DNA from: Flavobacterium sp. NG2
GTDB taxonomy: Bacteria > Bacteroidota > Bacteroidia > Flavobacteriales > Flavobacteriaceae
Reading direction: 5' to 3'
Assembly (NCBI RefSeq): GCF_034119845.1
Contig: NZ_CP139420.1
Span: forward strand, 2,916,001-2,980,000
Length of the DNA: 64,000 nucleotides
Of this stretch, positions 1-64,000 are shown piece after piece. The first letter of the stretch is position 1, and each line of letters begins with the position of its first letter. A program made the position numbers and the translations under genes. Under the pieces are notes generated by a model. That model worked only from the letters and a program-made list of their open reading frames with translations. It had not been told where the DNA came from and searched no databases.

Positions 1-115
1 TACCATCTTTAAAAACATGTAATAAGAATAAAAGTTTATATTTTAAATATAACCTTAAGTTAGTTCTTGGGGTTATTTTTTTATAAAATCCAATCTAAAA
101 TAACGATAATAATTT

Positions 116-2701
116 ATGTATACACTTCCAAAAATTGAGCGTTTTAATCAAAATGTCCTTTCTAAATACAATATTTATAATAGTGTTTTTATAACGTTAC
201 CTTTTGACTCCATTGATAATACAGGTGTAATGTTGCCTTTATTTACCGATGTTTGTGAAACGGGTTTCAAAAAACAAGAAACACCTAAAGAAATAATGGA
301 ATTTTTCTCAAAGAAGTACTTACATAGTACTAATGAGAAAGAGCAAATTGATTTAATGTTTCGCTTTATTCAATATATAGAACGTCAAATTGTTTTGTTT
401 GATGCTATTGAAGATGCTGCTTTTCCAGTAGTTAACAACATGGAAGGTAGAGGGTCTTTGAGAGATATTAAAGAAAAGGCAGATGCTAGAGGAGCTAAAG
501 AAGAGTTAGTTGCGTTTTTAAAAGACTTCAATGTAAGAACAGTGCTAACAGCACATCCTACACAATTTTACCCTGGTGCCGTTTTAGGTATTATCAATGA
601 CTTAACAAAAGCAATTAGAGAGAATGACTTACTTAGAATTAAGCAGTTATTGGCTCAGTTGGGTAAAACTCCTTTTATCAAAAACGAAAAGCCAAATCCT
701 TTCGATGAAGCAGTAAGTTTAATTTGGTACCTAGAAAATGTATTTTATCCTACCTCAAGTGATATGATTCATTATCTTCAAAAGAATGTTTTTCAAGGTG
801 AAACAGTTGATAATTCGATTATCAAATTAGGTTTCTGGCCAGGAGGTGACCGTGATGGAAATCCATTTGTAACAACTGAAATTACATTAAAAGTAGCTGA
901 TAGATTGAGGACTTCAATCTTAAAATGTTACTATATGGAAGTAAGACGTCTAAAAAGAAAATTAACGTTCTTTAATGTAGATGTTTTGATAGCTGAATTA
1001 GAAGATAAATTATACCGTTCTGTTTTTTATTCGCAAGGAGATATATTTATTACTCTTGATGAATTGAAATCTCAATTAAACAAAATTAAAAATATCGTAG
1101 TTGAGCAACATGAATCGTTATATCTTGATGAATTAGAGTCATTGATAATCAATGTTAATTTGTTTGGTTTCTACTTTGCTACTTTGGATATTCGTCAAAA
1201 CAGTCGTATTCATGATGCTGTTTTTAGAGATGTTTTTGATTATTATCAAAAAAATGATCCTTCTGTATTTCCTAAAAATTATTATGAATTAACAGAGGCT
1301 GAAAAATTTGATGTATTATCAAATGCAAAAGGAAATCTAAACGGAGCTGACTTTGAAGATGTAATGACTCGTTCTACTATCGAATCAATACAAGCAATAA
1401 AAACTATTCAAGCCAAAAATGGTGAGCAAGGAGCAAATCGTTATATCATTAGTAATAACGAAAGTGCTTTGAATGTAATGGAAACGTTAGCCATGATTCG
1501 TTTAACTGATTGGGAGCAACCTACCGTAGATGTGATTCCGCTTTTTGAATCAGTTGATGATTTGTTGGATTCTCATAATATCATGGAGAAATTGTATACT
1601 AATCCGATGTATGCGGCTCATTTGAAAAACAGAGGTAACATTCAAACAATCATGTTAGGGTTCTCTGATGGTACAAAAGATGGAGGTTATTTGATGGCCA
1701 ACTGGAGTATTTATCAAGCCAAAGAAGCTTTGACTGCTATTTCTAGGAAATATGATGTAGAAGTAATTTTCTTTGATGGTCGTGGTGGACCACCGGCACG
1801 TGGAGGAGGAAAAACGCATAAATTTTACGCTTCTTTAGGTCCAAATATTGAAAACAAAGAAATTCAAATCACAGTACAAGGACAAACTATTAGTTCTAAT
1901 TTTGGAACATTGGATTCTTGTCGTCACAATTTAGAGAACTTATTGAGTGCAGGTGTAACGAATCAGGTATTTAATAAAACGAACAACATTCTTTCTCCTG
2001 AAGATAAAGAAGTGATGGGGCAGCTTTCTGAGTTAGGATATGAGAAGTATTTAAGCTTCAAGAATCATCCTAAATTTATACCTTATTTGGAGAAAATGAG
2101 TACTTTGAAGTATTATGCTAAAACAAATATTGGTAGTCGCCCTTCTAAAAGAAGTAAGTCGGCATCATTAGATTTTAAAGATTTAAGAGCGATACCATTT
2201 GTTGGTTCTTGGAGTCAATTGAAGCAAAATGTTCCTGGTTTTTATGGAGTAGGAGCTGCTTTAAGGCGTTTTGAAGAAACAGGTGAATGGGATAAAGTTC
2301 AGGCTTTGTATGATAATTCAATGTTTTTTAGAACACTTCTTGAAAATAGTATGATGTCATTGGCTAAGTCATTTTTCCCATTAACAGCCTATATGAAAAA
2401 TGATCCTGAGTTTGGTGAATTTTGGCAAAACATCTACGATGAATTTTTGGACACCAAACGTTTGTTGTTGAAAATTGCTGGTCATAAAGAATTGATGGAA
2501 AACTACCCTGACGGTAAAGCTTCTATTGAGATTAGAGAGCGTATTGTATTGCCATTGTTGACAATACAGCAATATGCACTATTGAGAATTAACGAATTAA
2601 ACAAAGCAGATAAACCTGATGAAGCCTTAATTAAGGTGTATGAGAAAATTGTAATGCGTTCTCTTTTTGGGAATACCAATGCAAGTAGAAACTCAGCTTA
2701 A
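116..2701 (+). CDS. ppc: Phosphoenolpyruvate carboxylase
   Basis: The enzyme carboxylates phosphoenolpyruvate with bicarbonate to oxaloacetate, the anaplerotic step that feeds the TCA cycle in the cytoplasm. The 861-residue protein carries the family signatures in order: VLTAHPTQ with the catalytic His near residue 147, GFWPGGDRDGNP near 240, and the glycine/arginine loop FDGRGGPPARGGG near 553. The C-terminus ends in a short polar tail after RSLFGN, as usual for the Bacteroidota branch, which is slightly shorter than the roughly 880-residue proteobacterial enzyme. The ATG at 116 is the first in-frame start, and the AT-rich stretch before it shows no clear TAnnTTTG box. Only nine bases separate it from the following DinB-like gene, so the two are probably co-transcribed. 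Identity is secure; allosteric control cannot be read from the sequence. Confidence 0.97.
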   Translation: MYTLPKIERFNQNVLSKYNIYNSVFITLPFDSIDNTGVMLPLFTDVCETGFKKQETPKEIMEFFSKKYLHSTNEKEQIDLMFRFIQYIERQIVLFDAIEDAAFPVVNNMEGRGSLRDIKEKADARGAKEELVAFLKDFNVRTVLTAHPTQFYPGAVLGIINDLTKAIRENDLLRIKQLLAQLGKTPFIKNEKPNPFDEAVSLIWYLENVFYPTSSDMIHYLQKNVFQGETVDNSIIKLGFWPGGDRDGNPFVTTEITLKVADRLRTSILKCYYMEVRRLKRKLTFFNVDVLIAELEDKLYRSVFYSQGDIFITLDELKSQLNKIKNIVVEQHESLYLDELESLIINVNLFGFYFATLDIRQNSRIHDAVFRDVFDYYQKNDPSVFPKNYYELTEAEKFDVLSNAKGNLNGADFEDVMTRSTIESIQAIKTIQAKNGEQGANRYIISNNESALNVMETLAMIRLTDWEQPTVDVIPLFESVDDLLDSHNIMEKLYTNPMYAAHLKNRGNIQTIMLGFSDGTKDGGYLMANWSIYQAKEALTAISRKYDVEVIFFDGRGGPPARGGGKTHKFYASLGPNIENKEIQITVQGQTISSNFGTLDSCRHNLENLLSAGVTNQVFNKTNNILSPEDKEVMGQLSELGYEKYLSFKNHPKFIPYLEKMSTLKYYAKTNIGSRPSKRSKSASLDFKDLRAIPFVGSWSQLKQNVPGFYGVGAALRRFEETGEWDKVQALYDNSMFFRTLLENSMMSLAKSFFPLTAYMKNDPEFGEFWQNIYDEFLDTKRLLLKIAGHKELMENYPDGKASIEIRERIVLPLLTIQQYALLRINELNKADKPDEALIKVYEKIVMRSLFGNTNASRNSA

Positions 2702-2710
2702 TTTTAATAG

Positions 2711-3226
2711 ATGAACTCTAGTCAATTACAAGAAAGCGAATATTCTGTTTTTTTTGCTACCTATATAAAAGCATTAGATAATATTGAATTGATTGAAGAC
2801 TTAGAAATAAGTCTTCATCAATTTATCAAGTTTGTTCAAAATATTCCTATGGATAAATTTGATTTTCGTTATGCTGAAGATAAGTGGACTATTAAAGATA
2901 TTATTCAGCATCTAATTGATTCAGAAAGGGTTTTTTCTTATCGCGCGATGCGAATTTCAAGAAATGATAACACTCCTTTACCAGGATTTGATGAAAATCT
3001 TTTTGTTGATAACACCGATGCAAACGCTAGGAGTATTCAGGATTTATTAGCGGAATTATCTGCAGTTCGCTTTTCAACTTTATTTCTTTTCAAAAGTTTG
3101 ACTGATGAACAATTAATGAGAATAGGAACAGTTTCTGATAATTTGGTTTCGGTTAGAGCTTTAGGGTTTTTAACGATTGGACATCAAAAACACCACCAAA
3201 AAATATTTGAAGAAAGATATCTGTAA
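2711..3226 (+). CDS. DinB-superfamily protein
   Basis: This is a 171-residue protein of the DinB/YfiT-like four-helix-bundle superfamily. Members usually bind a metal through three histidines and often act as thiol-dependent transferases or have no known role. The visible hallmarks are the DKWTIKDIIQHLIDSERVF helix, which carries the first His, and the C-terminal GHQKHHQ cluster, which supplies the others. It follows ppc by nine bases on the same strand and ends one base before the convergent glycosylase gene. A second DinB-like protein is encoded at 17836-18282. Substrate and function cannot be assigned. Confidence 0.85.
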   Translation: MNSSQLQESEYSVFFATYIKALDNIELIEDLEISLHQFIKFVQNIPMDKFDFRYAEDKWTIKDIIQHLIDSERVFSYRAMRISRNDNTPLPGFDENLFVDNTDANARSIQDLLAELSAVRFSTLFLFKSLTDEQLMRIGTVSDNLVSVRALGFLTIGHQKHHQKIFEERYL

Positions 3227-3227
3227 G

Positions 3228-3704
3228 CTATTTCAAAATAGTAGCCCAGATTTTTAATTTATTTTCAAAAGTCATGGTATTAGCCGGACTAGTAGAAGGC
3301 ATCACATAATATGTGATGCCTTTTATTTGTCCAAACTTCTTGGTAAAATACCGATGACTTTCTTTGCCGTTAAAAGCTATTTTATGAATAGAAGGATATT
3401 TTTGAAATAAAGTTTCAAAATCATTTTCTTTCTGGTTTTTGATATGGATGTCCAAACTTCCTTTGCGTTCGCAATTTTGTAACACATCCCAAAGTCCAAT
3501 TTTATGAGATTTCAAAAGTTTAATTTTTTCTTCAAAAACTTCAGAAATAGGTAATTCGCTGAGAAGCGTGTACATGATTTTCCAAAAATGATTTCTTTTG
3601 TGTGCGTAATATTCTTGTTTTTCCAAAGAAGCAATTCCGGGCATGGTACCTAAAATTAAAATCTCCGTTTTAGAATCTACATAAGGAGCAAAAGATTGAA
3701 TCAT
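3228..3704 (-). CDS. DNA-deoxyinosine (hypoxanthine) glycosylase, UDG superfamily
   Basis: The 158-residue protein has the uracil-DNA-glycosylase fold signatures of the hypoxanthine-DNA glycosylase branch. These are LGTMPG at residues 18-23, the HKRNHFW segment near 35-41, an NGKES segment in the middle and MPSTSPAN at 135-142. Known members excise deoxyinosine (deaminated adenine) to start base excision repair. It starts eight bases downstream of recQ on the same strand, so a small DNA-repair operon is likely. The substrate (hypoxanthine versus uracil) is inferred from the family and not shown by the sequence. Confidence 0.85.
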   Translation of the reverse strand: MIQSFAPYVDSKTEILILGTMPGIASLEKQEYYAHKRNHFWKIMYTLLSELPISEVFEEKIKLLKSHKIGLWDVLQNCERKGSLDIHIKNQKENDFETLFQKYPSIHKIAFNGKESHRYFTKKFGQIKGITYYVMPSTSPANTMTFENKLKIWATILK

Positions 3705-3712
3705 GATTTTTA

Positions 3713-5824
3713 TTATTTAGAACTTTCTTTTTCAATTATAGCTAATGCCAATCGGATTTTCTCATAAGGCACTTGTTCTTCAAAATGTTCAAAGTAGGGC
3801 TTTAAAGCCGCTGGACTTTCTAGGATTATTTTGGCCTCTGCAATTTTTGTCACTTCTTCTTTAGTAATGAATTGAAATAAATCAATGGCAACTCCTTCTT
3901 GGTATAATTTAGCCAGATGTGACATAATGGTACTAACACCCAAATTTCTTTTTTCAGCAATTGCTTCAGGGGAAAGTCCGCTTTCGAATAAGGCTAAAGT
4001 TTCCTTATAGGTGGTAGCTCCTTTTTTAGGTTTGGCTGCTTTGCTTTTATGAAAATCGATTATGGCCTTTATGAAAATATGGCCGTACTTTTCTAATTTC
4101 ACTTTTCCAACACCGTCAATGGCGAGTAGCTCATCATCACTCATTGGGCGATTGATTTCCATTTCTTTTAATACAGCATCACTAAAAATAACATAAGCCG
4201 GAACCGATTCTTCTTTGGATAGGTCGTAACGTATTTTTCGTAACATTTCAAAAAGAGAATCATTTTTAGGTTTTACTTTTGATTCTTTGATAGTTACTTT
4301 TTCTGCTGTTGCTTTTTGAACCGTTGTTAGTTGTACTTTTTCACCGTTAAATAAAACTTCATGTGCCAGAGGTGTTAGTTTAATTTTGTTTTGTTGATGA
4401 AAAGCAATTTCGCAATAGCCTTGATTAATTAGTTGAATCAGATATTGATTCCAATCGTACCAAGAAACATCAGCACCAACGGCATAGGTTTTTAGATTTT
4501 GATATTCTTTTTCGAAAATGTATGCGTTCTTAGATCCTCTCAAAAAATCAACAATTACAGGTAAAGGCTCTGATTCTTTTAAACGAATGATAGCAGATAA
4601 AGCTTTTTGTGCCAAAATAGTTCCATCAAAAAAGGCGGGGGGATTTTTACAAATATCGCAATTGCCACAATTTTGAGTAACGATTTCTCCAAAATAGGAT
4701 AACAAAATTTTTCTTCTACAACTTAATGCATCAGCATATTGTCGCATACGTTCTAATTTTGCCAATTGTACTTCGGCATTCAAACCTTGTGACGCAAATT
4801 TTTGTAACTGAATTACATCACCATAACTTTCAAACATAATCGTTTCTGATGGTAATCCATCACGACCCGCACGACCTATTTCTTGGTAATAGCCTTCAAT
4901 ATTTTTTGGGAGATTGTAATGAATTACCCAGCGCACGTTTGATTTATCAATTCCCATTCCGAAGGCAATCGTTGCACAAATCACTTGACAATCATCATTT
5001 ATAAATTCATCTTGTGTTTGCGCGCGAAGGTTAGCATCCAGCCCAGCATGATATGCTTTGGCATTGATACCTGATTTTTGTAATTTTTCAGCCAATTCCT
5101 CGGTTGTTTTACGACTTAGGCAATATATTATTCCAGATTCTAATGGTTTGTTAGAGATAAAATCAATGATTTGTTTGACTCTATCTAAAGCAGGACGAAC
5201 TTCTAAACTTAGGTTTTTCCTATCAAAAGAGGAAATGTAAAGAACAGGATTTATCAAGTTTAGTTGTTTACTTATATCTTCACGCGTTGCTTTATCTGCT
5301 GTAGCTGTCAATGCTAAAATTGGAGTAGAAGGGAAGCGTTTTTTTAGATAGCCTAAATTAGTATAAGCTGGTCTAAAGTCATGTCCCCAAGATGAAATAC
5401 AATGTGCTTCATCAATGGCAATAAGACTGACAGCGATTTGATTAAATGTGTTTTCTAAATACGACAAACTTTCAGGAGCTACATAAACTAATTTTGTTTT
5501 ATTATTCAGGATATTTTCAATATGAGCTTGCTGTTCTGTTTCTGACTGACTGCTGTTTATGTAACAAGCTACAATTCCGTTTGCTTTTAAGCTATCAACT
5601 TGATCTTTCATTAAAGCTATCAACGGAGATATGACTATTGTGATACCAGGTAATACTATCGCAGGCAACTGAAAACAAACTGATTTTCCACCACCAGTAG
5701 GCATAATAGCTAGTGTGTCTTTTCCTGATAAAATAGAATTGATGATTTTTTCTTGATTGGGTCTGAATTTTTCAAAACCAAAATTGTCTTTTAAGGTGTC
5801 GTGAAGTAGAGTAGTGTTGATCAT
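3713..5824 (-). CDS. recQ: ATP-dependent DNA helicase RecQ
   Basis: This is a 3'-5' superfamily 2 DNA helicase involved in recombination and replication-fork repair. The 703-residue protein shows Walker A (MPTGGGKS, near 41-48), the DEAH box (AIDEAHCISSWGHDFRP, near 137), motif VI (YYQEIGRAGRDG) and a four-cysteine zinc module (CRRK...CGNCDIC). A winged-helix region and an HRDC domain around residues 515-590 with the DGVGKVKLEKYG loop follow. After that comes an extra helix-turn-helix-like tail (LSPEAIAEKRNLGVSTIMSHL), as in long RecQ proteins of Firmicutes and Bacteroidota. The glycosylase gene follows by eight bases. All motifs look intact. Confidence 0.96.
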   Translation of the reverse strand: MINTTLLHDTLKDNFGFEKFRPNQEKIINSILSGKDTLAIMPTGGGKSVCFQLPAIVLPGITIVISPLIALMKDQVDSLKANGIVACYINSSQSETEQQAHIENILNNKTKLVYVAPESLSYLENTFNQIAVSLIAIDEAHCISSWGHDFRPAYTNLGYLKKRFPSTPILALTATADKATREDISKQLNLINPVLYISSFDRKNLSLEVRPALDRVKQIIDFISNKPLESGIIYCLSRKTTEELAEKLQKSGINAKAYHAGLDANLRAQTQDEFINDDCQVICATIAFGMGIDKSNVRWVIHYNLPKNIEGYYQEIGRAGRDGLPSETIMFESYGDVIQLQKFASQGLNAEVQLAKLERMRQYADALSCRRKILLSYFGEIVTQNCGNCDICKNPPAFFDGTILAQKALSAIIRLKESEPLPVIVDFLRGSKNAYIFEKEYQNLKTYAVGADVSWYDWNQYLIQLINQGYCEIAFHQQNKIKLTPLAHEVLFNGEKVQLTTVQKATAEKVTIKESKVKPKNDSLFEMLRKIRYDLSKEESVPAYVIFSDAVLKEMEINRPMSDDELLAIDGVGKVKLEKYGHIFIKAIIDFHKSKAAKPKKGATTYKETLALFESGLSPEAIAEKRNLGVSTIMSHLAKLYQEGVAIDLFQFITKEEVTKIAEAKIILESPAALKPYFEHFEEQVPYEKIRLALAIIEKESSK

Positions 5825-5953
5825 GGCGTTTATAAAAACTGGTCTTTAGGTGAGTAGAAAAATTGTGGTCTAATATAAAAATTTTTACTACAAATTAACA
5901 CCAATTTTTTGAATTTAAAATTATAATTACACTAATGAATATGTTTTTATAAT

Positions 5954-5984
5954 AAAAAAAGGAACTCTTGAATGGAGTTCCTTT
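5954..5984 (-). terminator. Rho-independent terminator downstream of the acidic-protein gene
   Basis: Read on the minus strand, a 10-bp stem (AAAGGAACTC pairing with GAGTTCCTTT, 7-base loop) is followed by a run of seven T residues. It lies 20 bases after the stop codon of the acidic-protein gene and so ends the speA/DHS-like/acidic-protein transcript before recQ. Confidence 0.8.
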
Positions 5985-6004
5985 AGTATTATTATAGAGA
6001 AGAA

Positions 6005-6406
6005 TTAATCCTCATCATCGTCGTCATCGTCATCATCTGAACTATCTTTGTCATCTGAATCTTCGTCCTCATCATCAAAATCGGGTTTGTCAAGATTGTC
6101 ATCTTCATCGTCATCACTGTCAATGTCATCATCAATATCTAAACCTTTGATTGGTGCAATTGGTTCGATTACGTCATCGATTTCATCATCCTCGTCATAA
6201 TTTTCGATTCTATCAGCTAGTTTAGTACTTACTTTAACTAAATAAATAGTGTCTTCTGTACGTACTTCAACAGCTTCAATCAATTCGTTTTTAGCATTTC
6301 TAAAACGAATAATATCAGAATCGTCGTATCCATCAGGGAATCGCTCCACTAATAGGTTTAAAATTTCGTTTGTAAGTTTTGCGTAATCAACAATTACTCT
6401 TTTCAT
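6005..6406 (-). CDS. Conserved hypothetical protein with acidic Asp/Glu tail
   Basis: This is a 133-residue protein in two parts. Residues 1 to about 75 form a normal mixed alpha/beta sequence (starts MKRVIVDYAK, contains ERFPDGYDDSDIIRFRNAKNE). The C-terminal ~55 residues are almost entirely Asp, Glu and Ser and are probably disordered. No catalytic motif is visible. It lies nine bases downstream of the DHS-like gene on the same strand and is followed by a terminator, so it is the last gene of that operon. The acidic tail could bind cations or basic proteins or polyamines, but that is only a guess. The function is unknown. Confidence 0.75.
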   Translation of the reverse strand: MKRVIVDYAKLTNEILNLLVERFPDGYDDSDIIRFRNAKNELIEAVEVRTEDTIYLVKVSTKLADRIENYDEDDEIDDVIEPIAPIKGLDIDDDIDSDDDEDDNLDKPDFDDEDEDSDDKDSSDDDDDDDDED

Positions 6407-6415
6407 AATGATATT

Positions 6416-7387
6416 CTATAAATCTAATAAATAAGCAAAAATTAATGGCGCTACAATAGTAGCATCTGATTCAATAATAAACTTTGGTGTATTAATGTCT
6501 AATTTACCCCAAGTTATTTTTTCATTTGGAACTGCTCCTGAATAAGACCCGTAACTAGTTGTTGAGTCCGAAATTTGGCAGAAATAACTCCAAAATGGAA
6601 CGTCGTGCATTTCCATATCTTGGTACAACATTGGCACTACACAGATAGGAAAATCTCCTGCGATACCTCCACCAATTTGGAAAAAGCCAACACCATTGGC
6701 GCTGTTTTTTGGATACCAATCAGCAAGGAAAGTCATGTATTCAATACCAGATTTCATAGTCGATGCTTTCAATTCTCCTTTAATTACATAAGAAGCAAAA
6801 ATATTTCCCATCGTACTATCTTCCCAACCTGGTACAATAATAGGTAAATTTTTCTCAGCAGCAGCATACATCCAGCTGTCTTTTAAGTCTATTTCATAAT
6901 ATTCTTCAAGAACTCCTGAAAGTAACATTTTGTACATAAACTCATGAGGAAAATAACGTTCTCCTTTGTCATCAGCATCTTTCCAGATTTTGAAAATGTG
7001 TTTTTGTAAACGTCTGAACGCTTCGTGCTCAGGGATACAAGTATCTGTCACTCTATTTAAACCTCTTTCTAATAAATCCCATTCATCTTGAGCTGTTAAA
7101 TCTCTGTAGTGAGGAACTCTTTCGTAATGTGAGTGAGCTACTAAGTTCATGATATCTTCTTCAAGATTAGCTCCAGTACAAGAAATGATTTGAACTTTGT
7201 CTTGACGAATTACTTCGGCAAATATTTTACCAATTTCGGCTGTACTCATTGCTCCAGCCATAGTAACCATCATTTTAGCTCCGTTGGCTAATTGTTGTTC
7301 ATAGGCTTTTGCGGCATCAACTAATGCAGCTGAATTAAAATGCAAATAGTGCTTTTCGATAAATTGACTAATAGGTCCCTTACTCAT
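6416..7387 (-). CDS. Deoxyhypusine-synthase-like protein, probable homospermidine synthase
   Basis: The 323-residue protein belongs to the deoxyhypusine synthase family (NAD-dependent transfer of an aminobutyl group from spermidine). It has the GAMSTAEIGK segment near the N-terminus, GWEDSTMGN in the centre, and the WGK motif whose lysine (about residue 295) matches the catalytic lysine of the eukaryotic enzyme. Bacteria lack eIF5A, the normal protein substrate. Bacterial homologues are thought to make polyamines, and sym-homospermidine is the main polyamine reported for the genus Flavobacterium. The gene follows arginine decarboxylase by 96 bases, which supports a polyamine role. Homospermidine synthesis is an inference; the family assignment is firm. 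No agmatinase gene lies between the two. Confidence 0.85.
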   Translation of the reverse strand: MSKGPISQFIEKHYLHFNSAALVDAAKAYEQQLANGAKMMVTMAGAMSTAEIGKIFAEVIRQDKVQIISCTGANLEEDIMNLVAHSHYERVPHYRDLTAQDEWDLLERGLNRVTDTCIPEHEAFRRLQKHIFKIWKDADDKGERYFPHEFMYKMLLSGVLEEYYEIDLKDSWMYAAAEKNLPIIVPGWEDSTMGNIFASYVIKGELKASTMKSGIEYMTFLADWYPKNSANGVGFFQIGGGIAGDFPICVVPMLYQDMEMHDVPFWSYFCQISDSTTSYGSYSGAVPNEKITWGKLDINTPKFIIESDATIVAPLIFAYLLDL

Positions 7388-7483
7388 TGTATTTTTTTTA
7401 AAGATATTAAAATCGATTATTTGAAAGAGAATCTAATTTCAAATGTAAAGATTTTTTAATTTAACTATTACTATATTGAATTA

Positions 7484-8884
7484 TTATTTTGTGTTGTACC
7501 CTAATATTTTCAAAACGTCTTCTGATGTTTGTTGTTCTGAAAAAACTTCGGTTGCTAAAATCCCATTTTCATCACGATCAATTAAGATGTGTTTTGGTTG
7601 TGGAATCAAGCAGTGGTGTAAGCCACCATATCCACCAATGGTTTCTTGGTATGCTCCTGTATTGAAAAAACCAATGTATAATGGTTTCTCTTTATTGTAT
7701 TTGGGTAAATAAATAGCATTCATGTTTTGTTCAGAGTTGTAATAATCGTCACTATCACAAGTTAATCCTCCTAATAAAACCCTTTCGTAAGTATCATTCC
7801 AACGGTTTACTGCCAGCATGATAAAACGTTTGTTAATTGCCCAAGTATCTGGTAAAGTAGTGATGAAAGAAGAATCAATCATGTTCCATTTTTCCCTGTC
7901 GTTTTGTTGTTTTTGATACAAAACTTGGTAAATAGCGCCACCACTTTCACCTACAGTAAATGAACCAAATTCGGTAAAGATATGAGGAACATCTACTTCG
8001 GCTTCATCACAAGCTATTTTGATTTGGTTGATGATTTCATCAATCATATATTGGTAATCGTACTCAAAAGTCAAAGAATTTTTGATAGGAAAACCACCAC
8101 CAATGTTCAATCCGTCAAGACCAGGACATTCTTTTTTAAGAGCAATATATACTTTGATACATTTCACTAATTCATTCCAGTAATAAGCAGTATCATTAAT
8201 ACCGGTATTGATGAAAAAGTGCAACATTTTCAGTTCCAACTTTGGATTGTCCTGAATTTGTTTTTTATAAAAATTGACAATGTTTTTGTATCCGATACCT
8301 AAACGAGAAGTATAGAACTCAAATTTAGGTTCTTCCTCAGCTGCAATACGAATTCCAATCTTGAATTTTCCTTTAATTTCCGCTTGAAGTAAATCTAACT
8401 CTTCGTAGTTATCAATAATTGGAATGGTATTCTTATGACCGTGATTAATCAAACGGGCAATGTTTTCAATGTATTGGTCTCTTTTAAAACCATTACAGAT
8501 TACGTAAGTACTCTTATTGATTTTGCCGTTTTGTAATAAATTTTCAACGATATTAATATCAAAAGCAGATGAAGTTTCAATGTGAATGTTATTCTTGAAA
8601 GCTTCATTCATAATATATTCAAAATGAGAACTTTTAGTGCAGTAGCAGTAATAGTATTTAGCCTCATATTTGTTTTTTTCCATCGACTTACGAAACCAGT
8701 TTTTGGCTTTGTTGATGTTGTTGGATATTTGAGGCAAATAGGTAAACTTTAGAGGTGTACCATATTGCTCTACTAATTTCATCAAATCGATATTGTGAAA
8801 TTGAAGATTATCTTTGTTTAAGGTAAATTCTTCTTGTGGGAAATAGTATGTTTGATTTATTAAGTCAGAATATTTAGTGTTCAT
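7484..8884 (-). CDS. speA: Biosynthetic arginine decarboxylase, short PLP fold-III form
   Basis: The enzyme decarboxylates arginine to agmatine, the entry to putrescine and homospermidine. The 466-residue protein has the alanine-racemase/ornithine-decarboxylase fold. The PLP lysine lies in YCTKSSHF (near residue 86), followed by HIETSSAFD, the phosphate-binding GLNIGGGFP, the FTEFGSFTVGESGG strand and the C-terminal GGLTCDSDD motif that supplies the active-site Cys/Asp from the partner subunit. It is shorter than the ~630-residue E. coli SpeA, as usual in Bacteroidota. It is the first gene of a minus-strand run with the DHS-like and acidic-protein genes. A promoter-like element 240 bases upstream suggests a long leader. 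Confidence 0.9.
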   Translation of the reverse strand: MNTKYSDLINQTYYFPQEEFTLNKDNLQFHNIDLMKLVEQYGTPLKFTYLPQISNNINKAKNWFRKSMEKNKYEAKYYYCYCTKSSHFEYIMNEAFKNNIHIETSSAFDINIVENLLQNGKINKSTYVICNGFKRDQYIENIARLINHGHKNTIPIIDNYEELDLLQAEIKGKFKIGIRIAAEEEPKFEFYTSRLGIGYKNIVNFYKKQIQDNPKLELKMLHFFINTGINDTAYYWNELVKCIKVYIALKKECPGLDGLNIGGGFPIKNSLTFEYDYQYMIDEIINQIKIACDEAEVDVPHIFTEFGSFTVGESGGAIYQVLYQKQQNDREKWNMIDSSFITTLPDTWAINKRFIMLAVNRWNDTYERVLLGGLTCDSDDYYNSEQNMNAIYLPKYNKEKPLYIGFFNTGAYQETIGGYGGLHHCLIPQPKHILIDRDENGILATEVFSEQQTSEDVLKILGYNTK

Positions 8885-8938
8885 TTTAGTTTTAGTTTAT
8901 TTTTAGAATTAGAAATAAAAAATAGATTAAACTAAAAT

Positions 8939-9118
8939 TCAAACTCTAATATTAGCATAAATGATTTGTAATTCTTCATGCTCCATTTTGAGGAACTGAA
9001 AAAGGTCAAAAATAAAATTACCCTTAATCGTATAGAAACACTCCAATATAGTCAAAAATGATTTATTGTTTTGTGCTCTTTTAGATGAGTAACTTCCTTG
9101 TTTTGTATCCTTTTTCAT
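8939..9118 (-). CDS. Possible 59-residue small protein upstream of speA
   Basis: An open frame runs from an ATG at 9118 to a TGA at 8939-8941 and encodes 59 residues (starts MKKDTKQGSYSSKRAQ, ends YANIRV). It has a basic N-terminus and a hydrophobic, aromatic middle. I do not recognise it. A good TAnnTTTG box (9124-9131) ends only five bases before the ATG, so translation would be nearly leaderless. The stretch could instead be an untranslated or regulatory leader of speA, whose start is 54 bases downstream. Treat it as a weak candidate. Confidence 0.28.
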   Translation of the reverse strand: MKKDTKQGSYSSKRAQNNKSFLTILECFYTIKGNFIFDLFQFLKMEHEELQIIYANIRV

Positions 9119-9123
9119 TGCGG

Positions 9124-9131
9124 CAAATGTA
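9124..9131 (-). promoter_or_regulatory. -7 box TACATTTG, probable promoter of the speA operon
   Basis: On the minus strand TACATTTG matches the Bacteroidota TAnnTTTG consensus. It is the only good match found between aroB and speA, so it probably drives speA, the DHS-like gene and the acidic-protein gene with a leader of about 235 bases. No convincing -33 TTTG was found. Confidence 0.5.
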
Positions 9132-9176
9132 AAAAATATTATATACGTAATGCAATCCTTTTTAGCTAAAAAATAA

Positions 9177-10256
9177 TTAAGATTGATAATCTTTAAAGGC
9201 TTTAAGAATCAATTCATTTTCAACTGTTTGGTTGATGATAATCTTACCGATACCCTCAATTAAAGCAAACTGAATCGTCCCATACTCATTTTTTTTATCG
9301 TGAATGAGTAATTCTAGGATTGGTTCGATGTCATTTTCTTCAAAACTAATGTCGTCATAGATTGATTTTAGTGTAGTTTTAATCTCACTGAATTCTTTTT
9401 CGGAGATTAAGTTTTTGTTTAAAGAAATGTAACTTTCTAAAATCATTCCTACAGCAATAGCTTCACCATGCAATAGTGTTGTTTTATTTTCATTTTCTAA
9501 AAAATAACTTTCGATAGCATGTCCTAAAGTATGGCCAAAATTCAATGCTTTTCTTAGATTTTTTTCTGTTGGATCTTTGGTAACTATGTCGTTTTTAATT
9601 TCTACTGAACGGAAAATCAACTCGTCTAAAGCATCAAAATCAATCGATTTTAAATCTAAAAATTGTTCCCAATAGTTTTTATCGTAAATCAAACCATGTT
9701 TCAACATTTCGGCAAGTCCAGAGCGCATTTCGTTTTGAGGCACAGTTTCTAGGAAAGCAGTATCAACAATCACCATTTCAGGTAAATTGAAAACACCAAT
9801 TTGGTTTTTTAAATTTCCTAAATCCACACCGTTTTTTCCACCAACAGAAGCATCTACCATTGAAAGCAGAGTAGTAGGGATATTAATAAAATCAATACCT
9901 CTTTTGAACGTAGAAGCAACAAAACCTCCTAAATCAGTGACAACACCGCCACCAAGGTTGATTACTAAGCTTTTTCTATCACCACCAAGTTCCGTTAATA
10001 CGTTCCATATTTGTACACAAGTATCAATGTTTTTATTGATTTCACCAGCTTCAAATTCAATGATTTCAATTGTTAAATCAGTTTCAATAAGAGGAAGGAA
10101 TTTAGGCAAACAAAATTCATTGGTATTGCTATCAACAATAATAAATAAATTAGAATATTTGTTTTCTTTTAAATGTATATTTAAAGCTTCGTAGCCTTTT
10201 TCATTAAAATGTATGGGATGATCAACAGCTTGAATGGTTTGTGATTGTAAAGACAT
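9177..10256 (-). CDS. aroB: 3-Dehydroquinate synthase
   Basis: The enzyme converts DAHP to 3-dehydroquinate, the second step of the shikimate pathway. It uses NAD and a divalent metal. The 359-residue protein has the NAD-binding NLGGGVVTDLGGFVAST segment near 100, the IPTTLLSMVDASVGGKNGVD stretch, the metal-ligand segment MLKHG, NFGHTLGHAIE and LLHGEAIAVGM. All are intact. It is a single minus-strand gene. Its upstream gap contains a possible -7 box (TAGTTTTG, 10354-10361) and then the IS982 insertion. Confidence 0.96.
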   Translation of the reverse strand: MSLQSQTIQAVDHPIHFNEKGYEALNIHLKENKYSNLFIIVDSNTNEFCLPKFLPLIETDLTIEIIEFEAGEINKNIDTCVQIWNVLTELGGDRKSLVINLGGGVVTDLGGFVASTFKRGIDFINIPTTLLSMVDASVGGKNGVDLGNLKNQIGVFNLPEMVIVDTAFLETVPQNEMRSGLAEMLKHGLIYDKNYWEQFLDLKSIDFDALDELIFRSVEIKNDIVTKDPTEKNLRKALNFGHTLGHAIESYFLENENKTTLLHGEAIAVGMILESYISLNKNLISEKEFSEIKTTLKSIYDDISFEENDIEPILELLIHDKKNEYGTIQFALIEGIGKIIINQTVENELILKAFKDYQS

Positions 10257-10353
10257 ATCTATTTAATAATTTTCAAAATTGGTGTAAAAATGTTCAAGTT
10301 GAATACGTTAAACGAGAAAAAGAGAGTTATTTTCAGTATTTAAATTGAATTGA

Positions 10354-10361
10354 CAAAACTA
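10354..10361 (-). promoter_or_regulatory. Possible -7 box of aroB
   Basis: TAGTTTTG on the minus strand fits TAnnTTTG and lies 97 bases before the aroB ATG. No clear -33 element is seen. The neighbouring IS has not separated it from aroB. Confidence 0.35.
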
Positions 10362-10494
10362 ATGCTTTTTTGATTTTTATTCGAGTAATTTTTTAAAAAT
10401 TAAGTACTGTTTTTAGGATAACAAACATTCAATAAGAATTAGTATAAACGTATGAGTCTTGTTCGCCACGAAATCACGAATTAAAATAGAGTTA

Positions 10495-10516
10495 TAATTA
10501 ATTCAAGTTGCTAGTT
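10495..10516 (+). repeat. Left terminal inverted repeat of the IS
   Basis: The 22 bases match the right end perfectly in inverted orientation. The transposase stop codon lies inside this repeat, so the coding region runs to the element edge. Confidence 0.85.
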
Positions 10517-11341
10517 AATAGCCTTATTTAATTGTAGTCCAAAGACAAATAGTGTTAGTTTTATTAAAAAACCTTCTAATGTAACAGCATGAATTGTTCT
10601 TGGAAACATTTTCTTTATATCACTTATTGTTGTTTCTACTCTTTTCCTCATCTTGAGTTTTTCGTTTTTTTGTTCTAGCGTATCAATTCTTTTAGCATTT
10701 GACTTACGTTGAATTTTTAATAAGATGCATTTTTTATTTAATGCAATGTCTTCTAGTCCGTAATCTGTATAGGCACTATCACCATATAATGAAGCTTCTA
10801 CATGTAATTTATCAATCATTTTCCCTAAAGCTTTTGCATCGCCAGTTTTTCCTGGCGTGAAATGAAAAGCTATTGGAATCCCATCCTTTGTGGTGAGTAA
10901 TTGTACTTTTACTCCATAAAAATAACTTCGCATACTGGCAGTATAGCCTCTCCATTTATTACCTGAAACAATCTTACAATTTGTAATCCTCATATTGTTG
11001 CAAACTGAAACAGGAAAAGAATCAATGATATAATGCATTTCACAACAGAAATCTTTAAAATAAGAACTTACTATCTCAAATAACTCGTATAAAAGTTTTC
11101 CAACTTTATGTAAACGTCTATTGAATCTACTCTTATCAAGCATATTAGGGATGAATCCATATTGTTTCATAAATTTTATAGCAGAGCAATGATTACCATA
11201 AAAACTCGTTGAAGAAACTATTGCAGTCAAGATAATTTCGCTATCACTAACTTGTCTTCTTACATCTTCAACATGTTGAATTCCTTGTAAAATATCATCT
11301 ATTAAACAAAAAATTGATATAATTTTGTCTTTACAAAGCAT
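10511..11341 (-). CDS. IS982-family transposase
   Basis: This is a 276-residue DDE transposase. Candidate catalytic residues are the Asp in HYIIDSFPV, the Asp in LYGDSAYTDYG and the Glu in KRVETTISDIKKMF, with the usual basic residues around them. The length is near the family norm (about 280-300) and the frame is uninterrupted, so the enzyme is likely active or recently active. The start at 11341 leaves about 65 bases to the right terminal repeat. Family assignment rests on the motif order and the LFVFGLQLNKA-type C-terminus typical of IS982. Confidence 0.88.
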   Translation of the reverse strand: MLCKDKIISIFCLIDDILQGIQHVEDVRRQVSDSEIILTAIVSSTSFYGNHCSAIKFMKQYGFIPNMLDKSRFNRRLHKVGKLLYELFEIVSSYFKDFCCEMHYIIDSFPVSVCNNMRITNCKIVSGNKWRGYTASMRSYFYGVKVQLLTTKDGIPIAFHFTPGKTGDAKALGKMIDKLHVEASLYGDSAYTDYGLEDIALNKKCILLKIQRKSNAKRIDTLEQKNEKLKMRKRVETTISDIKKMFPRTIHAVTLEGFLIKLTLFVFGLQLNKAIN

Positions 11342-11405
11342 TGGGGAGGTTTATTGGTTCGCAAAACAAATTTACTTAACCTCTGCTTTGTTTTTATACT
11401 ACAGC

Positions 11406-11427
11406 AACTAGCAACTTGAATTAATTA
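11406..11427 (-). repeat. Right terminal inverted repeat of the IS
   Basis: A perfect inverted copy of 10495-10516, upstream of the transposase gene. Confidence 0.85.
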
Positions 11428-11522
11428 ATAAAATTCGTGAATTCATAGATTTTTTTTAAAATTTGACTCTCTATCTAACGAATAGATTTTGATAACTTTA
11501 CTTAAAATGCATTATTAATTTC

Positions 11523-12698
11523 ATGGAAAAAATATTCAACAATACAGAGATTGCTTTCTCGTTGAAGACAGATACCGAGCTAGAAAGGGCATATTTTTTA
11601 TTCAAGATGATTGCTAATGAACCGCTAGTTCGCATAGGTACATTAGTAGCTAATTTTGCATTGAAAGCCCATTTACCTGTTGAGGGTTTAATAAGAGCGA
11701 CTGTTTTTGATCATTTTTGCGGTGGTGTTAATGAAGATGATTGCCTTAAAGTAGTTGATAAAATGTTTACCAAAGGTGTTTCGTCAGTCTTGGATTATTC
11801 AGTCGAGGGGAAGGAAACCGAGGAGCAATTTGAATTAGCTTTAGCAATGATTTTAAAGACTGTTGATTTTGCTAAAGAAAGATTGGCTATTCCGTTTGCC
11901 GTTTTTAAACCTACAGGATTAGGCCGTTTTTATTTGTTTGAAAAAAAGAGCAAAAATGAAAAACTGACCGTTCAAGAACAAGAAGAATGGAATAGGGTAG
12001 TTGCTCGTTTTGATAAAATATGTAAAGAGGGTTTTGATAAGGATGTACCTTTGCTAGTAGATGCCGAAGAAAGTTGGTTACAAAATGCTGTTGATGACTT
12101 GACTTTAGCTATGATGCGAAAATACAACTCCAAAAAAGCTATTGTTTATAATACGTTTCAAATGTATCGTTGTGATCGATTGGATTATTTGAAAAAAATA
12201 AAAGATTTGGCCAGTGAAGAAGGTTTTTATTTTGGTGTTAAATTAGTTCGTGGAGCTTATATGGAAAAGGAAAGAGAACGGGCAATTGAATTAAATTATT
12301 CTTCTCCAATTTGTGAAACCAAAGAAATGACAGATAGAAATTATAATGATGCGCTCTTGTTTGCTATTGAGAACTTAGAAACAATAGCGCTTTTTCTTGG
12401 GTCGCATAACGAAAAAAGTTGTTATTACTTAATGGGTTTAATGGCTCAAAAGAATATTCAGCCAGATGATAAGAGAATTTGGTTCGGTCAATTGTATGGG
12501 ATGAGCGACAATATCAGTTATAATTTAGCTCAAGAAGGGTATAATGTTGCTAAATATTTGCCTTTTGGACCTGTCAAAGACGTGATGCCTTACTTAATTC
12601 GTCGGGCAGAGGAGAACACTTCAGTGGTGGGGCAAACCAATCGAGAATTGGAGTTAATCAAAACTGAAAGAGAACGGAGAAAAAATAATGTCAAATAA
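11523..12698 (+). CDS. Proline dehydrogenase
   Basis: This FAD enzyme oxidises proline to pyrroline-5-carboxylate, the first step of proline use as a carbon and nitrogen source, passing electrons to quinone. The 391-residue monofunctional protein shows the beta/alpha-barrel segments PLLVDAEESW, YNTFQMYRCDRLDYL, GVKLVRGAYMEKE, FLGSHNEKS, GQLYGMSDNIS, LPFGPVKDVMPYLIRRAEEN. The last contains the paired arginines that bind proline carboxylate. It is not fused to P5C dehydrogenase, unlike proteobacterial PutA. The IS lies directly upstream, with about 95 bases left for a promoter, in which TAACTTTA is a poor -7 match. Confidence 0.93.
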   Translation: MEKIFNNTEIAFSLKTDTELERAYFLFKMIANEPLVRIGTLVANFALKAHLPVEGLIRATVFDHFCGGVNEDDCLKVVDKMFTKGVSSVLDYSVEGKETEEQFELALAMILKTVDFAKERLAIPFAVFKPTGLGRFYLFEKKSKNEKLTVQEQEEWNRVVARFDKICKEGFDKDVPLLVDAEESWLQNAVDDLTLAMMRKYNSKKAIVYNTFQMYRCDRLDYLKKIKDLASEEGFYFGVKLVRGAYMEKERERAIELNYSSPICETKEMTDRNYNDALLFAIENLETIALFLGSHNEKSCYYLMGLMAQKNIQPDDKRIWFGQLYGMSDNISYNLAQEGYNVAKYLPFGPVKDVMPYLIRRAEENTSVVGQTNRELELIKTERERRKNNVK

Positions 12699-12715
12699 GT
12701 CCAGATGTTTTTCTC

Positions 12716-12823
12716 TAGCCCTGACAGCAGCGGCATCCTTGTGGCGGCTGGCATTTATGCCGCCACAAGATACAGCGGATGGCAGGAACGATATTTTCTA
12801 AAAAGTCCTAGTCTTCTGCTCCC
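12716..12823 (+). repeat. Interspersed palindromic element, copy A
   Basis: The layout is TAGCCCTGA, AGCGGCATCC, then a stem CTTGTGGCGGC with a short loop and the matching GCCGCCACAAG, then AGCGGATGGCAGGAA and a TTCTGCTCC tail. Near copies occur at 26296-26404 and 59602-59683, and relatives with different stems at 41230-41393 and 47302-47405. It lies between the proline dehydrogenase gene and the convergent ABC transporter gene. Confidence 0.85.
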
Positions 12824-12860
12824 AAAAAAAAACTCCATTTCTATGACGGAAATGGAGCTT
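12824..12860 (-). terminator. Terminator of the ABC exporter gene
   Basis: On the minus strand a stem of about 10 bp (AAGCTCCATTTC with GAAATGGAGTT, 7-base loop) is followed by nine T residues, 22 bases after the exporter stop codon. Confidence 0.85.
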
Positions 12861-12881
12861 TAGCGTGTGTTTTGTTAAAAC

Positions 12882-14672
12882 TTAAGAATGACTAAACTGT
12901 AAATTACTTAAATTTTTATAAATACCATTTTCTAGTAAAATCAGCTCTTTGTGTGTTCCTTGTTCAGAAATCGTTCCGTTATCCAGAACTAAAATCTGGT
13001 CAGCAGAGCGAATGGTTGATAAACGGTGCGCAATAATAATACTAGTTCTTCCTTGCATCAAAATCTCTAAAGCTTCTTGAACTAATTTCTCACTTTCACT
13101 GTCTAATGAAGAAGTTGCTTCGTCAAGAATCAGAATACTCGGATTTTTAAGTAAAGCACGAGCAATAGCGATTCGCTGGCGTTGTCCACCTGAAAGTTTG
13201 ATTCCTCTTTCTCCCACGATGGTCTCGAACTTTTCTGGGAAACCTTCAATAAAATTTAAAGCATTTGCTTGTTTGGCTGCTACTAATATTTCTTCGTCAG
13301 TAGCATTTGGTTTTCCGTAAGCGATGTTTTCCTTAATAGTTCCACCAAAAAGAATCACGTCTTGCGGAACGATACTCATATTACCTCGCAATTCTTCGAG
13401 GTCATAATCGTAAATATTTTTTCCGTCAATGACAATTTCGCCACTAGAAATGTCGTAAAAACGTAATAATAAAGAGGCTATAGTGGATTTTCCAGCACCA
13501 CTAGGACCTACAACGGCTATCTTTTGACCAAAATCAGCAGTGAAATTGACGTCTTTCAATACTTGGATTTCTTTTCGCGAAGGGTAACTAAAGGCAACAT
13601 TTTTAAAGCTTACTGTTCCTTTTATTTTGGTTACAATTGTATCATGAGGTTGTGAATTTATTTTTTCGGGAGTTTCGTCTAATAATTCAAAAACACGTTC
13701 CGTAGCACCTACAGCTTTTTGAATTTGCGCATACATTTCAGCGATTCCGCCAAATGAAGCACCAATAAAAGTGGTGTAAAGTATAAATGAAATTAAATCA
13801 CCTACACCTTCAACTTCGCCCTTAATAGTTAATGTTATTCCGTACCAAACTACAGCTACAACGCAACCAAACAAACATAAGATGATAAATGAGGCAAAAT
13901 ACCCTCTGTATTGACCACCTTTGATTGCGATAGATACGATTTCTTTAATTTTATTCTTATAACGCTGTAATTCGTACCACTCATTGGCGAAAGCCTTAAC
14001 ATTACTAATTCCTTGTAAAGTTTCCTCAACGATAACTTGACTTTCGGCCACTTTGTCTTGGGTCATTTTTCCGTATTTACGAATAAATCTTCCGAATATC
14101 ACCGCTGCAACTGCTACAACAGGAACAACACAAAGCATCATAAGTGTTAGTTTAGGACTAATACTTCCTAAAATTATAAATCCACCAATTATTAAAATGA
14201 ATTGTCTAAGAAATTCGGCTATAGTTGTGGTTAGGGTATCTTGTAATTGTGAAATATCGGCACTTATGCGACTGTTAAGTTCACCAACACGTTTTTGAGA
14301 GAAAAACGACATTGGAAGTTTAATTAAATTCTCGTACAGCGCAAAACGAATATTGGATAAGGTGTTCTCCGTAAAATTAACAAAAAGGGAGATTCTGAAA
14401 AATGAAAAAATAGCTTGAAGGCAAAGGATTCCCATTAGTGCCAAAGCAATTTCATTAGCTTTACCTAAGTCTTTGTCTGTAACACAATCCACAAGCATTC
14501 CCATTAGTTTAGGAAAAGCAAGAGCTGTTGCACTAGTTAGTAATAAAAAAACTAAACCAATAAAAAATTTCCATTTATGATTATGGGTGTAATTGAATAT
14601 TCTTAGAGCTTTTTGTAGTGAACTACTAGTAAGTTTTGCTTTGGGTAAATCATTTTCTTTAAAACGAGCCAT
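12882..14672 (-). CDS. ABC exporter half-transporter (MsbA/LmrA type)
   Basis: This 596-residue permease-ATPase fusion is expected to work as a homodimer in the inner membrane. Residues 1-320 hold the six-helix ABC transporter membrane domain. The nucleotide-binding domain follows with Walker A VVGPSGAGKST (near 384), Q-loop IVPQDVILFGG, signature LSGGQRQR, Walker B ILILDEATSSLD and the H-loop IIAHRLSTI. The substrate cannot be read from the sequence. Related Bacteroidota proteins are annotated as lipid A/lipid or multidrug exporters. It is a lone gene with its own terminator. Confidence 0.9.
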   Translation of the reverse strand: MARFKENDLPKAKLTSSSLQKALRIFNYTHNHKWKFFIGLVFLLLTSATALAFPKLMGMLVDCVTDKDLGKANEIALALMGILCLQAIFSFFRISLFVNFTENTLSNIRFALYENLIKLPMSFFSQKRVGELNSRISADISQLQDTLTTTIAEFLRQFILIIGGFIILGSISPKLTLMMLCVVPVVAVAAVIFGRFIRKYGKMTQDKVAESQVIVEETLQGISNVKAFANEWYELQRYKNKIKEIVSIAIKGGQYRGYFASFIILCLFGCVVAVVWYGITLTIKGEVEGVGDLISFILYTTFIGASFGGIAEMYAQIQKAVGATERVFELLDETPEKINSQPHDTIVTKIKGTVSFKNVAFSYPSRKEIQVLKDVNFTADFGQKIAVVGPSGAGKSTIASLLLRFYDISSGEIVIDGKNIYDYDLEELRGNMSIVPQDVILFGGTIKENIAYGKPNATDEEILVAAKQANALNFIEGFPEKFETIVGERGIKLSGGQRQRIAIARALLKNPSILILDEATSSLDSESEKLVQEALEILMQGRTSIIIAHRLSTIRSADQILVLDNGTISEQGTHKELILLENGIYKNLSNLQFSHS

Positions 14673-14805
14673 GGTATTGAATTTGTTTCCGCAAATGTAA
14701 TACTATCGAAGGGTATTACAAAAAAATACTAAATCATTAAAGTATTGTGATTGAGTAACTAAGAAAATAATGTTGAATTTTTATTAATTTATTTTCAAAA
14801 AACGC

Positions 14806-14835
14806 TTGTAAATACAAAATCTAGTTCTATATTTG
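14806..14835 (+). promoter_or_regulatory. Promoter of tRNA-Val
   Basis: TTG at 14806-14808 and TATATTTG at 14828-14835 are separated by 19 bases, which fits the Bacteroidota -33/-7 consensus (TTTG, N17-23, TAnnTTTG). It is the best complete promoter seen in the window. The mature tRNA begins 37 bases further on. Confidence 0.75.
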
Positions 14836-14872
14836 CACTCGCAATACAGAACAAGTATAGCAAAATAAAATA

Positions 14873-14947
14873 GGGCGATTAGCTCAGCTGGTTCAGAGCA
14901 CCTCGTTTACACCGAGGGGGTCGGGGGTTCGAACCCCTCATCGCCCA
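14873..14947 (+). tRNA. tRNA-Val (anticodon TAC)
   Basis: A 75-base cloverleaf. The acceptor arm is GGGCGAT pairing with ATCGCCC plus discriminator A. The D arm contains AGCTCAGCTGG, the anticodon stem CCTCG/CGAGG encloses TTTACAC with anticodon TAC, and the T arm is GGGGG TTCGAAC CCCTC-like. CCA is not encoded. It has its own promoter and a strong terminator and is monocistronic. Confidence 0.97.
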
Positions 14948-14950
14948 CAA

Positions 14951-14981
14951 AACTTCTCAAGAAATTGAGAAGTTTTTTTTT
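14951..14981 (+). terminator. Terminator of tRNA-Val
   Basis: A perfect 9-bp stem ACTTCTCAA / TTGAGAAGT with a GAAA tetraloop is followed by nine T residues, directly after the tRNA. Confidence 0.92.
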
Positions 14982-15003
14982 GCTCTTTTTTGATTTTTTC
15001 TTC

Positions 15004-15038
15004 AAAAAAAAAGTTTATTGAAATTCATTTCAATAAAC
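15004..15038 (-). terminator. Terminator of the outer-membrane protein gene
   Basis: On the minus strand an 11-bp stem GTTTATTGAAA / TTTCAATAAAC with a 4-base loop is followed by nine T residues. It lies 83 bases beyond the stop at 15121. Confidence 0.8.
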
Positions 15039-15120
15039 TTTCAAGAAAATTATATTTTTAAGGGCTTTACAGTGTTTTTTCGCCAACTATTTCTGTCCGC
15101 ATTATCTTTTGAAAAAAAAA

Positions 15121-15939
15121 TTAAATTTTAGTATAAATTCCTAAATTTAATGATGGGGCTAGGGGAGCGTTGTCATTTCCAAAAGCTCCGAAAACAGAGA
15201 AGTTAGCTCCGAATTTGTCGGGTGTAAATTCGTAATTCAATTTTAACCCCATAGCATTATAAGTCTGGCGATCTAAATAAGAAGGCCATTGCGTACTATT
15301 GTTATTGAAAGCAGTTTCTTTTGAAATTACATTTTTAGAATTAAAAGCAAGGATAATATGTCCTTTTGGAATGATATTATAACCTAATTCAGCATCCAAT
15401 TTTACGTAATCAGAATAATTGTTACTCATATAACCATACCCTAAATTTCCAAAATAATACCATTTTCCAGTACTTGTTCCAGCTGCTAGGTAAGGAATTA
15501 AACTATTAGCAGCAAAACCAGTGCTTAATCCGTTATCGTAATCAATAGTATTTGCTACATATTGTAGTCCTGCACTAACTTTCCAAGCTTGGTCATACAA
15601 TTTGTATTTCAACCCTATGGTAATATTCCCCAATCCCGATAAATCAGCCGTAGCATTGTTTATAGCCGATTTTACACTGACAATTTTGTATGGTACAATC
15701 AATTGCGCTTCGAGTTTGTCAGTTAGTCCAAACTCTGTATATAACTGTGTCGTAACATCACTATAATCAGCATTCAAATCAACTGTTTTTCCATCGATTT
15801 CAGCTTGGTTATAAAATATTCCAGAAGCTCCTAATTGAATATAGGCTTTCCCTTTTTCTTTTGTCCACGGACTTTGTGCTTGAATGAATTGCGAAAATAA
15901 AAGAATCACAATTACGACTAACTTAGACTGTTGTTTCAT
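15121..15939 (-). CDS. Outer-membrane beta-barrel protein (transporter-like)
   Basis: This 272-residue protein has a clear signal peptide (MKQQSKLVVIVILLFSQFIQAQ, cleavage after about residue 22). It then shows alternating aromatic/polar strands such as KAYIQLGASGIFYNQ, GNITIGLKYKLYDQAWKVSAGLQY and YYFGNLGYGYMSN, which are typical of outer-membrane barrels of the MetA-like/putative transporter type. It lies 70 bases downstream of the amino-acid permease on the same strand, so the two may be co-expressed, but no functional link is proven. Ligand unknown. Confidence 0.7.
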   Translation of the reverse strand: MKQQSKLVVIVILLFSQFIQAQSPWTKEKGKAYIQLGASGIFYNQAEIDGKTVDLNADYSDVTTQLYTEFGLTDKLEAQLIVPYKIVSVKSAINNATADLSGLGNITIGLKYKLYDQAWKVSAGLQYVANTIDYDNGLSTGFAANSLIPYLAAGTSTGKWYYFGNLGYGYMSNNYSDYVKLDAELGYNIIPKGHIILAFNSKNVISKETAFNNNSTQWPSYLDRQTYNAMGLKLNYEFTPDKFGANFSVFGAFGNDNAPLAPSLNLGIYTKI

Positions 15940-16009
15940 AATTATTTCATTTTAAGAATTAATTAATAAGACGATAATACTCTAAATCCTGACACAAAAG
16001 CCGAGATAT

Positions 16010-17752
16010 TTACATAATCAATCGGACACCACCTAATTCAGAAACTCGATAAGAGAAGCGATCACCAGGAGAACCTATAAACATAAAGTTTTTAGGGATA
16101 TTCCATTCATTCGATAAAATATCAATAATTTCAGGGCCAAAAACACCTTCTAACTCAATAAATTCAATGTCAATTTCAGGATAAGCTCTATCTAAAACTT
16201 TAAGGTCAGAAATTAACAAATCATTGTTTATATGATCTTTATTAATATTTACGATTTTTAATTTTTTAGTAGTTTCATTATTTTGAACGTACTGCATTAC
16301 TTTGTTTATTATCGCAACATCATCACCTTTGGTAAAAAACACAAACTCTTGAGAGTTTATTTTTAAATTCATTTTTAGCAAATAACGGTTACTAAAAATC
16401 ACCATTTTACGAAGTGGTTTGTAAAAATACTCTAAAGCCTCAATTAAGACTTTGATAAGAAAAGAACGATTAAGCATCACGCTAACAAATAATAAAGCAG
16501 GAGCAAGATATTTTATAAAAGTGTAAAACGAATCAACATTCAATTGAACATTCCCTATAAAGGCTGCTATAATCAAAGAAACCGCAAAAATCACCGAAAT
16601 TCCTCTTGCTTTTTCAGGACGTGGCAGTTTCTTTCTTTTGAATTTCAATAATAAATTTCCAATACCAAACAATCCCATAACAGCTAAAAAGGAAAAAGTA
16701 TACACACCCGCAAGTGCAATTAAGTCTCCTTTGGTTACTAATAAAACAGATATACAAAGAATTAAAAAGCTAATGATAATTCTATAATTTGAGCCTCTTT
16801 TATTTTGTTTTAAGAAATAGTTAGGTAAAATTCTGTCCAATGTCATACGATTCAATAATCCAGAAACCCCCACAAAAGAAGTCAATACTGCTCCGCAAAG
16901 TACCAAAACAGCATCAATAGAAATTAAATAAGCTAACCAAGATCCTCCAGTAGTATTCCCTAAATAGGCTAATAACGACTCATGGTGTTCTCCAACTTCG
17001 GCTAAAGGAATGATGCATATCAATAGTAAAGCAATTACAGGGTTGAAAAAACTAACTATAGCCCACATATTACGCAAGGTTTTTGGAAACACACCTTGTT
17101 CTTGCTCTTCTACAAAGTTTGCCGAACTTTCAAATCCAGAAATACCTAACATTGCTGCTGAGAACCCTAAAAACAGTGCATTAACAATTCCTCCAGACGA
17201 AATTGGAAGACTCCAGTTGATATAAAAAGTATCTAATCCATTGGTAAAAATAAAAAATGCAGAAGCCAATACAAGTAAACTTAAGGTGGTCAAATGAGTG
17301 ATAAAAATGACCACAGCCACAATGGCAGATTCTCCAATACCTAAAATAGCTAAGCCTGTAAATAACAACAATATAACAATAGTAGCAATGGTTATATTGA
17401 TACTTGGGGCAATACCGTGTAAATAATGCATTCCTTCGGAGGCTGATATTACGGCAGTTGCCATATAAGATAAAACGGTCAAGGTTGCTGCAAGTGAAGC
17501 TAATCTTTTTGAAGATGTATTAAGCAAAACATTGTAAGCACCACCATTCAATGGAATTGCTCCAACGACTTCATTATAAATTTTACGAAACAAAAAAAGA
17601 ACTACTGCAACTAATAATAAAGAAATCCACGCATATTGCCCTGCATATAAGATGGTTAGTGCTGAAACATATAAGCAAGAAGAACTAATATCATTCCCAC
17701 AAATAGCCGTTGCTTGTAATTCATTTAATTTTTTATGTACTATTTCTTTCAT
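16010..17752 (-). CDS. APC-superfamily amino-acid permease with cytoplasmic tail
   Basis: The 580-residue protein has about 12 predicted membrane segments in the first ~430 residues and the APC N-terminal signature (ISSSCLYVSALTILYAGQYAW, then VVGAIPLNGGAYNVLLNTSS). The C-terminal ~140 residues are soluble and contain KLKIVNINKDHINNDLL and FIELEGVFGPEIIDILS, ending near GDRFSYRVSELGGVRLIM. That tail is probably regulatory. Transport of amino acids by proton symport or exchange is the family expectation; the substrate is not evident. The outer-membrane protein follows it. Confidence 0.85.
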   Translation of the reverse strand: MKEIVHKKLNELQATAICGNDISSSCLYVSALTILYAGQYAWISLLLVAVVLFLFRKIYNEVVGAIPLNGGAYNVLLNTSSKRLASLAATLTVLSYMATAVISASEGMHYLHGIAPSINITIATIVILLLFTGLAILGIGESAIVAVVIFITHLTTLSLLVLASAFFIFTNGLDTFYINWSLPISSGGIVNALFLGFSAAMLGISGFESSANFVEEQEQGVFPKTLRNMWAIVSFFNPVIALLLICIIPLAEVGEHHESLLAYLGNTTGGSWLAYLISIDAVLVLCGAVLTSFVGVSGLLNRMTLDRILPNYFLKQNKRGSNYRIIISFLILCISVLLVTKGDLIALAGVYTFSFLAVMGLFGIGNLLLKFKRKKLPRPEKARGISVIFAVSLIIAAFIGNVQLNVDSFYTFIKYLAPALLFVSVMLNRSFLIKVLIEALEYFYKPLRKMVIFSNRYLLKMNLKINSQEFVFFTKGDDVAIINKVMQYVQNNETTKKLKIVNINKDHINNDLLISDLKVLDRAYPEIDIEFIELEGVFGPEIIDILSNEWNIPKNFMFIGSPGDRFSYRVSELGGVRLIM

Positions 17753-17835
17753 TGTCTAATAAATTTTATCTTATAAAGAGTGCTGCAAGGTAAGAGTTTG
17801 TGAATAATTTCCAAATTAACTTTTAAAATTTAATA

Positions 17836-18282
17836 TTAACTATCCAGTAAGCGTCTGTGATAATTAATTTGGCCTAGATGATAAGCTAGGTGAGTGGTAA
17901 GGTGAATTAGCATGAATTCAGTAGTTGTTTTTTCTTTAAAAACTACTATAGGAAAATCTTCTAAAAGTTGTTCTTCAGATAAAAGTTCTAAACTAGTATT
18001 TACTATCTGAATGGTTTCTTCAAGTTTAAGAATCAAATCTTGTTTGGGAATGTTTTTTAACGAAAATTCTAAATCTCTCTGACGTTTATATCCAGTATTA
18101 CCTAAGGTTGCACCGATATAAGTGTTTAGATTTCCAACTATATGCAAGCAAAGATTACCAGCCGAATTTGTAATTTGTTTATCGGTATTCCAAATGCTTT
18201 TTTCGGTTTTGTAGGCTTCAATTTCCGATTTCAATCGAGTTAAGTCACGATTAAAGAGTTGAATTAGAGTGTTTAGTATCAA
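17836..18282 (-). CDS. DinB-like protein (DUF1572 type)
   Basis: This 148-residue four-helix-bundle protein has a conserved LCLHIVGNLNTYIGATLG segment and a C-terminal HLTTHLAYHLGQINYHRR with several histidines that could bind metal. It is a different branch from the DinB-like protein at 2711-3226. Its 5' end overlaps the upstream NTF2-like gene by 32 bases in another frame, which suggests translational coupling; an internal start could shorten the overlap. Function unknown. Confidence 0.8.
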   Translation of the reverse strand: MILNTLIQLFNRDLTRLKSEIEAYKTEKSIWNTDKQITNSAGNLCLHIVGNLNTYIGATLGNTGYKRQRDLEFSLKNIPKQDLILKLEETIQIVNTSLELLSEEQLLEDFPIVVFKEKTTTEFMLIHLTTHLAYHLGQINYHRRLLDS

Positions 18283-18751
18283 AATGTGTTTTTTTATATT
18301 TTTTTAAAGAAATTAATGCATTTTCATGGATTTTTTTCTGCATAAATCCCGTCCAACCAAAAAGAAAACCCTTTAAGCCAAGTGCTTGGGTGGCCCATTT
18401 CCATATATCAAAGTCATCGGTATGTTTGATAATTAAACCGTCTTTGAAATGAAAATTAGCATATATTTTATTGATTACCTTTCTTTTACGAGGACCGTAA
18501 TTATAAGTAGCAATCCATGTGGCTGAACCTAAAAAATTATCAGCTTTTACATTAGATAATTCAATCTTTAGGTTACCTTGGCTTTTTTCAGCTAACATCG
18601 ACCACATGCATAATACATCTTTGCCATGTAACAAACCAAAAATAGGGTCTCGAAATCTAATTATTGAATCATAACAGCTAAACATAATTTCGGTATCTGC
18701 ATTAGCAAATGCAGTATAAAACTTGTGTATTGTTTTTTCGTTTGGAGTCAT
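18251..18751 (-). CDS. NTF2-like (SnoaL-fold) protein
   Basis: This 166-residue protein begins NEKTIHKFYTAFANADTEIMFSCYDSIIRFRDPIFG and contains WIATYNYGPRKRKVINKIYANFHFKDGLIIKHTDDFDIWKW, the usual cone-shaped NTF2/SnoaL pattern. Such proteins are small-molecule isomerases, hydrolases or binding proteins, and no catalytic identity can be given. It is the first gene of a two-gene unit with the DinB-like protein. Confidence 0.8.
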   Translation of the reverse strand: MTPNEKTIHKFYTAFANADTEIMFSCYDSIIRFRDPIFGLLHGKDVLCMWSMLAEKSQGNLKIELSNVKADNFLGSATWIATYNYGPRKRKVINKIYANFHFKDGLIIKHTDDFDIWKWATQALGLKGFLFGWTGFMQKKIHENALISLKKYKKTHFDTKHSNSTL

Positions 18752-19116
18752 TTATTTCTAGATAAGGGATAGTAAAAATAGTGTTTTATTTTATTGAAGT
18801 TAATTTTTAGTTGTTTTATTGTAAAAATTATATTCATTAATTAAAATAGACGGTTTCATAATTGAATCATAATTTATATTATGTAAAATAGAATTATTAA
18901 GAACACCTCTTATTCCCATATATAATAAGAAATGATTAAAATGAATTAAATAAGCCAAATATATCTTGTATGACAGTAAAAAGATTATTATTTTTCAGAT
19001 ATTCGGATTAAATGAATTGAAAAAAAATATTTTAATAAAAGAATTAGAATCAATTCACCAGATATGATTTTGACTATTAATTTTATTAATTTTGCTTAAC
19101 AGAACTTTCAAAAACT
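18752..19116. other. 365-bp divergent intergenic region
   Basis: This very AT-rich spacer separates the minus-strand NTF2-like gene from the plus-strand cNMP/CBS gene. Only a -7-like TAATTTTG at 19087-19094 was recognised. No coding potential or clear hairpin was seen. Confidence 0.6.
19087..19094 (+). promoter_or_regulatory. -7 box of the cNMP/CBS/DUF294 gene
   Basis: TAATTTTG fits TAnnTTTG and lies 22 bases before the ATG at 19117. A TTG at 19070-19072 is closer than the usual -33 spacing. Confidence 0.55.
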
Positions 19117-21033
19117 ATGAATTCAATTGCTACTCAAATTGCAGATTTTTTAAAAGAATACACGCCCTTTAATCATTTAACTGTTGCAGAATTATCAGAG
19201 ATTGCATCGAGTATTCGCGTTCTAAATTTAGAAAAAAACAAAACAATTTTCAAAATAAACGATCCACTACACGATAGCTTTTATGTAGTAGCGTCTGGAT
19301 TGATAAATCTTTATATTATTTCGGATGCAGAAGAAACAATTCTAGATAAATGTCATCAAGGAACTATCTTTGGTTTACGTCCGTTTTTTGCTAAAAACAA
19401 TTATATGATGACAGCAAAAGCGCGTGAAGAAAGTGTTGTTTATGCTATACCAATTGCTGTTTTTAGACCATTTGTAGCTAATAATTCGGATGTATTAAAT
19501 CAATTGTTAGAAAGTTTCGCAATTGACAAACGTAATACAAAGGATAAAAAAAATTACGAAAGTAACTTAATCTCCGAAAATGCTTTTTTTACAGGACAAC
19601 AGTCGGGAATGCAATTTTTTCAAAATTTAACTTTCAACACTTCTCCTCTATTAACTAATGGTAATACTGTTATTAAAGAAGTAGCACAACTGATGGCAGA
19701 AATGAGAGTGAATAATGCGATTGTATGCGAGAATAATATTCCTGTTGGTATTGTCACAGATAAAGACATGACTTCTAAAATTGCTACGGGGCGTTTTCCT
19801 ATTACTGATACTGCCGATGCCATAATGTCTTGGCCTGTGATTACCGTGACAGAAAATGTTTCTCTTGCTGAAGCTCAATTATTAATGCTTAAGAATAATG
19901 TTGCTCATTTATGTGTTACAGTTGATGGTTCTGATAAAACAGAAATTAAGGGTGTTATTTCTGAGCATGATTTAATTTTGGCTCAAGCCAATAATCCAGG
20001 TGTATTGGTAAAAGAAATCAAACGTTCTCAATCAGCTGGTGAATTAAAACAAATTCGTTTGCGTTTGGCCGATATTATTCAATCATCTATTCAAAAAAAC
20101 ATTCCTTTAACCCACGTTTCAAATATTGCAAGTGAGGTTAATTTTGCTATTCTGAGAAGAGCCGTTGAGCAGTCTATTTTAGAATTAGGCTCCCCTCCTG
20201 CTCGTTTTGCTTGGTTAAGTATTGGTAGTCAAGCGAGAAAAGAACAGTTGTTGTTTACAGATCAAGATAGTTACTTAGTTTTTGAGGATGTGGCTCCAGA
20301 AAAATTTAGAGACATCAAAGATTACTTTTTGAAGTTAGCCCAAAAAACAACATTAAAGCTTGAAAAAGTAGGCTATTCTTTGTGTCCAAATGGGCATATG
20401 GCTAGTAATATGATTTGGTGTAAATCATTGTCTGACTGGTTAAAACAGTATGACACTTGGATGAGAACTCCAGGAGATAATAAAAACGAATTGAGCAGTA
20501 TCTTTTTTGATTACGAAATTGTTTTTGGTGACCAAAGAATTGAAGATGCTATAAATACGATTGTTTTTGAAAATGCAAGTAACAATCCTTTATTCTACGA
20601 TTTTCTAGGTAATGATTGTTTGCGTAAAAATGCTCCTTTGAGTTTCTTTAAGAAATTTATTGTGGAAGAAGATGGTCCTCACAAAGATAAATTTGATATC
20701 AAAACCCGTGCATTGATGCCACTTATTGATGGAGCACGTTTGTTTACACTTAGTTATGGTATCAAAGGAATCAACAATACCTACATCCGATTCAAACAAT
20801 TGGCGATAACAGATCCAAAGCATTCTGAAATTTATCTTGATTGTGCTGACGCTTTTTTAACCTTAACTAAATTTAGAACTTTAGAAGGGATTAAAAACGA
20901 TGATTCTGGACAATATATTAATATTGAAGAATTGACTAAAATTGATCGTGAAAAGCTTAAAAATGCACTCTTGCCAATGAAAGAATTGGAAGATTTGATT
21001 AAAAATAAATTTCAATTAACTCATTTTTCTTAA
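19117..21033 (+). CDS. cNMP-binding / CBS pair / DUF294 nucleotidyltransferase-like protein
   Basis: This 638-residue cytoplasmic signalling protein has four parts: a cyclic-nucleotide-binding-like domain (about 10-135), two CBS motifs (about 170-290, with NAIVCENNIPVGIVTDKDM and VAHLCVTVDG...GVISEHDL), a DUF294 nucleotidyltransferase-like core (IGSQARKEQLLFTDQDS, near 370-390) and the DUF294 C-terminal domain. The GSxAR...TDQD motif resembles GlnD-type uridylyltransferases. In other bacteria the same architecture is found next to a DnaQ-like exonuclease, as here (two bases between the genes). Binding of adenylates by the CBS pair is plausible. The target is unknown. Confidence 0.85.
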   Translation: MNSIATQIADFLKEYTPFNHLTVAELSEIASSIRVLNLEKNKTIFKINDPLHDSFYVVASGLINLYIISDAEETILDKCHQGTIFGLRPFFAKNNYMMTAKAREESVVYAIPIAVFRPFVANNSDVLNQLLESFAIDKRNTKDKKNYESNLISENAFFTGQQSGMQFFQNLTFNTSPLLTNGNTVIKEVAQLMAEMRVNNAIVCENNIPVGIVTDKDMTSKIATGRFPITDTADAIMSWPVITVTENVSLAEAQLLMLKNNVAHLCVTVDGSDKTEIKGVISEHDLILAQANNPGVLVKEIKRSQSAGELKQIRLRLADIIQSSIQKNIPLTHVSNIASEVNFAILRRAVEQSILELGSPPARFAWLSIGSQARKEQLLFTDQDSYLVFEDVAPEKFRDIKDYFLKLAQKTTLKLEKVGYSLCPNGHMASNMIWCKSLSDWLKQYDTWMRTPGDNKNELSSIFFDYEIVFGDQRIEDAINTIVFENASNNPLFYDFLGNDCLRKNAPLSFFKKFIVEEDGPHKDKFDIKTRALMPLIDGARLFTLSYGIKGINNTYIRFKQLAITDPKHSEIYLDCADAFLTLTKFRTLEGIKNDDSGQYINIEELTKIDREKLKNALLPMKELEDLIKNKFQLTHFS

Positions 21034-21035
21034 TT

Positions 21036-21632
21036 ATGTTAGATTGGTTAAAAAGCATGAATAAAGTTTATCCAGAATTCTGGAAGACTTATTTATCGAC
21101 ATTCAATAAAAAATCCAAAAGATATGTAATTCTTTCAACTGAAACTACAGGAGAAAATTTATATAAAGATGTGATTTTGACTTTTGGTGCATTCTCAGTA
21201 ATAGATGATAGTATTCATATTGGTGATAATTTTGAAGCTGTTTTGATGCAATACAAATATTTTCATGATAACAAGCTTCCTTTTGATTTTATCGTTGAAA
21301 GTAAGTTGAAAAAAATGGGAGAACCTGACGCTATCAAAGCCTTTATTGATTATTTAGGAAATGCCATTTTAGTAGGACACAATATCAATTTTCATGTGGA
21401 AATGATTAATGCTGCGTTAGAACGCTTAGAATGTGGTCATTTGAAAAATGAAGCTCTGGACATCAATATTATGCATCAAAAATTGGTCGAGATTACAGAC
21501 CAAGATTTTAGTTTGGATGAGTTGTTTGCGATTTATAAAATTAATAACGAAGAAAAAGGTTCTGCTCCAGATACCGCTTATAAAATGGCATTATTATTTT
21601 TAAAATTAAAATCTAGATTAGGTCTTAAGTAA
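21036..21632 (+). CDS. DnaQ-like exonuclease-fold protein, probably inactive
   Basis: This 198-residue protein has the DEDD exonuclease fold of DNA polymerase III epsilon, but key residues are replaced. Motif I reads LSTETTG (Ser34 where Asp is expected; Glu36 kept). Motif II reads GHNINFH (His120 for Asp). Motif III reads GSAPDTAYKMALLF, lacking the usual His. It is therefore probably a pseudoenzyme with a structural or binding role beside the DUF294 protein, with which it forms a two-gene unit. Its end overlaps the convergent YeiH gene by eight bases. Confidence 0.8.
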   Translation: MLDWLKSMNKVYPEFWKTYLSTFNKKSKRYVILSTETTGENLYKDVILTFGAFSVIDDSIHIGDNFEAVLMQYKYFHDNKLPFDFIVESKLKKMGEPDAIKAFIDYLGNAILVGHNINFHVEMINAALERLECGHLKNEALDINIMHQKLVEITDQDFSLDELFAIYKINNEEKGSAPDTAYKMALLFLKLKSRLGLK

Positions 21633-22587
21633 AGCACATAATTGAAACTAAGGCTAATGCAGCAATAAAAAACCATAGCAACACACCTTGGAGTAAAGGT
21701 TTAAAACCTACTGAGCGTAAGACATTAAAATTCAAACCTGACCCTATTAAAAATAAGGTTATTGTCAAACCAACTTTAGCAACAACAACTATTTTTGGAG
21801 CAAACAAAGCAATTTCAGGCAGATAGGTATTTAAAAGCATGGCTAAAATAAAGAATCCAATGAAATATGGGATTTTAATTTTGCTAGACTTGTTTTTAAA
21901 AAGTATCGTGGTCAACAAAGCTACTGGTATAATCCATAATGCCCTAGCCAATTTAACCGTAGTAGCTACTTCTAATGCCTCATGACCAAATTTATTTGCA
22001 GCGCCTACCACAGAACTCGTGTCGTGAATGGCAATAGCGCACCATAAACCAAATTCTTGCTGTGTTAGGCTAAGCCAATGACCAACAGAGGGAAAAAGAA
22101 AAAGAGCGATAGAATTTAAAATAAAAATCACTCCCAAAGCTACAGAGGTTTGTTTTTCATCTGACTTAATGATGGGTGCAATGGCCGCAATGGCGCTGCC
22201 TCCACAAATTGCTGTTCCACACGAAATCAAATGTGACGTTTTCTTTTCGATAGACAACCATCTACCAATGAGGTATCCAAAACCAATGGTAGCAACGATA
22301 GAGCTAATAGTAAACAGAAAACTAGTTGAACCAATGGCTAAAGCGTTCAACGCATTCATCCCAAAACCTAAACCGACTACTGAAAATTGCAATAAATACC
22401 GAATTGCGATATGATTAAAAGGCAAAAAAGGGTGTCCAGAAAGATTGGCTACTACTAAACCTAACAATAAAGCTACTGGAGGGGAAACTTTAGCAAATAC
22501 ACACGTAAGCAGTAACAGTATAAAAAATATTTTTTGAACTGTCTTATTAGATTCTAAAAATGAAAATAGAGTTAGTATTTTTTTCAA
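21625..22587 (-). CDS. YeiH-family putative sulfate exporter
   Basis: This 320-residue integral membrane protein has about ten hydrophobic segments and the family signatures VVLGLVVANL-like near 40, CGTAICGGSAIAAIAPII near 140 and IHDTSSVVGAANKFG near 195. The family is annotated as putative sulfate exporters on weak experimental grounds. It lies 17 bases downstream of the VWA-like gene, so the two are probably in one transcript. Family is secure, substrate is not. Confidence 0.85.
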   Translation of the reverse strand: MKKILTLFSFLESNKTVQKIFFILLLLTCVFAKVSPPVALLLGLVVANLSGHPFLPFNHIAIRYLLQFSVVGLGFGMNALNALAIGSTSFLFTISSIVATIGFGYLIGRWLSIEKKTSHLISCGTAICGGSAIAAIAPIIKSDEKQTSVALGVIFILNSIALFLFPSVGHWLSLTQQEFGLWCAIAIHDTSSVVGAANKFGHEALEVATTVKLARALWIIPVALLTTILFKNKSSKIKIPYFIGFFILAMLLNTYLPEIALFAPKIVVVAKVGLTITLFLIGSGLNFNVLRSVGFKPLLQGVLLWFFIAALALVSIMCFT

Positions 22588-22604
22588 CCTATAATTTTAA
22601 ATGA

Positions 22605-24632
22605 TTACAACAAACCATTGTATTTTCGAACAAACCATTCAACCGAAAGAAATCCAGCAATCATTATCAATAACCAATACCATTCAATTAAAGGCGAACG
22701 GTTAATTTTGTTTTTTTGAATGGTTTTATAATTTTCATCATTAACCAAAGTATGAATCAATTCACTAATTTGATTAGGATAATAAACCTTCCCTCCTGTT
22801 TGAGTTGCTAATTGATTTAATTTTTCATTATCTGGATTTACAAATTGTTTTTCGATCTCAAAATCTAAAACCTCAAATTTGCCTGAATAATTACTATTTG
22901 AGTTTAATTCCTTAACAGTAAAAGTATAATTACCCGCTCCAAGTCCGTCTAGGTTTACTTTATAGGCATTGTTCGTTTTTAATAAATCGTAGTTTTTAGT
23001 TTGCTTGGTTTTGTTATTGCTAACTGAAATAGTTAGATGCGCTTTTTCGTCAAACTCATAATTTTTATTAAAATATTGAGCTGAAATTTCAATTCCTTCA
23101 CCTGAATTATAAAAGTTTTCATGTTGGACAACTAATGATTTCTTAGTGTTGTTAGAGGCTAGAAACTGAATGGTTTTATCTATAAAAACATCATATCTAT
23201 CAGCCGACTGATTGTCAATGGTATTTGTCAAACGCCATTTCCAGCTATTTTCTCCAAACAAAAACGCCATTCGTTTTCCTTGATTTTCGGTAAAAGATAA
23301 CAAAGGCGCATTGGTATCAATATTTCTAATTTTTGACGAAAGTAAAACAGCAATATTTCCTTTGGTTGTAATTTTTCCAAAAGGATTTTCTAGTGGTGGT
23401 AAATTTTCGAAGCCAATATTTTCAATTGCAAAGTTGTTAAACTGCGGATTAAATCCAGCCAAATAATCCTCTTGCTGATTGCTCATTTTGAAATCAAAAA
23501 AGTCTTGTTGTTGGTTCAAAAAATTAAAATCTGTATGCATTCCAGTAATAATAAAACTGTTGATACCTGACAATTTACTTTTTTCGAAAACACTTTTAAA
23601 TTCGGATGTTGGTTGGTAAAACATTACAACAGATATATCTTCTAATGTTTTGATATCATTAGGTTTAACGATTGTTACTTTACGTTGTTGATTAGATTCA
23701 ATCGCTCTTTTTAACGCACCAATATCAGGATGCGAAATTGCAGAAACAATTGCAATACTTGTTTTTTGATCGATAATTTCAACAGCAAAATTCTTTGTGT
23801 TATTGTATATGTTTTTTTCTTTTTCTACAGAAGTGATCGTTGCTTTATAAACTTGTGTCCCTACTCTATCAGCAGGCAAAAGTACATTGATCACAGCTGT
23901 CTTTTTTGTAGAAGAAAAGGAAACGGTTTGCTTAACGAGTATCGAATTTCCATTTCGAATAGAAAATTCTGCTTGCACGTTTTTAGTTCCTGAATAACCA
24001 AGAAAAACTTCAACGGGGAACTTATTCTTAAAAAAAGCATACTTGTTTACATTTAGCTGATTAATCTTTAAATCCAAGACTTTGGTTGTGTCACCAATAA
24101 CAACGGGAAAAATTGAATTTTCACTACCGAAACTATATACATAATCATTTCCTGAAGTTTGATTACCATCAGTGATAAGTACTGTTGGGTAGTTCTGGTT
24201 GCGATTGGTGTTCTTTAGATTTTTTGCGACAGCATCCAAATTGGTTTGAGTTCCTTTAAAATCAAAACTTTCAGAAAACAAACAATCTGCATCAAATTGA
24301 AGAGATTGAATGGTATACTTTTCTTGTAAATCTTTATTGCTAACCAAAGAGCGATAGGTATCTAAACTTGCTTTGGAGCCGTTTAAATGAGTTATAGAGC
24401 TAGAATTATCTACAACAACCGCCAATGTTGGTTTTACAATTTCTAAAGTATTCTTGGTAATCATCGGATTGATTAACAATAATAGAATACTAAAAAAAGA
24501 TAAAAAACGCAAAAAAGCCAAAAACAAATTCAATTTTGAATTGTTCTTGGCTTTATATAGGTATTGAAAATAAGACAAACCACCCGCTACTAACAAAGAA
24601 ACTAGTATTAATAGAATGGTGCTTGTTGTCAT
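22605..24632 (-). CDS. VWA-like membrane-anchored protein
   Basis: This 675-residue protein has two N-terminal membrane segments (about 5-25 and 37-57), a von Willebrand A-like region beginning TLAVVVDNSSSI (degenerate MIDAS), repeated Ig-like beta-rich stretches, and a final membrane segment (SPLIEWYWLLIMIAGFLSVEW) near the C-terminus. Such Bacteroidota proteins are often annotated only as hypothetical membrane proteins and resemble BatA/BatB relatives and glutamine amidotransferase-like proteins. Function unknown. Confidence 0.7.
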   Translation of the reverse strand: MTTSTILLILVSLLVAGGLSYFQYLYKAKNNSKLNLFLAFLRFLSFFSILLLLINPMITKNTLEIVKPTLAVVVDNSSSITHLNGSKASLDTYRSLVSNKDLQEKYTIQSLQFDADCLFSESFDFKGTQTNLDAVAKNLKNTNRNQNYPTVLITDGNQTSGNDYVYSFGSENSIFPVVIGDTTKVLDLKINQLNVNKYAFFKNKFPVEVFLGYSGTKNVQAEFSIRNGNSILVKQTVSFSSTKKTAVINVLLPADRVGTQVYKATITSVEKEKNIYNNTKNFAVEIIDQKTSIAIVSAISHPDIGALKRAIESNQQRKVTIVKPNDIKTLEDISVVMFYQPTSEFKSVFEKSKLSGINSFIITGMHTDFNFLNQQQDFFDFKMSNQQEDYLAGFNPQFNNFAIENIGFENLPPLENPFGKITTKGNIAVLLSSKIRNIDTNAPLLSFTENQGKRMAFLFGENSWKWRLTNTIDNQSADRYDVFIDKTIQFLASNNTKKSLVVQHENFYNSGEGIEISAQYFNKNYEFDEKAHLTISVSNNKTKQTKNYDLLKTNNAYKVNLDGLGAGNYTFTVKELNSNSNYSGKFEVLDFEIEKQFVNPDNEKLNQLATQTGGKVYYPNQISELIHTLVNDENYKTIQKNKINRSPLIEWYWLLIMIAGFLSVEWFVRKYNGLL

Positions 24633-24638
24633 ATTTAA

Positions 24639-24722
24639 TTAGTGTTCAATATTCAGTTTTTTAGTGATCAGTAATTCTAGTTAGTGTTCAGTATTAAGAT
24701 TTTTAGTGATCAGTAGTTTAAT
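24639..24722. repeat. Tandem 42-bp repeat, two units
   Basis: Two adjacent units (24639-24680 and 24681-24722) share TTAGTGTTCA, TATT and TTTTTAGTGATCAGTA. An inverted AATACTGAAAAC follows near 24761. Related GTTCAG/CAGTATTCAG words occur at 52.3 kb. The repeat fills the gap downstream of fabG. Confidence 0.7.
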
Positions 24723-24774
24723 TTTAAATCTACATCACAAAACTGCATACTTAAACCTGAATACTGAAAACTTC

Positions 24775-25521
24775 TTAAGTAAGCATTCCTCCACAAACAT
24801 TTAATGTTTGTCCAGTTACATATGCACTCATATCTGATGCTAAGAAAAGACAAGCGTTAGCAACATCTTCAGTAGTTCCACCGCGTTTCAACGGAATACC
24901 GTCTCTCCATCCTTGAACGACATCTTCGCTTAGTTTAGCAGTCATTTCAGTTTCAATAAATCCAGGTGCAATAGCGTTGCAACGAATGTTACGAGAACCT
25001 AACTCTAAAGCTACAGATTTAGTAAAACCAATAACACCCGCTTTTGAAGCTGCATAATTTGTTTGACCAGCGTTACCTTGAACTCCCACAACACTACTCA
25101 TGTTGATGATAGAGCCAGCACGTTTTTTCAAAAATGTTTTTTGAACCGCTTTAGTCATATTAAATACTGACTTCAAATTTACCGCAATAACATCATCAAA
25201 ATCAGCTTCTGAAATACGCATTAATAAATTGTCTTTTGTGATTCCGGCGTTGTTGATTAAGATATCAATTGTTCCAAAATCAGCTAAAACAGTATCTATC
25301 AAAGTTTGTGCTTCGTTAAAATCAGCTGCATTTGATTTGTATCCTTTAGCTTTGATACCTAAAGCATTCAATTCGTTTTCTAATGCTAAAGCAGATTCAA
25401 CTGATGAACTGTATGTAAAAGCGACATTAGCTCCGTGTTTTGCAAAAACTTCAGCAACACCTCTTCCAATTCCGCGACTTGCGCCTGTTATTATGGCTAC
25501 TTTTCCTTCTAGTAATTTCAT
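24775..25521 (-). CDS. fabG: 3-Oxoacyl-[acyl-carrier-protein] reductase
   Basis: This NADPH-dependent short-chain dehydrogenase reduces 3-oxoacyl-ACP in fatty-acid elongation. The 248-residue length is typical. It has the Rossmann motif TGASRGIGRG near 12, NNAG near 90, the catalytic Ser in NMSSVVG and the YAASK Tyr/Lys pair, and the C-terminal YVTGQTLNVCGGM. It is a single minus-strand gene. FabG paralogues are common, but this sequence has all the hallmarks of the main enzyme. Confidence 0.92.
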   Translation of the reverse strand: MKLLEGKVAIITGASRGIGRGVAEVFAKHGANVAFTYSSSVESALALENELNALGIKAKGYKSNAADFNEAQTLIDTVLADFGTIDILINNAGITKDNLLMRISEADFDDVIAVNLKSVFNMTKAVQKTFLKKRAGSIINMSSVVGVQGNAGQTNYAASKAGVIGFTKSVALELGSRNIRCNAIAPGFIETEMTAKLSEDVVQGWRDGIPLKRGGTTEDVANACLFLASDMSAYVTGQTLNVCGGMLT

Positions 25522-25590
25522 ATTTTGGTATAAGATTTTTTTCGAGTTACAAATATAGATTATTTAGCCATTTTATGAAATTTGTTAAAC

Positions 25591-25621
25591 AAAAAAAGCC
25601 TTACAGAAGTAAAGCTTTTTT
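25591..25621. terminator. Bidirectional hairpin between fabG and the next gene
   Basis: AAAGCCTTAC pairs with GTAAAGCTTT across an AGAA loop, with A-runs and T-runs on both sides. It lies just after the stop of the minus-strand gene at 25641 and so serves as its terminator. Confidence 0.75.
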
Positions 25622-25640
25622 GAATATTTGTTGGTCTTTC

Positions 25641-26066
25641 TTAGAAAGCCACGTTCCATCTTGGTAATTTACCATTTGCATCAACATAATTTTGCAAAAC
25701 CTGCCCTTCAACAGCTGTTGGAATTCCTTTGATTTGGTCATTGAAAGTTTCGAACCAAAGTACTTCTAATCTTTCGATGTTTTCTAATTTCATTTGTGCT
25801 GGCCAAGAATATTTTCTTCCTGTTTTTGCAAATTGGTGTCCGTTTACGATTTTATCGTACAAACCTCCATTTTTACTTTTCAAAGAACCATCATTTTGTA
25901 CTGTTCCAGTAGAACCTACCATGATTAATTCTTTTTCTTCACCATTGATAGCGTTTACAACAAAAACACCGCTTCCTTCAGAAGCATTACACACTTCTTC
26001 TAAACTATCTTCAATAGTAAAAGTAAAACTATTGTTATTTTTAAACTTTTCTAATTCTTTGTACAT
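25641..26066 (-). CDS. Hypothetical protein, possible GIY-YIG-like fold
   Basis: This 141-residue soluble protein is not firmly recognised. The order GVFVVNA, then IMVGSTGTV, then GGLYDKIVNGHQF, then an ERLEVLWFETF strand and a final EGQVLQNYV helix resembles the two-strand plus helix layout of GIY-YIG nucleases (GVYVI..., YVGST..., R..H). The normal GIY and YIG triplets are changed to GVF and MVG. It could be a divergent or inactive relative. It has its own promoter and terminator. Confidence 0.6.
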   Translation of the reverse strand: MYKELEKFKNNNSFTFTIEDSLEEVCNASEGSGVFVVNAINGEEKELIMVGSTGTVQNDGSLKSKNGGLYDKIVNGHQFAKTGRKYSWPAQMKLENIERLEVLWFETFNDQIKGIPTAVEGQVLQNYVDANGKLPRWNVAF

Positions 26067-26081
26067 TATTTATATTTTTTG

Positions 26082-26089
26082 CAAAGGTA
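26082..26089 (-). promoter_or_regulatory. -7 box TACCTTTG of the gene at 25641-26066
   Basis: On the minus strand this is an exact TAnnTTTG match, 15 bases before the ATG, followed by the common C of the start region. Confidence 0.65.
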
Positions 26090-26295
26090 CTAAGATTTTG
26101 AGAAACTTAGCCTTTAAGTTTTTGTTAGAATTTGAAATACCGATTAAAAACGATAAACAATTTCTTTTTTAGGGATAAAAAAGAGTAAAATCATGAAGTT
26201 TTATGTTATTCCTTAAGATTTGACCACTTTTCAAAAGTTGTCAAATCTGTTTTGTTCTAAAATAAACATTAATAAGAATCCTAATGTTTCATTCT

Positions 26296-26404
26296 GAGCC
26301 CTGATGGGAGCGGCATCCTTGTGGCGGTGGCGTTTATGCCGCCACAAGATATAGCGGACAGCAGGAACCCAACTTTCCTAAAAACACCGAATGTTCTGCT
26401 CCTA
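26296..26404 (+). repeat. Interspersed palindromic element, copy B
   Basis: It has the same layout as copy A at 12716: GAGCCCTGA, AGCGGCATCC, stem CTTGTGGCGG with GCCGCCACAAG, AGCGGACAGCAGGAA, and a TTCTGCTCC tail. It sits in the 420-bp gap between the 25641 gene and sucD. The rest of that gap (26090-26295) shows nothing recognisable. Confidence 0.85.
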
Positions 26405-26422
26405 AAGCCTTAAATTTAATAC

Positions 26423-26464
26423 AAAAAAAAGCTCCGTCTGTTAGTTCAACAAGACGGAGCTTTT
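26423..26464 (-). terminator. Terminator of sucD
   Basis: On the minus strand a stem with AAAGCTCCGTCTTGTTGAAC pairs with the complementary CTAACAGACGGAGCTTT side and is followed by eight T residues, 22 bases after the sucD stop. Confidence 0.88.
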
Positions 26465-26486
26465 AGTATTTAAATAAAATTAAGGA

Positions 26487-27359
26487 TTAACCCATAATTT
26501 CTTTTACTTTTTTACCAATTTCAGCTGGTGAATCAACAACGTGGATTCCGTTGTCTCTCATGATTTGTTTTTTAGCAGCAGCAGTGTCATCAGAACCTCC
26601 AACGATAGCTCCAGCGTGCCCCATTGTTCTACCAGCAGGAGCAGTTTCTCCAGCGATAAAACCAATAACTGGTTTACGGTTACCATCAGCTTTGATCCAT
26701 TTAGCAGCATCAGCTTCTAATTGACCACCAATTTCACCAATCATAATGATACATTCAGTTTCTGGATCGTTCATTAATAATTCAACTGCTTCTTTAGTAG
26801 TTGTTCCAATGATTGGATCTCCACCAATTCCGATAGCTGTAGTAATTCCTAAACCTTGTTTTACAACTTGGTCAGCAGCTTCGTAAGTTAAAGTTCCTGA
26901 TTTAGAAACGATTCCTACAGTTCCTTTTTTGAAAACGAAACCTGGCATGATACCTACTTTAGCTTCTCCTGGAGTGATTACACCTGGACAGTTAGGACCA
27001 ATTAATCTAGCGTTTCTTTGTTTCACATAATTGTTCGCTTTGATCATATCAGCTACAGGAATTCCCTCAGTGATAGCGATAATTACTTTAATACCTGCAT
27101 CAGCAGCTTCCATAATAGCATCAGCAGCAAAAGCTGGTGGTACAAAAATAATAGAAGTATCAGCACCTGCTTGTTCAACAGCGTCTTTTACAGTGTTAAA
27201 TACAGGACGCTCTAAATGTGTAGAACCACCTTTACCTGGAGTTACTCCACCAACAACGTTAGAACCGTATTCAATCATTTGAGAAGCGTGGAATGTACCT
27301 TCACTTCCTGTAAATCCTTGAACAATTATTTTGGAATCTTTATTAACTAAAACACTCAT
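26487..27359 (-). CDS. sucD: Succinyl-CoA synthetase, alpha subunit
   Basis: The subunit forms the CoA-binding and phosphohistidine part of succinyl-CoA synthetase in the TCA cycle. The 290-residue protein has the CoA-binding TGSEGTFH near 17, IGPNCPGVI near 123, [16 protein letters not shown] and the phospho-His motif GHAGAIVGG near 247. The beta subunit (sucC) is not adjacent, as is usual in many Bacteroidota. It has its own promoter and terminator. Confidence 0.96.
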
Positions 27360-27395
27360 GATATATATTTTATGTAGTTTTTAAATTTTGTGTTG

Positions 27396-27403
27396 CAAAA
27401 ATA
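27396..27403 (-). promoter_or_regulatory. -7 box of sucD
   Basis: TATTTTTG on the minus strand, 36 bases before the sucD ATG, matches TAnnTTTG. No -33 element is clear. Confidence 0.55.
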
Positions 27404-27455
27404 TAAAATAGAAAGCACTAATTTGTGTTCTAAATCCGATTTTTTAACACAAAAT

Positions 27456-27818
27456 TTATGGTTTTTGACTAATTTGAAACCCGCGGAATAATTTATCGTC
27501 TTTTATTTCCCAGATTACCATAAAATGGCCTATCAACATTTCTTCTCTTGGATTTTCAATCGTTTTCGCAAAATGAGAATAACGCACTGAAACCATGTTA
27601 TTTTCAGATACGATATGGCTTATTCTTACTTTGGAACGAACATAAGCTTTACTCAATACTTCTGAAAAATTAATTATAGAATCATAATCCAATTGGGTAA
27701 ATCCTTCACTGTTATTCCAATCAACAATAATTTCAGGATGAATAAATTCTTTGATTACATCAGCGTTAATTAATGCATCTGATTTATAAAAATCAAGAAC
27801 AATTTTTTTTGAAGACAT
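27456..27818 (-). CDS. NTF2-like (SnoaL-fold) protein
   Basis: This 120-residue protein begins KKIVLDFYKSDALINADVIKEFIHPEIIVDWNN and shows the SnoaL pattern (VRYSHFAKTI, GHFMVIWEIKDDKLFRGFQIS). It is only one base downstream of the lpxD-like gene and is the last gene of the lpx cluster. No catalytic residues can be assigned and its role in the cluster is unknown. Confidence 0.8.
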   Translation of the reverse strand: MSSKKIVLDFYKSDALINADVIKEFIHPEIIVDWNNSEGFTQLDYDSIINFSEVLSKAYVRSKVRISHIVSENNMVSVRYSHFAKTIENPREEMLIGHFMVIWEIKDDKLFRGFQISQKP

Positions 27819-27819
27819 A

Positions 27820-28749
27820 CTATTGTAATTTAGTTAAAATATCTGGAATTTTTTTAATGTTGGCTAGTTGCTTTAGCTTTTCTCTTGACTCTTGTATAGG
27901 AGTTCCAAAATAAGACTTCCCTCCTGCCACGGATTTGGTTACGCCTGTTTGACCAAGAATAACAGCTTTGGTTCCTATTGTAATACCACTGGTAGTACCC
28001 ACTTGACCCCATAGCGTTACTTCATCTTCAATAATTACGCAACCAGCAATTCCTGTTTGAGAAGCAATTAGACATTTTTTTCCAATAACAGTATCATGAC
28101 CTACATGCACTTGGTTATCAATTTTAGTTCCTTCGCCGATGGTAGTATCACCTGTAACTCCTTTATCAATAGTGCAAAGTGCACCAATGCCTACGTTGTT
28201 TTCGATAACTACTCTTCCGCCAGAGACTAATTGGTCAAAACCTGTTTCTCGTTTTTTGTAATAAAAAGCATCAGCACCTAGAATTGTTCCTGCATGAATA
28301 ATAACATTATCGCCAATTACAGTATGGTCATAAATGCAAACATTAGCATGAATCAAACAATTTTTACCAATTACAACTTGATTACCAATAAAAACATTAG
28401 GTTGAATCATGGTTCCTTCTCCTATTTGAGCTGTAGCTGCAATTGAAACGGAAGCATGCTGGAAAGGCTTGAAATGTTGGGTCAATTTATTGAAATCCCT
28501 AAATGGATCATCAGAAATCAACAATGCTTTGCCTTCTGGACAAGCTACTTTTTTGTTTATTAAAACAATAGTAGCTGCCGAATTTAAGGCTTTATCATAA
28601 TATTTAGGATGATCTACAAAAACAATATCGCCTTTTTCAACGACATGGATTTCATTCATTCCTAAAACTGGAAAATTTTCATCACCAATAAATTCGCATT
28701 GCAATAAATTGGCTATCTCTTGTAAAGAGTGAATTTGTGGGAATTTCAT
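27820..28749 (-). CDS. Second LpxD-like acyltransferase (left-handed beta-helix)
   Basis: The 309-residue protein has an N-terminal LpxD-type domain (about 1-95, with IVFVDHPKYYDKALNSAATIVL). Then come many hexapeptide repeats (IGEGTMIQPNVFIGNQVVIG and so on) with the VHVGHDTVIG His segment expected for N-acyl transfer. A short alpha-helical end follows. It is about 40 residues shorter than the lpxD product at 31753-32796 and is a paralogue, not a copy. It may have another sugar-nucleotide substrate. It lies downstream of efp in the same run of genes. Confidence 0.8.
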   Translation of the reverse strand: MKFPQIHSLQEIANLLQCEFIGDENFPVLGMNEIHVVEKGDIVFVDHPKYYDKALNSAATIVLINKKVACPEGKALLISDDPFRDFNKLTQHFKPFQHASVSIAATAQIGEGTMIQPNVFIGNQVVIGKNCLIHANVCIYDHTVIGDNVIIHAGTILGADAFYYKKRETGFDQLVSGGRVVIENNVGIGALCTIDKGVTGDTTIGEGTKIDNQVHVGHDTVIGKKCLIASQTGIAGCVIIEDEVTLWGQVGTTSGITIGTKAVILGQTGVTKSVAGGKSYFGTPIQESREKLKQLANIKKIPDILTKLQ

Positions 28750-28846
28750 AGCTTATTATTCGTTTTTAGTCTCCGTTTTCAGTCTCTGTTTTCAATCTTT
28801 AATAACCATTGTTAACAGCGACTGAAAACTAAAAACTTATAAAAAA

Positions 28847-29413
28847 CTACTCTTTTACACGCTCCATATAAGAACCTGAAGCGGTATCAATTTTGATTTT
28901 ATCACCTTCGTTGATAAACAAAGGAACGTTTACTGTTGCTCCTGTTTCTACTGTTGCAGGTTTAGTCGCATTAGTAGCTGTGTTTCCTTTTAAACCTGGC
29001 TCTGTATAGGTTACTTCAAGAACTACTGATGGTGCCATATCAACTGATAAAGGTAAATCTGTTTCAGTATTGATTTGAATCATTACATTTTCACCTTCTT
29101 TCAACAAATCTGGTGAATCCAAAACATTTCTGTTTAAAGTAATTTGTTCGAAAGTTTCAGCATTCATAAAGTGAAAATCATTTCCTTCTGGGTATAAAAA
29201 CTGAAAAGTATGTGTTTCAACTCTTACAACATCAATTTTATGACCTGCAGAAAAGGTATTATCTAATACTTTTCCGTTTGTCAATGATTTCAATTTAGTT
29301 CTCACAAATGCAGGTCCTTTTCCTGGTTTTACATGAAGAAATTCAATGATTTTATAAATATCGTGATTGTGTTTAATGCAAAGTCCGTTTTTAATATCTG
29401 ATGTAGATGCCAT
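28847..29413 (-). CDS. efp: Elongation factor P
   Basis: EF-P relieves ribosome stalling at polyproline stretches. The 188-residue protein has the three-domain length and the loop HVKPGKGPAF, in which Lys32 corresponds to the modified lysine 34 of E. coli. The C-terminus (GDKIKIDTASGSYMERVKE) is canonical. It lies inside the lpx cluster between lpxA and the lpxD-like gene, a common Bacteroidota arrangement. No modification enzyme of the EpmA/EpmB type is seen in this window. Confidence 0.96.
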   Translation of the reverse strand: MASTSDIKNGLCIKHNHDIYKIIEFLHVKPGKGPAFVRTKLKSLTNGKVLDNTFSAGHKIDVVRVETHTFQFLYPEGNDFHFMNAETFEQITLNRNVLDSPDLLKEGENVMIQINTETDLPLSVDMAPSVVLEVTYTEPGLKGNTATNATKPATVETGATVNVPLFINEGDKIKIDTASGSYMERVKE

Positions 29414-29504
29414 TGTGTTTTTATTTAATATTTTGTTTCATATTTTAATAGCTTATTTGTTTTTCGACTAAGCGATTAAAACATTTAAACAATTAAACTT
29501 TTAT

Positions 29505-30290
29505 TTAATAATTCCCTGAATACCCTTTCATAACGCCTCGTGAAGAGTTACGGATAAAGTCTAAAATTTCGTCACGTTCTGGAGTTGCTTCCATTTCTGC
29601 TTCGATAATCCCTATTGCTTGTGTTGTATTGTAATTTTTTTGGTAAAGAATTCGGTAAATATCTTGAATTTCTCTAATTTTTTCAGTGGTAAAACCTCTT
29701 CTTCTAAGACCAACAGAATTGATTCCTACATAAGACAAAGGTTCTTTGGCTGCTTTAGTATAAGGAGGAACGTCTTTACGTAGTAAAGAACCACCTGAAA
29801 TCATAGCATGGTCTCCAATACTAATAAATTGATGTACGGCAGACAATCCACCGATTACGGCATAATTACCTACTGTAACATGACCTCCTAATAAAACACC
29901 ATTTACAATAATGGCATTATCACCTACATGACAATCGTGAGCAATATGCGCTGCAGCCATGATTAAACAGTTATTCCCTATGGTTGTTTGACCTGAAGCT
30001 ATTGTACCTCTATTGATTGTAACACATTCTCTGATGGTACAATTATCACCAATGATTGCTAAAGAATCTTCTCCACCAAATTTTAAATCTTGAGGAACTG
30101 CAGAAATTACTGCTCCTGGAAAAATATTACAATTTTTCCCTATTCTAGCACCCTCCATGATAGTTACATTAGAGCCAATCCACGTTCCATCACCAATAAC
30201 GACATTATTATGAATGGTTGTAAAAGGCTCGATAACTACATTTTTGGCTATTTTAGCGCCCGGATGAACATATGCTAATGGTTGATTCAT
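29505..30290 (-). CDS. lpxA: UDP-N-acetylglucosamine acyltransferase
   Basis: LpxA adds the first 3-hydroxyacyl chain to UDP-GlcNAc in lipid A synthesis. The 261-residue protein has hexapeptide repeats from residue 1, the catalytic His in AAHIAHDCHVGD (near 120), the GGLSAVHQF segment and the helical C-terminus (GLRRRGFTTEKIREIQDIYRILY). It follows lpxC-fabZ and precedes efp. The spacer on the upstream side (30291-30371) holds an imperfect inverted repeat. Confidence 0.95.
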   Translation of the reverse strand: MNQPLAYVHPGAKIAKNVVIEPFTTIHNNVVIGDGTWIGSNVTIMEGARIGKNCNIFPGAVISAVPQDLKFGGEDSLAIIGDNCTIRECVTINRGTIASGQTTIGNNCLIMAAAHIAHDCHVGDNAIIVNGVLLGGHVTVGNYAVIGGLSAVHQFISIGDHAMISGGSLLRKDVPPYTKAAKEPLSYVGINSVGLRRRGFTTEKIREIQDIYRILYQKNYNTTQAIGIIEAEMEATPERDEILDFIRNSSRGVMKGYSGNY

Positions 30291-30371
30291 CTATTTCTTG
30301 TTTATTCGTTTAATCGTTTAATTAGCTCTTTGTTTTTATAACAAATAAACAATTAAACGAATCAATATAAT

Positions 30372-31760
30372 TTATTGTTTTTTAGCTATTTGTGCCATTA
30401 ATTCTGCTTCTGCAACTAATCTACCGTTAGCATAAGCATTCGCTTGCATATGACAAATTCCTCTTCTGATAGGAGTAATCAAATCGCACTTAAATATTAA
30501 GGTATCACCTGGTAATACTTTTTGTTTGAATTTAACATTATCCATTTTCATGAAATAAGTCAAATAATTTTCAGGGTCTGGTACCGTGCTTAATACTAAA
30601 ATCCCTCCTGTTTGAGCCATAGCCTCAACAATTAAAACCCCTGGCATTACTGGAGCTCCTGGAAAATGTCCTACAAAGAAACTTTCGTTCATTGTAACAT
30701 TTTTCATTCCTACAATATGACTTTCAGACATTTCGATAATTCTATCAATCAATAAAAATGGAGGCCTATGAGGTAAAACCGACATGATTTTATGAATATC
30801 CATCAAAGGCTCTTGATTCAAATCATAAGTTGGAACAAAATTTCTTTGCTCAATTTTGATGATTTTAGCCATTTTTTTGGCAAATTGAGTATTTACAAAA
30901 TGCCCTGGTTTGTTAGCTATAATTTTACCTTGAATTTTAGTTCCAATCAAAGCCAAATCCCCTACTACATCCAATAATTTATGTCTTGCTGCTTCGTTAG
31001 GATAATGTAAGTTTAGATTATCTAAAATACCATTAGGCTTAACAGCTAAGGTATCTTTACCAAAAGCTACTTTTAAATTAGCCATTGTTGAATCTGAGAT
31101 ATCTTTATCTACATAAACAATAGCATTATTTAAATCTCCACCTTTAATCAAACCATTTTCTAATAATGATTCTAATTCGTGTAAGAAACTAAAGGTTCTT
31201 GAATTAGCAATTTCAGATTTAAAATCGGAAATATTTTTAAGAGTAGCATTTTGTGTTCCTAGAATTTTGGTTCCAAAATCTACCATAGTCGTTACACTAT
31301 AAGAATCGCTTGGCATTACAAGGATTTCACTGCCACTTTCTTCATCAGTAAAAGAAATAACTTCTTTCACTACATAAACATTTCGCTTGGCATTTTGTTC
31401 TTCAATTTCGGCTTTTTCAAGAGCTTCAACAAAATATTTAGAAGACCCATCCATGATAGGTAATTCAGATGCATTTAGTTCGATGATCACATTGTCTAAA
31501 TCACATCCTTCCAATGCTGCTAAAACATGTTCTGGAGTTTGAATTTTTACACCTAATTTTTCTAAATTAGTTCCTCTTTGTGTATTTACAACATAATTTG
31601 CATCTGCTTCAACAACAGGATGCCCTTCTAAGTCAACTCTAACAAAAGTAAAACCATTATTTACTGGAGCAGGCTTAAAAGTCATTTTTACTTCTTTACC
31701 CGTATGCAATCCAACTCCAGTAAGAGATACTTCTGTTTTGATGGTCTTCTGTTTAACCAT
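30372..31760 (-). CDS. lpxC/fabZ: Bifunctional LpxC-FabZ: UDP-3-O-acyl-GlcNAc deacetylase / 3-hydroxyacyl-ACP dehydratase
   Basis: This is a fusion of two enzymes. Residues 1 to about 305 are LpxC, the zinc deacetylase that commits lipid A synthesis ([22 protein letters not shown] with a zinc His, [21 protein letters not shown]). About 315-462 is FabZ, the fatty-acid dehydratase ([13 protein letters not shown], then [23 protein letters not shown] with the catalytic His/Glu pair). The 462-residue fusion is a hallmark of Bacteroidota. It overlaps lpxD by eight bases, which suggests translational coupling. Confidence 0.96.
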
Positions 31761-32796
31761 TGTTTCCGTTTTTATTGTTTAATATTTGTTTCTTTAACTC
31801 TTCTATTTCTGTAATTATCTTTGGTAAGTTCTTGAAATGAACGTACGATTTACTAAAGTCGTTGTATCCAAAAGTAGGACTTCCTTGCAAAACTTCATTA
31901 TCTTTAATATTGCGACCAACACCCGATTGTGCTTGAATACGAACATGATTACCAATGGTCAAATGCCCTGCAATACCTACCTGTCCTCCTATCATACCGT
32001 TCTTACCAACTTTGGTAGAACCAGCAATACCTGTTTGTGCTGCAATTACAGTATTCTCCCCTATTTCAACGTTATGAGCAATTTGAATTTGGTTGTCTAA
32101 CTTAACACCTTTACGAATGATTGTAGATCCCATCGTCGCTCTGTCGATAGTTGTACAAGACCCAATATCAACATTATCTTCAATTACGACATTTCCAATT
32201 TGTGGAATTTTTTTGAATGTGCCATCAGCATTAGGAGCATAACCAAAACCATCCGAACCAATAATGGTTCCTGAATGTATCGTGCAATTATTCCCTATAA
32301 TGGTTTCAGAATAAACTTTAGCACCTGCAAAAATGGTAACATTATCACCAATTTTTACATTATCGCCCACGAAGCAATTAGGATAAATTTTCACATTATC
32401 ACCAATCTTTACATTTGTGCCTATATATGAAAAACTTCCTAAATAAAAATTCTCTCCGTAAGTAGCACTCTCTGCGATTACAGTATGCTGTTCGATTCCG
32501 TTTTTATGTCCTTTTACTTGGTCATAAAATTCTAGTAGCTTTGAAAATGATAAATAAGCATCTTCAACTTTAATTAAGGTAGTTTTAATTTCAGATTCAG
32601 GTACAAAAGTTTTGTTAACAATTGTAATAGTTGCTTCTGTAGTATAAATATAATTATTGTATTTGGGATTCGATAAAAACGTCAAAGAACCATCTTTTCC
32701 CTCTTCAATTTTAGATAACTGGAAAACTTCAGCATTGGGATTACCAACTACTTCTCCTTCTAAAATTCCCGCTATTTGTTCTGCTGTAAATTTCAT
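31753..32796 (-). CDS. lpxD: UDP-3-O-(3-hydroxyacyl)glucosamine N-acyltransferase
   Basis: LpxD adds the second acyl chain to lipid A precursor. The 347-residue protein has an N-terminal uridine-binding domain ([24 protein letters not shown]), hexapeptide repeats, the catalytic His in [11 protein letters not shown], and a C-terminal helical tail ([24 protein letters not shown]). It is the main lpxD because it starts the run lpxD, lpxC-fabZ, lpxA. A small gap and the HD phosphohydrolase gene lie upstream. Confidence 0.94.
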
Positions 32797-32914
32797 CTTG
32801 TTTAAATTATTTTTTTAAAACTTATAAAATGAACTTCCTTGATTGAAACTCATCTATACTTTTAAAAAAATGACTATCTCCTTTCATTTCGACAAAAATA
32901 TAAAAAAATTGATG

Positions 32915-34156
32915 TTAATTCTTTATTTGTTCGAGATGTTTTGGGAAACAAATATAGTACTTAGTTACTGATTTTGATAAAGATTTTAAATTCAGTTGGT
33001 CTGGAGATTCAAATACATCCTCAACAGAACGGTCTTTTTTAAGTATTCGAATGGGTTCTGCTTCTATACTATAGGCTTGATTTTTTATTTTTCCTTTAAA
33101 AATAAAATAATTTGTTTCTTGTAGACTTAGGTTGTTTTCTTGAGCAAATTTTTCTTTCAAGATGTCCAAATCATCAATTGTAGGTTTATCAGATGACAAT
33201 TTAATTTTTAATAAATCTCGATTGATAATCATTTTACTCAAAGACGATAAAATATAATCATCATTATTTTGCCAAGTTTTTAAGGCGCTAATAATGTCAA
33301 AATCATCTAATTGCGAAAACAAATCTAAATTTTTAGCATCAAAACTTTCAAGCGAAATTTTATTTTGCATAAAAAATTGCAAAGGTTCACTACAAGTCAG
33401 TTGAATCCCTTTATTGGTTAATTCTTTGGCTCTTTTTAAAACTTTTGTCAAAATTAACTCGGCAACTAAACTTGTTTTGTGTAGGTAGGCTTGCCAATAC
33501 ATTAATCTTCTAGACATTAAGAATTTTTCTATCGAATAAATTCCTTTTTCTTCAATTACCAATACATCATCCACCACATTCATCATCTGAATCAAACGCT
33601 CCGAATTGACATTTCCTTCAGCTACTCCCGAATAAAAACTATCGCGTTTCAAATAATCCATTCGGTCCATATCCAGTTGACTTGATATCAGTTGCAACAT
33701 AAAAGTACGATGGTATTCTCCTTTAAAAACTTTGATAGCTAAATTCAATTTCCCTTCAAATTCTACGTTTAATTGTTCCATAAAAAACAAGGAAATTTCC
33801 TCATGATGAACGTCTTCTACAATGCTTTTCTCCATTGTATGCGAAAAAGGACCGTGACCAATATCATGCAACAAAATAGCAATATACAAAGCATTTTCTT
33901 CTTCTTCAGATATGGTTACTTCTTTAAAACGCAACACATCAACAGCTTTTTGCATTAAGTGTAAACAGCCTAAAGCATGGTGAAAACGAGTATGATTGGC
34001 ACCAGGATAGACTAAATAAGACAACCCCATTTGTGTAATACGTCTCAAACGCTGAAAATAGGGATGTTGAATTAAATCATAAATTAATGCGTTTGGAATA
34101 GTTATGAACCCATAAATTGGATCATTGAATATTTTCAGTTTATTGATTTGACTCAC
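32915..34156 (-). CDS. HD-domain phosphohydrolase (SAMHD1/dGTPase-like)
   Basis: The protein has an HD domain with the metal motif LLHDIGHGPFSHTME, an upstream RLRRITQMGLSYLVYPGANHTRFHHALG segment and the DMDRMDYLKRDSFYSG block of SAMHD1-like dNTP triphosphohydrolases. I place the start at the GTG at 34156 (413 residues). A longer frame exists to 34180, but its TTG start overlaps a TATATTTG promoter (34178-34185), so it would not be in the mRNA. It precedes the lpx genes on the same strand. Nucleotide substrate not determined. Confidence 0.85.
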   Translation of the reverse strand: MSQINKLKIFNDPIYGFITIPNALIYDLIQHPYFQRLRRITQMGLSYLVYPGANHTRFHHALGCLHLMQKAVDVLRFKEVTISEEEENALYIAILLHDIGHGPFSHTMEKSIVEDVHHEEISLFFMEQLNVEFEGKLNLAIKVFKGEYHRTFMLQLISSQLDMDRMDYLKRDSFYSGVAEGNVNSERLIQMMNVVDDVLVIEEKGIYSIEKFLMSRRLMYWQAYLHKTSLVAELILTKVLKRAKELTNKGIQLTCSEPLQFFMQNKISLESFDAKNLDLFSQLDDFDIISALKTWQNNDDYILSSLSKMIINRDLLKIKLSSDKPTIDDLDILKEKFAQENNLSLQETNYFIFKGKIKNQAYSIEAEPIRILKKDRSVEDVFESPDQLNLKSLSKSVTKYYICFPKHLEQIKN

Positions 34157-34177
34157 TATGACTTTTTTTAAGGTCAA

Positions 34178-34185
34178 CAAATATA
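34178..34185 (-). promoter_or_regulatory. -7 box TATATTTG of the HD phosphohydrolase gene
   Basis: An exact TAnnTTTG match 22 bases before the GTG start at 34156. It rules out the upstream TTG starts as real ones. Confidence 0.65.
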
Positions 34186-34311
34186 GGGAAATTTGGTTTT
34201 AAAAACCGTAGCCTATAAATCTGTTTTTAATTATTTACACCTCATTAATTTTCCAATTTGGGGCTTCATTATAATCAAAACAAACGTTTAACAAAAATTT
34301 AAGTTCGGTTA

Positions 34312-34329
34312 GTTCGGTAATTACCGAAC
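34312..34329. promoter_or_regulatory. 18-bp perfect palindromic operator of the efflux operon
   Basis: GTTCGGTAATTACCGAAC is a perfect inverted repeat centred at 34320/34321. A half-site GTTCGG lies nine bases upstream (34303-34308). It ends six bases before the -7 box TAATTTTG, so a dimeric regulator bound here would block the promoter. The obvious candidate is the GbsR/MarR-type protein encoded next, which would be autoregulated. Confidence 0.8.
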
Positions 34330-34335
34330 CTGTTG

Positions 34336-34343
34336 TAATTTTG
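34336..34343 (+). promoter_or_regulatory. -7 box of the efflux operon
   Basis: TAATTTTG matches TAnnTTTG and is 19 bases before the regulator ATG at 34363. The palindromic operator covers the expected -33 region. Confidence 0.65.
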
Positions 34344-34362
34344 CAAAATAAAAATACTAAAC

Positions 34363-34857
34363 ATGAGTATAGAAAACGATAGACTAGAGATTATCGAAAT
34401 GTTTGGAAATCATTTTGAGAAATTATACAACATCCCTCCTCTTGCGGCGAGAATATTAGGAACACTAATCATTGATGGCTGTAAGACAGGCTTAACATTT
34501 GAATCTTTGTTAGAGAAAATGGGAGCTAGTAAAAGTTCTATATCTACCAATTTGAACTTATTACTTAAGATGGACAAGATTTCGTATATCACCAAAGCAG
34601 GTGATAGAAAAAAATATTTTAAACCTGCAGACCTAAGTGAGCGATTAGATAATTACTTAAAACTAGTCGACTCTGAGCAGCTTATTATGGATAGAATAGT
34701 TGATTACAGAGAAAAAACAGCTTCATGTCCCGAAGAAATATGCAACCTACAGAATGTAAAAGCATATAGAGAACATGTTGGTGAAGTAAAAAAACTATTT
34801 CTCAAGACCATTAACGAATTTAAAAGAATAGAAAGTCAAAATAAATCCAATAAATAA
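34363..34857 (+). CDS. GbsR/MarR-type transcriptional regulator
   Basis: This 164-residue protein has a winged-helix domain (PPLAARILGTLIIDGCKTGLTFESLLEKMGASKSSISTNLNLLLKMDKI) of the GbsR-like branch of the MarR superfamily, followed by a helical dimerisation region. It is the first gene of a plus-strand operon and lies seven bases before the RND adaptor gene. The family, the operator and the position suggest a repressor of the pump that responds to a pump substrate. Confidence 0.88.
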   Translation: MSIENDRLEIIEMFGNHFEKLYNIPPLAARILGTLIIDGCKTGLTFESLLEKMGASKSSISTNLNLLLKMDKISYITKAGDRKKYFKPADLSERLDNYLKLVDSEQLIMDRIVDYREKTASCPEEICNLQNVKAYREHVGEVKKLFLKTINEFKRIESQNKSNK

Positions 34858-34864
34858 TTCCCAG

Positions 34865-35986
34865 ATGAAAAAGAGATATTTCATAACTGCAATCATAGTG
34901 TCTATCAGTTTATTGTCATGCAATCAAAAAAAGGCGGAACAAGCAGCTCCTCAAGCAATGCCATATAAAGTAGTGCAGCTTTCCAATTCAAATACTACCC
35001 TACTAGCGGAATACCCAGCTACTTTAGAAGGAATTACGGATATTGATATTCGTGCCAAAGTTGATGGTTATATTGAAAAAATATACGTTCAAGAAGGTCA
35101 GGAAGTAAAAAAAGGGCAACTGCTTTTTAAACTTGAAACTCAAACTGCTAACCAAGAAGCTGCCGCAGCCAAAGCAAAAGTAGCAGCGGCTCAAGTTGAA
35201 GTAAATCGTTTGAAGCCATTAGTAGAACGCAATATCATTAGTGATGTCCAACTCGAAACTGCAAAAGCAAATTTGGCAAGTGCAAAAAGTACCTACCAAG
35301 GTATTCTAGCCAAAATCAATTATGCTTCTATCAAAAGTCCGGTGAACGGAATCGTGGGTACTTTACCATTAAGAATAGGAAGTTATGTGAGTAGTCAAAC
35401 GGCTGAACCTCTAACACGTATTTCTGATGTTAGCACTATTTATGCTTATTTCTCAGTAAATGAAAAGCAACAATTAGACATCATGATGAATGCAGAAGGG
35501 AAAACATTTCAACAAAAGATTGCTAATATGCCAGCTGTAAATTTGGTTTTAAGCAACGGAATGGTGTATGAACAAAAAGGGAAAATTGAAACTTTCAGCG
35601 GACAAGCCAATACGCAAACGGGATCTTTCAATGTAAGAGCGAGTTTCTCAAATGCCAATAAATTATTGCGTTCAGGAGGAAGTGCAACGGTACAGGTTCC
35701 AACTGATTTAAAAGATGTTATTGTTATCCCACAAAATGCTACTTTAGAATTACAAGACAAACGCATTGTCCTTATTGCTGATAAGGAAAATAAGGTAAAA
35801 TCTATTCCAGTCGAAGTGCGTGCCATTCCTGGAGGACAGTTTTTTGTAGTGGATAAAGGATTAAATGTCAATGACAAAATTCTTATTGAAGGTGTGGGAA
35901 TCGTTTCGGAAGGGACTCCTATAGTACCAGAATTAGTTGATTATGCTACCGTAATCAATCCTGAAAAAATCAAATCAACTAATTAA
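34865..35986 (+). CDS. RND efflux periplasmic adaptor (membrane-fusion lipoprotein)
   Basis: This 373-residue protein begins with a lipoprotein signal (SISLLSC, lipid on about Cys19). The lipoyl/barrel-sandwich segments KVDGYIEKIYVQEGQEVKKGQLLF and IKSPVNGIVGTLPLRIGSYV follow, separated by a short helical hairpin. A beta-barrel and membrane-proximal domain complete it. It links the RND pump at 36007 to the outer-membrane channel at 39161. It is the AcrA/MexA type, with multidrug efflux as the inferred role. Confidence 0.93.
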   Translation: MKKRYFITAIIVSISLLSCNQKKAEQAAPQAMPYKVVQLSNSNTTLLAEYPATLEGITDIDIRAKVDGYIEKIYVQEGQEVKKGQLLFKLETQTANQEAAAAKAKVAAAQVEVNRLKPLVERNIISDVQLETAKANLASAKSTYQGILAKINYASIKSPVNGIVGTLPLRIGSYVSSQTAEPLTRISDVSTIYAYFSVNEKQQLDIMMNAEGKTFQQKIANMPAVNLVLSNGMVYEQKGKIETFSGQANTQTGSFNVRASFSNANKLLRSGGSATVQVPTDLKDVIVIPQNATLELQDKRIVLIADKENKVKSIPVEVRAIPGGQFFVVDKGLNVNDKILIEGVGIVSEGTPIVPELVDYATVINPEKIKSTN

Positions 35987-36006
35987 TTTTAGAAAAATAA
36001 CAGCTT

Positions 36007-39000
36007 ATGTTTTCAAAATTTATTGACAGACCCGTATTGTCAACGGTGATTTCTATTATCATCGTTATTTTGGGAGTTTTAGGGCTAATTGCCCTGCCCG
36101 TTTCCCAATATCCAGAAATAGCCCCTCCTACCGTAACAGTTTCAGCAAACTACCAAGGTGCTAGTGCCGAGGTGGTAATGAACTCGGTAGTAATACCTTT
36201 GGAAGAACAAATTAATGGCGTTGAAGACATGGCATACATGACTTCGACATCTAATAATGACGGTTCAGCTTCTATAAATATTTACTTTAAATTGGGTACC
36301 AATCCTGATTTGGCTGCGGTAAACGTACAAAATCGTGTGTCACGTGCCACTTCGTTATTACCAAAAGAAGTAACTCAAGCAGGGGTTACCACCTCCAAAA
36401 GACAAAGTGATAATATCTTGATTTTATCGTTGTATAGCGAGAATCCTGAATACGACATTACATTCCTTCAAAACTACGCCAACATTAATATTTTACCAAA
36501 AATTAAACGTGTTCCAGGTGTTGGAGATGCTGTTATTTTTGGTCAAAGAGATTATTCGATGCGTATTTGGTTAAAACCTGATGTTATGGGCGCTTATGGA
36601 TTAGTGCCTTCGGATATTTCAAACTTATTGGCTGAACAAAATATTGAAGCTGCTCCTGGGCAATTAGGGGAAGATAGCAATCAATCTTTTCAATATACTT
36701 TAAAATACAAAGGGCGTCTACAAAACACCAAAGAATTTGAAGATATAGTAGTACGTTCTACTCCAAATGGTGAAGTTCTAAAACTAGGTGATGTTGCTCG
36801 AATCGAATTAGGGGCCGTAAATTATGCGAGTAATTCGTATACTAACGGAAACCAATCTATTGCGATTGCCATTGCACAAACTGCCGGTTCTAATGCACAA
36901 GAAGTAATTGAAGGCTCCATAAAAGTTTTGGATAAATCAGCGATTAATTTCCCTAAAGGAGTGAAATATGTGACTTTGATTAATGCCAATGATTTCTTGA
37001 GTGAGTCTATTACAAAAGTTATTCATACTTTAATTGAAGCGTTCCTATTGGTGTTTATAGTGGTATTTATCTTTTTACAAGATTGGAGGTCAACACTTAT
37101 TCCTGCTATTTCTGTACCAGTTGCTATTATTGGAACCTTCTTTTTCTTGAGTTTATTTGGTTTTACCATCAACTTGTTAACCTTGTTTGCTTTGGTACTC
37201 GCGGTCGGAATTGTGGTTGATGATGCCATTGTAGTCGTCGAGGCTGTTCATGCCAAGATGGAAGCTGGTGAACATGATCCTAAAAAAGCTGCACACAGTG
37301 CCATGAGTGATATTAGTAGTGCTATTATTTCTATCACATTAGTCATGTCGGCGGTATTTATTCCAGTTTCGTTTATTAGTGGTTCATCAGGAGTTTTTTA
37401 TAAGCAATTTGGATTAACCTTAGCGGTATCTATTGTATTATCTGCAATTAACGCCTTGACACTTTCACCTGCACTATGCGCTATTTTCTTAAAAGAGCAC
37501 GGAACAGGAAAGAAACGTGGCTTCTTGGAGCGTTTTTATACTGCTTTTAATGCTGGTTTTGAAAACACTACCGGAAAATACAAAAGATCAGTTGAGTTTT
37601 TGGTAAAACGCAAATGGATAGCATTTTTAGGAATAGCCGTATTTTCAGGGATTTTCATTTTGCTACTAAATATTACACCAAAAGCATTTGTACCTAGTGA
37701 AGATACTGGAGCTATTCTATCGGATGTTTCGCTTCCACCGGGAACTTCTTTACAGCGAACAGAGGAAATATTAGTCCAAATTCAAGATAAAGTAAAAGAT
37801 ATTCCAGAAATCAAAGAAGTACTTCGTATTTCTGGACGTAGTTTAATAAGTGGAACTGGAAGTAATTACGGGATGGTAATTGTAAAATTAAAACCATGGG
37901 CCGAACGTAAAGGCGATAATCAAGAAGTAACTGCGGTTGTACAAGAATTGTTCAAACGTGCTGCTACGGTTAAGGATGCCAAAGTATTGTTTTTTGCTCG
38001 TCCTACCTTAGTTGGTTTTGGTTACAGTAATGGATTCGAATTCCAATTGCAAGATCAAAAAGGGGGAACAATAACAGAATTAGAAGCGGTGAAAACCAAA
38101 TTCTTAGCGGACTTAAATAGCCGCCCTGAAATTAAATATGCAGCAACATCCTTCTCACCCAATTTTCCACAATATCGTATTGATTTGAATGTAGCGGCCA
38201 TCAAAAAATCAGGTTTAACTGTAACCGATGTTTTGGGAACCATGCAAGGGTATTATGGAGGAGTTTATGCATCCAACTTTAATAAATTTGGAAAACAATA
38301 CCGTGTGGTGTATCAATCAGAACCACAGTTCAGAAGTAATCCTGAATCTTTGAACAAAGTATTAGTTCGAAATAGCAGCGGACAAATGGCCCCAATTTCA
38401 CAATTTGTGACATTAGAAAAAGTATTTGGGCCACAAGCTATAGATCGTTTTAACTTGTTTACTTCGGTAAAAGTTACAGGAGCACCAAACGAAGGATTTA
38501 GTTCAGGTGACGCTATTAAAGCGGTACAAGAAGTAGCAAGTCAATCCCTGCCTTTGGGTTATGGATATGAATTCTCAGGAATGACTCGTGAAGAAATTAG
38601 TGCAGGTGGACAAACTATCTATATTTTCTTATTGTGCTTGATATTTGTTTATTTCTTATTAGCCGCACAATATGAAAGTTACATCTTACCTTTTGCAGTA
38701 TTACTTTCATTACCAATTGGTTTAGCGGGAGCGTATATTTTTGCTTATCTATTCAAAGTGAGTAACAATATTTACCTCCAGATTACATTGATTATGTTGA
38801 TTGGACTACTCGCTAAGAATGCCATTTTGATAGTCGAATTTGCGGCCGATGCGAGACGAAAAGGACTCAGCGTAACCCAAGCTGCCATCAAAGGAGCGGT
38901 TGCCCGTTTACGTCCTATTTTGATGACCTCATTTGCATTTATCTTTGGATTATTGCCATTGATGTTAGCGCAAGGTGCAGGAGCGATTGGAAATAAAGCA

Positions 39001-39171
39001 ATTGGAACTGGAGCCATTGGAGGAATGTTAATTGGTACGATTTTAGGAGTATTTGTCGTTCCTATTTTGTTTATCGTTTTCCAAAATTTACAGGAAAAAG
39101 TTTCCATCAAACCATTGCCTACGCCACAAGAATCAGATGTTCAATCTTTAGCCGAAAAAAATGAAAAATAA
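36007..39171 (+). CDS. RND-type inner-membrane efflux pump (HAE1, AcrB/MexB-like)
   Basis: The 1054-residue protein has the AcrB layout: MFSKFIDRPVLSTVISIIIV first helix, large periplasmic porter loops, and the proton-relay helix near 404 with VGIVVDDAIVVVEAV (adjacent Asp pair). The second half contains LIGLLAKNAILIVEFA, including the conserved Lys, and the GALPLMLAQGAGA-like stretch. It acts as a trimeric proton-driven drug exporter in the family. The ten-codon C-terminal end overlaps the start of the channel gene by 11 bases. Confidence 0.95.
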   Translation: MFSKFIDRPVLSTVISIIIVILGVLGLIALPVSQYPEIAPPTVTVSANYQGASAEVVMNSVVIPLEEQINGVEDMAYMTSTSNNDGSASINIYFKLGTNPDLAAVNVQNRVSRATSLLPKEVTQAGVTTSKRQSDNILILSLYSENPEYDITFLQNYANINILPKIKRVPGVGDAVIFGQRDYSMRIWLKPDVMGAYGLVPSDISNLLAEQNIEAAPGQLGEDSNQSFQYTLKYKGRLQNTKEFEDIVVRSTPNGEVLKLGDVARIELGAVNYASNSYTNGNQSIAIAIAQTAGSNAQEVIEGSIKVLDKSAINFPKGVKYVTLINANDFLSESITKVIHTLIEAFLLVFIVVFIFLQDWRSTLIPAISVPVAIIGTFFFLSLFGFTINLLTLFALVLAVGIVVDDAIVVVEAVHAKMEAGEHDPKKAAHSAMSDISSAIISITLVMSAVFIPVSFISGSSGVFYKQFGLTLAVSIVLSAINALTLSPALCAIFLKEHGTGKKRGFLERFYTAFNAGFENTTGKYKRSVEFLVKRKWIAFLGIAVFSGIFILLLNITPKAFVPSEDTGAILSDVSLPPGTSLQRTEEILVQIQDKVKDIPEIKEVLRISGRSLISGTGSNYGMVIVKLKPWAERKGDNQEVTAVVQELFKRAATVKDAKVLFFARPTLVGFGYSNGFEFQLQDQKGGTITELEAVKTKFLADLNSRPEIKYAATSFSPNFPQYRIDLNVAAIKKSGLTVTDVLGTMQGYYGGVYASNFNKFGKQYRVVYQSEPQFRSNPESLNKVLVRNSSGQMAPISQFVTLEKVFGPQAIDRFNLFTSVKVTGAPNEGFSSGDAIKAVQEVASQSLPLGYGYEFSGMTREEISAGGQTIYIFLLCLIFVYFLLAAQYESYILPFAVLLSLPIGLAGAYIFAYLFKVSNNIYLQITLIMLIGLLAKNAILIVEFAADARRKGLSVTQAAIKGAVARLRPILMTSFAFIFGLLPLMLAQGAGAIGNKAIGTGAIGGMLIGTILGVFVVPILFIVFQNLQEKVSIKPLPTPQESDVQSLAEKNEK

Positions 39172-40561
39172 AATATATAAAATTGGGATACTCGTTGGTA
39201 CAGCTACTTTAATGCAAGCCTGTTTTGTAGCCAAAGATTACAAGCGACCAGAAGTAAAAACAGAAAATTTATACCGTACGGAAACCGTTTCCACAGACAG
39301 TCTTTCATTGGCAAATCTGAGTTGGGACCGCATTTTTACCGACCCTATTTTGCAAGGCTATATCAAAAAAGGATTGGAAAACAATTTGGATATCCGCATT
39401 GCTATGCAAAATTTGGAAGCTGCCCAAGCTACCATGTTACAAGGAAAAGCAGGCTACTTCCCTACTTTAACAACAACAACGGATTGGACACATCAAGAAT
39501 TGTCAAAAAACAGTCAGATTGGTGCCATTGTGAACAACAGAACCGTAGATCAATTTCAATTGTTAGGGAACCTAAGTTGGGAAGCTGATATCTGGGGAAA
39601 AATAAGAAGCAACAAGCGTGGCGCTCAAGCGGCGTATTTGCAAACCAATGCCGCTAATCAAGCGATAAAAACACAATTGATTGCAGCCATCGCTTCGACT
39701 TATTTTCAATTATTAGCCGTTGACGAGCAAATTAAAGTAGCCGAGGAAACCTTGATTAACAGAGACAAAAGCATCGAGACGATTCTGGCTTTGAAAAAAG
39801 CGGGAAATGTTACTGAGGTTGGTGTTAAGCAAACCGAAGCACAAAAATACGCGACCCAATTAATCATCGCCGATTTAAAGAACAACACTATTTTGTTAGA
39901 GAACACATTAAGTGTCCTTTTAGGTCAAGCACCTACAAAAATAGAACGTTCTAGTTTTGATACTCAAAAACTACAACCTGCTATTAGCTTGGGAGTACCG
40001 GCAAGTTTGCTTCGTAACCGTCCAGACGTAATTGCTGCCGAATACAATTTGATTACTAATTTCGAGATGACCAATGTAGCCAAAAGTAGTTTTTATCCAA
40101 GCTTAAAAGTAACCGCTACAGGAGGTTTTCAAAGTATCGACATCCGAAAATGGTTGAGCGCCAACTCCATTTTTACCAATATTGTTACCGGTTTGACACA
40201 ACCTATCTTTAACCAAAGACAGATTAAAACCAAGTACGAAATTGCACAGGCTAATCAAGAAAAAGCCTTTTTACAATTTGAGCAGTCGCTATTGACAGCA
40301 GGCAAAGAAGTTTCGGATGCTTTGGCACAATACAAAAACGAAACCTATAAAATTTCGGTTAGAGAAAAACAGGTCGAAGCTTTGACAAAGGCTTCTTCAT
40401 TCTCAGATGAGTTACTGACGTATGGTTTAGCCAATTATTTAGAGGTCTTAACCGCTAAAAATGACGCTTTGAATGCCAAATTAAATTTGGTAGACAACAA
40501 GTACCAACAATACAAAGCCATTATTCAATTATACAGAGCCTTAGGTGGCGGATGGCAATAA
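39161..40561 (+). CDS. Outer-membrane channel lipoprotein of RND efflux (TolC/OprM, NodT family)
   Basis: This 466-residue protein has a lipobox (TLMQAC, lipid on about Cys21) and the duplicated helical/beta repeat structure of OprM-type channels, with LSWEADIWGKIRSNKRGAQAAYL and GVPASLLRNRPDVIAAEYNL as family hallmarks. It overlaps the pump gene by 11 bases and is followed by a strong terminator. With the adaptor and pump it makes a complete tripartite system under the palindromic operator. Confidence 0.94.
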   Translation: MKNKIYKIGILVGTATLMQACFVAKDYKRPEVKTENLYRTETVSTDSLSLANLSWDRIFTDPILQGYIKKGLENNLDIRIAMQNLEAAQATMLQGKAGYFPTLTTTTDWTHQELSKNSQIGAIVNNRTVDQFQLLGNLSWEADIWGKIRSNKRGAQAAYLQTNAANQAIKTQLIAAIASTYFQLLAVDEQIKVAEETLINRDKSIETILALKKAGNVTEVGVKQTEAQKYATQLIIADLKNNTILLENTLSVLLGQAPTKIERSSFDTQKLQPAISLGVPASLLRNRPDVIAAEYNLITNFEMTNVAKSSFYPSLKVTATGGFQSIDIRKWLSANSIFTNIVTGLTQPIFNQRQIKTKYEIAQANQEKAFLQFEQSLLTAGKEVSDALAQYKNETYKISVREKQVEALTKASSFSDELLTYGLANYLEVLTAKNDALNAKLNLVDNKYQQYKAIIQLYRALGGGWQ

Positions 40562-40600
40562 AAGTTAATCTTTAGTTAGGTTATAATTGGTTGGTTAATT

Positions 40601-40634
40601 AAAAGTCACTAGGTATTTATCTAGTGGCTTTTTT
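40601..40634 (+). terminator. Terminator of the RND efflux operon
   Basis: A stem AAAGTCACTAG / CTAGTGGCTTT (8-base loop) is followed by six T residues, 40 bases after the channel gene stop. Confidence 0.88.
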
Positions 40635-40734
40635 AGTTTTAGGTATTCGTAAATTGTAATACCATAATGACTGTAAATGGAGCACTGCAAAACAAAATAA
40701 TTAGTATCTTTAACTAACCAAAATTAGTCATGCC

Positions 40735-41184
40735 ATGTCAACACAAACAGTAACCTTGCATCGCGTTATTAAGGCAACACCTGAAAAAGTCTATCGTGCC
40801 TTTACAAACCCCACAGCCTACGCATCCTGGATTCCACCCTATGGATTCCTTTGTTTGATACATGAAATAGAAGTCAAAGTTGGAGGTCAATTTAAAATGT
40901 CTTTTGAAAATTTTACAACTGGAAAACGCCATTCTTTTGGAGGGAAATTTGTAGCCATAGAGCCCAATGCATTTATCAAATATGCAGAACAATTTGACGA
41001 CCCTAATTTACCAGGTCTGATGACCACATCAGTATGGTTAAATCCAGTTTCAGTAGGTACCGAACTAAAGATTATTCAAGAAAATATTCCCGTTGCCATT
41101 CCTGTGGAAATGTGTTATTTAGGTTGGCAAGAATCAATCGAAAAATTAATAAGGTTAGTTGAACCTGATATTCCTGATGCGTAA
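40735..41184 (+). CDS. SRPBCC (AHSA1-type) protein
   Basis: This 149-residue START/Bet v1-like protein begins VTLHRVIKATPEKVYRAFTNPTAYASWIPPYGFLC and contains VKVGGQFKMSFENFTTGKRHSFGGKFVAIEP, with WQESIEKLIRLVEP at the end. Such proteins bind hydrophobic ligands or act as Hsp90 co-chaperone-like domains. The ligand is unknown. It is the last ordinary gene before the accessory region. Confidence 0.85.
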   Translation: MSTQTVTLHRVIKATPEKVYRAFTNPTAYASWIPPYGFLCLIHEIEVKVGGQFKMSFENFTTGKRHSFGGKFVAIEPNAFIKYAEQFDDPNLPGLMTTSVWLNPVSVGTELKIIQENIPVAIPVEMCYLGWQESIEKLIRLVEPDIPDA

Positions 41185-41229
41185 TCTTTTACGCTTGTTG
41201 GAAGTTTTTTTATGTAGACATACTTCTGT

Positions 41230-41393
41230 AGCTATTCCCGTCATCCGTTACAAGGAACTTGGTTTCAAACCCTTTTTCTAGGCGCTGGCAGGAGCTTCCT
41301 CTGGTCGCTCTGCCACCACCAGAAAAAAGTGGTTTTCACCCTGCGTTCGCTTTTCACTTCTACCGGGGCTAGGCGTTTGGTGTAAATAATAAC
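41230..41393 (-). repeat. Interspersed palindromic element, variant stem (copy E)
   Basis: Read on the minus strand it starts CCTAGCCCCGGTAGAAGTG and ends ACGGATGACGGGAATAGCT, the conserved flanks of the family. The centre is replaced by a long imperfect hairpin (AACCACTTTTTTCTGG opposite CCTTTTTCT, with TGGCAG/CTGCCA inside). The remaining bases to 41579 hold only the TrlF left boundary. Confidence 0.65.
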
Positions 41394-41536
41394 GTCATTA
41401 TGGTTTCCCGTAACACTTATAATAAAGAGGGAATTATCTTTGAAAAATGTTAATAACTGAAAGAATAGTTGTAAGTATTTTTGGGGATTAAGTTGTATGT
41501 TTGGAAAAATAAAATATGACGGCTGTCAGACTTATA

Positions 41537-41555
41537 TACTAGTTAGCGGTCATGC
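41537..41555 (+). repeat. Left boundary repeat of the TrlF cassette
   Basis: TACTAGTTAGCGGTCATGC is an inverted match (17 of 19 aligned bases, one indel) to 44358-44377 and lies 24 bases before the TrlF start codon. Confidence 0.65.
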
Positions 41556-41579
41556 GGAAAGAAAATTACTATAAAAATT

Positions 41580-44357
41580 ATGACAGGGAAAAATTACTCA
41601 ATTGGTTCATTATGGAGAAGATGGGATTTGCATATTCATACTCCAGAAACAAAAAAAAATGATAATTTCGATGGCGCAACGATTGATGAAAAATGGGACA
41701 ATTACATAAACGATATAAATAAACATTCCGCAGAAATTTCAGTAATTGCAGTAACAGACTATTTGTGTACTGATAATTATTTTAAGTTTATCGATTATTA
41801 TAAAAAAGGAAAATTCACAAAATCATTTGATTTAATTCTTCCAAATGTAGAATTAAGAATTTCACCTGTTACTGCTTCAAGTATACCAATAAATATTCAT
41901 TGCATTTTTAACCCTCAATTTGAAAGTAAAATCCATAATAGGTTTTTTCAAAATTTATATTTCGAATTTAGCGGAAGAAGATTCAAAGCAACTAGAGATG
42001 ATTTAATTGATCTTGGAAAAACACATTCAAACAATCCATCAATGCCCAATAATACAGCTCTTCAGGCTGGTATATTACAATTTGTAGTTCCTTTTCATGT
42101 CCTTAAAGAAATTTTTGAAAAAGATGAAGAATTAAAAAAAAATACTATTATTATAGTTGCAAATGGTAAAGACGGAGTTTCAGGTCTCCACAAACATTAT
42201 GATTATTTTGAAGGTAAACAGGTGAGCGCATTAGATGCCACACGCCAAAATATTTATAAATTTTCAGATTGTATATTTTCATCAAATGATGGTGACAGTA
42301 AGTATTTCTTAGGAAAAAAAACAGATGCTAAAAATAAAATCATAGATGATGAAGATGAAGTAAAACGTAAGTGCGGATCTTTAAAACCATGTTTCCATGG
42401 TTGTGATGCACATGAAAATAAAAAAATATTTAATCCTGACAATAATCAATTTTGTTGGGTCAAAGCTGATCCAACTTTCGAAGGCCTCAAACAAGTTATT
42501 TATGAGCCAAGCGAAAGAGTTAAAGTTCAAGAAAATAATCCTGAAAAAGATTTTGACAAACCTATCTTTACGTCGATAGAAATAAAATCGAATATAAAAA
42601 TATTAAATGATTCTAATTCAGAATTGACTTTTTCTCCAATAATTTTTCCTTTAAATAGAAATCTTGTTTCAATTATTGGAGGTCGTGGACAAGGTAAATC
42701 AATGCTTGTAAATTATCTAGGGCATGGTCTAGGCAAAGAAATAAATCAATCTCTAGCGTCCAAAATAAATTTAGATAATAATTTTAATATAAGTTGGGAA
42801 CAGAATTCTGAAGCTGACACAAAAACTTATTCATTAAATTCTCAAGTTAATTTACCATTCACATTTATTTATCAAAGCAAGGTTAAGGAAATTGCTGAAA
42901 GTTCTGAAAATCTAAAAAAAGAAATTCTAGAAATGCTCGAAGGAGCTGGTTTTAAGAAACCGCAATCAGCGGTTAATGAATTTGAAATAAAAGAAAAATT
43001 CCAAAACTATTGGAACATTCTTGATTGGCTAGATAGAATTGACGAAAGAAACAATAAAATAAATGACGAGAAATTTGTTAAAACTAAGATTGATGAAATC
43101 CAAGATAATATTGATTTGGTTACAGAAGGATCAAACAAAAAACTCTTGGAAGATTATGTCCAAAATATAAATACTATTAACGAAAAAGAGAGCAAACTTA
43201 GAAAGTTAAAAGAATTAAGAAGTGACATCATCAGTTTTAGAGATCAACTTAATGATCAAATTAAAAACTTTGACAATATTTCTAATATTGATACAGAAAC
43301 ACAACAAAGAGAAATAATTGTTGAATTCAGAAAAATTTCCAAAGAAATTATAGAATTTGAACAAAAAAACAAAACGATAAAAGAGGATAATTTTAAAGAC
43401 TTCAAAGGTGATTTATCACAATTACTCAATAATTTAACTGGTTATCAAGAAAGCAAAAATACGCTTGAAGAAAAATTAAGCAGTATAAAAAACAAAAAGA
43501 AAGAGTTAATAGACGTAAAGATATCTTTAAATGAAATTATTCAACATCAAAAAAACACACTATTAATAGAAGGTCATTTCATCAACACGGTATGGAAGGA
43601 CAAAATTTTTGATAACACAGAAAGAGGTCAAAGAGAAAATGAGTTAATTAAAAATATTCTTGCTGACAAAGAAATTTCTATTGAGGGTATAACTTTCTTT
43701 AATATAAATCAATTTATTAAGATTGCAGAAAATTATATTGATGGTAGAGCCTTACGACCTAAATCTAAAGAGAAAATCTTAGAACTATTAGAAATAAATC
43801 CAAGAAATATTTCACATGACGTTTTAAATTATACCATTGAAAAAATAGAAAAAATAAAACATAACAACTCTAATTGCTTTTACAATGGTATAGATAGTGA
43901 CATTTTTCAAATATTTGTTGACCCCGAAATAAAAAACAAGTATGTTTATGTTATACCTGATATTACAATCGGTGGAAAAAGTATAAATAATTTGTCCGCT
44001 GGTCAGAAAGGGACAGTTTATTTATGTTTAAAATTGGCTACACAATTATTTTCAGGTCCAATAATTTTTGATCAACCAGAAGATGATTTAGATAATGATT
44101 TTATAACAAATCATCTAATTGAACTTTTCAAAAAAATAAAAGAATATCGTCAAGTAATTATAGTATCTCATAATGCAAATTTGGTAGTTAATTCCGACTC
44201 AGAACAAGTAATAATTGCAATCAATGAAGATGAAAATTTAAGCTACAATACTGGCGCATTAGAAAACAATGACATAAATCTCGAAATTTGTAGAATACTT
44301 GAAGGAGGCGAAAAAGCTTTTGAAAAACGTCGTGATAAATATAGATACGTAAAGTAA
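41580..44357 (+). CDS. TrlF-type protein: PHP phosphoesterase plus ABC/SMC-like ATPase
   Basis: The 925-residue protein has an N-terminal PHP domain. Its metal ligands are visible as LHIHTPE (His18, His20), VTDY, NVELR, NIHCIF and GCDAHE (near 275). An ABC-type ATPase follows, with Walker A GGRGQGKSM (near 367), a long coiled-coil region about 460-680, the ABC signature LSAGQ (near 806) and Walker B PIIFDQPEDDLD (near 828), then a VSHN H-loop. PHP plus SMC-like ATPase proteins act on nucleic acids or nucleotides, and many sit in mobile or defence islands. The gene is rich in ATA and AAA codons and bounded by inverted repeats, consistent with transfer. No partner gene is evident. A defence role is an inference. 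Confidence 0.8.
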   Translation: MTGKNYSIGSLWRRWDLHIHTPETKKNDNFDGATIDEKWDNYINDINKHSAEISVIAVTDYLCTDNYFKFIDYYKKGKFTKSFDLILPNVELRISPVTASSIPINIHCIFNPQFESKIHNRFFQNLYFEFSGRRFKATRDDLIDLGKTHSNNPSMPNNTALQAGILQFVVPFHVLKEIFEKDEELKKNTIIIVANGKDGVSGLHKHYDYFEGKQVSALDATRQNIYKFSDCIFSSNDGDSKYFLGKKTDAKNKIIDDEDEVKRKCGSLKPCFHGCDAHENKKIFNPDNNQFCWVKADPTFEGLKQVIYEPSERVKVQENNPEKDFDKPIFTSIEIKSNIKILNDSNSELTFSPIIFPLNRNLVSIIGGRGQGKSMLVNYLGHGLGKEINQSLASKINLDNNFNISWEQNSEADTKTYSLNSQVNLPFTFIYQSKVKEIAESSENLKKEILEMLEGAGFKKPQSAVNEFEIKEKFQNYWNILDWLDRIDERNNKINDEKFVKTKIDEIQDNIDLVTEGSNKKLLEDYVQNINTINEKESKLRKLKELRSDIISFRDQLNDQIKNFDNISNIDTETQQREIIVEFRKISKEIIEFEQKNKTIKEDNFKDFKGDLSQLLNNLTGYQESKNTLEEKLSSIKNKKKELIDVKISLNEIIQHQKNTLLIEGHFINTVWKDKIFDNTERGQRENELIKNILADKEISIEGITFFNINQFIKIAENYIDGRALRPKSKEKILELLEINPRNISHDVLNYTIEKIEKIKHNNSNCFYNGIDSDIFQIFVDPEIKNKYVYVIPDITIGGKSINNLSAGQKGTVYLCLKLATQLFSGPIIFDQPEDDLDNDFITNHLIELFKKIKEYRQVIIVSHNANLVVNSDSEQVIIAINEDENLSYNTGALENNDINLEICRILEGGEKAFEKRRDKYRYVK

Positions 44358-44377
44358 GCACGACCGCTAATCGAGTA
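44358..44377 (-). repeat. Right boundary repeat of the TrlF cassette
   Basis: GCACGACCGCTAATCGAGTA begins directly after the TrlF stop codon and is the inverted partner of 41537-41555. A CTCTG/CAGAG hairpin follows at 44383-44403. Confidence 0.65.
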
Positions 44378-44418
44378 GACGGCTCTGCCAGTAACTGACA
44401 GAGTGCCCCATGCTTGCG

Positions 44419-44495
44419 CGAGCGTCACGCTCGTGCACACAAAGAAAAGACAAAAACACATATGACAATTGGACCGGGTACGAGCGTGACGCTTG
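44419..44495. repeat. Pair of inverted CGAGCGT(C/G)ACGCTYG palindromes
   Basis: CGAGCGTCACGCTCG at 44419-44433 and CGAGCGTGACGCTTG at 44481-44495 are inverted relatives of each other. Each is nearly palindromic. Similar GC-rich REP-like words are not seen elsewhere in the window. Confidence 0.7.
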
Positions 44496-44534
44496 CACTA
44501 GCTAAATGGAATATAAAATAGGTATCTGTACAAA

Positions 44535-44829
44535 CCCGCTCCGCAAAGTCTTCAGACTTTGAGGTATTTTTAAATTCGATATTAAGAATGACAATCACCC
44601 CAAAGTCTCCTGACTTTTGACTAATCTTGTTAATTGCATTTTGTGAATACTGGATTTAAAACGTCAATATGTTTAGTAGGTTTATCGATTTGTAGATTTT
44701 ATAAAAACATTTTGTGCAAAAGTCAGAGACTTTTAGAACGATTTCGTTTGAAACAACATTTTAAAATTGCGCAAAGTCAGAGACATTTGCGCAGCACGTG
44801 TAATAGAGTTTAGGAACACTACGAAGAGC
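44535..44829 (+). repeat. GTC/GAC hairpin repeat, copy 1
   Basis: A 295-bp unit with four hairpins: 44544-44561 (CAAAGTC TTCA GACTTTG), 44601-44619 (CAAAGTC TCCT GACTTTTG), 44718-44734 (AAAAGTC AGA GACTTTT) and 44769-44792 (GCGCAAAGTC AGA GAC A TTTGCGC). Hairpins 2 and 3, and 1 and 4, are reverse-complement relatives, so the unit forms a nested inverted repeat. The tail ends CGAAGAGC. It lies between TrlF and the Sel1 gene. No coding frame is convincing. Confidence 0.85.
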
Positions 44830-44901
44830 CAATTAAATCAAAAATTGAAAAGTCACGAGCTACAAAACATTTCAAGGAAGTTAAACAACAAATAGAAAAA
44901 A

Positions 44902-45681
44902 ATGAAAAAATATTTTTTGCTCATTATTGGATTGTTATTTATGAATTTTGTCTTCGGTCAAAATGCAGATGAATTAAATATACAATCTAAAGAATTATTA
45001 AAAAAGCGAGACTACGAAAAAGCACTTCCAATTTTGAGAAAATCTGCAGAATTAGGAAATGCGGAAGCTCAATATAATTTAGGTTATTTTCTTCAAAATG
45101 GAGTTGGAATTGTTAAAAACGAAAAAGAAGCTTTTGAATGGTATAAAAAATCTTCCGAAAATGGCTTTAACGATGGTCATTATGCAATGATGATGGCTTA
45201 TGGAAATGGAATTGGAACAGAAATTGACGCTGAAAAAGCATTTGAATACGCATTAAAGTGTGCAAATAATGATGACGCAACTTGTATGTGGAATGTTGTA
45301 AATTGTTTTAAACAAGGTTTAGGGGTGTTAAAAAATACGAATAAAATGCTTGAATGGGCAACAAAATTATCGTTATTAGAAAATCCAGATAATTTAAATT
45401 TAAGCGGAAATATAACTTCGACAAGATTAAGTTTAGCTTATATGTATAGAGATGGTGATAGTTTAGAAAAAGATTATTACAAAAGTTATATTTGGTTTTT
45501 AATCTATAACGAGTTTAAAAAAGACTTTTCTATTATTCAACAAAATCAAATAATCGAAGAAGTTAAAATAGCAGAAGCTAAACTAAACAACAAGCAACTT
45601 AGTACAGCTAAAGATGACGCAGAAAGAATATTTGGAAGAAAATTAATAAATATTGAAAATTTACACAAAGCAGATTTTTGA
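44902..45681 (+). CDS. Secreted Sel1-repeat (TPR-like) protein
   Basis: The 259-residue protein has a signal peptide (MKKYFLLIIGLLFMNFVFGQ). Sel1-like repeats follow: ALPILRKSAELGNAEAQYNLG, then FEWYKKSSENGFNDGHYAMM, then FEYALKCANNDDATCMWNVVN and a later degenerate repeat with LSLAYMYRDGD. Sel1 proteins are adaptor scaffolds for protein-protein contacts, here probably in the periplasm. It sits between hairpin-repeat copies 1 and 2, which suggests that it was carried or inserted with them. Function unknown. Confidence 0.8.
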   Translation: MKKYFLLIIGLLFMNFVFGQNADELNIQSKELLKKRDYEKALPILRKSAELGNAEAQYNLGYFLQNGVGIVKNEKEAFEWYKKSSENGFNDGHYAMMMAYGNGIGTEIDAEKAFEYALKCANNDDATCMWNVVNCFKQGLGVLKNTNKMLEWATKLSLLENPDNLNLSGNITSTRLSLAYMYRDGDSLEKDYYKSYIWFLIYNEFKKDFSIIQQNQIIEEVKIAEAKLNNKQLSTAKDDAERIFGRKLINIENLHKADF

Positions 45682-45702
45682 TAAATTCGAACTGCCCGCT
45701 CA

Positions 45703-46082
45703 CCGCTCCGCAAAGTCTTCAGACTTTGAGGTATTTTTAAAATCGATAGTAAGAATCACAATCATCCCAAAGTCTCCTGACTTTTGACTAATCTTGTTAA
45801 TTGCATTATGTGAATTCTGGATTTAAAACGTCAATATGTTTAGTAGGTTTATCGATTTGTAGATTTTATAAAAACATTTTGTGCAAAAGTCAGAGACTTT
45901 TAGAACGATTTCGTTTAAAACAATATTTTAAAATTGCGCAAAGTCAGAGACATTTGCGCAGCACAGATAATAAAGTTTAAGAACAATACGAAGAGCGGTT
46001 GCATAGGTTTTATGGTTTTTTCCTTCATCGAAATCCACTATAAGACAACAAATTAAAAACATCTCCTCAGGGAAATTACTTC
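45703..46082 (+). repeat. GTC/GAC hairpin repeat, copy 2 with full tail
   Basis: It has the same core as copy 1 (about 295 bp, to 45996) with all four hairpins. It continues into a tail of about 87 bp (CATAGGTTTTATGG, TTCCTTCATCGAAATCCAC, AAGACAACAAATTAAAAAC, ending at GAAATTACTTC). It starts 21 bases after the Sel1 gene stop. No gene is seen in the 1.2-kb stretch from here to 46871. Confidence 0.85.
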
Positions 46083-46423
46083 CCCGCTCCGCAAAGTCTT
46101 CAGACTTTGAGGTATTTTTAAAATCGCTATTAAGAATGACAATCATCCCAAAGTCTCCTGACTTTTAACTAATCTTGTTAATTGCATTTTGTGAATACTG
46201 CTGGATTCAAAACGTCAATAATTTGGTTAGAAGCTTTGTCGATTTGTAGATTTTTTATAAAAACATTTTGTACAAAAGTCAGAGACTTTTAGAACGATTT
46301 CGTTTAAAACAACATTTTAAAATTGCGCAAAGTCAGAGACATTTGCGCAGCACGCATAATAAAGTTTAGGAACACTTCGAAGAGCAGTTACATAGGTTTT
46401 GTGGTTTTTTCCTTCATCGAAAC
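46083..46423 (+). repeat. GTC/GAC hairpin repeat, copy 3 with short tail
   Basis: The full four-hairpin core is followed by a truncated tail (to TTCCTTCATCGAAA) that runs straight into copy 4. Hairpin 2 ends GACTTTTAAC instead of GACTTTTGAC, and a few bases are inserted in the AT-rich middle (ACTGCTGGATTC). Confidence 0.85.
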
Positions 46424-46811
46424 CCCGCTCCGCAAAGTCTTCAGACTTTGAGGTATTTTTAAAATCGATTTTATGAATGACAATCATCACAAAGTCTCCT
46501 GACTTTTGACTAATCTTGTTAATTGCATTTTGTGAATACTGATGGATTCAAAACGTCAATAGTTCGGTTAGAAGCGCTATCGATTTGTAGATTTTATAAA
46601 AATATTTATGCAAAAGCCAGAGACTTTTAGAACGATTTCGTTTAAAACAACTTTTTAAAATTGCGCAAAGTCAGAGACATTTGCACAGCACACATAATAA
46701 AGTTTAGGAACAACGCAAAGAGCGGTTACATAGGTTTTGTGGTTTTTTCCTTCATCGAAATCCACAATAAGACAACAAATTAAAAACATCTCCTCAAGGA
46801 AATTACTTCCC
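46424..46811 (+). repeat. GTC/GAC hairpin repeat, copy 4 with full tail
   Basis: It keeps all four hairpins with small changes. Hairpin 3 reads AAAAGCCAGAGACTTTT and hairpin 4 ends TTTGCACAGC, which breaks one arm base. The tail is the long form seen in copy 2. About 60 bases separate it from the VOC gene. Confidence 0.85.
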
Positions 46812-46871
46812 TATCTATTTTTTTATTAAATTGAGTAATCCAAAAATTAGTACTAACTCAAATTAATTAAT

Positions 46872-47243
46872 ATGAAATTAGGAGCGTTTTCAATGAGTCT
46901 GAATGTCAAAGACTTAAAAGTATCAAAAGAGTTTTACGAAAAATTAGGTTTTCAGGTTTTTGCGGGAAGCATGGAGCATCAGTATCTGATAATGAAAAAT
47001 GACAATGCTCTCATTGGACTTTTTCAAGGGATGTTTGAAGGGAATATTTTGACTTTTAGCCCAGGTTGGGATGAGAATGCTAAAAATCTAGATAATTTTG
47101 ACGACATTCGTAAAATTCAGCAACAGTTAAAAAATAGCGGTCTCACACTAACAACAGAAGCTGATGAAAAATCGGAAGGACCTGCGAGTCTTATGTTGAC
47201 TGATCCTGATGGAAATGTTATTTTACTGGACCAACATCGTTAA
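46872..47243 (+). CDS. VOC (glyoxalase/bleomycin-resistance fold) protein
   Basis: This 123-residue protein is a single VOC domain of two beta-alpha-beta-beta-beta modules. It has SMSLNVKDLKVSKEFYEKLGF at the N-terminus, EHQYLIMKNDNALIGLFQG in the middle and MLTDPDGNVILLDQHR at the end. Metal ligands are only partly evident (His and Glu candidates). Substrate and reaction unknown. It is the first gene after the repeat array, transcribed alone. Confidence 0.85.
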   Translation: MKLGAFSMSLNVKDLKVSKEFYEKLGFQVFAGSMEHQYLIMKNDNALIGLFQGMFEGNILTFSPGWDENAKNLDNFDDIRKIQQQLKNSGLTLTTEADEKSEGPASLMLTDPDGNVILLDQHR

Positions 47244-47301
47244 AAGATACAGCTTTGTCTCGTCTTGAAAAAATACAAAACATGATTATGTACCCGATTT
47301 T

Positions 47302-47405
47302 GCGCGAGGGATAGCAGTGGAAATCCTTTTTATAATGTAGCGATAGCGGAATTATAAAAAGATTGCAACGAATAGCCCGGTCCGGAGTTTACGGAGGACG
47401 CGCCC
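47302..47405 (+). repeat. Interspersed palindromic element, variant stem (copy D)
   Basis: GGATAGCAGTGGAAATCC, an 11-bp stem CTTTTTATAAT (47326-47336) and ATTATAAAAAG (47351-47361), then ATTGCAACGAATAGCCCGG and a TCCGGAGTTTACGGAGGA extension. It has the same frame as copies A-C but another stem. Confidence 0.7.
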
Positions 47406-47413
47406 TAATTATC

Positions 47414-47449
47414 AAAAAAAAAGGCTCGCTAAATTATTTATACGAGCCT
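47414..47449 (-). terminator. Terminator of the DUF4494 gene
   Basis: On the minus strand the stem AGGCTCG / CGAGCCT with a 14-base loop is followed by nine T residues, 15 bases after the DUF4494 stop. Confidence 0.8.
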
Positions 47450-47463
47450 ATTTATAATTCGTT

Positions 47464-48033
47464 TTAGATGGTTTCCTCTAATTCGGTTTCAAGTTCTGCT
47501 TCTAGTTCTGCTTCAATTGAAATTTCTTTTTGTTCTGCCACAAAAGGTTTGGAAGCTTTGATTGCGTTGAATCTTTCTAGGGCTTCCACTGCTCCTTCTT
47601 CCCCACTGAAATATGGAAAAACATCCAATATAGGCGATTCAGCAATGGCTGGAATGGTGTAATCCCCCATTGTGCCTTTCATTACATGGATGGTGTTGTC
47701 GTAGGCTTCTCTAATATCGTTGGCCTGAATCAACAAATACATATTGGTTTTACGTTCTTTACCGCTTTCTTCGTCATAGGCTAACAAAGAAACTTTGGAT
47801 TTAAACCAACGATCAGTGTTTTCAAAAGGATGAATTTCGGCAAAATTAGCCACTTTGATGTTGGTGATTTTAAACTCTTCACTGGTATAAGCTGCAATTT
47901 CTTCATTTATACGAGATTCAGCCTCAGTGTATGATAAAGCGTCTACTAAATAAGGCTCCGTTACGACCTTTTGTAGTCCTGTTTCATCTGTTTTTCTATA
48001 TTTTACTTTGCATTCGTACCAAGTTGCGCTCAT
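47464..48033 (-). CDS. DUF4494 protein
   Basis: The protein has 189 residues from the ATG at 48033. A longer frame to 48060 is rejected because its TTG start lies in the promoter TACCTTTG (48058-48065). The sequence starts SATWYECKVKYRKTDETG and contains YTEAESRINEEIAAYTSEEFKI, typical of DUF4494, which is known mainly from Bacteroidota and has no assigned function. The C-terminal ~20 residues are Glu-rich. It has its own promoter and terminator. Confidence 0.85.
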   Translation of the reverse strand: MSATWYECKVKYRKTDETGLQKVVTEPYLVDALSYTEAESRINEEIAAYTSEEFKITNIKVANFAEIHPFENTDRWFKSKVSLLAYDEESGKERKTNMYLLIQANDIREAYDNTIHVMKGTMGDYTIPAIAESPILDVFPYFSGEEGAVEALERFNAIKASKPFVAEQKEISIEAELEAELETELEETI

Positions 48034-48057
48034 AATATCTTTACATTTTAAGGATGT

Positions 48058-48065
48058 CAAAGGTA
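48058..48065 (-). promoter_or_regulatory. -7 box TACCTTTG of the DUF4494 gene
   Basis: An exact TAnnTTTG match 24 bases before the ATG at 48033. It fixes the start codon choice. Confidence 0.65.
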
Positions 48066-48177
48066 AATTTTAATGCAGAAAAAATCCAATATTCCCGAAA
48101 TAGATATTCACAATTATTTATAGTATTAAGTACAAGCGGATTAAAATATACTATTTGGGCAATTTAAAATTTGGGGC

Positions 48178-48208
48178 AAAAAAAAAGGAGCGCTTTTTAC
48201 ACGCTCCC
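48178..48208 (-). terminator. Terminator of the candidate small RNA
   Basis: The stem GGGAGCG...CGCTCC with a loop of nine bases and a nine-T run on the minus strand. No protein gene ends nearby on this strand, which is what points to an RNA gene upstream. Confidence 0.78.
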
Positions 48209-48339
48209 ATTTTGTAGGTTTTGATTCATCACTTCAGCTTACTTATTCCAAAATATTCCATCTTACAGCTGAAAATGAAAATTGAGTCATCAATTTTATG
48301 TGAAACTTGATATAAACAAATAATTAATCAAAACCACCT
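48178..48339 (-). ncRNA. Candidate structured small RNA, possibly 6S-like
   Basis: This minus-strand segment has a -7 box TATCTTTG (48342-48349). The 5' arm GGTTTTGATT (48326-48335) pairs perfectly with a 3' arm AATCAAAACC (48217-48226). Two internal hairpins lie between them: AAAATTGA TGAC TCAATTTT, and a looser TTTCAGCT...AGCTGAAG enclosing about 27 bases. A terminator (GGAGCG/CGCTCC stem, nine T residues) ends it. The only frames are very short. The closed stem with a large internal region and a body of about 130 bases resembles 6S-type RNAs, of which a Flavobacteria family is known, but I cannot confirm membership. It occupies the 458-bp gap between the DUF4494 gene and rdgB. Confidence 0.5.
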
Positions 48340-48341
48340 AC

Positions 48342-48349
48342 CAAAGATA
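48342..48349 (-). promoter_or_regulatory. -7 box of the candidate small RNA
   Basis: TATCTTTG on the minus strand matches TAnnTTTG exactly and would start transcription at about 48338, just before the closing stem. Confidence 0.55.
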
Positions 48350-48513
48350 CAACTATAAATTACATAATCAATTAATTTATAGCGATTTAACCTCCATTTA
48401 ACAGAACTAAAGTATTAATTTTGAATTCTTTAGCATACTATCAATTTTGATGAGTTATCACTATTGAGTTTTTTTCGTGAAAGAAGCCTAAAAGAAAAAA
48501 TACCAAAATTCTG

Positions 48514-48521
48514 TACATTTG
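48514..48521 (+). promoter_or_regulatory. -7 box TACATTTG of rdgB
   Basis: An exact TAnnTTTG match, 24 bases before the chosen ATG. Confidence 0.6.
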
Positions 48522-48545
48522 AACGCAAATCTTAAAAATCAGTCT

Positions 48546-49124
48546 ATGCAACTTGTTTTTGCTTCAAACAATAAAAATAAAATTAGAGAAATTCAGCAAC
48601 TCCTTCCGGATAACATTCAAATCCTAAGTTTGGCCGAGATAGGTTGTCACGAAGAAATTCCCGAAACGGCAGATACTATTGAAGGAAACGCGATATTGAA
48701 AGCCAATTATGTAACTGAAAAGTATGGTTACGACTGTTTTGCTGACGATACAGGTCTTGAAGTCGCTGCTTTAAATGGAGCTCCAGGTGTTTATTCGGCT
48801 CGTTATGCGGGAGAACCATCTGATTCGATTGCTAATATGGATAAACTTTTACAAGCTTTAAAAACTGAAAATAATAGAGAAGCACAATTCAAAACGGTGA
48901 TTGCTTTAAACCTTAATAGCGAGCAGCAACTTTTTACTGGAATTGCCAAAGGCGGGATTACACTTTCAAAATCTGGACAAGAAGGATTTGGCTACGACCC
49001 TATTTTCCAGCCAGAAGGACAGCTAGTGACCTTTGCCGAGATGCCAGCTGAGCTTAAAAATGCAATCAGTCATCGTGGAAAAGCGACTCGGGCTTTAATT
49101 TCCTTTTTAAACAGCTTGAAATAA
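48546..49124 (+). CDS. rdgB: XTP/dITP diphosphatase (RdgB/HAM1)
   Basis: The enzyme hydrolyses dITP, XTP and other deaminated purine triphosphates to monophosphates and keeps them out of DNA. The protein has 192 residues from the ATG at 48546 with FASNNKNKIREIQQLLP at the start, CFADDTGLEVAALNGAPGVYSARYAG, GFGYDPIF and AISHRGKATRAL. An upstream TTG start (48519) overlaps the -7 box TACATTTG (48514-48521), so I reject it. Confidence 0.94.
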   Translation: MQLVFASNNKNKIREIQQLLPDNIQILSLAEIGCHEEIPETADTIEGNAILKANYVTEKYGYDCFADDTGLEVAALNGAPGVYSARYAGEPSDSIANMDKLLQALKTENNREAQFKTVIALNLNSEQQLFTGIAKGGITLSKSGQEGFGYDPIFQPEGQLVTFAEMPAELKNAISHRGKATRALISFLNSLK

Positions 49125-49297
49125 TCGTTTAAATCACAATATTTTACAAAACTTTTTGATTTTGCTGACTATTTAACAAGCTATAAAAACAAAAAACTAA
49201 GAAGAATTCATCTTAAATAAATATAACTTTCTGATAATCACATATTAATAAAACACTAAAACTTAGAACTCCATTAGTTTATGTGAATTATTAACAG

Positions 49298-49305
49298 TAC
49301 TTTTG
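49298..49305 (+). promoter_or_regulatory. -7 box of the DEAD-box helicase gene
   Basis: TACTTTTG matches TAnnTTTG, followed by GCACC, 20 bases before the ATG at 49326. Confidence 0.65.
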
Positions 49306-49325
49306 CACCCTATTTAAAATTACAT

Positions 49326-51218
49326 ATGAATAAATTTGAACAATTAGGATTGAGTGAATCGTTACTGAAAGCGATTTTAGATCTAGGATTTGAAAATCCG
49401 AGCGAAGTACAGGAGAAAGCGATTCCCCTATTATTGGAAAAAGATACAGATATGGTTGCGTTGGCTCAGACAGGGACAGGGAAAACGGCAGCTTTTGGTT
49501 TTCCAGTTATCCAAAAAATTGATGCTAACAACAGAAACACACAAGCATTAATTTTATCTCCAACGCGCGAGTTGTGTTTGCAGATTACCAACGAACTTAA
49601 AAACTACTCTAAATACGAAAAAGGTATTAATGTGGTAGCAGTTTACGGTGGAGCTAGCATTACAGAACAAGCAAGAGACATAAAAAGAGGAGCACAAATA
49701 ATTGTGGCTACTCCAGGAAGAATGCAAGACATGATCAATAGAGGTTTAGTAAACATTACTCAAATCAACTATTGTATTCTTGACGAAGCAGATGAAATGT
49801 TGAACATGGGATTCTATGATGATATCATCAACATCCTTTCGACTACACCAGACGAAAAAAACACTTGGTTATTTTCTGCAACTATGCCTGCAGAGGTAGC
49901 TAGAATTGGTAAACAATTCATGACTGATCCTGTTGAAGTAACTGTAGGAGCTAAAAACTCAGGATCAAACACCGTTTCACACGAATTTTACCTTGTAAAT
50001 GCTCGTGACCGTTACGAAGCTTTGAAACGTTTAGCTGATGCCAACCCAGACATTTTCTCAGTTGTTTTTTGTAGAACAAAAAGAGATACTCAAGCTGTTG
50101 CTGAAAAATTAATCGAAGATGGATACAGCGCTGCTGCCTTACACGGAGATTTATCACAAGCACAACGTGATGGGGTTATGAAATCGTTTAGAGGGCGCCA
50201 AATCCAAATGCTTGTTGCGACTGACGTTGCTGCACGTGGAATTGACGTTGACAATATTACTCACGTAGTAAACTACCAATTACCTGACGAAATCGAAACC
50301 TACAACCACCGTTCTGGTCGTACAGGTCGTGCAGGAAGATTAGGAACTTCTATCGTAATTGTTACCAAAAGTGAATTGCGTAAAATTTCCTCTATCGAAA
50401 GAATCATCAAACAAAAGTTTGAAGAAAAAACAATTCCTTCAGGAATTGAGATTTGTGAAATCCAATTATTGCACTTAGCTAATAAAATTAAAGATACAGA
50501 AGTTGATCACGAAATTGACAACTACTTACCAGCTATCAACAATGTTCTTGAAGATTTATCTAAAGAAGAATTGATTAAGAAAATGGTTTCAGTAGAATTC
50601 AACCGTTTTATCAATTACTACAAGAAAAACAGAGACATTTCTACTCAATCTGGAGACAGACGCGAACGCGATGACAGAGGTGAAGGTGCTTCAAGAGGAA
50701 ACAATAATGGTGCTACAAGATATTTTGTGAACATTGGTTCAAGAGATAACTTTGACTGGATGTCATTAAAAGATTACTTGAAAGAAACGTTAGACCTAGG
50801 TCGTGATGATGTTTTCAAAGTAGATGTAAAAGAAGGTTTCTCTTTCTTTAACACAGACCCAGAACACACTGATAAAGTAATGGAAGTATTGAACAACGTA
50901 CAATTAGAAGGACGTCGTATCAATGTTGAAATTTCTAAAAATGATGGTGGCGGAAGACGTGACCACAACGGAAGAAACTCAGGTGGAAGACGCGAAGGAA
51001 ACTTTGCTCCAAGACGTGAAGGTTCTGGTGGTGGATTCAGAAGAGATAGAAATTCAGCTCCAAGAGAAGGTGGATTTGGAGGAAGAAGCTCAGCTCCTAG
51101 AAGAGAGGGTGGTTTTTCTGACAGAGCCCCAAGAGGAGAAGGTTCTTCTGATAGAGCACCAAGACGTTCTGAAAGCTTTGGTGATGCACCAAGACCAAGA
51201 AGACCAAGAAGAGACTAA
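49326..51218 (+). CDS. DEAD-box RNA helicase (DeaD/CsdA type) with RGG tail
   Basis: This is an ATP-dependent RNA helicase, probably for ribosome assembly and cold adaptation. The 630-residue protein has Walker A AQTGTGKTAAF (near 50), PTRELCLQI, DEADEMLNMGF, SATMP and HRSGRTGRAGR. A DbpA-type RNA-binding domain (about 455-535, with TRYFVNIGSRDNFDWMSLKD) follows. The last ~95 residues are built of Arg/Gly/Ser/Pro repeats (GGRR, APRR, REGG), probably disordered and RNA-binding. It is the longest single-copy gene in this part of the window and appears monocistronic. Confidence 0.94.
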   Translation: MNKFEQLGLSESLLKAILDLGFENPSEVQEKAIPLLLEKDTDMVALAQTGTGKTAAFGFPVIQKIDANNRNTQALILSPTRELCLQITNELKNYSKYEKGINVVAVYGGASITEQARDIKRGAQIIVATPGRMQDMINRGLVNITQINYCILDEADEMLNMGFYDDIINILSTTPDEKNTWLFSATMPAEVARIGKQFMTDPVEVTVGAKNSGSNTVSHEFYLVNARDRYEALKRLADANPDIFSVVFCRTKRDTQAVAEKLIEDGYSAAALHGDLSQAQRDGVMKSFRGRQIQMLVATDVAARGIDVDNITHVVNYQLPDEIETYNHRSGRTGRAGRLGTSIVIVTKSELRKISSIERIIKQKFEEKTIPSGIEICEIQLLHLANKIKDTEVDHEIDNYLPAINNVLEDLSKEELIKKMVSVEFNRFINYYKKNRDISTQSGDRRERDDRGEGASRGNNNGATRYFVNIGSRDNFDWMSLKDYLKETLDLGRDDVFKVDVKEGFSFFNTDPEHTDKVMEVLNNVQLEGRRINVEISKNDGGGRRDHNGRNSGGRREGNFAPRREGSGGGFRRDRNSAPREGGFGGRSSAPRREGGFSDRAPRGEGSSDRAPRRSESFGDAPRPRRPRRD

Positions 51219-51306
51219 CACCCACTGTTAATTTTCTTATAATTATATAAAGAAACTACAAAATATTAATTGCTGATTTATTACTTTTAAAGTCTTAAAA
51301 CAGTTT

Positions 51307-52077
51307 ATGAAATATTTTGTAGTTTTCTTTTTTTTAACGCTATCCTTGTCGCTCTCTGCACAAGAATCCCAATCTTCTCAAAAAGTTACTGGTTTTATTT
51401 ATAATGATAACACTAAACTTCCGTTGATAGATGCCAATGTCATCAATATTAACAAGGTAAGAGGAGCACAAACTAATTCCAAAGGTTATTTTGAAATTGA
51501 TGTTCATCCTAATGACACTTTACATATTTCCCTTTTAGGTTTTCAATCCCTGAGAGTAAAAGTTACCAATGACTGGTTGAAAAATAAAGTCGCTAAAATC
51601 TTTTTGACCGAAAGAGCCATAGCACTTGAAGAAATTGTAATCAGACCCTTTAACCTTACTGGTTACTTAGAAGTCGATTCTAAAACCATTCCTACCAAAG
51701 AAAACTATCGTTACAGTATCTCTGGACTTACCCAAGGATATGAAACTGGACAATACGCTCCCAATGCTTTCAACAAAATCTTAGGGTCTATATTTAACCC
51801 CGCAGATATGCTTTACAATATCTTTGGAAAAAAAGGAAATGAATTGCGGAAATTAAAAGACATGAAGAAAGATGACACCGTTCGAAATCTTTTGGAATCT
51901 AAATTTGATAGAGAAACCATTGCTGTACTTTTAGGAGTCGACAAAAAAGAAATTGCCGAAATTTTGCAACGTTGTAACTATTCCGAATCTTTTATTCAAA
52001 CCGCTAACGACCTTCAAATCATGGACGCTATTAGTGGTTGTTATGAAGAGTATAAAATCCTTAAAAAAGTTAAATAA
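51307..52077 (+). CDS. Exported protein with carboxypeptidase-like regulatory domain
   Basis: This 256-residue protein has a signal peptide (MKYFVVFFFLTLSLSLSAQ). An Ig-like CarboxypepD_reg domain (VTGFIYNDNTKLPLIDANVININK, then TNSKGYFEIDVHPNDTLHISLLGFQSL) follows, as in the N-terminus of TonB-dependent receptors. The rest is a soluble helical region, ending SFIQTANDLQIMDAISGCYEEYKIL. No receptor barrel is present. Its role is unknown; periplasmic or surface location is inferred. Confidence 0.82.
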   Translation: MKYFVVFFFLTLSLSLSAQESQSSQKVTGFIYNDNTKLPLIDANVININKVRGAQTNSKGYFEIDVHPNDTLHISLLGFQSLRVKVTNDWLKNKVAKIFLTERAIALEEIVIRPFNLTGYLEVDSKTIPTKENYRYSISGLTQGYETGQYAPNAFNKILGSIFNPADMLYNIFGKKGNELRKLKDMKKDDTVRNLLESKFDRETIAVLLGVDKKEIAEILQRCNYSESFIQTANDLQIMDAISGCYEEYKILKKVK

Positions 52078-52175
52078 AGGACATTACGTTATTTATTTTA
52101 GGTCAAATGTATATTCAAGCAATACATTACCTACCTTCGCTAAGAACCATAGGTTCCTAACTAAATAAACAAACC

Positions 52176-52286
52176 ATGGCAAAAAGTCAAGACGCTAAAA
52201 AAACGGCAAAAAAAGAACCGTTGAAAACAGCAAAAGAGAAGAAGGAAGAAAAAAGAGAAAAAAAGAATAGTCCTAAGAGAGACTAA
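52176..52286 (+). CDS. Small lysine-rich protein, 36 residues
   Basis: A short frame, ATG at 52176 to TAA at 52284-52286, encodes MAKSQDAKKTAKKEPL followed by a run of KTAKEK and KREKK words, ending SPKRD. It is highly basic and probably disordered, like small nucleic-acid- or ribosome-associated proteins found in Flavobacteria. It has a clean start context and a perfect terminator 23 bases after the stop, which supports it as a real gene. Function unknown. Confidence 0.65.
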   Translation: MAKSQDAKKTAKKEPLKTAKEKKEEKREKKNSPKRD

Positions 52287-52308
52287 GAATAGTATTCAGT
52301 ATTCAGGG

Positions 52309-52349
52309 AAAAGTGTTCAGTTTGCATTGGTAAACTGAACACTTTTTTT
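52309..52349. terminator. Bidirectional terminator between the small protein gene and pepD
   Basis: A perfect 15-bp stem AAAAGTGTTCAGTTT / AAACTGAACACTTTT with an 8-base loop is followed by T residues on the plus strand and preceded by A residues. It serves both convergent genes. Its arms share the GTGTTCAG word with the 24.6-kb repeat. Confidence 0.9.
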
Positions 52350-52366
52350 ATACTGAACACTGAACG

Positions 52367-53830
52367 CTATTTCAAAGGAATATTCCCTAAAACTTCAACT
52401 AAAAATTTCCAGAATTTTTGAGACGAAGAAATACTCGCTCTTTCGTCAGGACTATGAGCTCCAAGGATGGTTGGTCCAAACGAAATCATATCCATATCAG
52501 GATAATTAATTCCTAAAATTCCACATTCTAATCCAGCGTGACAAGCAGCTACTTTTGGCTTTTCATTGTTTTGTTTTTCATAAATAGGCAACAAAACCTT
52601 CAATATTTCCGACTCTGGATTAGGATTCCAACCTGGGTAGGCACCTCCAAATTCTACTTCACAACCCATCAATTCAAATGAAGATTGAATGGCTGTAGCC
52701 AAATCATATTTAGCCGACTCAACGGATGAACGCGTCAAACATTTTACTTCTAGTTTTCCGTTTCCAACTTCTACAATGGCAATATTATTTGAAGTTTCGA
52801 CCAAATTGTCAAAATCAGCACTCATGCTATATACACCATTATGTGCGGCATACATGGAGCGAACAAAATAATACTGAGCCATTGATGGCATAACCGACTG
52901 AGGTGTTTTCTTTAATTTTTCGAAAACCACTTCTAGATTAGGCTCTGTAGTTTTGAATTCGTTCTTGATTTCGTTGACTACTTGTTGCATATCAAAAACA
53001 AAAGCCTCGTCATAAACAGCAGCGATAATCACTTTTGCAACACTTTCCCTCGGAATGGCATTACGCAAACTTCCTCCTTTGATTTCAGCAATTTGTAATC
53101 CAAAATCATCAAAAGCATTAAACAAAATACGATTCATGATTTTATTAGCATTTCCTAAACCACGGTGAATATCCATTCCTGAATGTCCACCTTTTAGACC
53201 TTTAACTGTGATGGTATATCCAACTGAACCTTCTGGAGTTTCTTCTTCATCATATTCTGCAACTGCTGTTACGTCTAGTCCACCAGCACAACCAATTCCG
53301 ATTTCGTCATCTTCTTCAGTGTCTAAATTCAAAAGTATCTCTCCTTTTAAAACTCCTGCTTCCAAATTAAATGCTCCTGTCATTCCGGTTTCTTCATCAA
53401 TCGTAAACAAAGCTTCAAGAGCGGGATGCGCAATATCTGTGCTTTCAAGAATAGCCATAATCGCAGCTACTCCTAGCCCATTATCCGCTCCTAGTGTCGT
53501 TCCTTTGGCACGAACCCAATCCCCATCCACATACATATCGATTCCTTGGGTATCAAAATCAAAAACGGTATCGTTATTTTTTTGGTGCACCATATCGATA
53601 TGCCCTTGTAAAACAACCGTTTTACGGTTCTCCATCCCTGGAGTCGCTGGCTTACGAATAATTACATTGCGGATTTCATCTTCAAAAGTTTCCAATCCAA
53701 GTTTAGTTCCAAAATCTTTCATAAAGGCAATCACTCGGTCTTCTTTCTTTGATGGACGAGGTACTGCATTTAAATCGGCAAATTTATTCCACAAAGCTTG
53801 TGGCTCTAGGTTTCTTATTTCTTGACTCAT
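52367..53830 (-). CDS. pepD: Aminoacyl-histidine dipeptidase (PepD, M20 family)
   Basis: This 487-residue cytosolic zinc dipeptidase cleaves Xaa-His and other dipeptides. The metal and catalytic motifs are VLQGHIDMVHQKN (His and Asp), LGADNGLGVA (bridging Asp), IDEETGMTGAF (catalytic Glu and metal Glu) and the C-terminal GAHSPDERASI. The lid domain, residues about 190-390, is present. Length matches the E. coli enzyme. It is a single minus-strand gene ending near the bidirectional terminator. Confidence 0.94.
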   Translation of the reverse strand: MSQEIRNLEPQALWNKFADLNAVPRPSKKEDRVIAFMKDFGTKLGLETFEDEIRNVIIRKPATPGMENRKTVVLQGHIDMVHQKNNDTVFDFDTQGIDMYVDGDWVRAKGTTLGADNGLGVAAIMAILESTDIAHPALEALFTIDEETGMTGAFNLEAGVLKGEILLNLDTEEDDEIGIGCAGGLDVTAVAEYDEEETPEGSVGYTITVKGLKGGHSGMDIHRGLGNANKIMNRILFNAFDDFGLQIAEIKGGSLRNAIPRESVAKVIIAAVYDEAFVFDMQQVVNEIKNEFKTTEPNLEVVFEKLKKTPQSVMPSMAQYYFVRSMYAAHNGVYSMSADFDNLVETSNNIAIVEVGNGKLEVKCLTRSSVESAKYDLATAIQSSFELMGCEVEFGGAYPGWNPNPESEILKVLLPIYEKQNNEKPKVAACHAGLECGILGINYPDMDMISFGPTILGAHSPDERASISSSQKFWKFLVEVLGNIPLK

Positions 53831-53920
53831 GTATCGTGTTTGAGAGGTTTAAATTTTAAGAACTCAAAGTTACAAAGTTTAATCTAACTCAAAGGGTACA
53901 ATTATTTATAAAAAAAATTA

Positions 53921-54044
53921 AAACACATAGAAACATAGATTAAAAGAAAGAGATAGACCAATACATTGGTTTCACATAGCTATGTTACCTTAAAAAAAGG
54001 ATCACGCCATTTATATACTAAAATAGCTATGTTCCTATGTGTTT
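53921..54044. repeat. Paired CACATAG...CTATGTG intergenic palindromes
   Basis: The 18-base AAACACATAGAAACATAG (53921-53938) is a near-perfect inverted match to CTATGTTCCTATGTGTTT (54027-54044), 17 of 18. Between them lies another palindrome, ACATAGCTATGT (53974-53985). The region belongs to the 356-bp gap between pepD and the DUF3810 gene. No gene was seen there. Confidence 0.7.
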
Positions 54045-54096
54045 AATGTTTATCTAAGTGGAAATTAAATAGATGAATAAAGTCTAATTATCAAAT

Positions 54097-54138
54097 CTTT
54101 GTGCTTCTTAGCGCTACCTTTGTGCTCTTTGTGTTTAT
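54097..54138 (+). repeat. CTTTGTG-type interspersed repeat, left copy
   Basis: Words CTTTGTGCTTCTTAGCGC and TACCTTTGTGCTCTTTGTG. The inverted counterpart is at 55253-55292, so the pair brackets the DUF3810 gene. Confidence 0.7.
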
Positions 54139-54186
54139 GCTTTTAACTAGTTAATTCGCTATATTTACGTTTTCAAAATTAATCTT

Positions 54187-55242
54187 GTGAAATCAAAATA
54201 CCTACTTCCCCTTTTCTTAATAGTTCAAATTCTGTTTCTAAAAGTAATCGCTTTTTTTCCTGATTTTATTGAAGAATATTACAGCAATGGTTTCTATCTT
54301 TTTATTTCTAAGATGTTAAGAATTACATTGGGTGTTTTTCCGTTTTCTGTTGGGGATTTACTTTATGGAATTCTTATTTTTTTTATTGTTAAATGGTTTT
54401 GGAACCATAGAAAATCTTGGAAAACTTCTTGGAAAGAAAACAGCTTAACCATTTTGAGTTTTCTATCGGTTCTTTACTTTATCTTTCATTTGCTTTGGGG
54501 CTTGAATTATTATCGTGAACCATTGTTTGAAAAAATGAATATTCAAAGAGAATATACAGATGCCGAATTGTTGACTTTTACCAAAAAGTTAATTTCGAAA
54601 ACAAATGCCCTTCAGAACCAAATTACCAATAACGATAGCTTGAAGGTGATTTTTCCGTACACACAAGACAGCGTTTTCAAAATGAATGTCAAAGGCTACC
54701 GCATTCTAGCTGCTAAACATCCTTTTTTCAAATTCGAGCATCTTAGTTCTAAGCCATCAATTATTAGCTTACCGTTGACTTATATGGGGTTTGGAGGTTA
54801 TTTAAATCCATTTACCAATGAGTCTCAAGTCAATTTTTTAATTCCGATGGTTCATTTCCCAATGGTTTCTGCTCATGAAATGGCTCATCAACTGGGTTAT
54901 GGAAGTGAAAGTGAATGTAACTTTATCGGATTTTTGGCTTCTGTAAAAAATGAAAATCTCTATTTTAAATATGCAGGTTATAGTTATGCGCTTCGCTATT
55001 GTTTAGGAAATTGGCAAATGCGTGATGAAAAGACATTCAAAGTCTTACTAAAAACCATTAATCCTGGAATCATCAAAAACTACCAAGAAAATGAAGCCTT
55101 TTGGGAAAATTATCAAACGCCAATTGAGACCGCTTTTCATGCTTTTTACAATCGTTTTTTAAAAATCAATCAGCAGGAAGACGGATTGAAAAGCTATAGT
55201 AAGTTCTTGAATCTTTTGATTAACTATAAAGAAGAAATTTAA
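54187..55242 (+). CDS. DUF3810 membrane protein, HExxH metalloprotease-like
   Basis: The 351-residue protein starts at GTG (54187) and has two or three N-terminal membrane segments (YLLPLFLIVQILFLKVIAFF, then FSVGDLLYGILIFFIVKWFW, then ILSFLSVLYFIFHLLWG). A soluble domain follows with MVSAHEMAHQLGYG (near 228-241), a zinc HExxH motif, and a later SECNFIGFLAS segment where a third ligand may lie. The DUF3810 family is Bacteroidota-centred and unstudied. Peptidase activity is an inference. Confidence 0.8.
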   Translation: MKSKYLLPLFLIVQILFLKVIAFFPDFIEEYYSNGFYLFISKMLRITLGVFPFSVGDLLYGILIFFIVKWFWNHRKSWKTSWKENSLTILSFLSVLYFIFHLLWGLNYYREPLFEKMNIQREYTDAELLTFTKKLISKTNALQNQITNNDSLKVIFPYTQDSVFKMNVKGYRILAAKHPFFKFEHLSSKPSIISLPLTYMGFGGYLNPFTNESQVNFLIPMVHFPMVSAHEMAHQLGYGSESECNFIGFLASVKNENLYFKYAGYSYALRYCLGNWQMRDEKTFKVLLKTINPGIIKNYQENEAFWENYQTPIETAFHAFYNRFLKINQQEDGLKSYSKFLNLLINYKEEI

Positions 55243-55252
55243 AGTTCTTATT

Positions 55253-55292
55253 TAACCGCAAAGCACACAAAGGTAGCACTAAGAGCACAAAG
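55253..55292 (-). repeat. CTTTGTG-type interspersed repeat, right copy
   Basis: AACCGCAAAGCACACAAAGG then TAGCACTAAGAGCACAAAG is the inverted counterpart of 54097-54138, 11 bases after the DUF3810 stop. Confidence 0.7.
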
Positions 55293-55373
55293 TTTTTAAA
55301 CACCGATTTCACAGATACTCGCTATGTTTTTCATTTCTCAGAACCTTAGCAACTTAAAACTTAGCCCCTCCTC

Positions 55374-56678
55374 CTAAAGTTCATCACTCGTAAAGGTCGT
55401 AAAACTTCTTTTTTTGTAAGGGCGAATGATGAGTCGGCTTTCACGGTCGAAACGGATGTAATTGTACACCCAACTCATAAAAACAATGACTTTGTTTTTG
55501 AATCCAATCAATGAAAAGAGATGGACGAACATCCAAACAAACCAAGCAAAAACACCATCAAAATGAAATTTAGGTAAATCAACAACTGCCTTATTTCGAC
55601 CGATGGTTGCCATCGAACCTTTGTCGCAATATTCAAAAGCCTCCATGGGTTTGTTTTGAATAAGCTTCACAATATTTTCTCCCAAAACTTTACCTTGTTG
55701 TAAAGCTGGTTGGGCCATCATAGGATGCCCTTGTGGAAAATCAGCTGTTTCCATACAAGCGACATCGCCTATAGCAAATAGATTTTCGTACCCTTTTATT
55801 TGGCTAAATTCATTTACGCGAATGCGTTCCGCTTTTTCAATTAACGAATCGGGGGCTAATCCATGCACCAAAGCCCCTTGTACACCAGCAGTCCAAATCA
55901 CCGTTGCCGCCTCAAAAGTCAGTTCGGAATTTGTGGTAACAGTTCGACCGTTATAGTTTTTTACACGCACATTTTTCCAAATACGCACTCCTAAGCTCTC
56001 CAAGAATTTTTCGGCCGCAATCGAGGATTTCTCACTCATAGTATTCAGGATTCGGTCGCCACTTTGAATCAGATTGATGTGCATTTTGGAAATATCAAGA
56101 TCGGGATAGTCTTTTTGAAGAATGGCTTTTTTCATTTCGGCCAAAGCGCCAGCCAACTCTACTCCTGTTGGTCCGCCACCCACAAGGACAAAATTAATAA
56201 GACTTTCTCTTTCAGCTATATCGTTGGTTAAAACCGCTTGCTCAAAGTTTTCCAAAATCAAACTTCGAATATTCAACGCTTGTGGGATGTTTTTCATCGC
56301 CATGCTGTTGCGTTCTATTTCTTTGTTACCAAAATAATTCGTTTTTGCCCCAGTTGCCAAGACCAAATAATCATAAGCAAGCTCCCCTATTTCAGTATTT
56401 ATTTTTTGGTTTTGGGTGTCAATTTCTCGAACATTGGTTAACCTAAAATAAAAATTATCATATTCCTGAATCACTTTTCGCAAAGGATAAGCAATCGAAC
56501 CGTCTTCGAGTCCACCTGTTGCTACTTGATACAGTAGAGGTTGAAAAGTATGGTAATTGTTTTTATCCAAAAGCACCACTTGTACAGCTTGTTTTTTTAA
56601 GGCTTTCGCCAAAGCGATTCCTGCAAAACCACCGCCAATGATAACAATTCTAGGTAAAGAGGTATTTGGAATATTCAT
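55374..56678 (-). CDS. ndh: Type II NADH dehydrogenase (NDH-2)
   Basis: This 434-residue FAD enzyme moves electrons from NADH to quinone without proton pumping. It has the FAD motif IIGGGFAGIALAKAL (near 13), YHTFQPLLYQVATGG, LVLATGAKTN, the NADH-binding VGGGPTGVELAGALAEM (near 168), LFAIGDVACME, and a C-terminal amphipathic/hydrophobic region (VFAWFVWMFVHLFSLIGF) for membrane binding. The family is well recognised; the gene name follows E. coli. Confidence 0.92.
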   Translation of the reverse strand: MNIPNTSLPRIVIIGGGFAGIALAKALKKQAVQVVLLDKNNYHTFQPLLYQVATGGLEDGSIAYPLRKVIQEYDNFYFRLTNVREIDTQNQKINTEIGELAYDYLVLATGAKTNYFGNKEIERNSMAMKNIPQALNIRSLILENFEQAVLTNDIAERESLINFVLVGGGPTGVELAGALAEMKKAILQKDYPDLDISKMHINLIQSGDRILNTMSEKSSIAAEKFLESLGVRIWKNVRVKNYNGRTVTTNSELTFEAATVIWTAGVQGALVHGLAPDSLIEKAERIRVNEFSQIKGYENLFAIGDVACMETADFPQGHPMMAQPALQQGKVLGENIVKLIQNKPMEAFEYCDKGSMATIGRNKAVVDLPKFHFDGVFAWFVWMFVHLFSLIGFKNKVIVFMSWVYNYIRFDRESRLIIRPYKKRSFTTFTSDEL

Positions 56679-56689
56679 GATTTATAAGG

Positions 56690-56820
56690 TTAGAGGTTAA
56701 TCGGTTAGAAAAGGCTTATTCGTTAAGGGTAATAGGTTAATTGTTTAATCGGTTAGAATTTACGTAATTATTTCAGTCGATTAAGCAGTTAACCAATTAA
56801 TCCGTTAAACTCTTAAACGA
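56690..56820. repeat. TTAATCGGTTAGAA-type intergenic inverted repeats
   Basis: The word TTAATCGGTTAGAA occurs twice (near 56698 and 56746), and AACCAATTAATCCGTTAA and GTCGATTAAGCAGTTAAC occur inverted in the same 130-bp gap. The whole gap can fold into a long imperfect hairpin between ndh and the acyltransferase gene. Related GTTTAATCGTTTAATT words fill the gap at 30300-30362. Confidence 0.6.
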
Positions 56821-56824
56821 CTTA

Positions 56825-57679
56825 CTAAACCTCCCATTCTCTCAACCTATTCAATCGTTCTTGTTCTTCTAGTTCTTCAACCGAAAGCACATTAAGAAAT
56901 GATGGATGTTGCTCTATCGCATACTCTACTTTTTCTACAATTTCGTCAATGGTGTCGTTTTCATAATCAAATTGCAATGGCTCTTTGATGATAAATGATT
57001 GTAAAATTCCTTTTTTCTTGACACGCAAGCCTTTTTTATCAAATGAACGGCGGAAACCGTCAATGACGATAGGTACAACAATAGGCTTATGTTGTTTGAT
57101 AATGTGGGCTGTTCCTTTTCGAACAGGTTTAAATGATTTGGTAGTTCCTTGCGGAAAAGTAATCACCCATCCGTCCTGAAGTGCTAGTTTTATATTCTCA
57201 GTATCGTTAGGGTTTACTTCTTTTTTTTCGGTTACATCTACTCCTTTTGAACGCCAAGTACGTTCAACTGTAATGGCTCCGGCATACGCCATAATACGAG
57301 GCAACAAGCCCGCTTGCATGGTTTCTTTGGCCGCTACATAATAAATATTGAGTTTAGGTTCCCACAGATAGCCTACATTTTTGATACTATCAGTACGACC
57401 GCTCAAACTTGCATTAAAAACATGAAACATGGCCACCACATCCGCAAAATAGGTTTGATGGTTGGATACAAAAAGAACATTGGTTTCGGGTAAATTTTTA
57501 ATGATTTCAGAACCTTCAATTTGCAATTCATTAAACCCTCGATAACGTCTATGAGTTAAGGCGCCAAAAACACGAATTAACCACTTTTTGATAAACAATA
57601 TATGACCAAAAGGATTGCGTTTTAATAATCCCATAAAAAAAATGTTTCTATAATAATGTTGGGGTACGAATGTACTCAT
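56825..57679 (-). CDS. PlsC-like 1-acylglycerol-3-phosphate acyltransferase
   Basis: This 284-residue protein is in the PlsC/LPLAT acyltransferase family. The motif I equivalent is NVLFVSNHQTYFADVV. Motif III resembles FPQGTTKSFKPVRKG, and IVVPIVIDG is the later strand. The usual HX4D spacing is HX5D here (His-Gln-Thr-Tyr-Phe-Ala-Asp). The family makes phosphatidic acid, but this spacing leaves the exact substrate open. Basic and partly amphipathic at the N-terminus. Monocistronic. Confidence 0.8.
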   Translation of the reverse strand: MSTFVPQHYYRNIFFMGLLKRNPFGHILFIKKWLIRVFGALTHRRYRGFNELQIEGSEIIKNLPETNVLFVSNHQTYFADVVAMFHVFNASLSGRTDSIKNVGYLWEPKLNIYYVAAKETMQAGLLPRIMAYAGAITVERTWRSKGVDVTEKKEVNPNDTENIKLALQDGWVITFPQGTTKSFKPVRKGTAHIIKQHKPIVVPIVIDGFRRSFDKKGLRVKKKGILQSFIIKEPLQFDYENDTIDEIVEKVEYAIEQHPSFLNVLSVEELEEQERLNRLREWEV

Positions 57680-57768
57680 TTTTTCATAACTATAGATTGG
57701 TTTAGCTGTTCACTATCCTTCGATTAGCTAATTTTAGTGCTATTTTTGATTGATTCTATATTTCGTGT

Positions 57769-58425
57769 TTATCTTGATAGTCGCATTACATCCTTTAATA
57801 CTTCTTTTAATTCACTCAACATCATGGCAGTTGCTCCCCATACCATTTGTCCTTCAATTTCAAATGCCGGCACTTCAATATCGGTGGCGTACGAGGTTGT
57901 CAAACGTACTTTTACAATAATTTCTTCACTCAAAAACACAGATAAAGGCAATTCAATTACTCGATCTACTTCAGAAGGGTCAGGAACAAATGCGATTTCG
58001 TTTGTACTAATTCCCATAAAAGGATAAACCAAAAAATTGCTAGGCGGAATATAAATAGGCGAAAAATCTTTTTTTATTTCGATAAAATCAGGCGGCACTC
58101 CTACTTCTTCATGTGTTTCACGCAAGGCTGTTTGTGCAAACACACCATCTTCTGCTTCAAATTTGCCCCCAGGAAAAGCGATTTGTCCAGAATGAACGCC
58201 TTCATATAAATTGCGAACAATCAAAACCAAATGTGTTAAACCTGCTTTAGGATACAATAACATCATTACGGCTGCAGTTTTTGTTTTTTTGGCTTCAAAG
58301 TCAATATTTTTTAGCTCTTCCATTCGCTCAAAAGGAGCCATTTTAGCATGAGCAACCGTAGCAGGAAGTTCAGCCTTAATAATATGGGGAACAATTTCTA
58401 AAAAATAGTGAAAATCCATAATCAA
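57769..58425 (-). CDS. NUDIX hydrolase, CoA pyrophosphatase type (NudL)
   Basis: This 218-residue NUDIX protein contains the CoA-pyrophosphatase variant of the NUDIX box, FPGGKFEAEDGVFAQTALRE then THEEVGVP, and LVLIVRNLYEGVHSGQIAFPGG before it. The characteristic NuCoA-type leading strand is present. It probably hydrolyses CoA or related dinucleotides. The last 85 bases before the broken region hold no other feature. Confidence 0.88.
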   Translation of the reverse strand: MIMDFHYFLEIVPHIIKAELPATVAHAKMAPFERMEELKNIDFEAKKTKTAAVMMLLYPKAGLTHLVLIVRNLYEGVHSGQIAFPGGKFEAEDGVFAQTALRETHEEVGVPPDFIEIKKDFSPIYIPPSNFLVYPFMGISTNEIAFVPDPSEVDRVIELPLSVFLSEEIIVKVRLTTSYATDIEVPAFEIEGQMVWGATAMMLSELKEVLKDVMRLSR

Positions 58426-58511
58426 ATCTTATTTTTGCAGACCGTAGCCAATATAAATATAGTCTAGAAAATAAAGCTTCGCAAGTTTTCTTAATTCAAT
58501 CGCATAAAACA

Positions 58512-58938
58512 ATGTACAGTAAAGCAGAAAGTCAAAAATCAAAAAGAGAATTTTGGGTCACATTTGCCGAAAATATCCTCGCAAATGGGTACTTTATGAT
58601 ACTAAAATCAAAGACTTTTCTTTTAAGTTTTTATGTTGATAATAAAAAGCTCAGGTTTTCATTGATATTGAGCATCGAAGTGATGAAAAACAGTCGGCTT
58701 ATTTTGAAAAATTAGTAGCCTTAAAAACATACTCGAAGAAGAATTTATCAAAGACTTGGTATTCGAAAAAGAATATGTCCTTGAAAGTGGCAAAACTATA
58801 AGTCGTATCTGGTAGAAAAATTAGGTGTCGTTTTAGCAATAGAAATCATTGGGACACCATTTTTGACTTCTTTTTCGAAAAAATGAATGCTTGGAGCTTT
58901 TCTATTTGGAATATGACGAATTGTATTAAAGGATATAG
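58512..58938 (+). pseudogene. DUF4268 gene broken by small indels
   Basis: The first frame reads MYSKAESQKSKREFWVTFAE, the start of a DUF4268 protein. It then shifts at GAAAATATCC, where one A of a homopolymer is missing (EKYPRKWVLYDTKIKDFSF appears in another frame). It shifts again at an extra T near 58630. Later frames hold recognisable ends (VFEKEYVLESGK, then FFFEKMNA). A sequencing-quality fault is more likely than true decay. The function of the domain is unknown. Confidence 0.75.
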
Positions 58939-59098
58939 AATAGCATTCGTTCTATTTAACAGATAGTTCTTTTTTCTAAATATTTACTTATAATCAACTC
59001 ATTTCTAGTAGTCTGAACAAATATTTTTGGTCTAATCACTATGCTTTGCTTTAAAAAATCACTACCTAGTGTATCAATTTCTAAAACTACAGTATTAT

Positions 59099-59518
59099 GA
59101 CCAATGTAAAAACCTTAAATAAATGGGCAAATGCTCATTCTTATTTTAACTATCGATTTTGTCCGAATTGCTCGAGGTGTATTTTTATTCATGAAGGAGT
59201 TGAATTTATTACCAATATTCATATTTAGTAGATTTAATATCCCCTATAAGATAAAATTGGAGGCGAATGTTCCTGTGTACATTATATCGCACCAGCACAT
59301 ATGATTGGCGGAATAATGATTGTTTTGGGTTACTCACTAGATGGGCAATAATAGCGCAACTACCTATTTTAGCAGGAGCGGTATTAGTAGCGCTAATGAA
59401 TTATATGGCAACACACAATCTATTACTAGCCGCTGTTACTTTAGCAATTTGTATTTTCTTTTTATTTTATGGTAGCGGTAAAAACTCTGCCGATTACTAT
59501 TTCAAAATGCAGCAATAA
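59099..59518 (+). pseudogene. DoxX-family membrane protein broken by small indels
   Basis: MTNVKTLNKWANAHSYF is in one frame, GVFLFMK and YLVDLISPI in others, and LTRWAIIAQLPILAGAVLVA followed by FFLFYGSGKNSADYYFKMQQ in the last. These pieces fit one DoxX protein of about 140 residues with four membrane helices. Three or more single-base changes separate them. The rest is lost to low sequence quality. The terminator at 59543 confirms the gene end. Confidence 0.75.
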
Positions 59519-59542
59519 CCAATAATTTTTTAACCAAAAAAA

Positions 59543-59571
59543 ATGCCTCACATTGCTGTGAGGCACTTTTT
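59543..59571 (+). terminator. Terminator of the DoxX gene
   Basis: A stem ATGCCTCACA / TGTGAGGCA(C) with a short loop is followed by five T residues. The same GCCTCACA word recurs in the rpsA terminator. Confidence 0.8.
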
Positions 59572-59601
59572 GTTATATGTAAGGTCGTTTGTGTGTATTC
59601 C

Positions 59602-59683
59602 TAGCCCAGAGGGAAGCGGCCATCCTTGTGGCGGCGGCATTTATGCCGCCACAAGATAGAGCGGACAGCTGGAAATAGCTCCT
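59602..59683 (+). repeat. Interspersed palindromic element, copy C
   Basis: TAGCCCAGAGGGAAGCGG, CATCC, stem CTTGTGGCGGC/GCCGCCACAAG, then AGAGCGGACAGCTGGAA and AATAGCTCC. The same family as copies A and B, in a region where sequence errors may have altered a few bases. Confidence 0.8.
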
Positions 59684-59703
59684 AAAAAAAGAGCGTAATA
59701 TAG

Positions 59704-61376
59704 TTAACCACTAGTTTTTGATAAACTTAGACCTTGAATCCCTTTGTTTGTGTATCTATTTTGATTAATGTAATTTCCGGTTCTAAGACTAGATACGTCA
59801 ATATTCGAAATTCTTTTTAGTTGGTAAAACCAAAACAAAGTTGGCCTAACATATCATAAACAGCTATTGATTTTATTTAGAATTTCATTTTTGACCGTGA
59901 GACTTAGAAAAGTATCTACTGGATAGGATGAATTGTAAAATAGGTTGGCAAAAATTAATCAATTGTTTCCACATGAACTATCACTGAAGATCTCTACAAC
60001 ACAATCAAGGTAACCATTTTGTGTAGCTTTATTTTAAAATTATTTACGTCATAATCCATACACCAACAGGTAGATTAGTGTGGTTTGTAAAAGGATACCT
60101 TATGGTGTTATTTTGACCTGGAGGATTAGGAATACCAAATAACGATTCATTGGGTTTTAAGTATAGTGTTAGTTAAATGGTTATCACTGAAATTAACCGA
60201 ATTCAAACCAAAAAAATCAATTTGGAGATTTTCCGAAGCATGATAAATGGTCTTGAATAGTTCTTAAGATCAAAGTCACAAATTTATTAAAACTACAATC
60301 TAATATTCTTACTAATAAACTCCGTGGAGTGGATTTGGTTGTAAAATATTATGACTACTAAATTTAGATTTAAAAACATTTTTACACTAAAACCCTAATA
60401 AATTGGAATAACAATCCAGTTCCTGTTAGAACAACATCTCCAATAGTTAATTAGTCAATTTATATCATGGCAAATTAGAGTTCCAGATTTACTAAAGAAC
60501 TCACATCCAAAGACGTGAGTGTTATTTCCATACATGAAAAACTCTAGATTTGTCAAATGAGAGACTTCTATACTTGAAATATTATTTCTGATATAATCAG
60601 CACCAAAAGATTATCAATCCTGTCAAGTCTAAGTATCTAATTGATTACCATCACATTCAGATATTTTAATTTTGCAATCCTGTTAAATGAGAATTGATAA
60701 ATCATTACCTTAAAACATCTATATTTCTAGATTATTTGCTCCATTAAAATTGATAGAAGTCAATAAATTTTCCTGACTACGCAGAGTAATAAGAGTACTT
60801 AAACCCGACAAATTTAACGCAGTAAGTTATTCTGCTCACAAACCATCTCTTTTGAGTTTACTTTAACTTACTAACATCTAATTCTGTTAGTTGGTTAAAG
60901 CCACAATTAACAGTTTCAAGTGTTATTTATACCCAGTTACATTTAATGTAGTAAGCAAATTTTGATCACACCACAATACTGAAGGTCTCTAGGCTACAAA
61001 CATTAAATGAAGTAGCTTATTATAGTACAATTTAATGATTTTAAATTCGTCAAACCAGTTACATCTAGTGAAAAGTAGGTTAGTATACAATTCAAACCTG
61101 AATATTTGTAAAACCGTAATCCCTGACTAAGAGTTTATTGCGGTAAAACTTACGTCCAATTCTTTTAGTAGTAGTGCTTCACTTTCTTGATTTGTCCGTC
61201 ACTGTTAGCATCAACTTTAAAATAATTTCCAGCTAAATTTTTGCGGTTGTATTACTAGAATCTCGCCGCTAATACTTCGCCTTAAAATTAGCATTCAGAA
61301 TATCACTATCTGTGAACAACATTATCAAAATAAATAATGCAATTAATAAAAAGTAGTTTTCTTCATTTGTAAGATT
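59704..61376 (-). pseudogene. Leucine-rich-repeat surface protein with type IX sorting domain, frameshifted
   Basis: Pieces in several minus-strand frames make one protein of about 530 residues. It starts with a signal peptide-like ATG at 61376 (KKTTFLL, then ALFILIM), then NANFKAK and an EF-hand-like DANSDGQI near the start. Many LRR segments of the form LxxLxxLxCxxNQL follow, then a C-terminal sorting-like region (SVYDMLGQ, then GNYI, then KGIQGLSLSKTSG) and a TAA at 59704-59706. Such proteins are exported by the type IX system in Flavobacteria. Many indels make the exact reading impossible. Confidence 0.65.
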
Positions 61377-61382
61377 TTGGAG

Positions 61383-61390
61383 CAAATATA
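61383..61390 (-). promoter_or_regulatory. -7 box of the LRR gene
   Basis: TATATTTG on the minus strand, six bases before the ATG. The spacing is short and may be affected by a missing base in this low-quality stretch. Confidence 0.45.
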
Positions 61391-61433
61391 CACAAAAACT
61401 AACACTAAATATTTTCCTACTTTAAATAATTTA

Positions 61434-61466
61434 AACAAAAAAAGCCTCACATCCCTGTGAGGCTTT
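61434..61466 (-). terminator. Terminator of rpsA
   Basis: On the minus strand AAAGCCTCAC pairs with GTGAGGCTTT (6-base loop), followed by a T-rich run, 21 bases after the rpsA stop. Confidence 0.85.
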
Positions 61467-61487
61467 CTATTATAAAAAAGTTGAGAA

Positions 61488-62545
61488 TTATTTTTTCTCA
61501 GATTTTTCCATTTAGCTTTCAAAGCAGCTAATACATCATTGTGTCACCTAAAGTCGCGTGGTGCGTGTATAAGGCAATAATTTTCAGTTGCAGCTTTCAC
61601 ATTTTCTCTTCTTCTTCACGGAAGATAGCAGTGTGAGTTATGCTACTACTCTTTTGAATTCTTGTTGAATTCAATTACTTTGAAATCTGCAGATTCACCT
61701 TTTTCATTTCTTACCGTCTTCTTTTTCAAGGTGACGAGTAGGAATGAAAGCAACGATATCATCTCCAAATTCTACAGTAGCTCCTTTTGTCAACAATCTA
61801 GAGATCTCTCCGTTGGATATTCCAACAGCGAATGAATCTCGTACTGATCCAAGGTTGCAGTAGTTTGTTTGTGACCTAAAGATAATTTACGTCCTTCAAC
61901 ATCTAATTCTAATACTACAACGTCAAGTTTTTCACCAACGTTTACAAACTCAGATGGGTGTTGATTTTCTTAGTCCAAGATAAGTCCAGAGATGTAGATT
62001 AATCCATCAATTCCTTCTTCTAATTCTACGAAAATACCAAGTTTGTGATTTCAACGATACTGTATGTTTAGAAAACCTACTGGGTATTTAAAGTAATATC
62101 AGTCATGGATCTTGAGATAATGTTTGATACCTAATGACATCTTACGATCGTCATCTATGCTATGTAAGATTGAGCTTCGATTACATCACCTACTTTAACG
62201 AAATCTTGAGCAGAACGTAAATGAGTAGACCATGACATTCAAAACGTGGATTAAACTTCAACACCTCAGCACTTCTCTGAAAGCTCCGTATCAGCGATAA
62301 CTCACTACTTTACCAGAAACTTTATCACCAATAGTTAAGTTGCATCAAGTGCATCCCATGGTGACGGCGTTATTGTTTCAATCCTAATGGATTCTTGTTT
62401 TCTCTCATTCGAAATCAAGGATTACAACGTTTAAATTTTGATCTAATTCAAGAACCTCTGATGTGTTATTCTAACCTGAAAGCATAAGTATTAATCATCT
62501 ACACCACCAATCAAGATACACACCGTAAGAATTATGTGTTTTAAC
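61488..62545 (-). pseudogene. rpsA: 30S ribosomal protein S1, 5' end missing, broken by indels
   Basis: Fragments in all three minus-strand frames match S1 domains in order, N- to C-terminal: SYGVFID then GGVDGL, then PSEVLELDQ, NLNVVILDF, then AFIPTRHLEKED, VIEFN then FKRVVASHTAIF, and ALKAKMEK at the end, with stop TAA at 61488-61490. About 350 of the normal ~590 residues are here. An essential ribosomal protein is very unlikely to be truly broken, so the frameshifts are taken as sequence errors. Confidence 0.85.
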
Positions 62546-62546
62546 A

Positions 62547-62600
62547 ACACACACACACACACACACACACACACCCCCGGGGGGTTGGGGGGGTGGGGGA
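62547..62600. repeat. AC microsatellite followed by C/G homopolymers
   Basis: About 14 AC units are followed at once by CCCCC and long G runs (GGGGGG, GGGGGGG). Such a junction is typical of a failing read end and marks the switch to the cytosine-free tract. Confidence 0.75.
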
Positions 62601-62636
62601 AAAACAAATTGTTTGTGTGTGGGACACAACACCACC

Positions 62637-64000
62637 AAATTTAGGAAAAAAAGGAGTTGTAGGGAAGGGGGGTTGGTAATTGTGGGAGGAGGGGGTAGGA
62701 TTGTGAAAGGATTGTTAAGGGGGTTGTATTATTAGGGGGTTTGGAGGGTGGGGATATTAGGGTTGGAATTGGGGGGGTAGTTTAGATGTTGAGAGTTGGG
62801 GTTATGATTGGTTGAATGTTTTAAGAGTGAGTTTTAGATTATGATGTAATAAGGTGGAGTATGGTTATTTTAATGGTTATGGGAGAATGGGATGTGATAG
62901 TGTTAGAGTGAAATGTGGTGTGTAAAGGGGAGGGTTATTGTAGTTGGTAAGGGGTGAAGATAGTGGATTGGTTGTAGAGTATGTGATAATTAGGGTTGGG
63001 GGGGTTATTGGAGGGTTTGTTGTTATAGATTAGGTATGGTGTGATTAGTGTTAGAGAGTGATGTTGGAGTTATTATTATAATGAGTAGTAGGAGGAGGTG
63101 AGGTATGTTTAGGGGTGTAGTTGGAGGAGTTGGAGGATTGGGGGATGATAGTATGATTGTAAGGAGATTTGGGATGGTTTTGGAGTTTTTAGAGAGGGTG
63201 GTGGGGGATTATGAGTGTGTTTTGGGTGTGAGGAGAGGGTGGGAGGTGTTTTTTATTATTTGGGGGGGTGTTGGTTGGTGTAAGTGTTTAGAGGTGGATA
63301 ATTTTGTAGATTTTGGTTGTATGGGGTGGTTAGTATTTTTTGTAGTAGTGTTGGTAATATTTTAATTTTATGTTATAATTGTGTTTAGGGGAAGGGGGTT
63401 GATTTTGAAAAGGGATATTATATAGAAAAGAAGAGAGAAAGGTGAGAGAAGAAATTATGAGTAGTATTGTAAGAGAATGATGAGTGGGGTGGGGGGGGAG
63501 TGTGGTGGGGGTGGTTGAGTATTTTTTTTGGTAGAGGGGTGGGGTGTTTGTTTTGTGTGTGGTGGATTAGTTTTTTTTTATTGAAGATGTTTGAGTAAGT
63601 GTGGGGTGTAGGAGTTTGGGGGAGTTATGTGTTGGGGATTTATTTATTTTTGTTTGTATTTTTGTTGGTTAGGTTTTTTGTTTGTGATTTTTATTTTAGG
63701 GTTGGTTTAGGGGGGTTGAGATTAGGTAGTGTAGGGTGTGTAATTGTGGGAGATTTTATTTGTTGGTGTTTGGTGTGATGGGGGATTTGTGGTAGAAGGT
63801 GTGTTGGGATGGTTGGATAGGGGGTGTGGAGGGATTTGATATTTGATTTGAGTTAGATATTTGGATTTGATTGGGTGGTTGATTTTGGTATGATTTGGGG
63901 TGTGTAGGGTGTATTGTGGATTTAGAGTTGGATTTGATTTTGGATTAGGTAGTTGTGTTTTTTGTTTTTAGTGTAGTGGAGTATTGTATGGGGGATTTTA
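62637..64000. other. Cytosine-free terminal tract, probable artefact
   Basis: I found no C in these 1,364 bases. The tract is made of G, T and A with long G and T runs. It shows no recognisable genes, promoters or repeats. The open frame at 63105-63365 encodes no Ala, Pro, Thr, His or Gln, as forced by the missing base, and is not a gene. A low-quality contig end is the simplest reading. Confidence 0.85.

Follow-up and report, generated by a model that had tools for sequence, protein, structure and literature searches.

The window, by which we mean the whole stretch of 64,000 nucleotides of Flavobacterium sp. NG2 that was analysed, contains a group of hairpin-rich repeats, and raises the question of whether these are remains of a transposable element or a structural element of RNA or DNA, the two readings between which the original prediction had left the choice. 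Four related units of 294-303 bp, with 91.2-95.2% pairwise identity and four hairpins each, are indeed present at the predicted places. As set out below, each of them is very probably a non-autonomous (MITE-like) derivative of a Flavobacteriaceae RAYT element that has lost most of its transposase.

Layout of the array and its hairpins

The units, the DNA repeated with them and the gene that they enclose are located as follows, with the basis of each assignment in brackets:

44535..44829, minus strand: unit c1, very probably an internally deleted RAYT element (alignment, host-genome copies, RAYT-element model)
45703..45996, minus strand: unit c2 (alignment, host-genome copies, RAYT-element model)
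46083..46385, minus strand: unit c3 (alignment, host-genome copies, RAYT-element model)
46424..46723, minus strand: unit c4 (alignment, host-genome copies, RAYT-element model)
45997..46082, no strand: tail of c2, neighbouring DNA repeated inside the array (host-genome matches, unit comparison)
44902..45681, plus strand: gene for a Sel1-repeat protein of 259 aa, enclosed by c1 and c2 (ORF and domain, homologues in relatives)

The tail had been described as part of copies 2 and 4 and as cut in copy 3. A copy does follow c2, a cut copy of 36 nt follows c3 (46388-46423) and a full one follows c4 (46724-46811), but the tail does not belong to the dispersed element: outside the array, matches to c2, used as a query of 386 bases, extend to base 302 at most, and the tail is therefore local DNA. 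The three adjacent units (c2, c3 and c4) would have arisen through tandem duplication together with this tail.

Homologues of the enclosed Sel1-repeat gene in relatives G029 and G271 (89% and 84% identical; L075 and L076) lie in other neighbourhoods, with homology that stops close to either gene border; inverted repeats recognised by eye (GGTTGGGCGAT / ATCGCCCAACC) surround the G029 gene. A second palindromic repeat, whose arms contain GCGAGCGTCACGCTCG, adjoins c1 at 44406-44503 and has a counterpart in relative G017 (L065), with 79% identity over 98 bp. A TrlF family AAA-like ATPase of 925 aa is encoded at 41580-44357 and, with a match to the anti-phage protein Ppl that falls below the cut-off, is a candidate defence gene.

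In each unit, approximately the last 20 codons of a transposase gene stand between two terminal inverted repeats of about 100 bp, and every repeat has a GCTC/GAGC tip and two hairpins, one inner and one outer. The units are oriented on the minus strand, so that the end on the right in the window (hairpins 3 and 4) is the transposase-upstream end. In c1 the hairpins are placed as follows:

44544..44561, no strand: hairpin 1, outer hairpin of the transposase-downstream end (terminator scan, folding)
44602..44617, no strand: hairpin 2, inner hairpin of the transposase-downstream end (folding)
44718..44734, no strand: hairpin 3, inner hairpin of the transposase-upstream end (folding)
44768..44793, no strand: hairpin 4, outer hairpin of the transposase-upstream end, with a bulged A conserved elsewhere (folding, end comparison)

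Folded as single-stranded DNA, all four c1 hairpins have z-scores between -2.5 and -3.9. Hairpins 2 and 3, predicted to be reverse complements of each other, are nearly so, the loop excepted. The same prediction holds only partly for hairpins 1 and 4: hairpin 1, a 7-bp stem (CAAAGTC/GACTTTG) closed by two further pairs, is a shortened, unbulged version of the outer hairpin at the opposite end, whereas the stem of hairpin 4 consists of 11 pairs and a bulged A (TGCGCAAAGTC-AGA-GAC-A-TTTGCGCA). This bulge recurs. Of 75 ends examined, 63 fit the core pattern, and 61 of these have a single unpaired base (58 times A, 3 times G). The 75 ends are those left of 194 after length and redundancy filters, and they were also used for the counts of tip and foot motifs given below. 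A one-base bulge is a feature common to the hairpins of RAYTs and IS608. Within the subfamily most stem columns are conserved and there is little covariation; of five predicted pairs, two have a double change. For the named structure, double changes occur in 5 of 17 pairs and 17 of 1270 cells, and its covariation score is above all 500 shuffles, which among related sequences is not decisive.

Two further observations concern the outer hairpin. In several loci (L030, L046, L049, L050, L052, L097, L099 and L107) the tip of an end (GAGC.GGG) is joined or nearly joined, by eye, to ACATTTGCGCAGC or a close variant, which forms the central part of the outer hairpin; cleavage or slippage may recur at this point. 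At L069 / L025, in an element whose RAYT frame is open, the outer hairpin of the RAYT-upstream end is interrupted by another palindrome, TGAACTGCCCCC...GGGGGCAGTTCA.

The nested arms permit two pairings, and the whole of unit c2 folds as DNA with a z-score of -4.96, as would suit a structural or regulatory RNA in its own right with alternative folds. Such an RNA seems to us highly improbable: the units have no Rfam match at gathering thresholds, single ends are about as common in the host genome as full units (9 versus 8, by our own grouping), and both the symmetry and the gene stub inside fit a transposon. A small-RNA role finds no support here. At the same thresholds Rfam recognises in the window a tRNA and four Flavo-1 RNAs (RF01705; 12713-12793, 26293-26372, 47297-47386 and 59599-59679), none of them at the units. 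The Flavo-1 copy at 47297 has many dispersed matches in close relatives, and Flavo-1 may therefore be a dispersed repeat itself.

Transposase genes between the ends and their remnant in the units

That the units are MITE-like elements is borne out by relatives that keep a transposase between such ends and by the transposase stub inside the units. In relative G057, the product of the ORF between two such ends is identified as a REP-associated tyrosine transposase both by NCBIfam NF047646 (E 9.6e-27, above the cut-off) and by Pfam Y1_Tnp. The profile of the RAYT alignment matches the TnpArep structure 4er8, weakly (E 0.0066); a single RAYT sequence gave no match against solved structures, and the predicted structure is of low confidence (pLDDT 58).

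We examined 80 loci drawn by similarity of the RAYT protein alone, the best 80 of 345, all from named records and mostly Flavobacterium. With our model of the end, 52 of them have ends on both sides, 12 on one side and 16 on neither. Seven of these last 16 were inspected, and in all of them hairpins flank the gene on both sides, the downstream ones being inverted copies, at least in part, of those upstream (weakly so at L140, E 0.32). Since these hairpins carry other stem letters, the letters differ between subfamilies while the hairpin is kept; compensatory changes in the arms, on which the original prediction had set store, are few inside the subfamily. Loci were also drawn by DNA match, a draw biased towards ends, from which RAYT matches of 160 residues or fewer were left out. 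Here, both ends are present at 12 of the 13 RAYTs with 69.8-100% identity; the remaining locus is cut short where its contig starts, and two of the 13 contain internal stops. Of three RAYTs at about 45% identity, none is flanked by both ends, and for one of them there is a hit upstream. RAYT outnumbers every other family among the 148 ORFs near elements (12 by Pfam, 13 by NCBIfam), and it is absent among the 25 families listed, of 114, for a control set of 58 ORFs (Pfam).

The units themselves retain approximately the last 20 codons of such a gene:

44630..44698, minus strand: RAYT C-terminal stub in c1, NLQIDKPTKHIDVLNPVFTKCN and then a stop (alignment with c3; coordinates by eye)
45797..45865, minus strand: RAYT C-terminal stub in c2, NLQIDKPTKHIDVLNPEFT and then an earlier stop (alignment with c3; 1167-bp offset from c1)
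46180..46248, minus strand: RAYT C-terminal stub in c3, NLQIDKASNQIIDVLNPAVFTKCN and then a stop (element, protein and DNA models)
46522..46589, minus strand: RAYT C-terminal stub in c4, NLQIDSASNRTIDVLNPSVFTKCN and then a stop (element and DNA models)

The stubs of c3 and c4 were recognised by model and those of c1 and c2 by alignment with them; the stub in c2 stops a few codons early. With a model of the RAYT-bearing element, built from 51 of the 52 elements, the best alignments to the units are on the minus strand and cover the C-terminus of the transposase and the end that follows it. As a protein, in a search with 74 of the 80 peptides, the c3 stub ranks top of 6241 frames and covers RAYT positions 175-196 of 199, with an E-value (0.15) that is weak alone. 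We also made a DNA model free of the ends, from the 23 of 51 elements in which the search pattern was found, and searched it against the window and ten loci of the host itself: five of its six best hits are unit interiors (c3, c4, L009, L010 and L011), with E-values from 0.0018 to 0.76, and in each of these the strand of the hit is consistent with which of the two ends is of the short type. Units c1 and c2 gave no hit with this model on their own, and the stub E-values are weak one by one. From the placement and strand of the stubs, the units consist, from right to left in the window, of left end, deletion, gene stub and right end. What would be expected of a MITE derived from a RAYT element is thus found, namely ends common to the autonomous element, a transposase remnant and dispersed multiple copies. 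By analogy with the RAYT and IS200/IS605 families, the RAYT (a HuH/Y1 nuclease) would recognise the hairpins on single-stranded DNA and would have moved the units in trans.

With a gene enclosed between c1 and c2, the array could also be read as an integron-like series of cassettes, in which the units are recombination sites and c1, the Sel1-repeat gene and c2 form a cassette. In relative G091 such ends do alternate with single ORFs, in one direction throughout the array, and the Sel1-repeat homologues (84 and 89% identity) stand in different neighbourhoods of two relatives. The RAYT found between the ends in relatives speaks against a recombination site, as does the near-equal closeness of c1 to c3 (94.9%) and to c2 (95.2%), and we regard this reading as very unlikely.

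Copies, transcript ends and RHS loci

If the units are RAYT derivatives, they should be dispersed, and the original prediction had called for a search for copies in other genomes. These exist: 46 of 101 and 176 of 398 same-genus genomes match, in overlapping samples that include the host. In the host genome at least 23 matches to c2 were found, and this count is a lower bound since only 40 of 75 candidates were scored. Using the end profile and our own grouping, we recognise in the host a total of 8 full units (4 in the window, 1 with a weak end) and about 9 single or partial ends, that is, about 4 full copies and 9 single or partial ends, approximately 13 in all, besides the units of the window. 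No match to c2 was found in plasmid or phage collections, which gives no support to mobile replicons as carriers.

A comparison with empty sites, also proposed in the original prediction, gave no clean case for any unit. Around the window, synteny is lost in the 12 relatives examined, none of which shows a clean empty site, and one of them, G323, has ends of its own nearby. For the copy near infB, 22 of 23 relatives have no end in the fetched flanks, and the host differs from them by a block of about 1.1 kb, not by the element alone. In this copy (L013, 3509-4284) a full unit adjoins an antitoxin-like gene (HigA/HigB, judged by eye), whose toxin partner is apparently truncated at the edge of the element.

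A single RAYT was detected in the host genome. It has 44% identity and different ends, and the cognate RAYT was not found there, so that the copies in the window look orphaned. Because that sole RAYT belongs to another subfamily, movement of the units in this host has, judging from sequence, probably stopped, and the window copies are probably immobile now. That no cognate RAYT was detected bears on present activity, not on origin. The host RAYT (L062, 4522-5025) has other hairpins in the same nested two-hairpin layout, and behind it lies a partial duplicate of its C-terminus and end (by eye).

Whatever their origin, the units may end transcripts, since their outer edges lie near stop codons and hairpin 1 with its T-run is terminator-like. 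Within 35 bp of outer edges there are, in raw counts, 28 stops and 6 starts at 150 ends in relatives, and 4 stops and no starts at 14 ends in the host; these are 164 of the 194 ends, those matched short of model position 100 being left out. Hairpin 1 is followed by a T-run on the plus strand in every unit (equivalents at 45711, 46092 and 46433), and four terminator-like sites were found in the units where 1.2 were expected. As a side effect, hairpin 1 and its T-run would likely terminate transcripts entering from the neighbour on the left in the window. It is a serious possibility, if somewhat short of an even one, that the host retains the units as transcription terminators or stabilisers of mRNA 3' ends, a REP-like use which would be compatible with a RAYT origin and which also agrees with the predominance of REPs downstream of coding regions reported in the consulted text of PMC3733652. 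Such a use leaves the transposase stub and the full elements unexplained, the other end of the unit did not score as a terminator, and edges near stops are perhaps just tolerated sites.

The surroundings of the elements in some relatives suggest a further role. Single genes, one with a match to Imm26, lie between successive element ends in G091. One element edge there is the starting point of a 59-residue stub, which shares 49% identity with the C-terminus of an RHS-type protein in G170 (recognisable by eye from its RHS repeats). An immunity-like gene follows both the stub and the RHS-type protein; other ends in G091 precede short truncated frames (by eye). An RHS-repeat protein is found among elements in G054. 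Of 20 genomes searched for RHS genes, six bear them; in these six, 4 of the 19 element clusters, which were grouped and typed by hand among the matches listed, lie within 6 kb of an RHS match, against 0.1 expected (simulated P 5e-6, uniform placement); G054 was left out of this count because its RHS gene is below the match threshold. The four loci share an arrangement: an ORF that is immunity-like by position only comes next on the 3' side of the RHS gene, and the nearest element follows 17 to about 600 bp past this ORF.

These observations would fit a role of this RAYT subfamily, in Flavobacterium, in bounding RHS toxin-tip/immunity cassettes, in which the ends mark the limits of orphan cassettes, supply repeats for swapping or stacking, and insulate immunity genes by termination. 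We put this forward tentatively and think it rather unlikely as a whole: 15 of the 19 clusters are away from RHS, and in G162 a stub 88% identical to that of G091 has no element end in the fetched flanks. RHS loci and elements may simply share accessory regions. Beyond RAYT and two ParE_toxin matches, the 25 Pfam families listed, of 92, for the 148 ORFs near elements show no enrichment of immunity or toxin families, and neither does the NCBIfam listing. The host has no RHS match. That unit c1 forms the edge of a toxin tip is not supported, as the frame of 47 residues from c1 to the Sel1-repeat gene matches, in 239 genomes, the host and, partially, G029 (overlapping the Sel1 gene), so that no toxin tip was found beside this gene in that search. 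Elements lie beside RHS toxin loci in some relatives, which was not seen for the window itself. If the link is true, a single-strand transposase would help to explain the build-up of polymorphic toxin cassettes in Flavobacterium.

Comparison with known systems

The units share with IS200/IS605 elements a relative of the Y1 transposase and subterminal hairpins. IS608 has a bulged hairpin, as here, and its ends are not inverted repeats of each other. A match to known IS ends, which would have counted against the original prediction, is true insofar as the units carry the ends of an IS200/IS605-related element. Like REPs, REPINs and BIMEs, they are non-autonomous palindromic repeats tied to a RAYT, clustered and near the 3' ends of genes; unlike them, they are much longer, have two hairpins per end and contain a coding remnant. 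The 5' GTAG/GTGG foot of canonical REPs and REPINs is largely missing: of the 65 outer hairpins recognised in the 75 ends, only 6 have GT[AG]G at a distance of up to 8 nt from the foot.

The original prediction knew of no named family with this layout. At the level of the transposase this does not hold, as the consulted parts of PMC6006769 describe the RAYT/TnpA-REP subclass 2.6, mostly of Bacteroidetes, whose flanking 'atypical secondary structures' are copied elsewhere in the genome. Several features agree with that description: the NH[LIV]H and WQ motifs are present here (NHIH in 67 and FWQY in 69 of 74 proteins), the HuH-to-Y distance is 81 against a median of 82, and in both cases the flanking hairpins have no consistent GTAG foot and are copied elsewhere in genomes. 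The YIH[QN]NP motif fits only in part, being YIHLNP in 62 of 74 proteins and YIHQNP in 1 of 74. TIRtrons (TIRYTs), in the corresponding text of PMC3733652, likewise have a RAYT-like gene between long terminal inverted repeats, some of them double-palindromic, and form repeat families; the GGGGWSAS common to some of their repeats is at the tip of only 2 of our 75 ends, and 20 of 26 TIRYTs are placed in subclass 2.1 in the text of PMC6006769.

Since these two papers, in the parts consulted, describe subclass 2.6 and RAYT-like genes between inverted repeats, the kind of transposase is already known. Nested double-hairpin ends and derivatives with a gene stub are not described in the consulted parts of PMC6006769, nor was such a combination found in those of PMC3733652 or among the listed titles of related literature. 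Among the titles listed, we likewise found nothing on RAYTs in Flavobacterium and nothing relevant that joins RAYTs with Rhs or immunity, or Flavobacterium with MITEs or orphan Rhs toxins; no literature on IS200 elements as terminators was found. On the sequence comparisons made here and the text consulted, the nested double-hairpin ends with a gene stub would thus be a variant on a known transposase group. For this RAYT group, of whose repeats that text says no more than that they are 'atypical secondary structures', they provide a defined substrate in the form of two double-hairpin ends with a bulge, and they show that the group leaves transposon-like derivatives with a coding stub.
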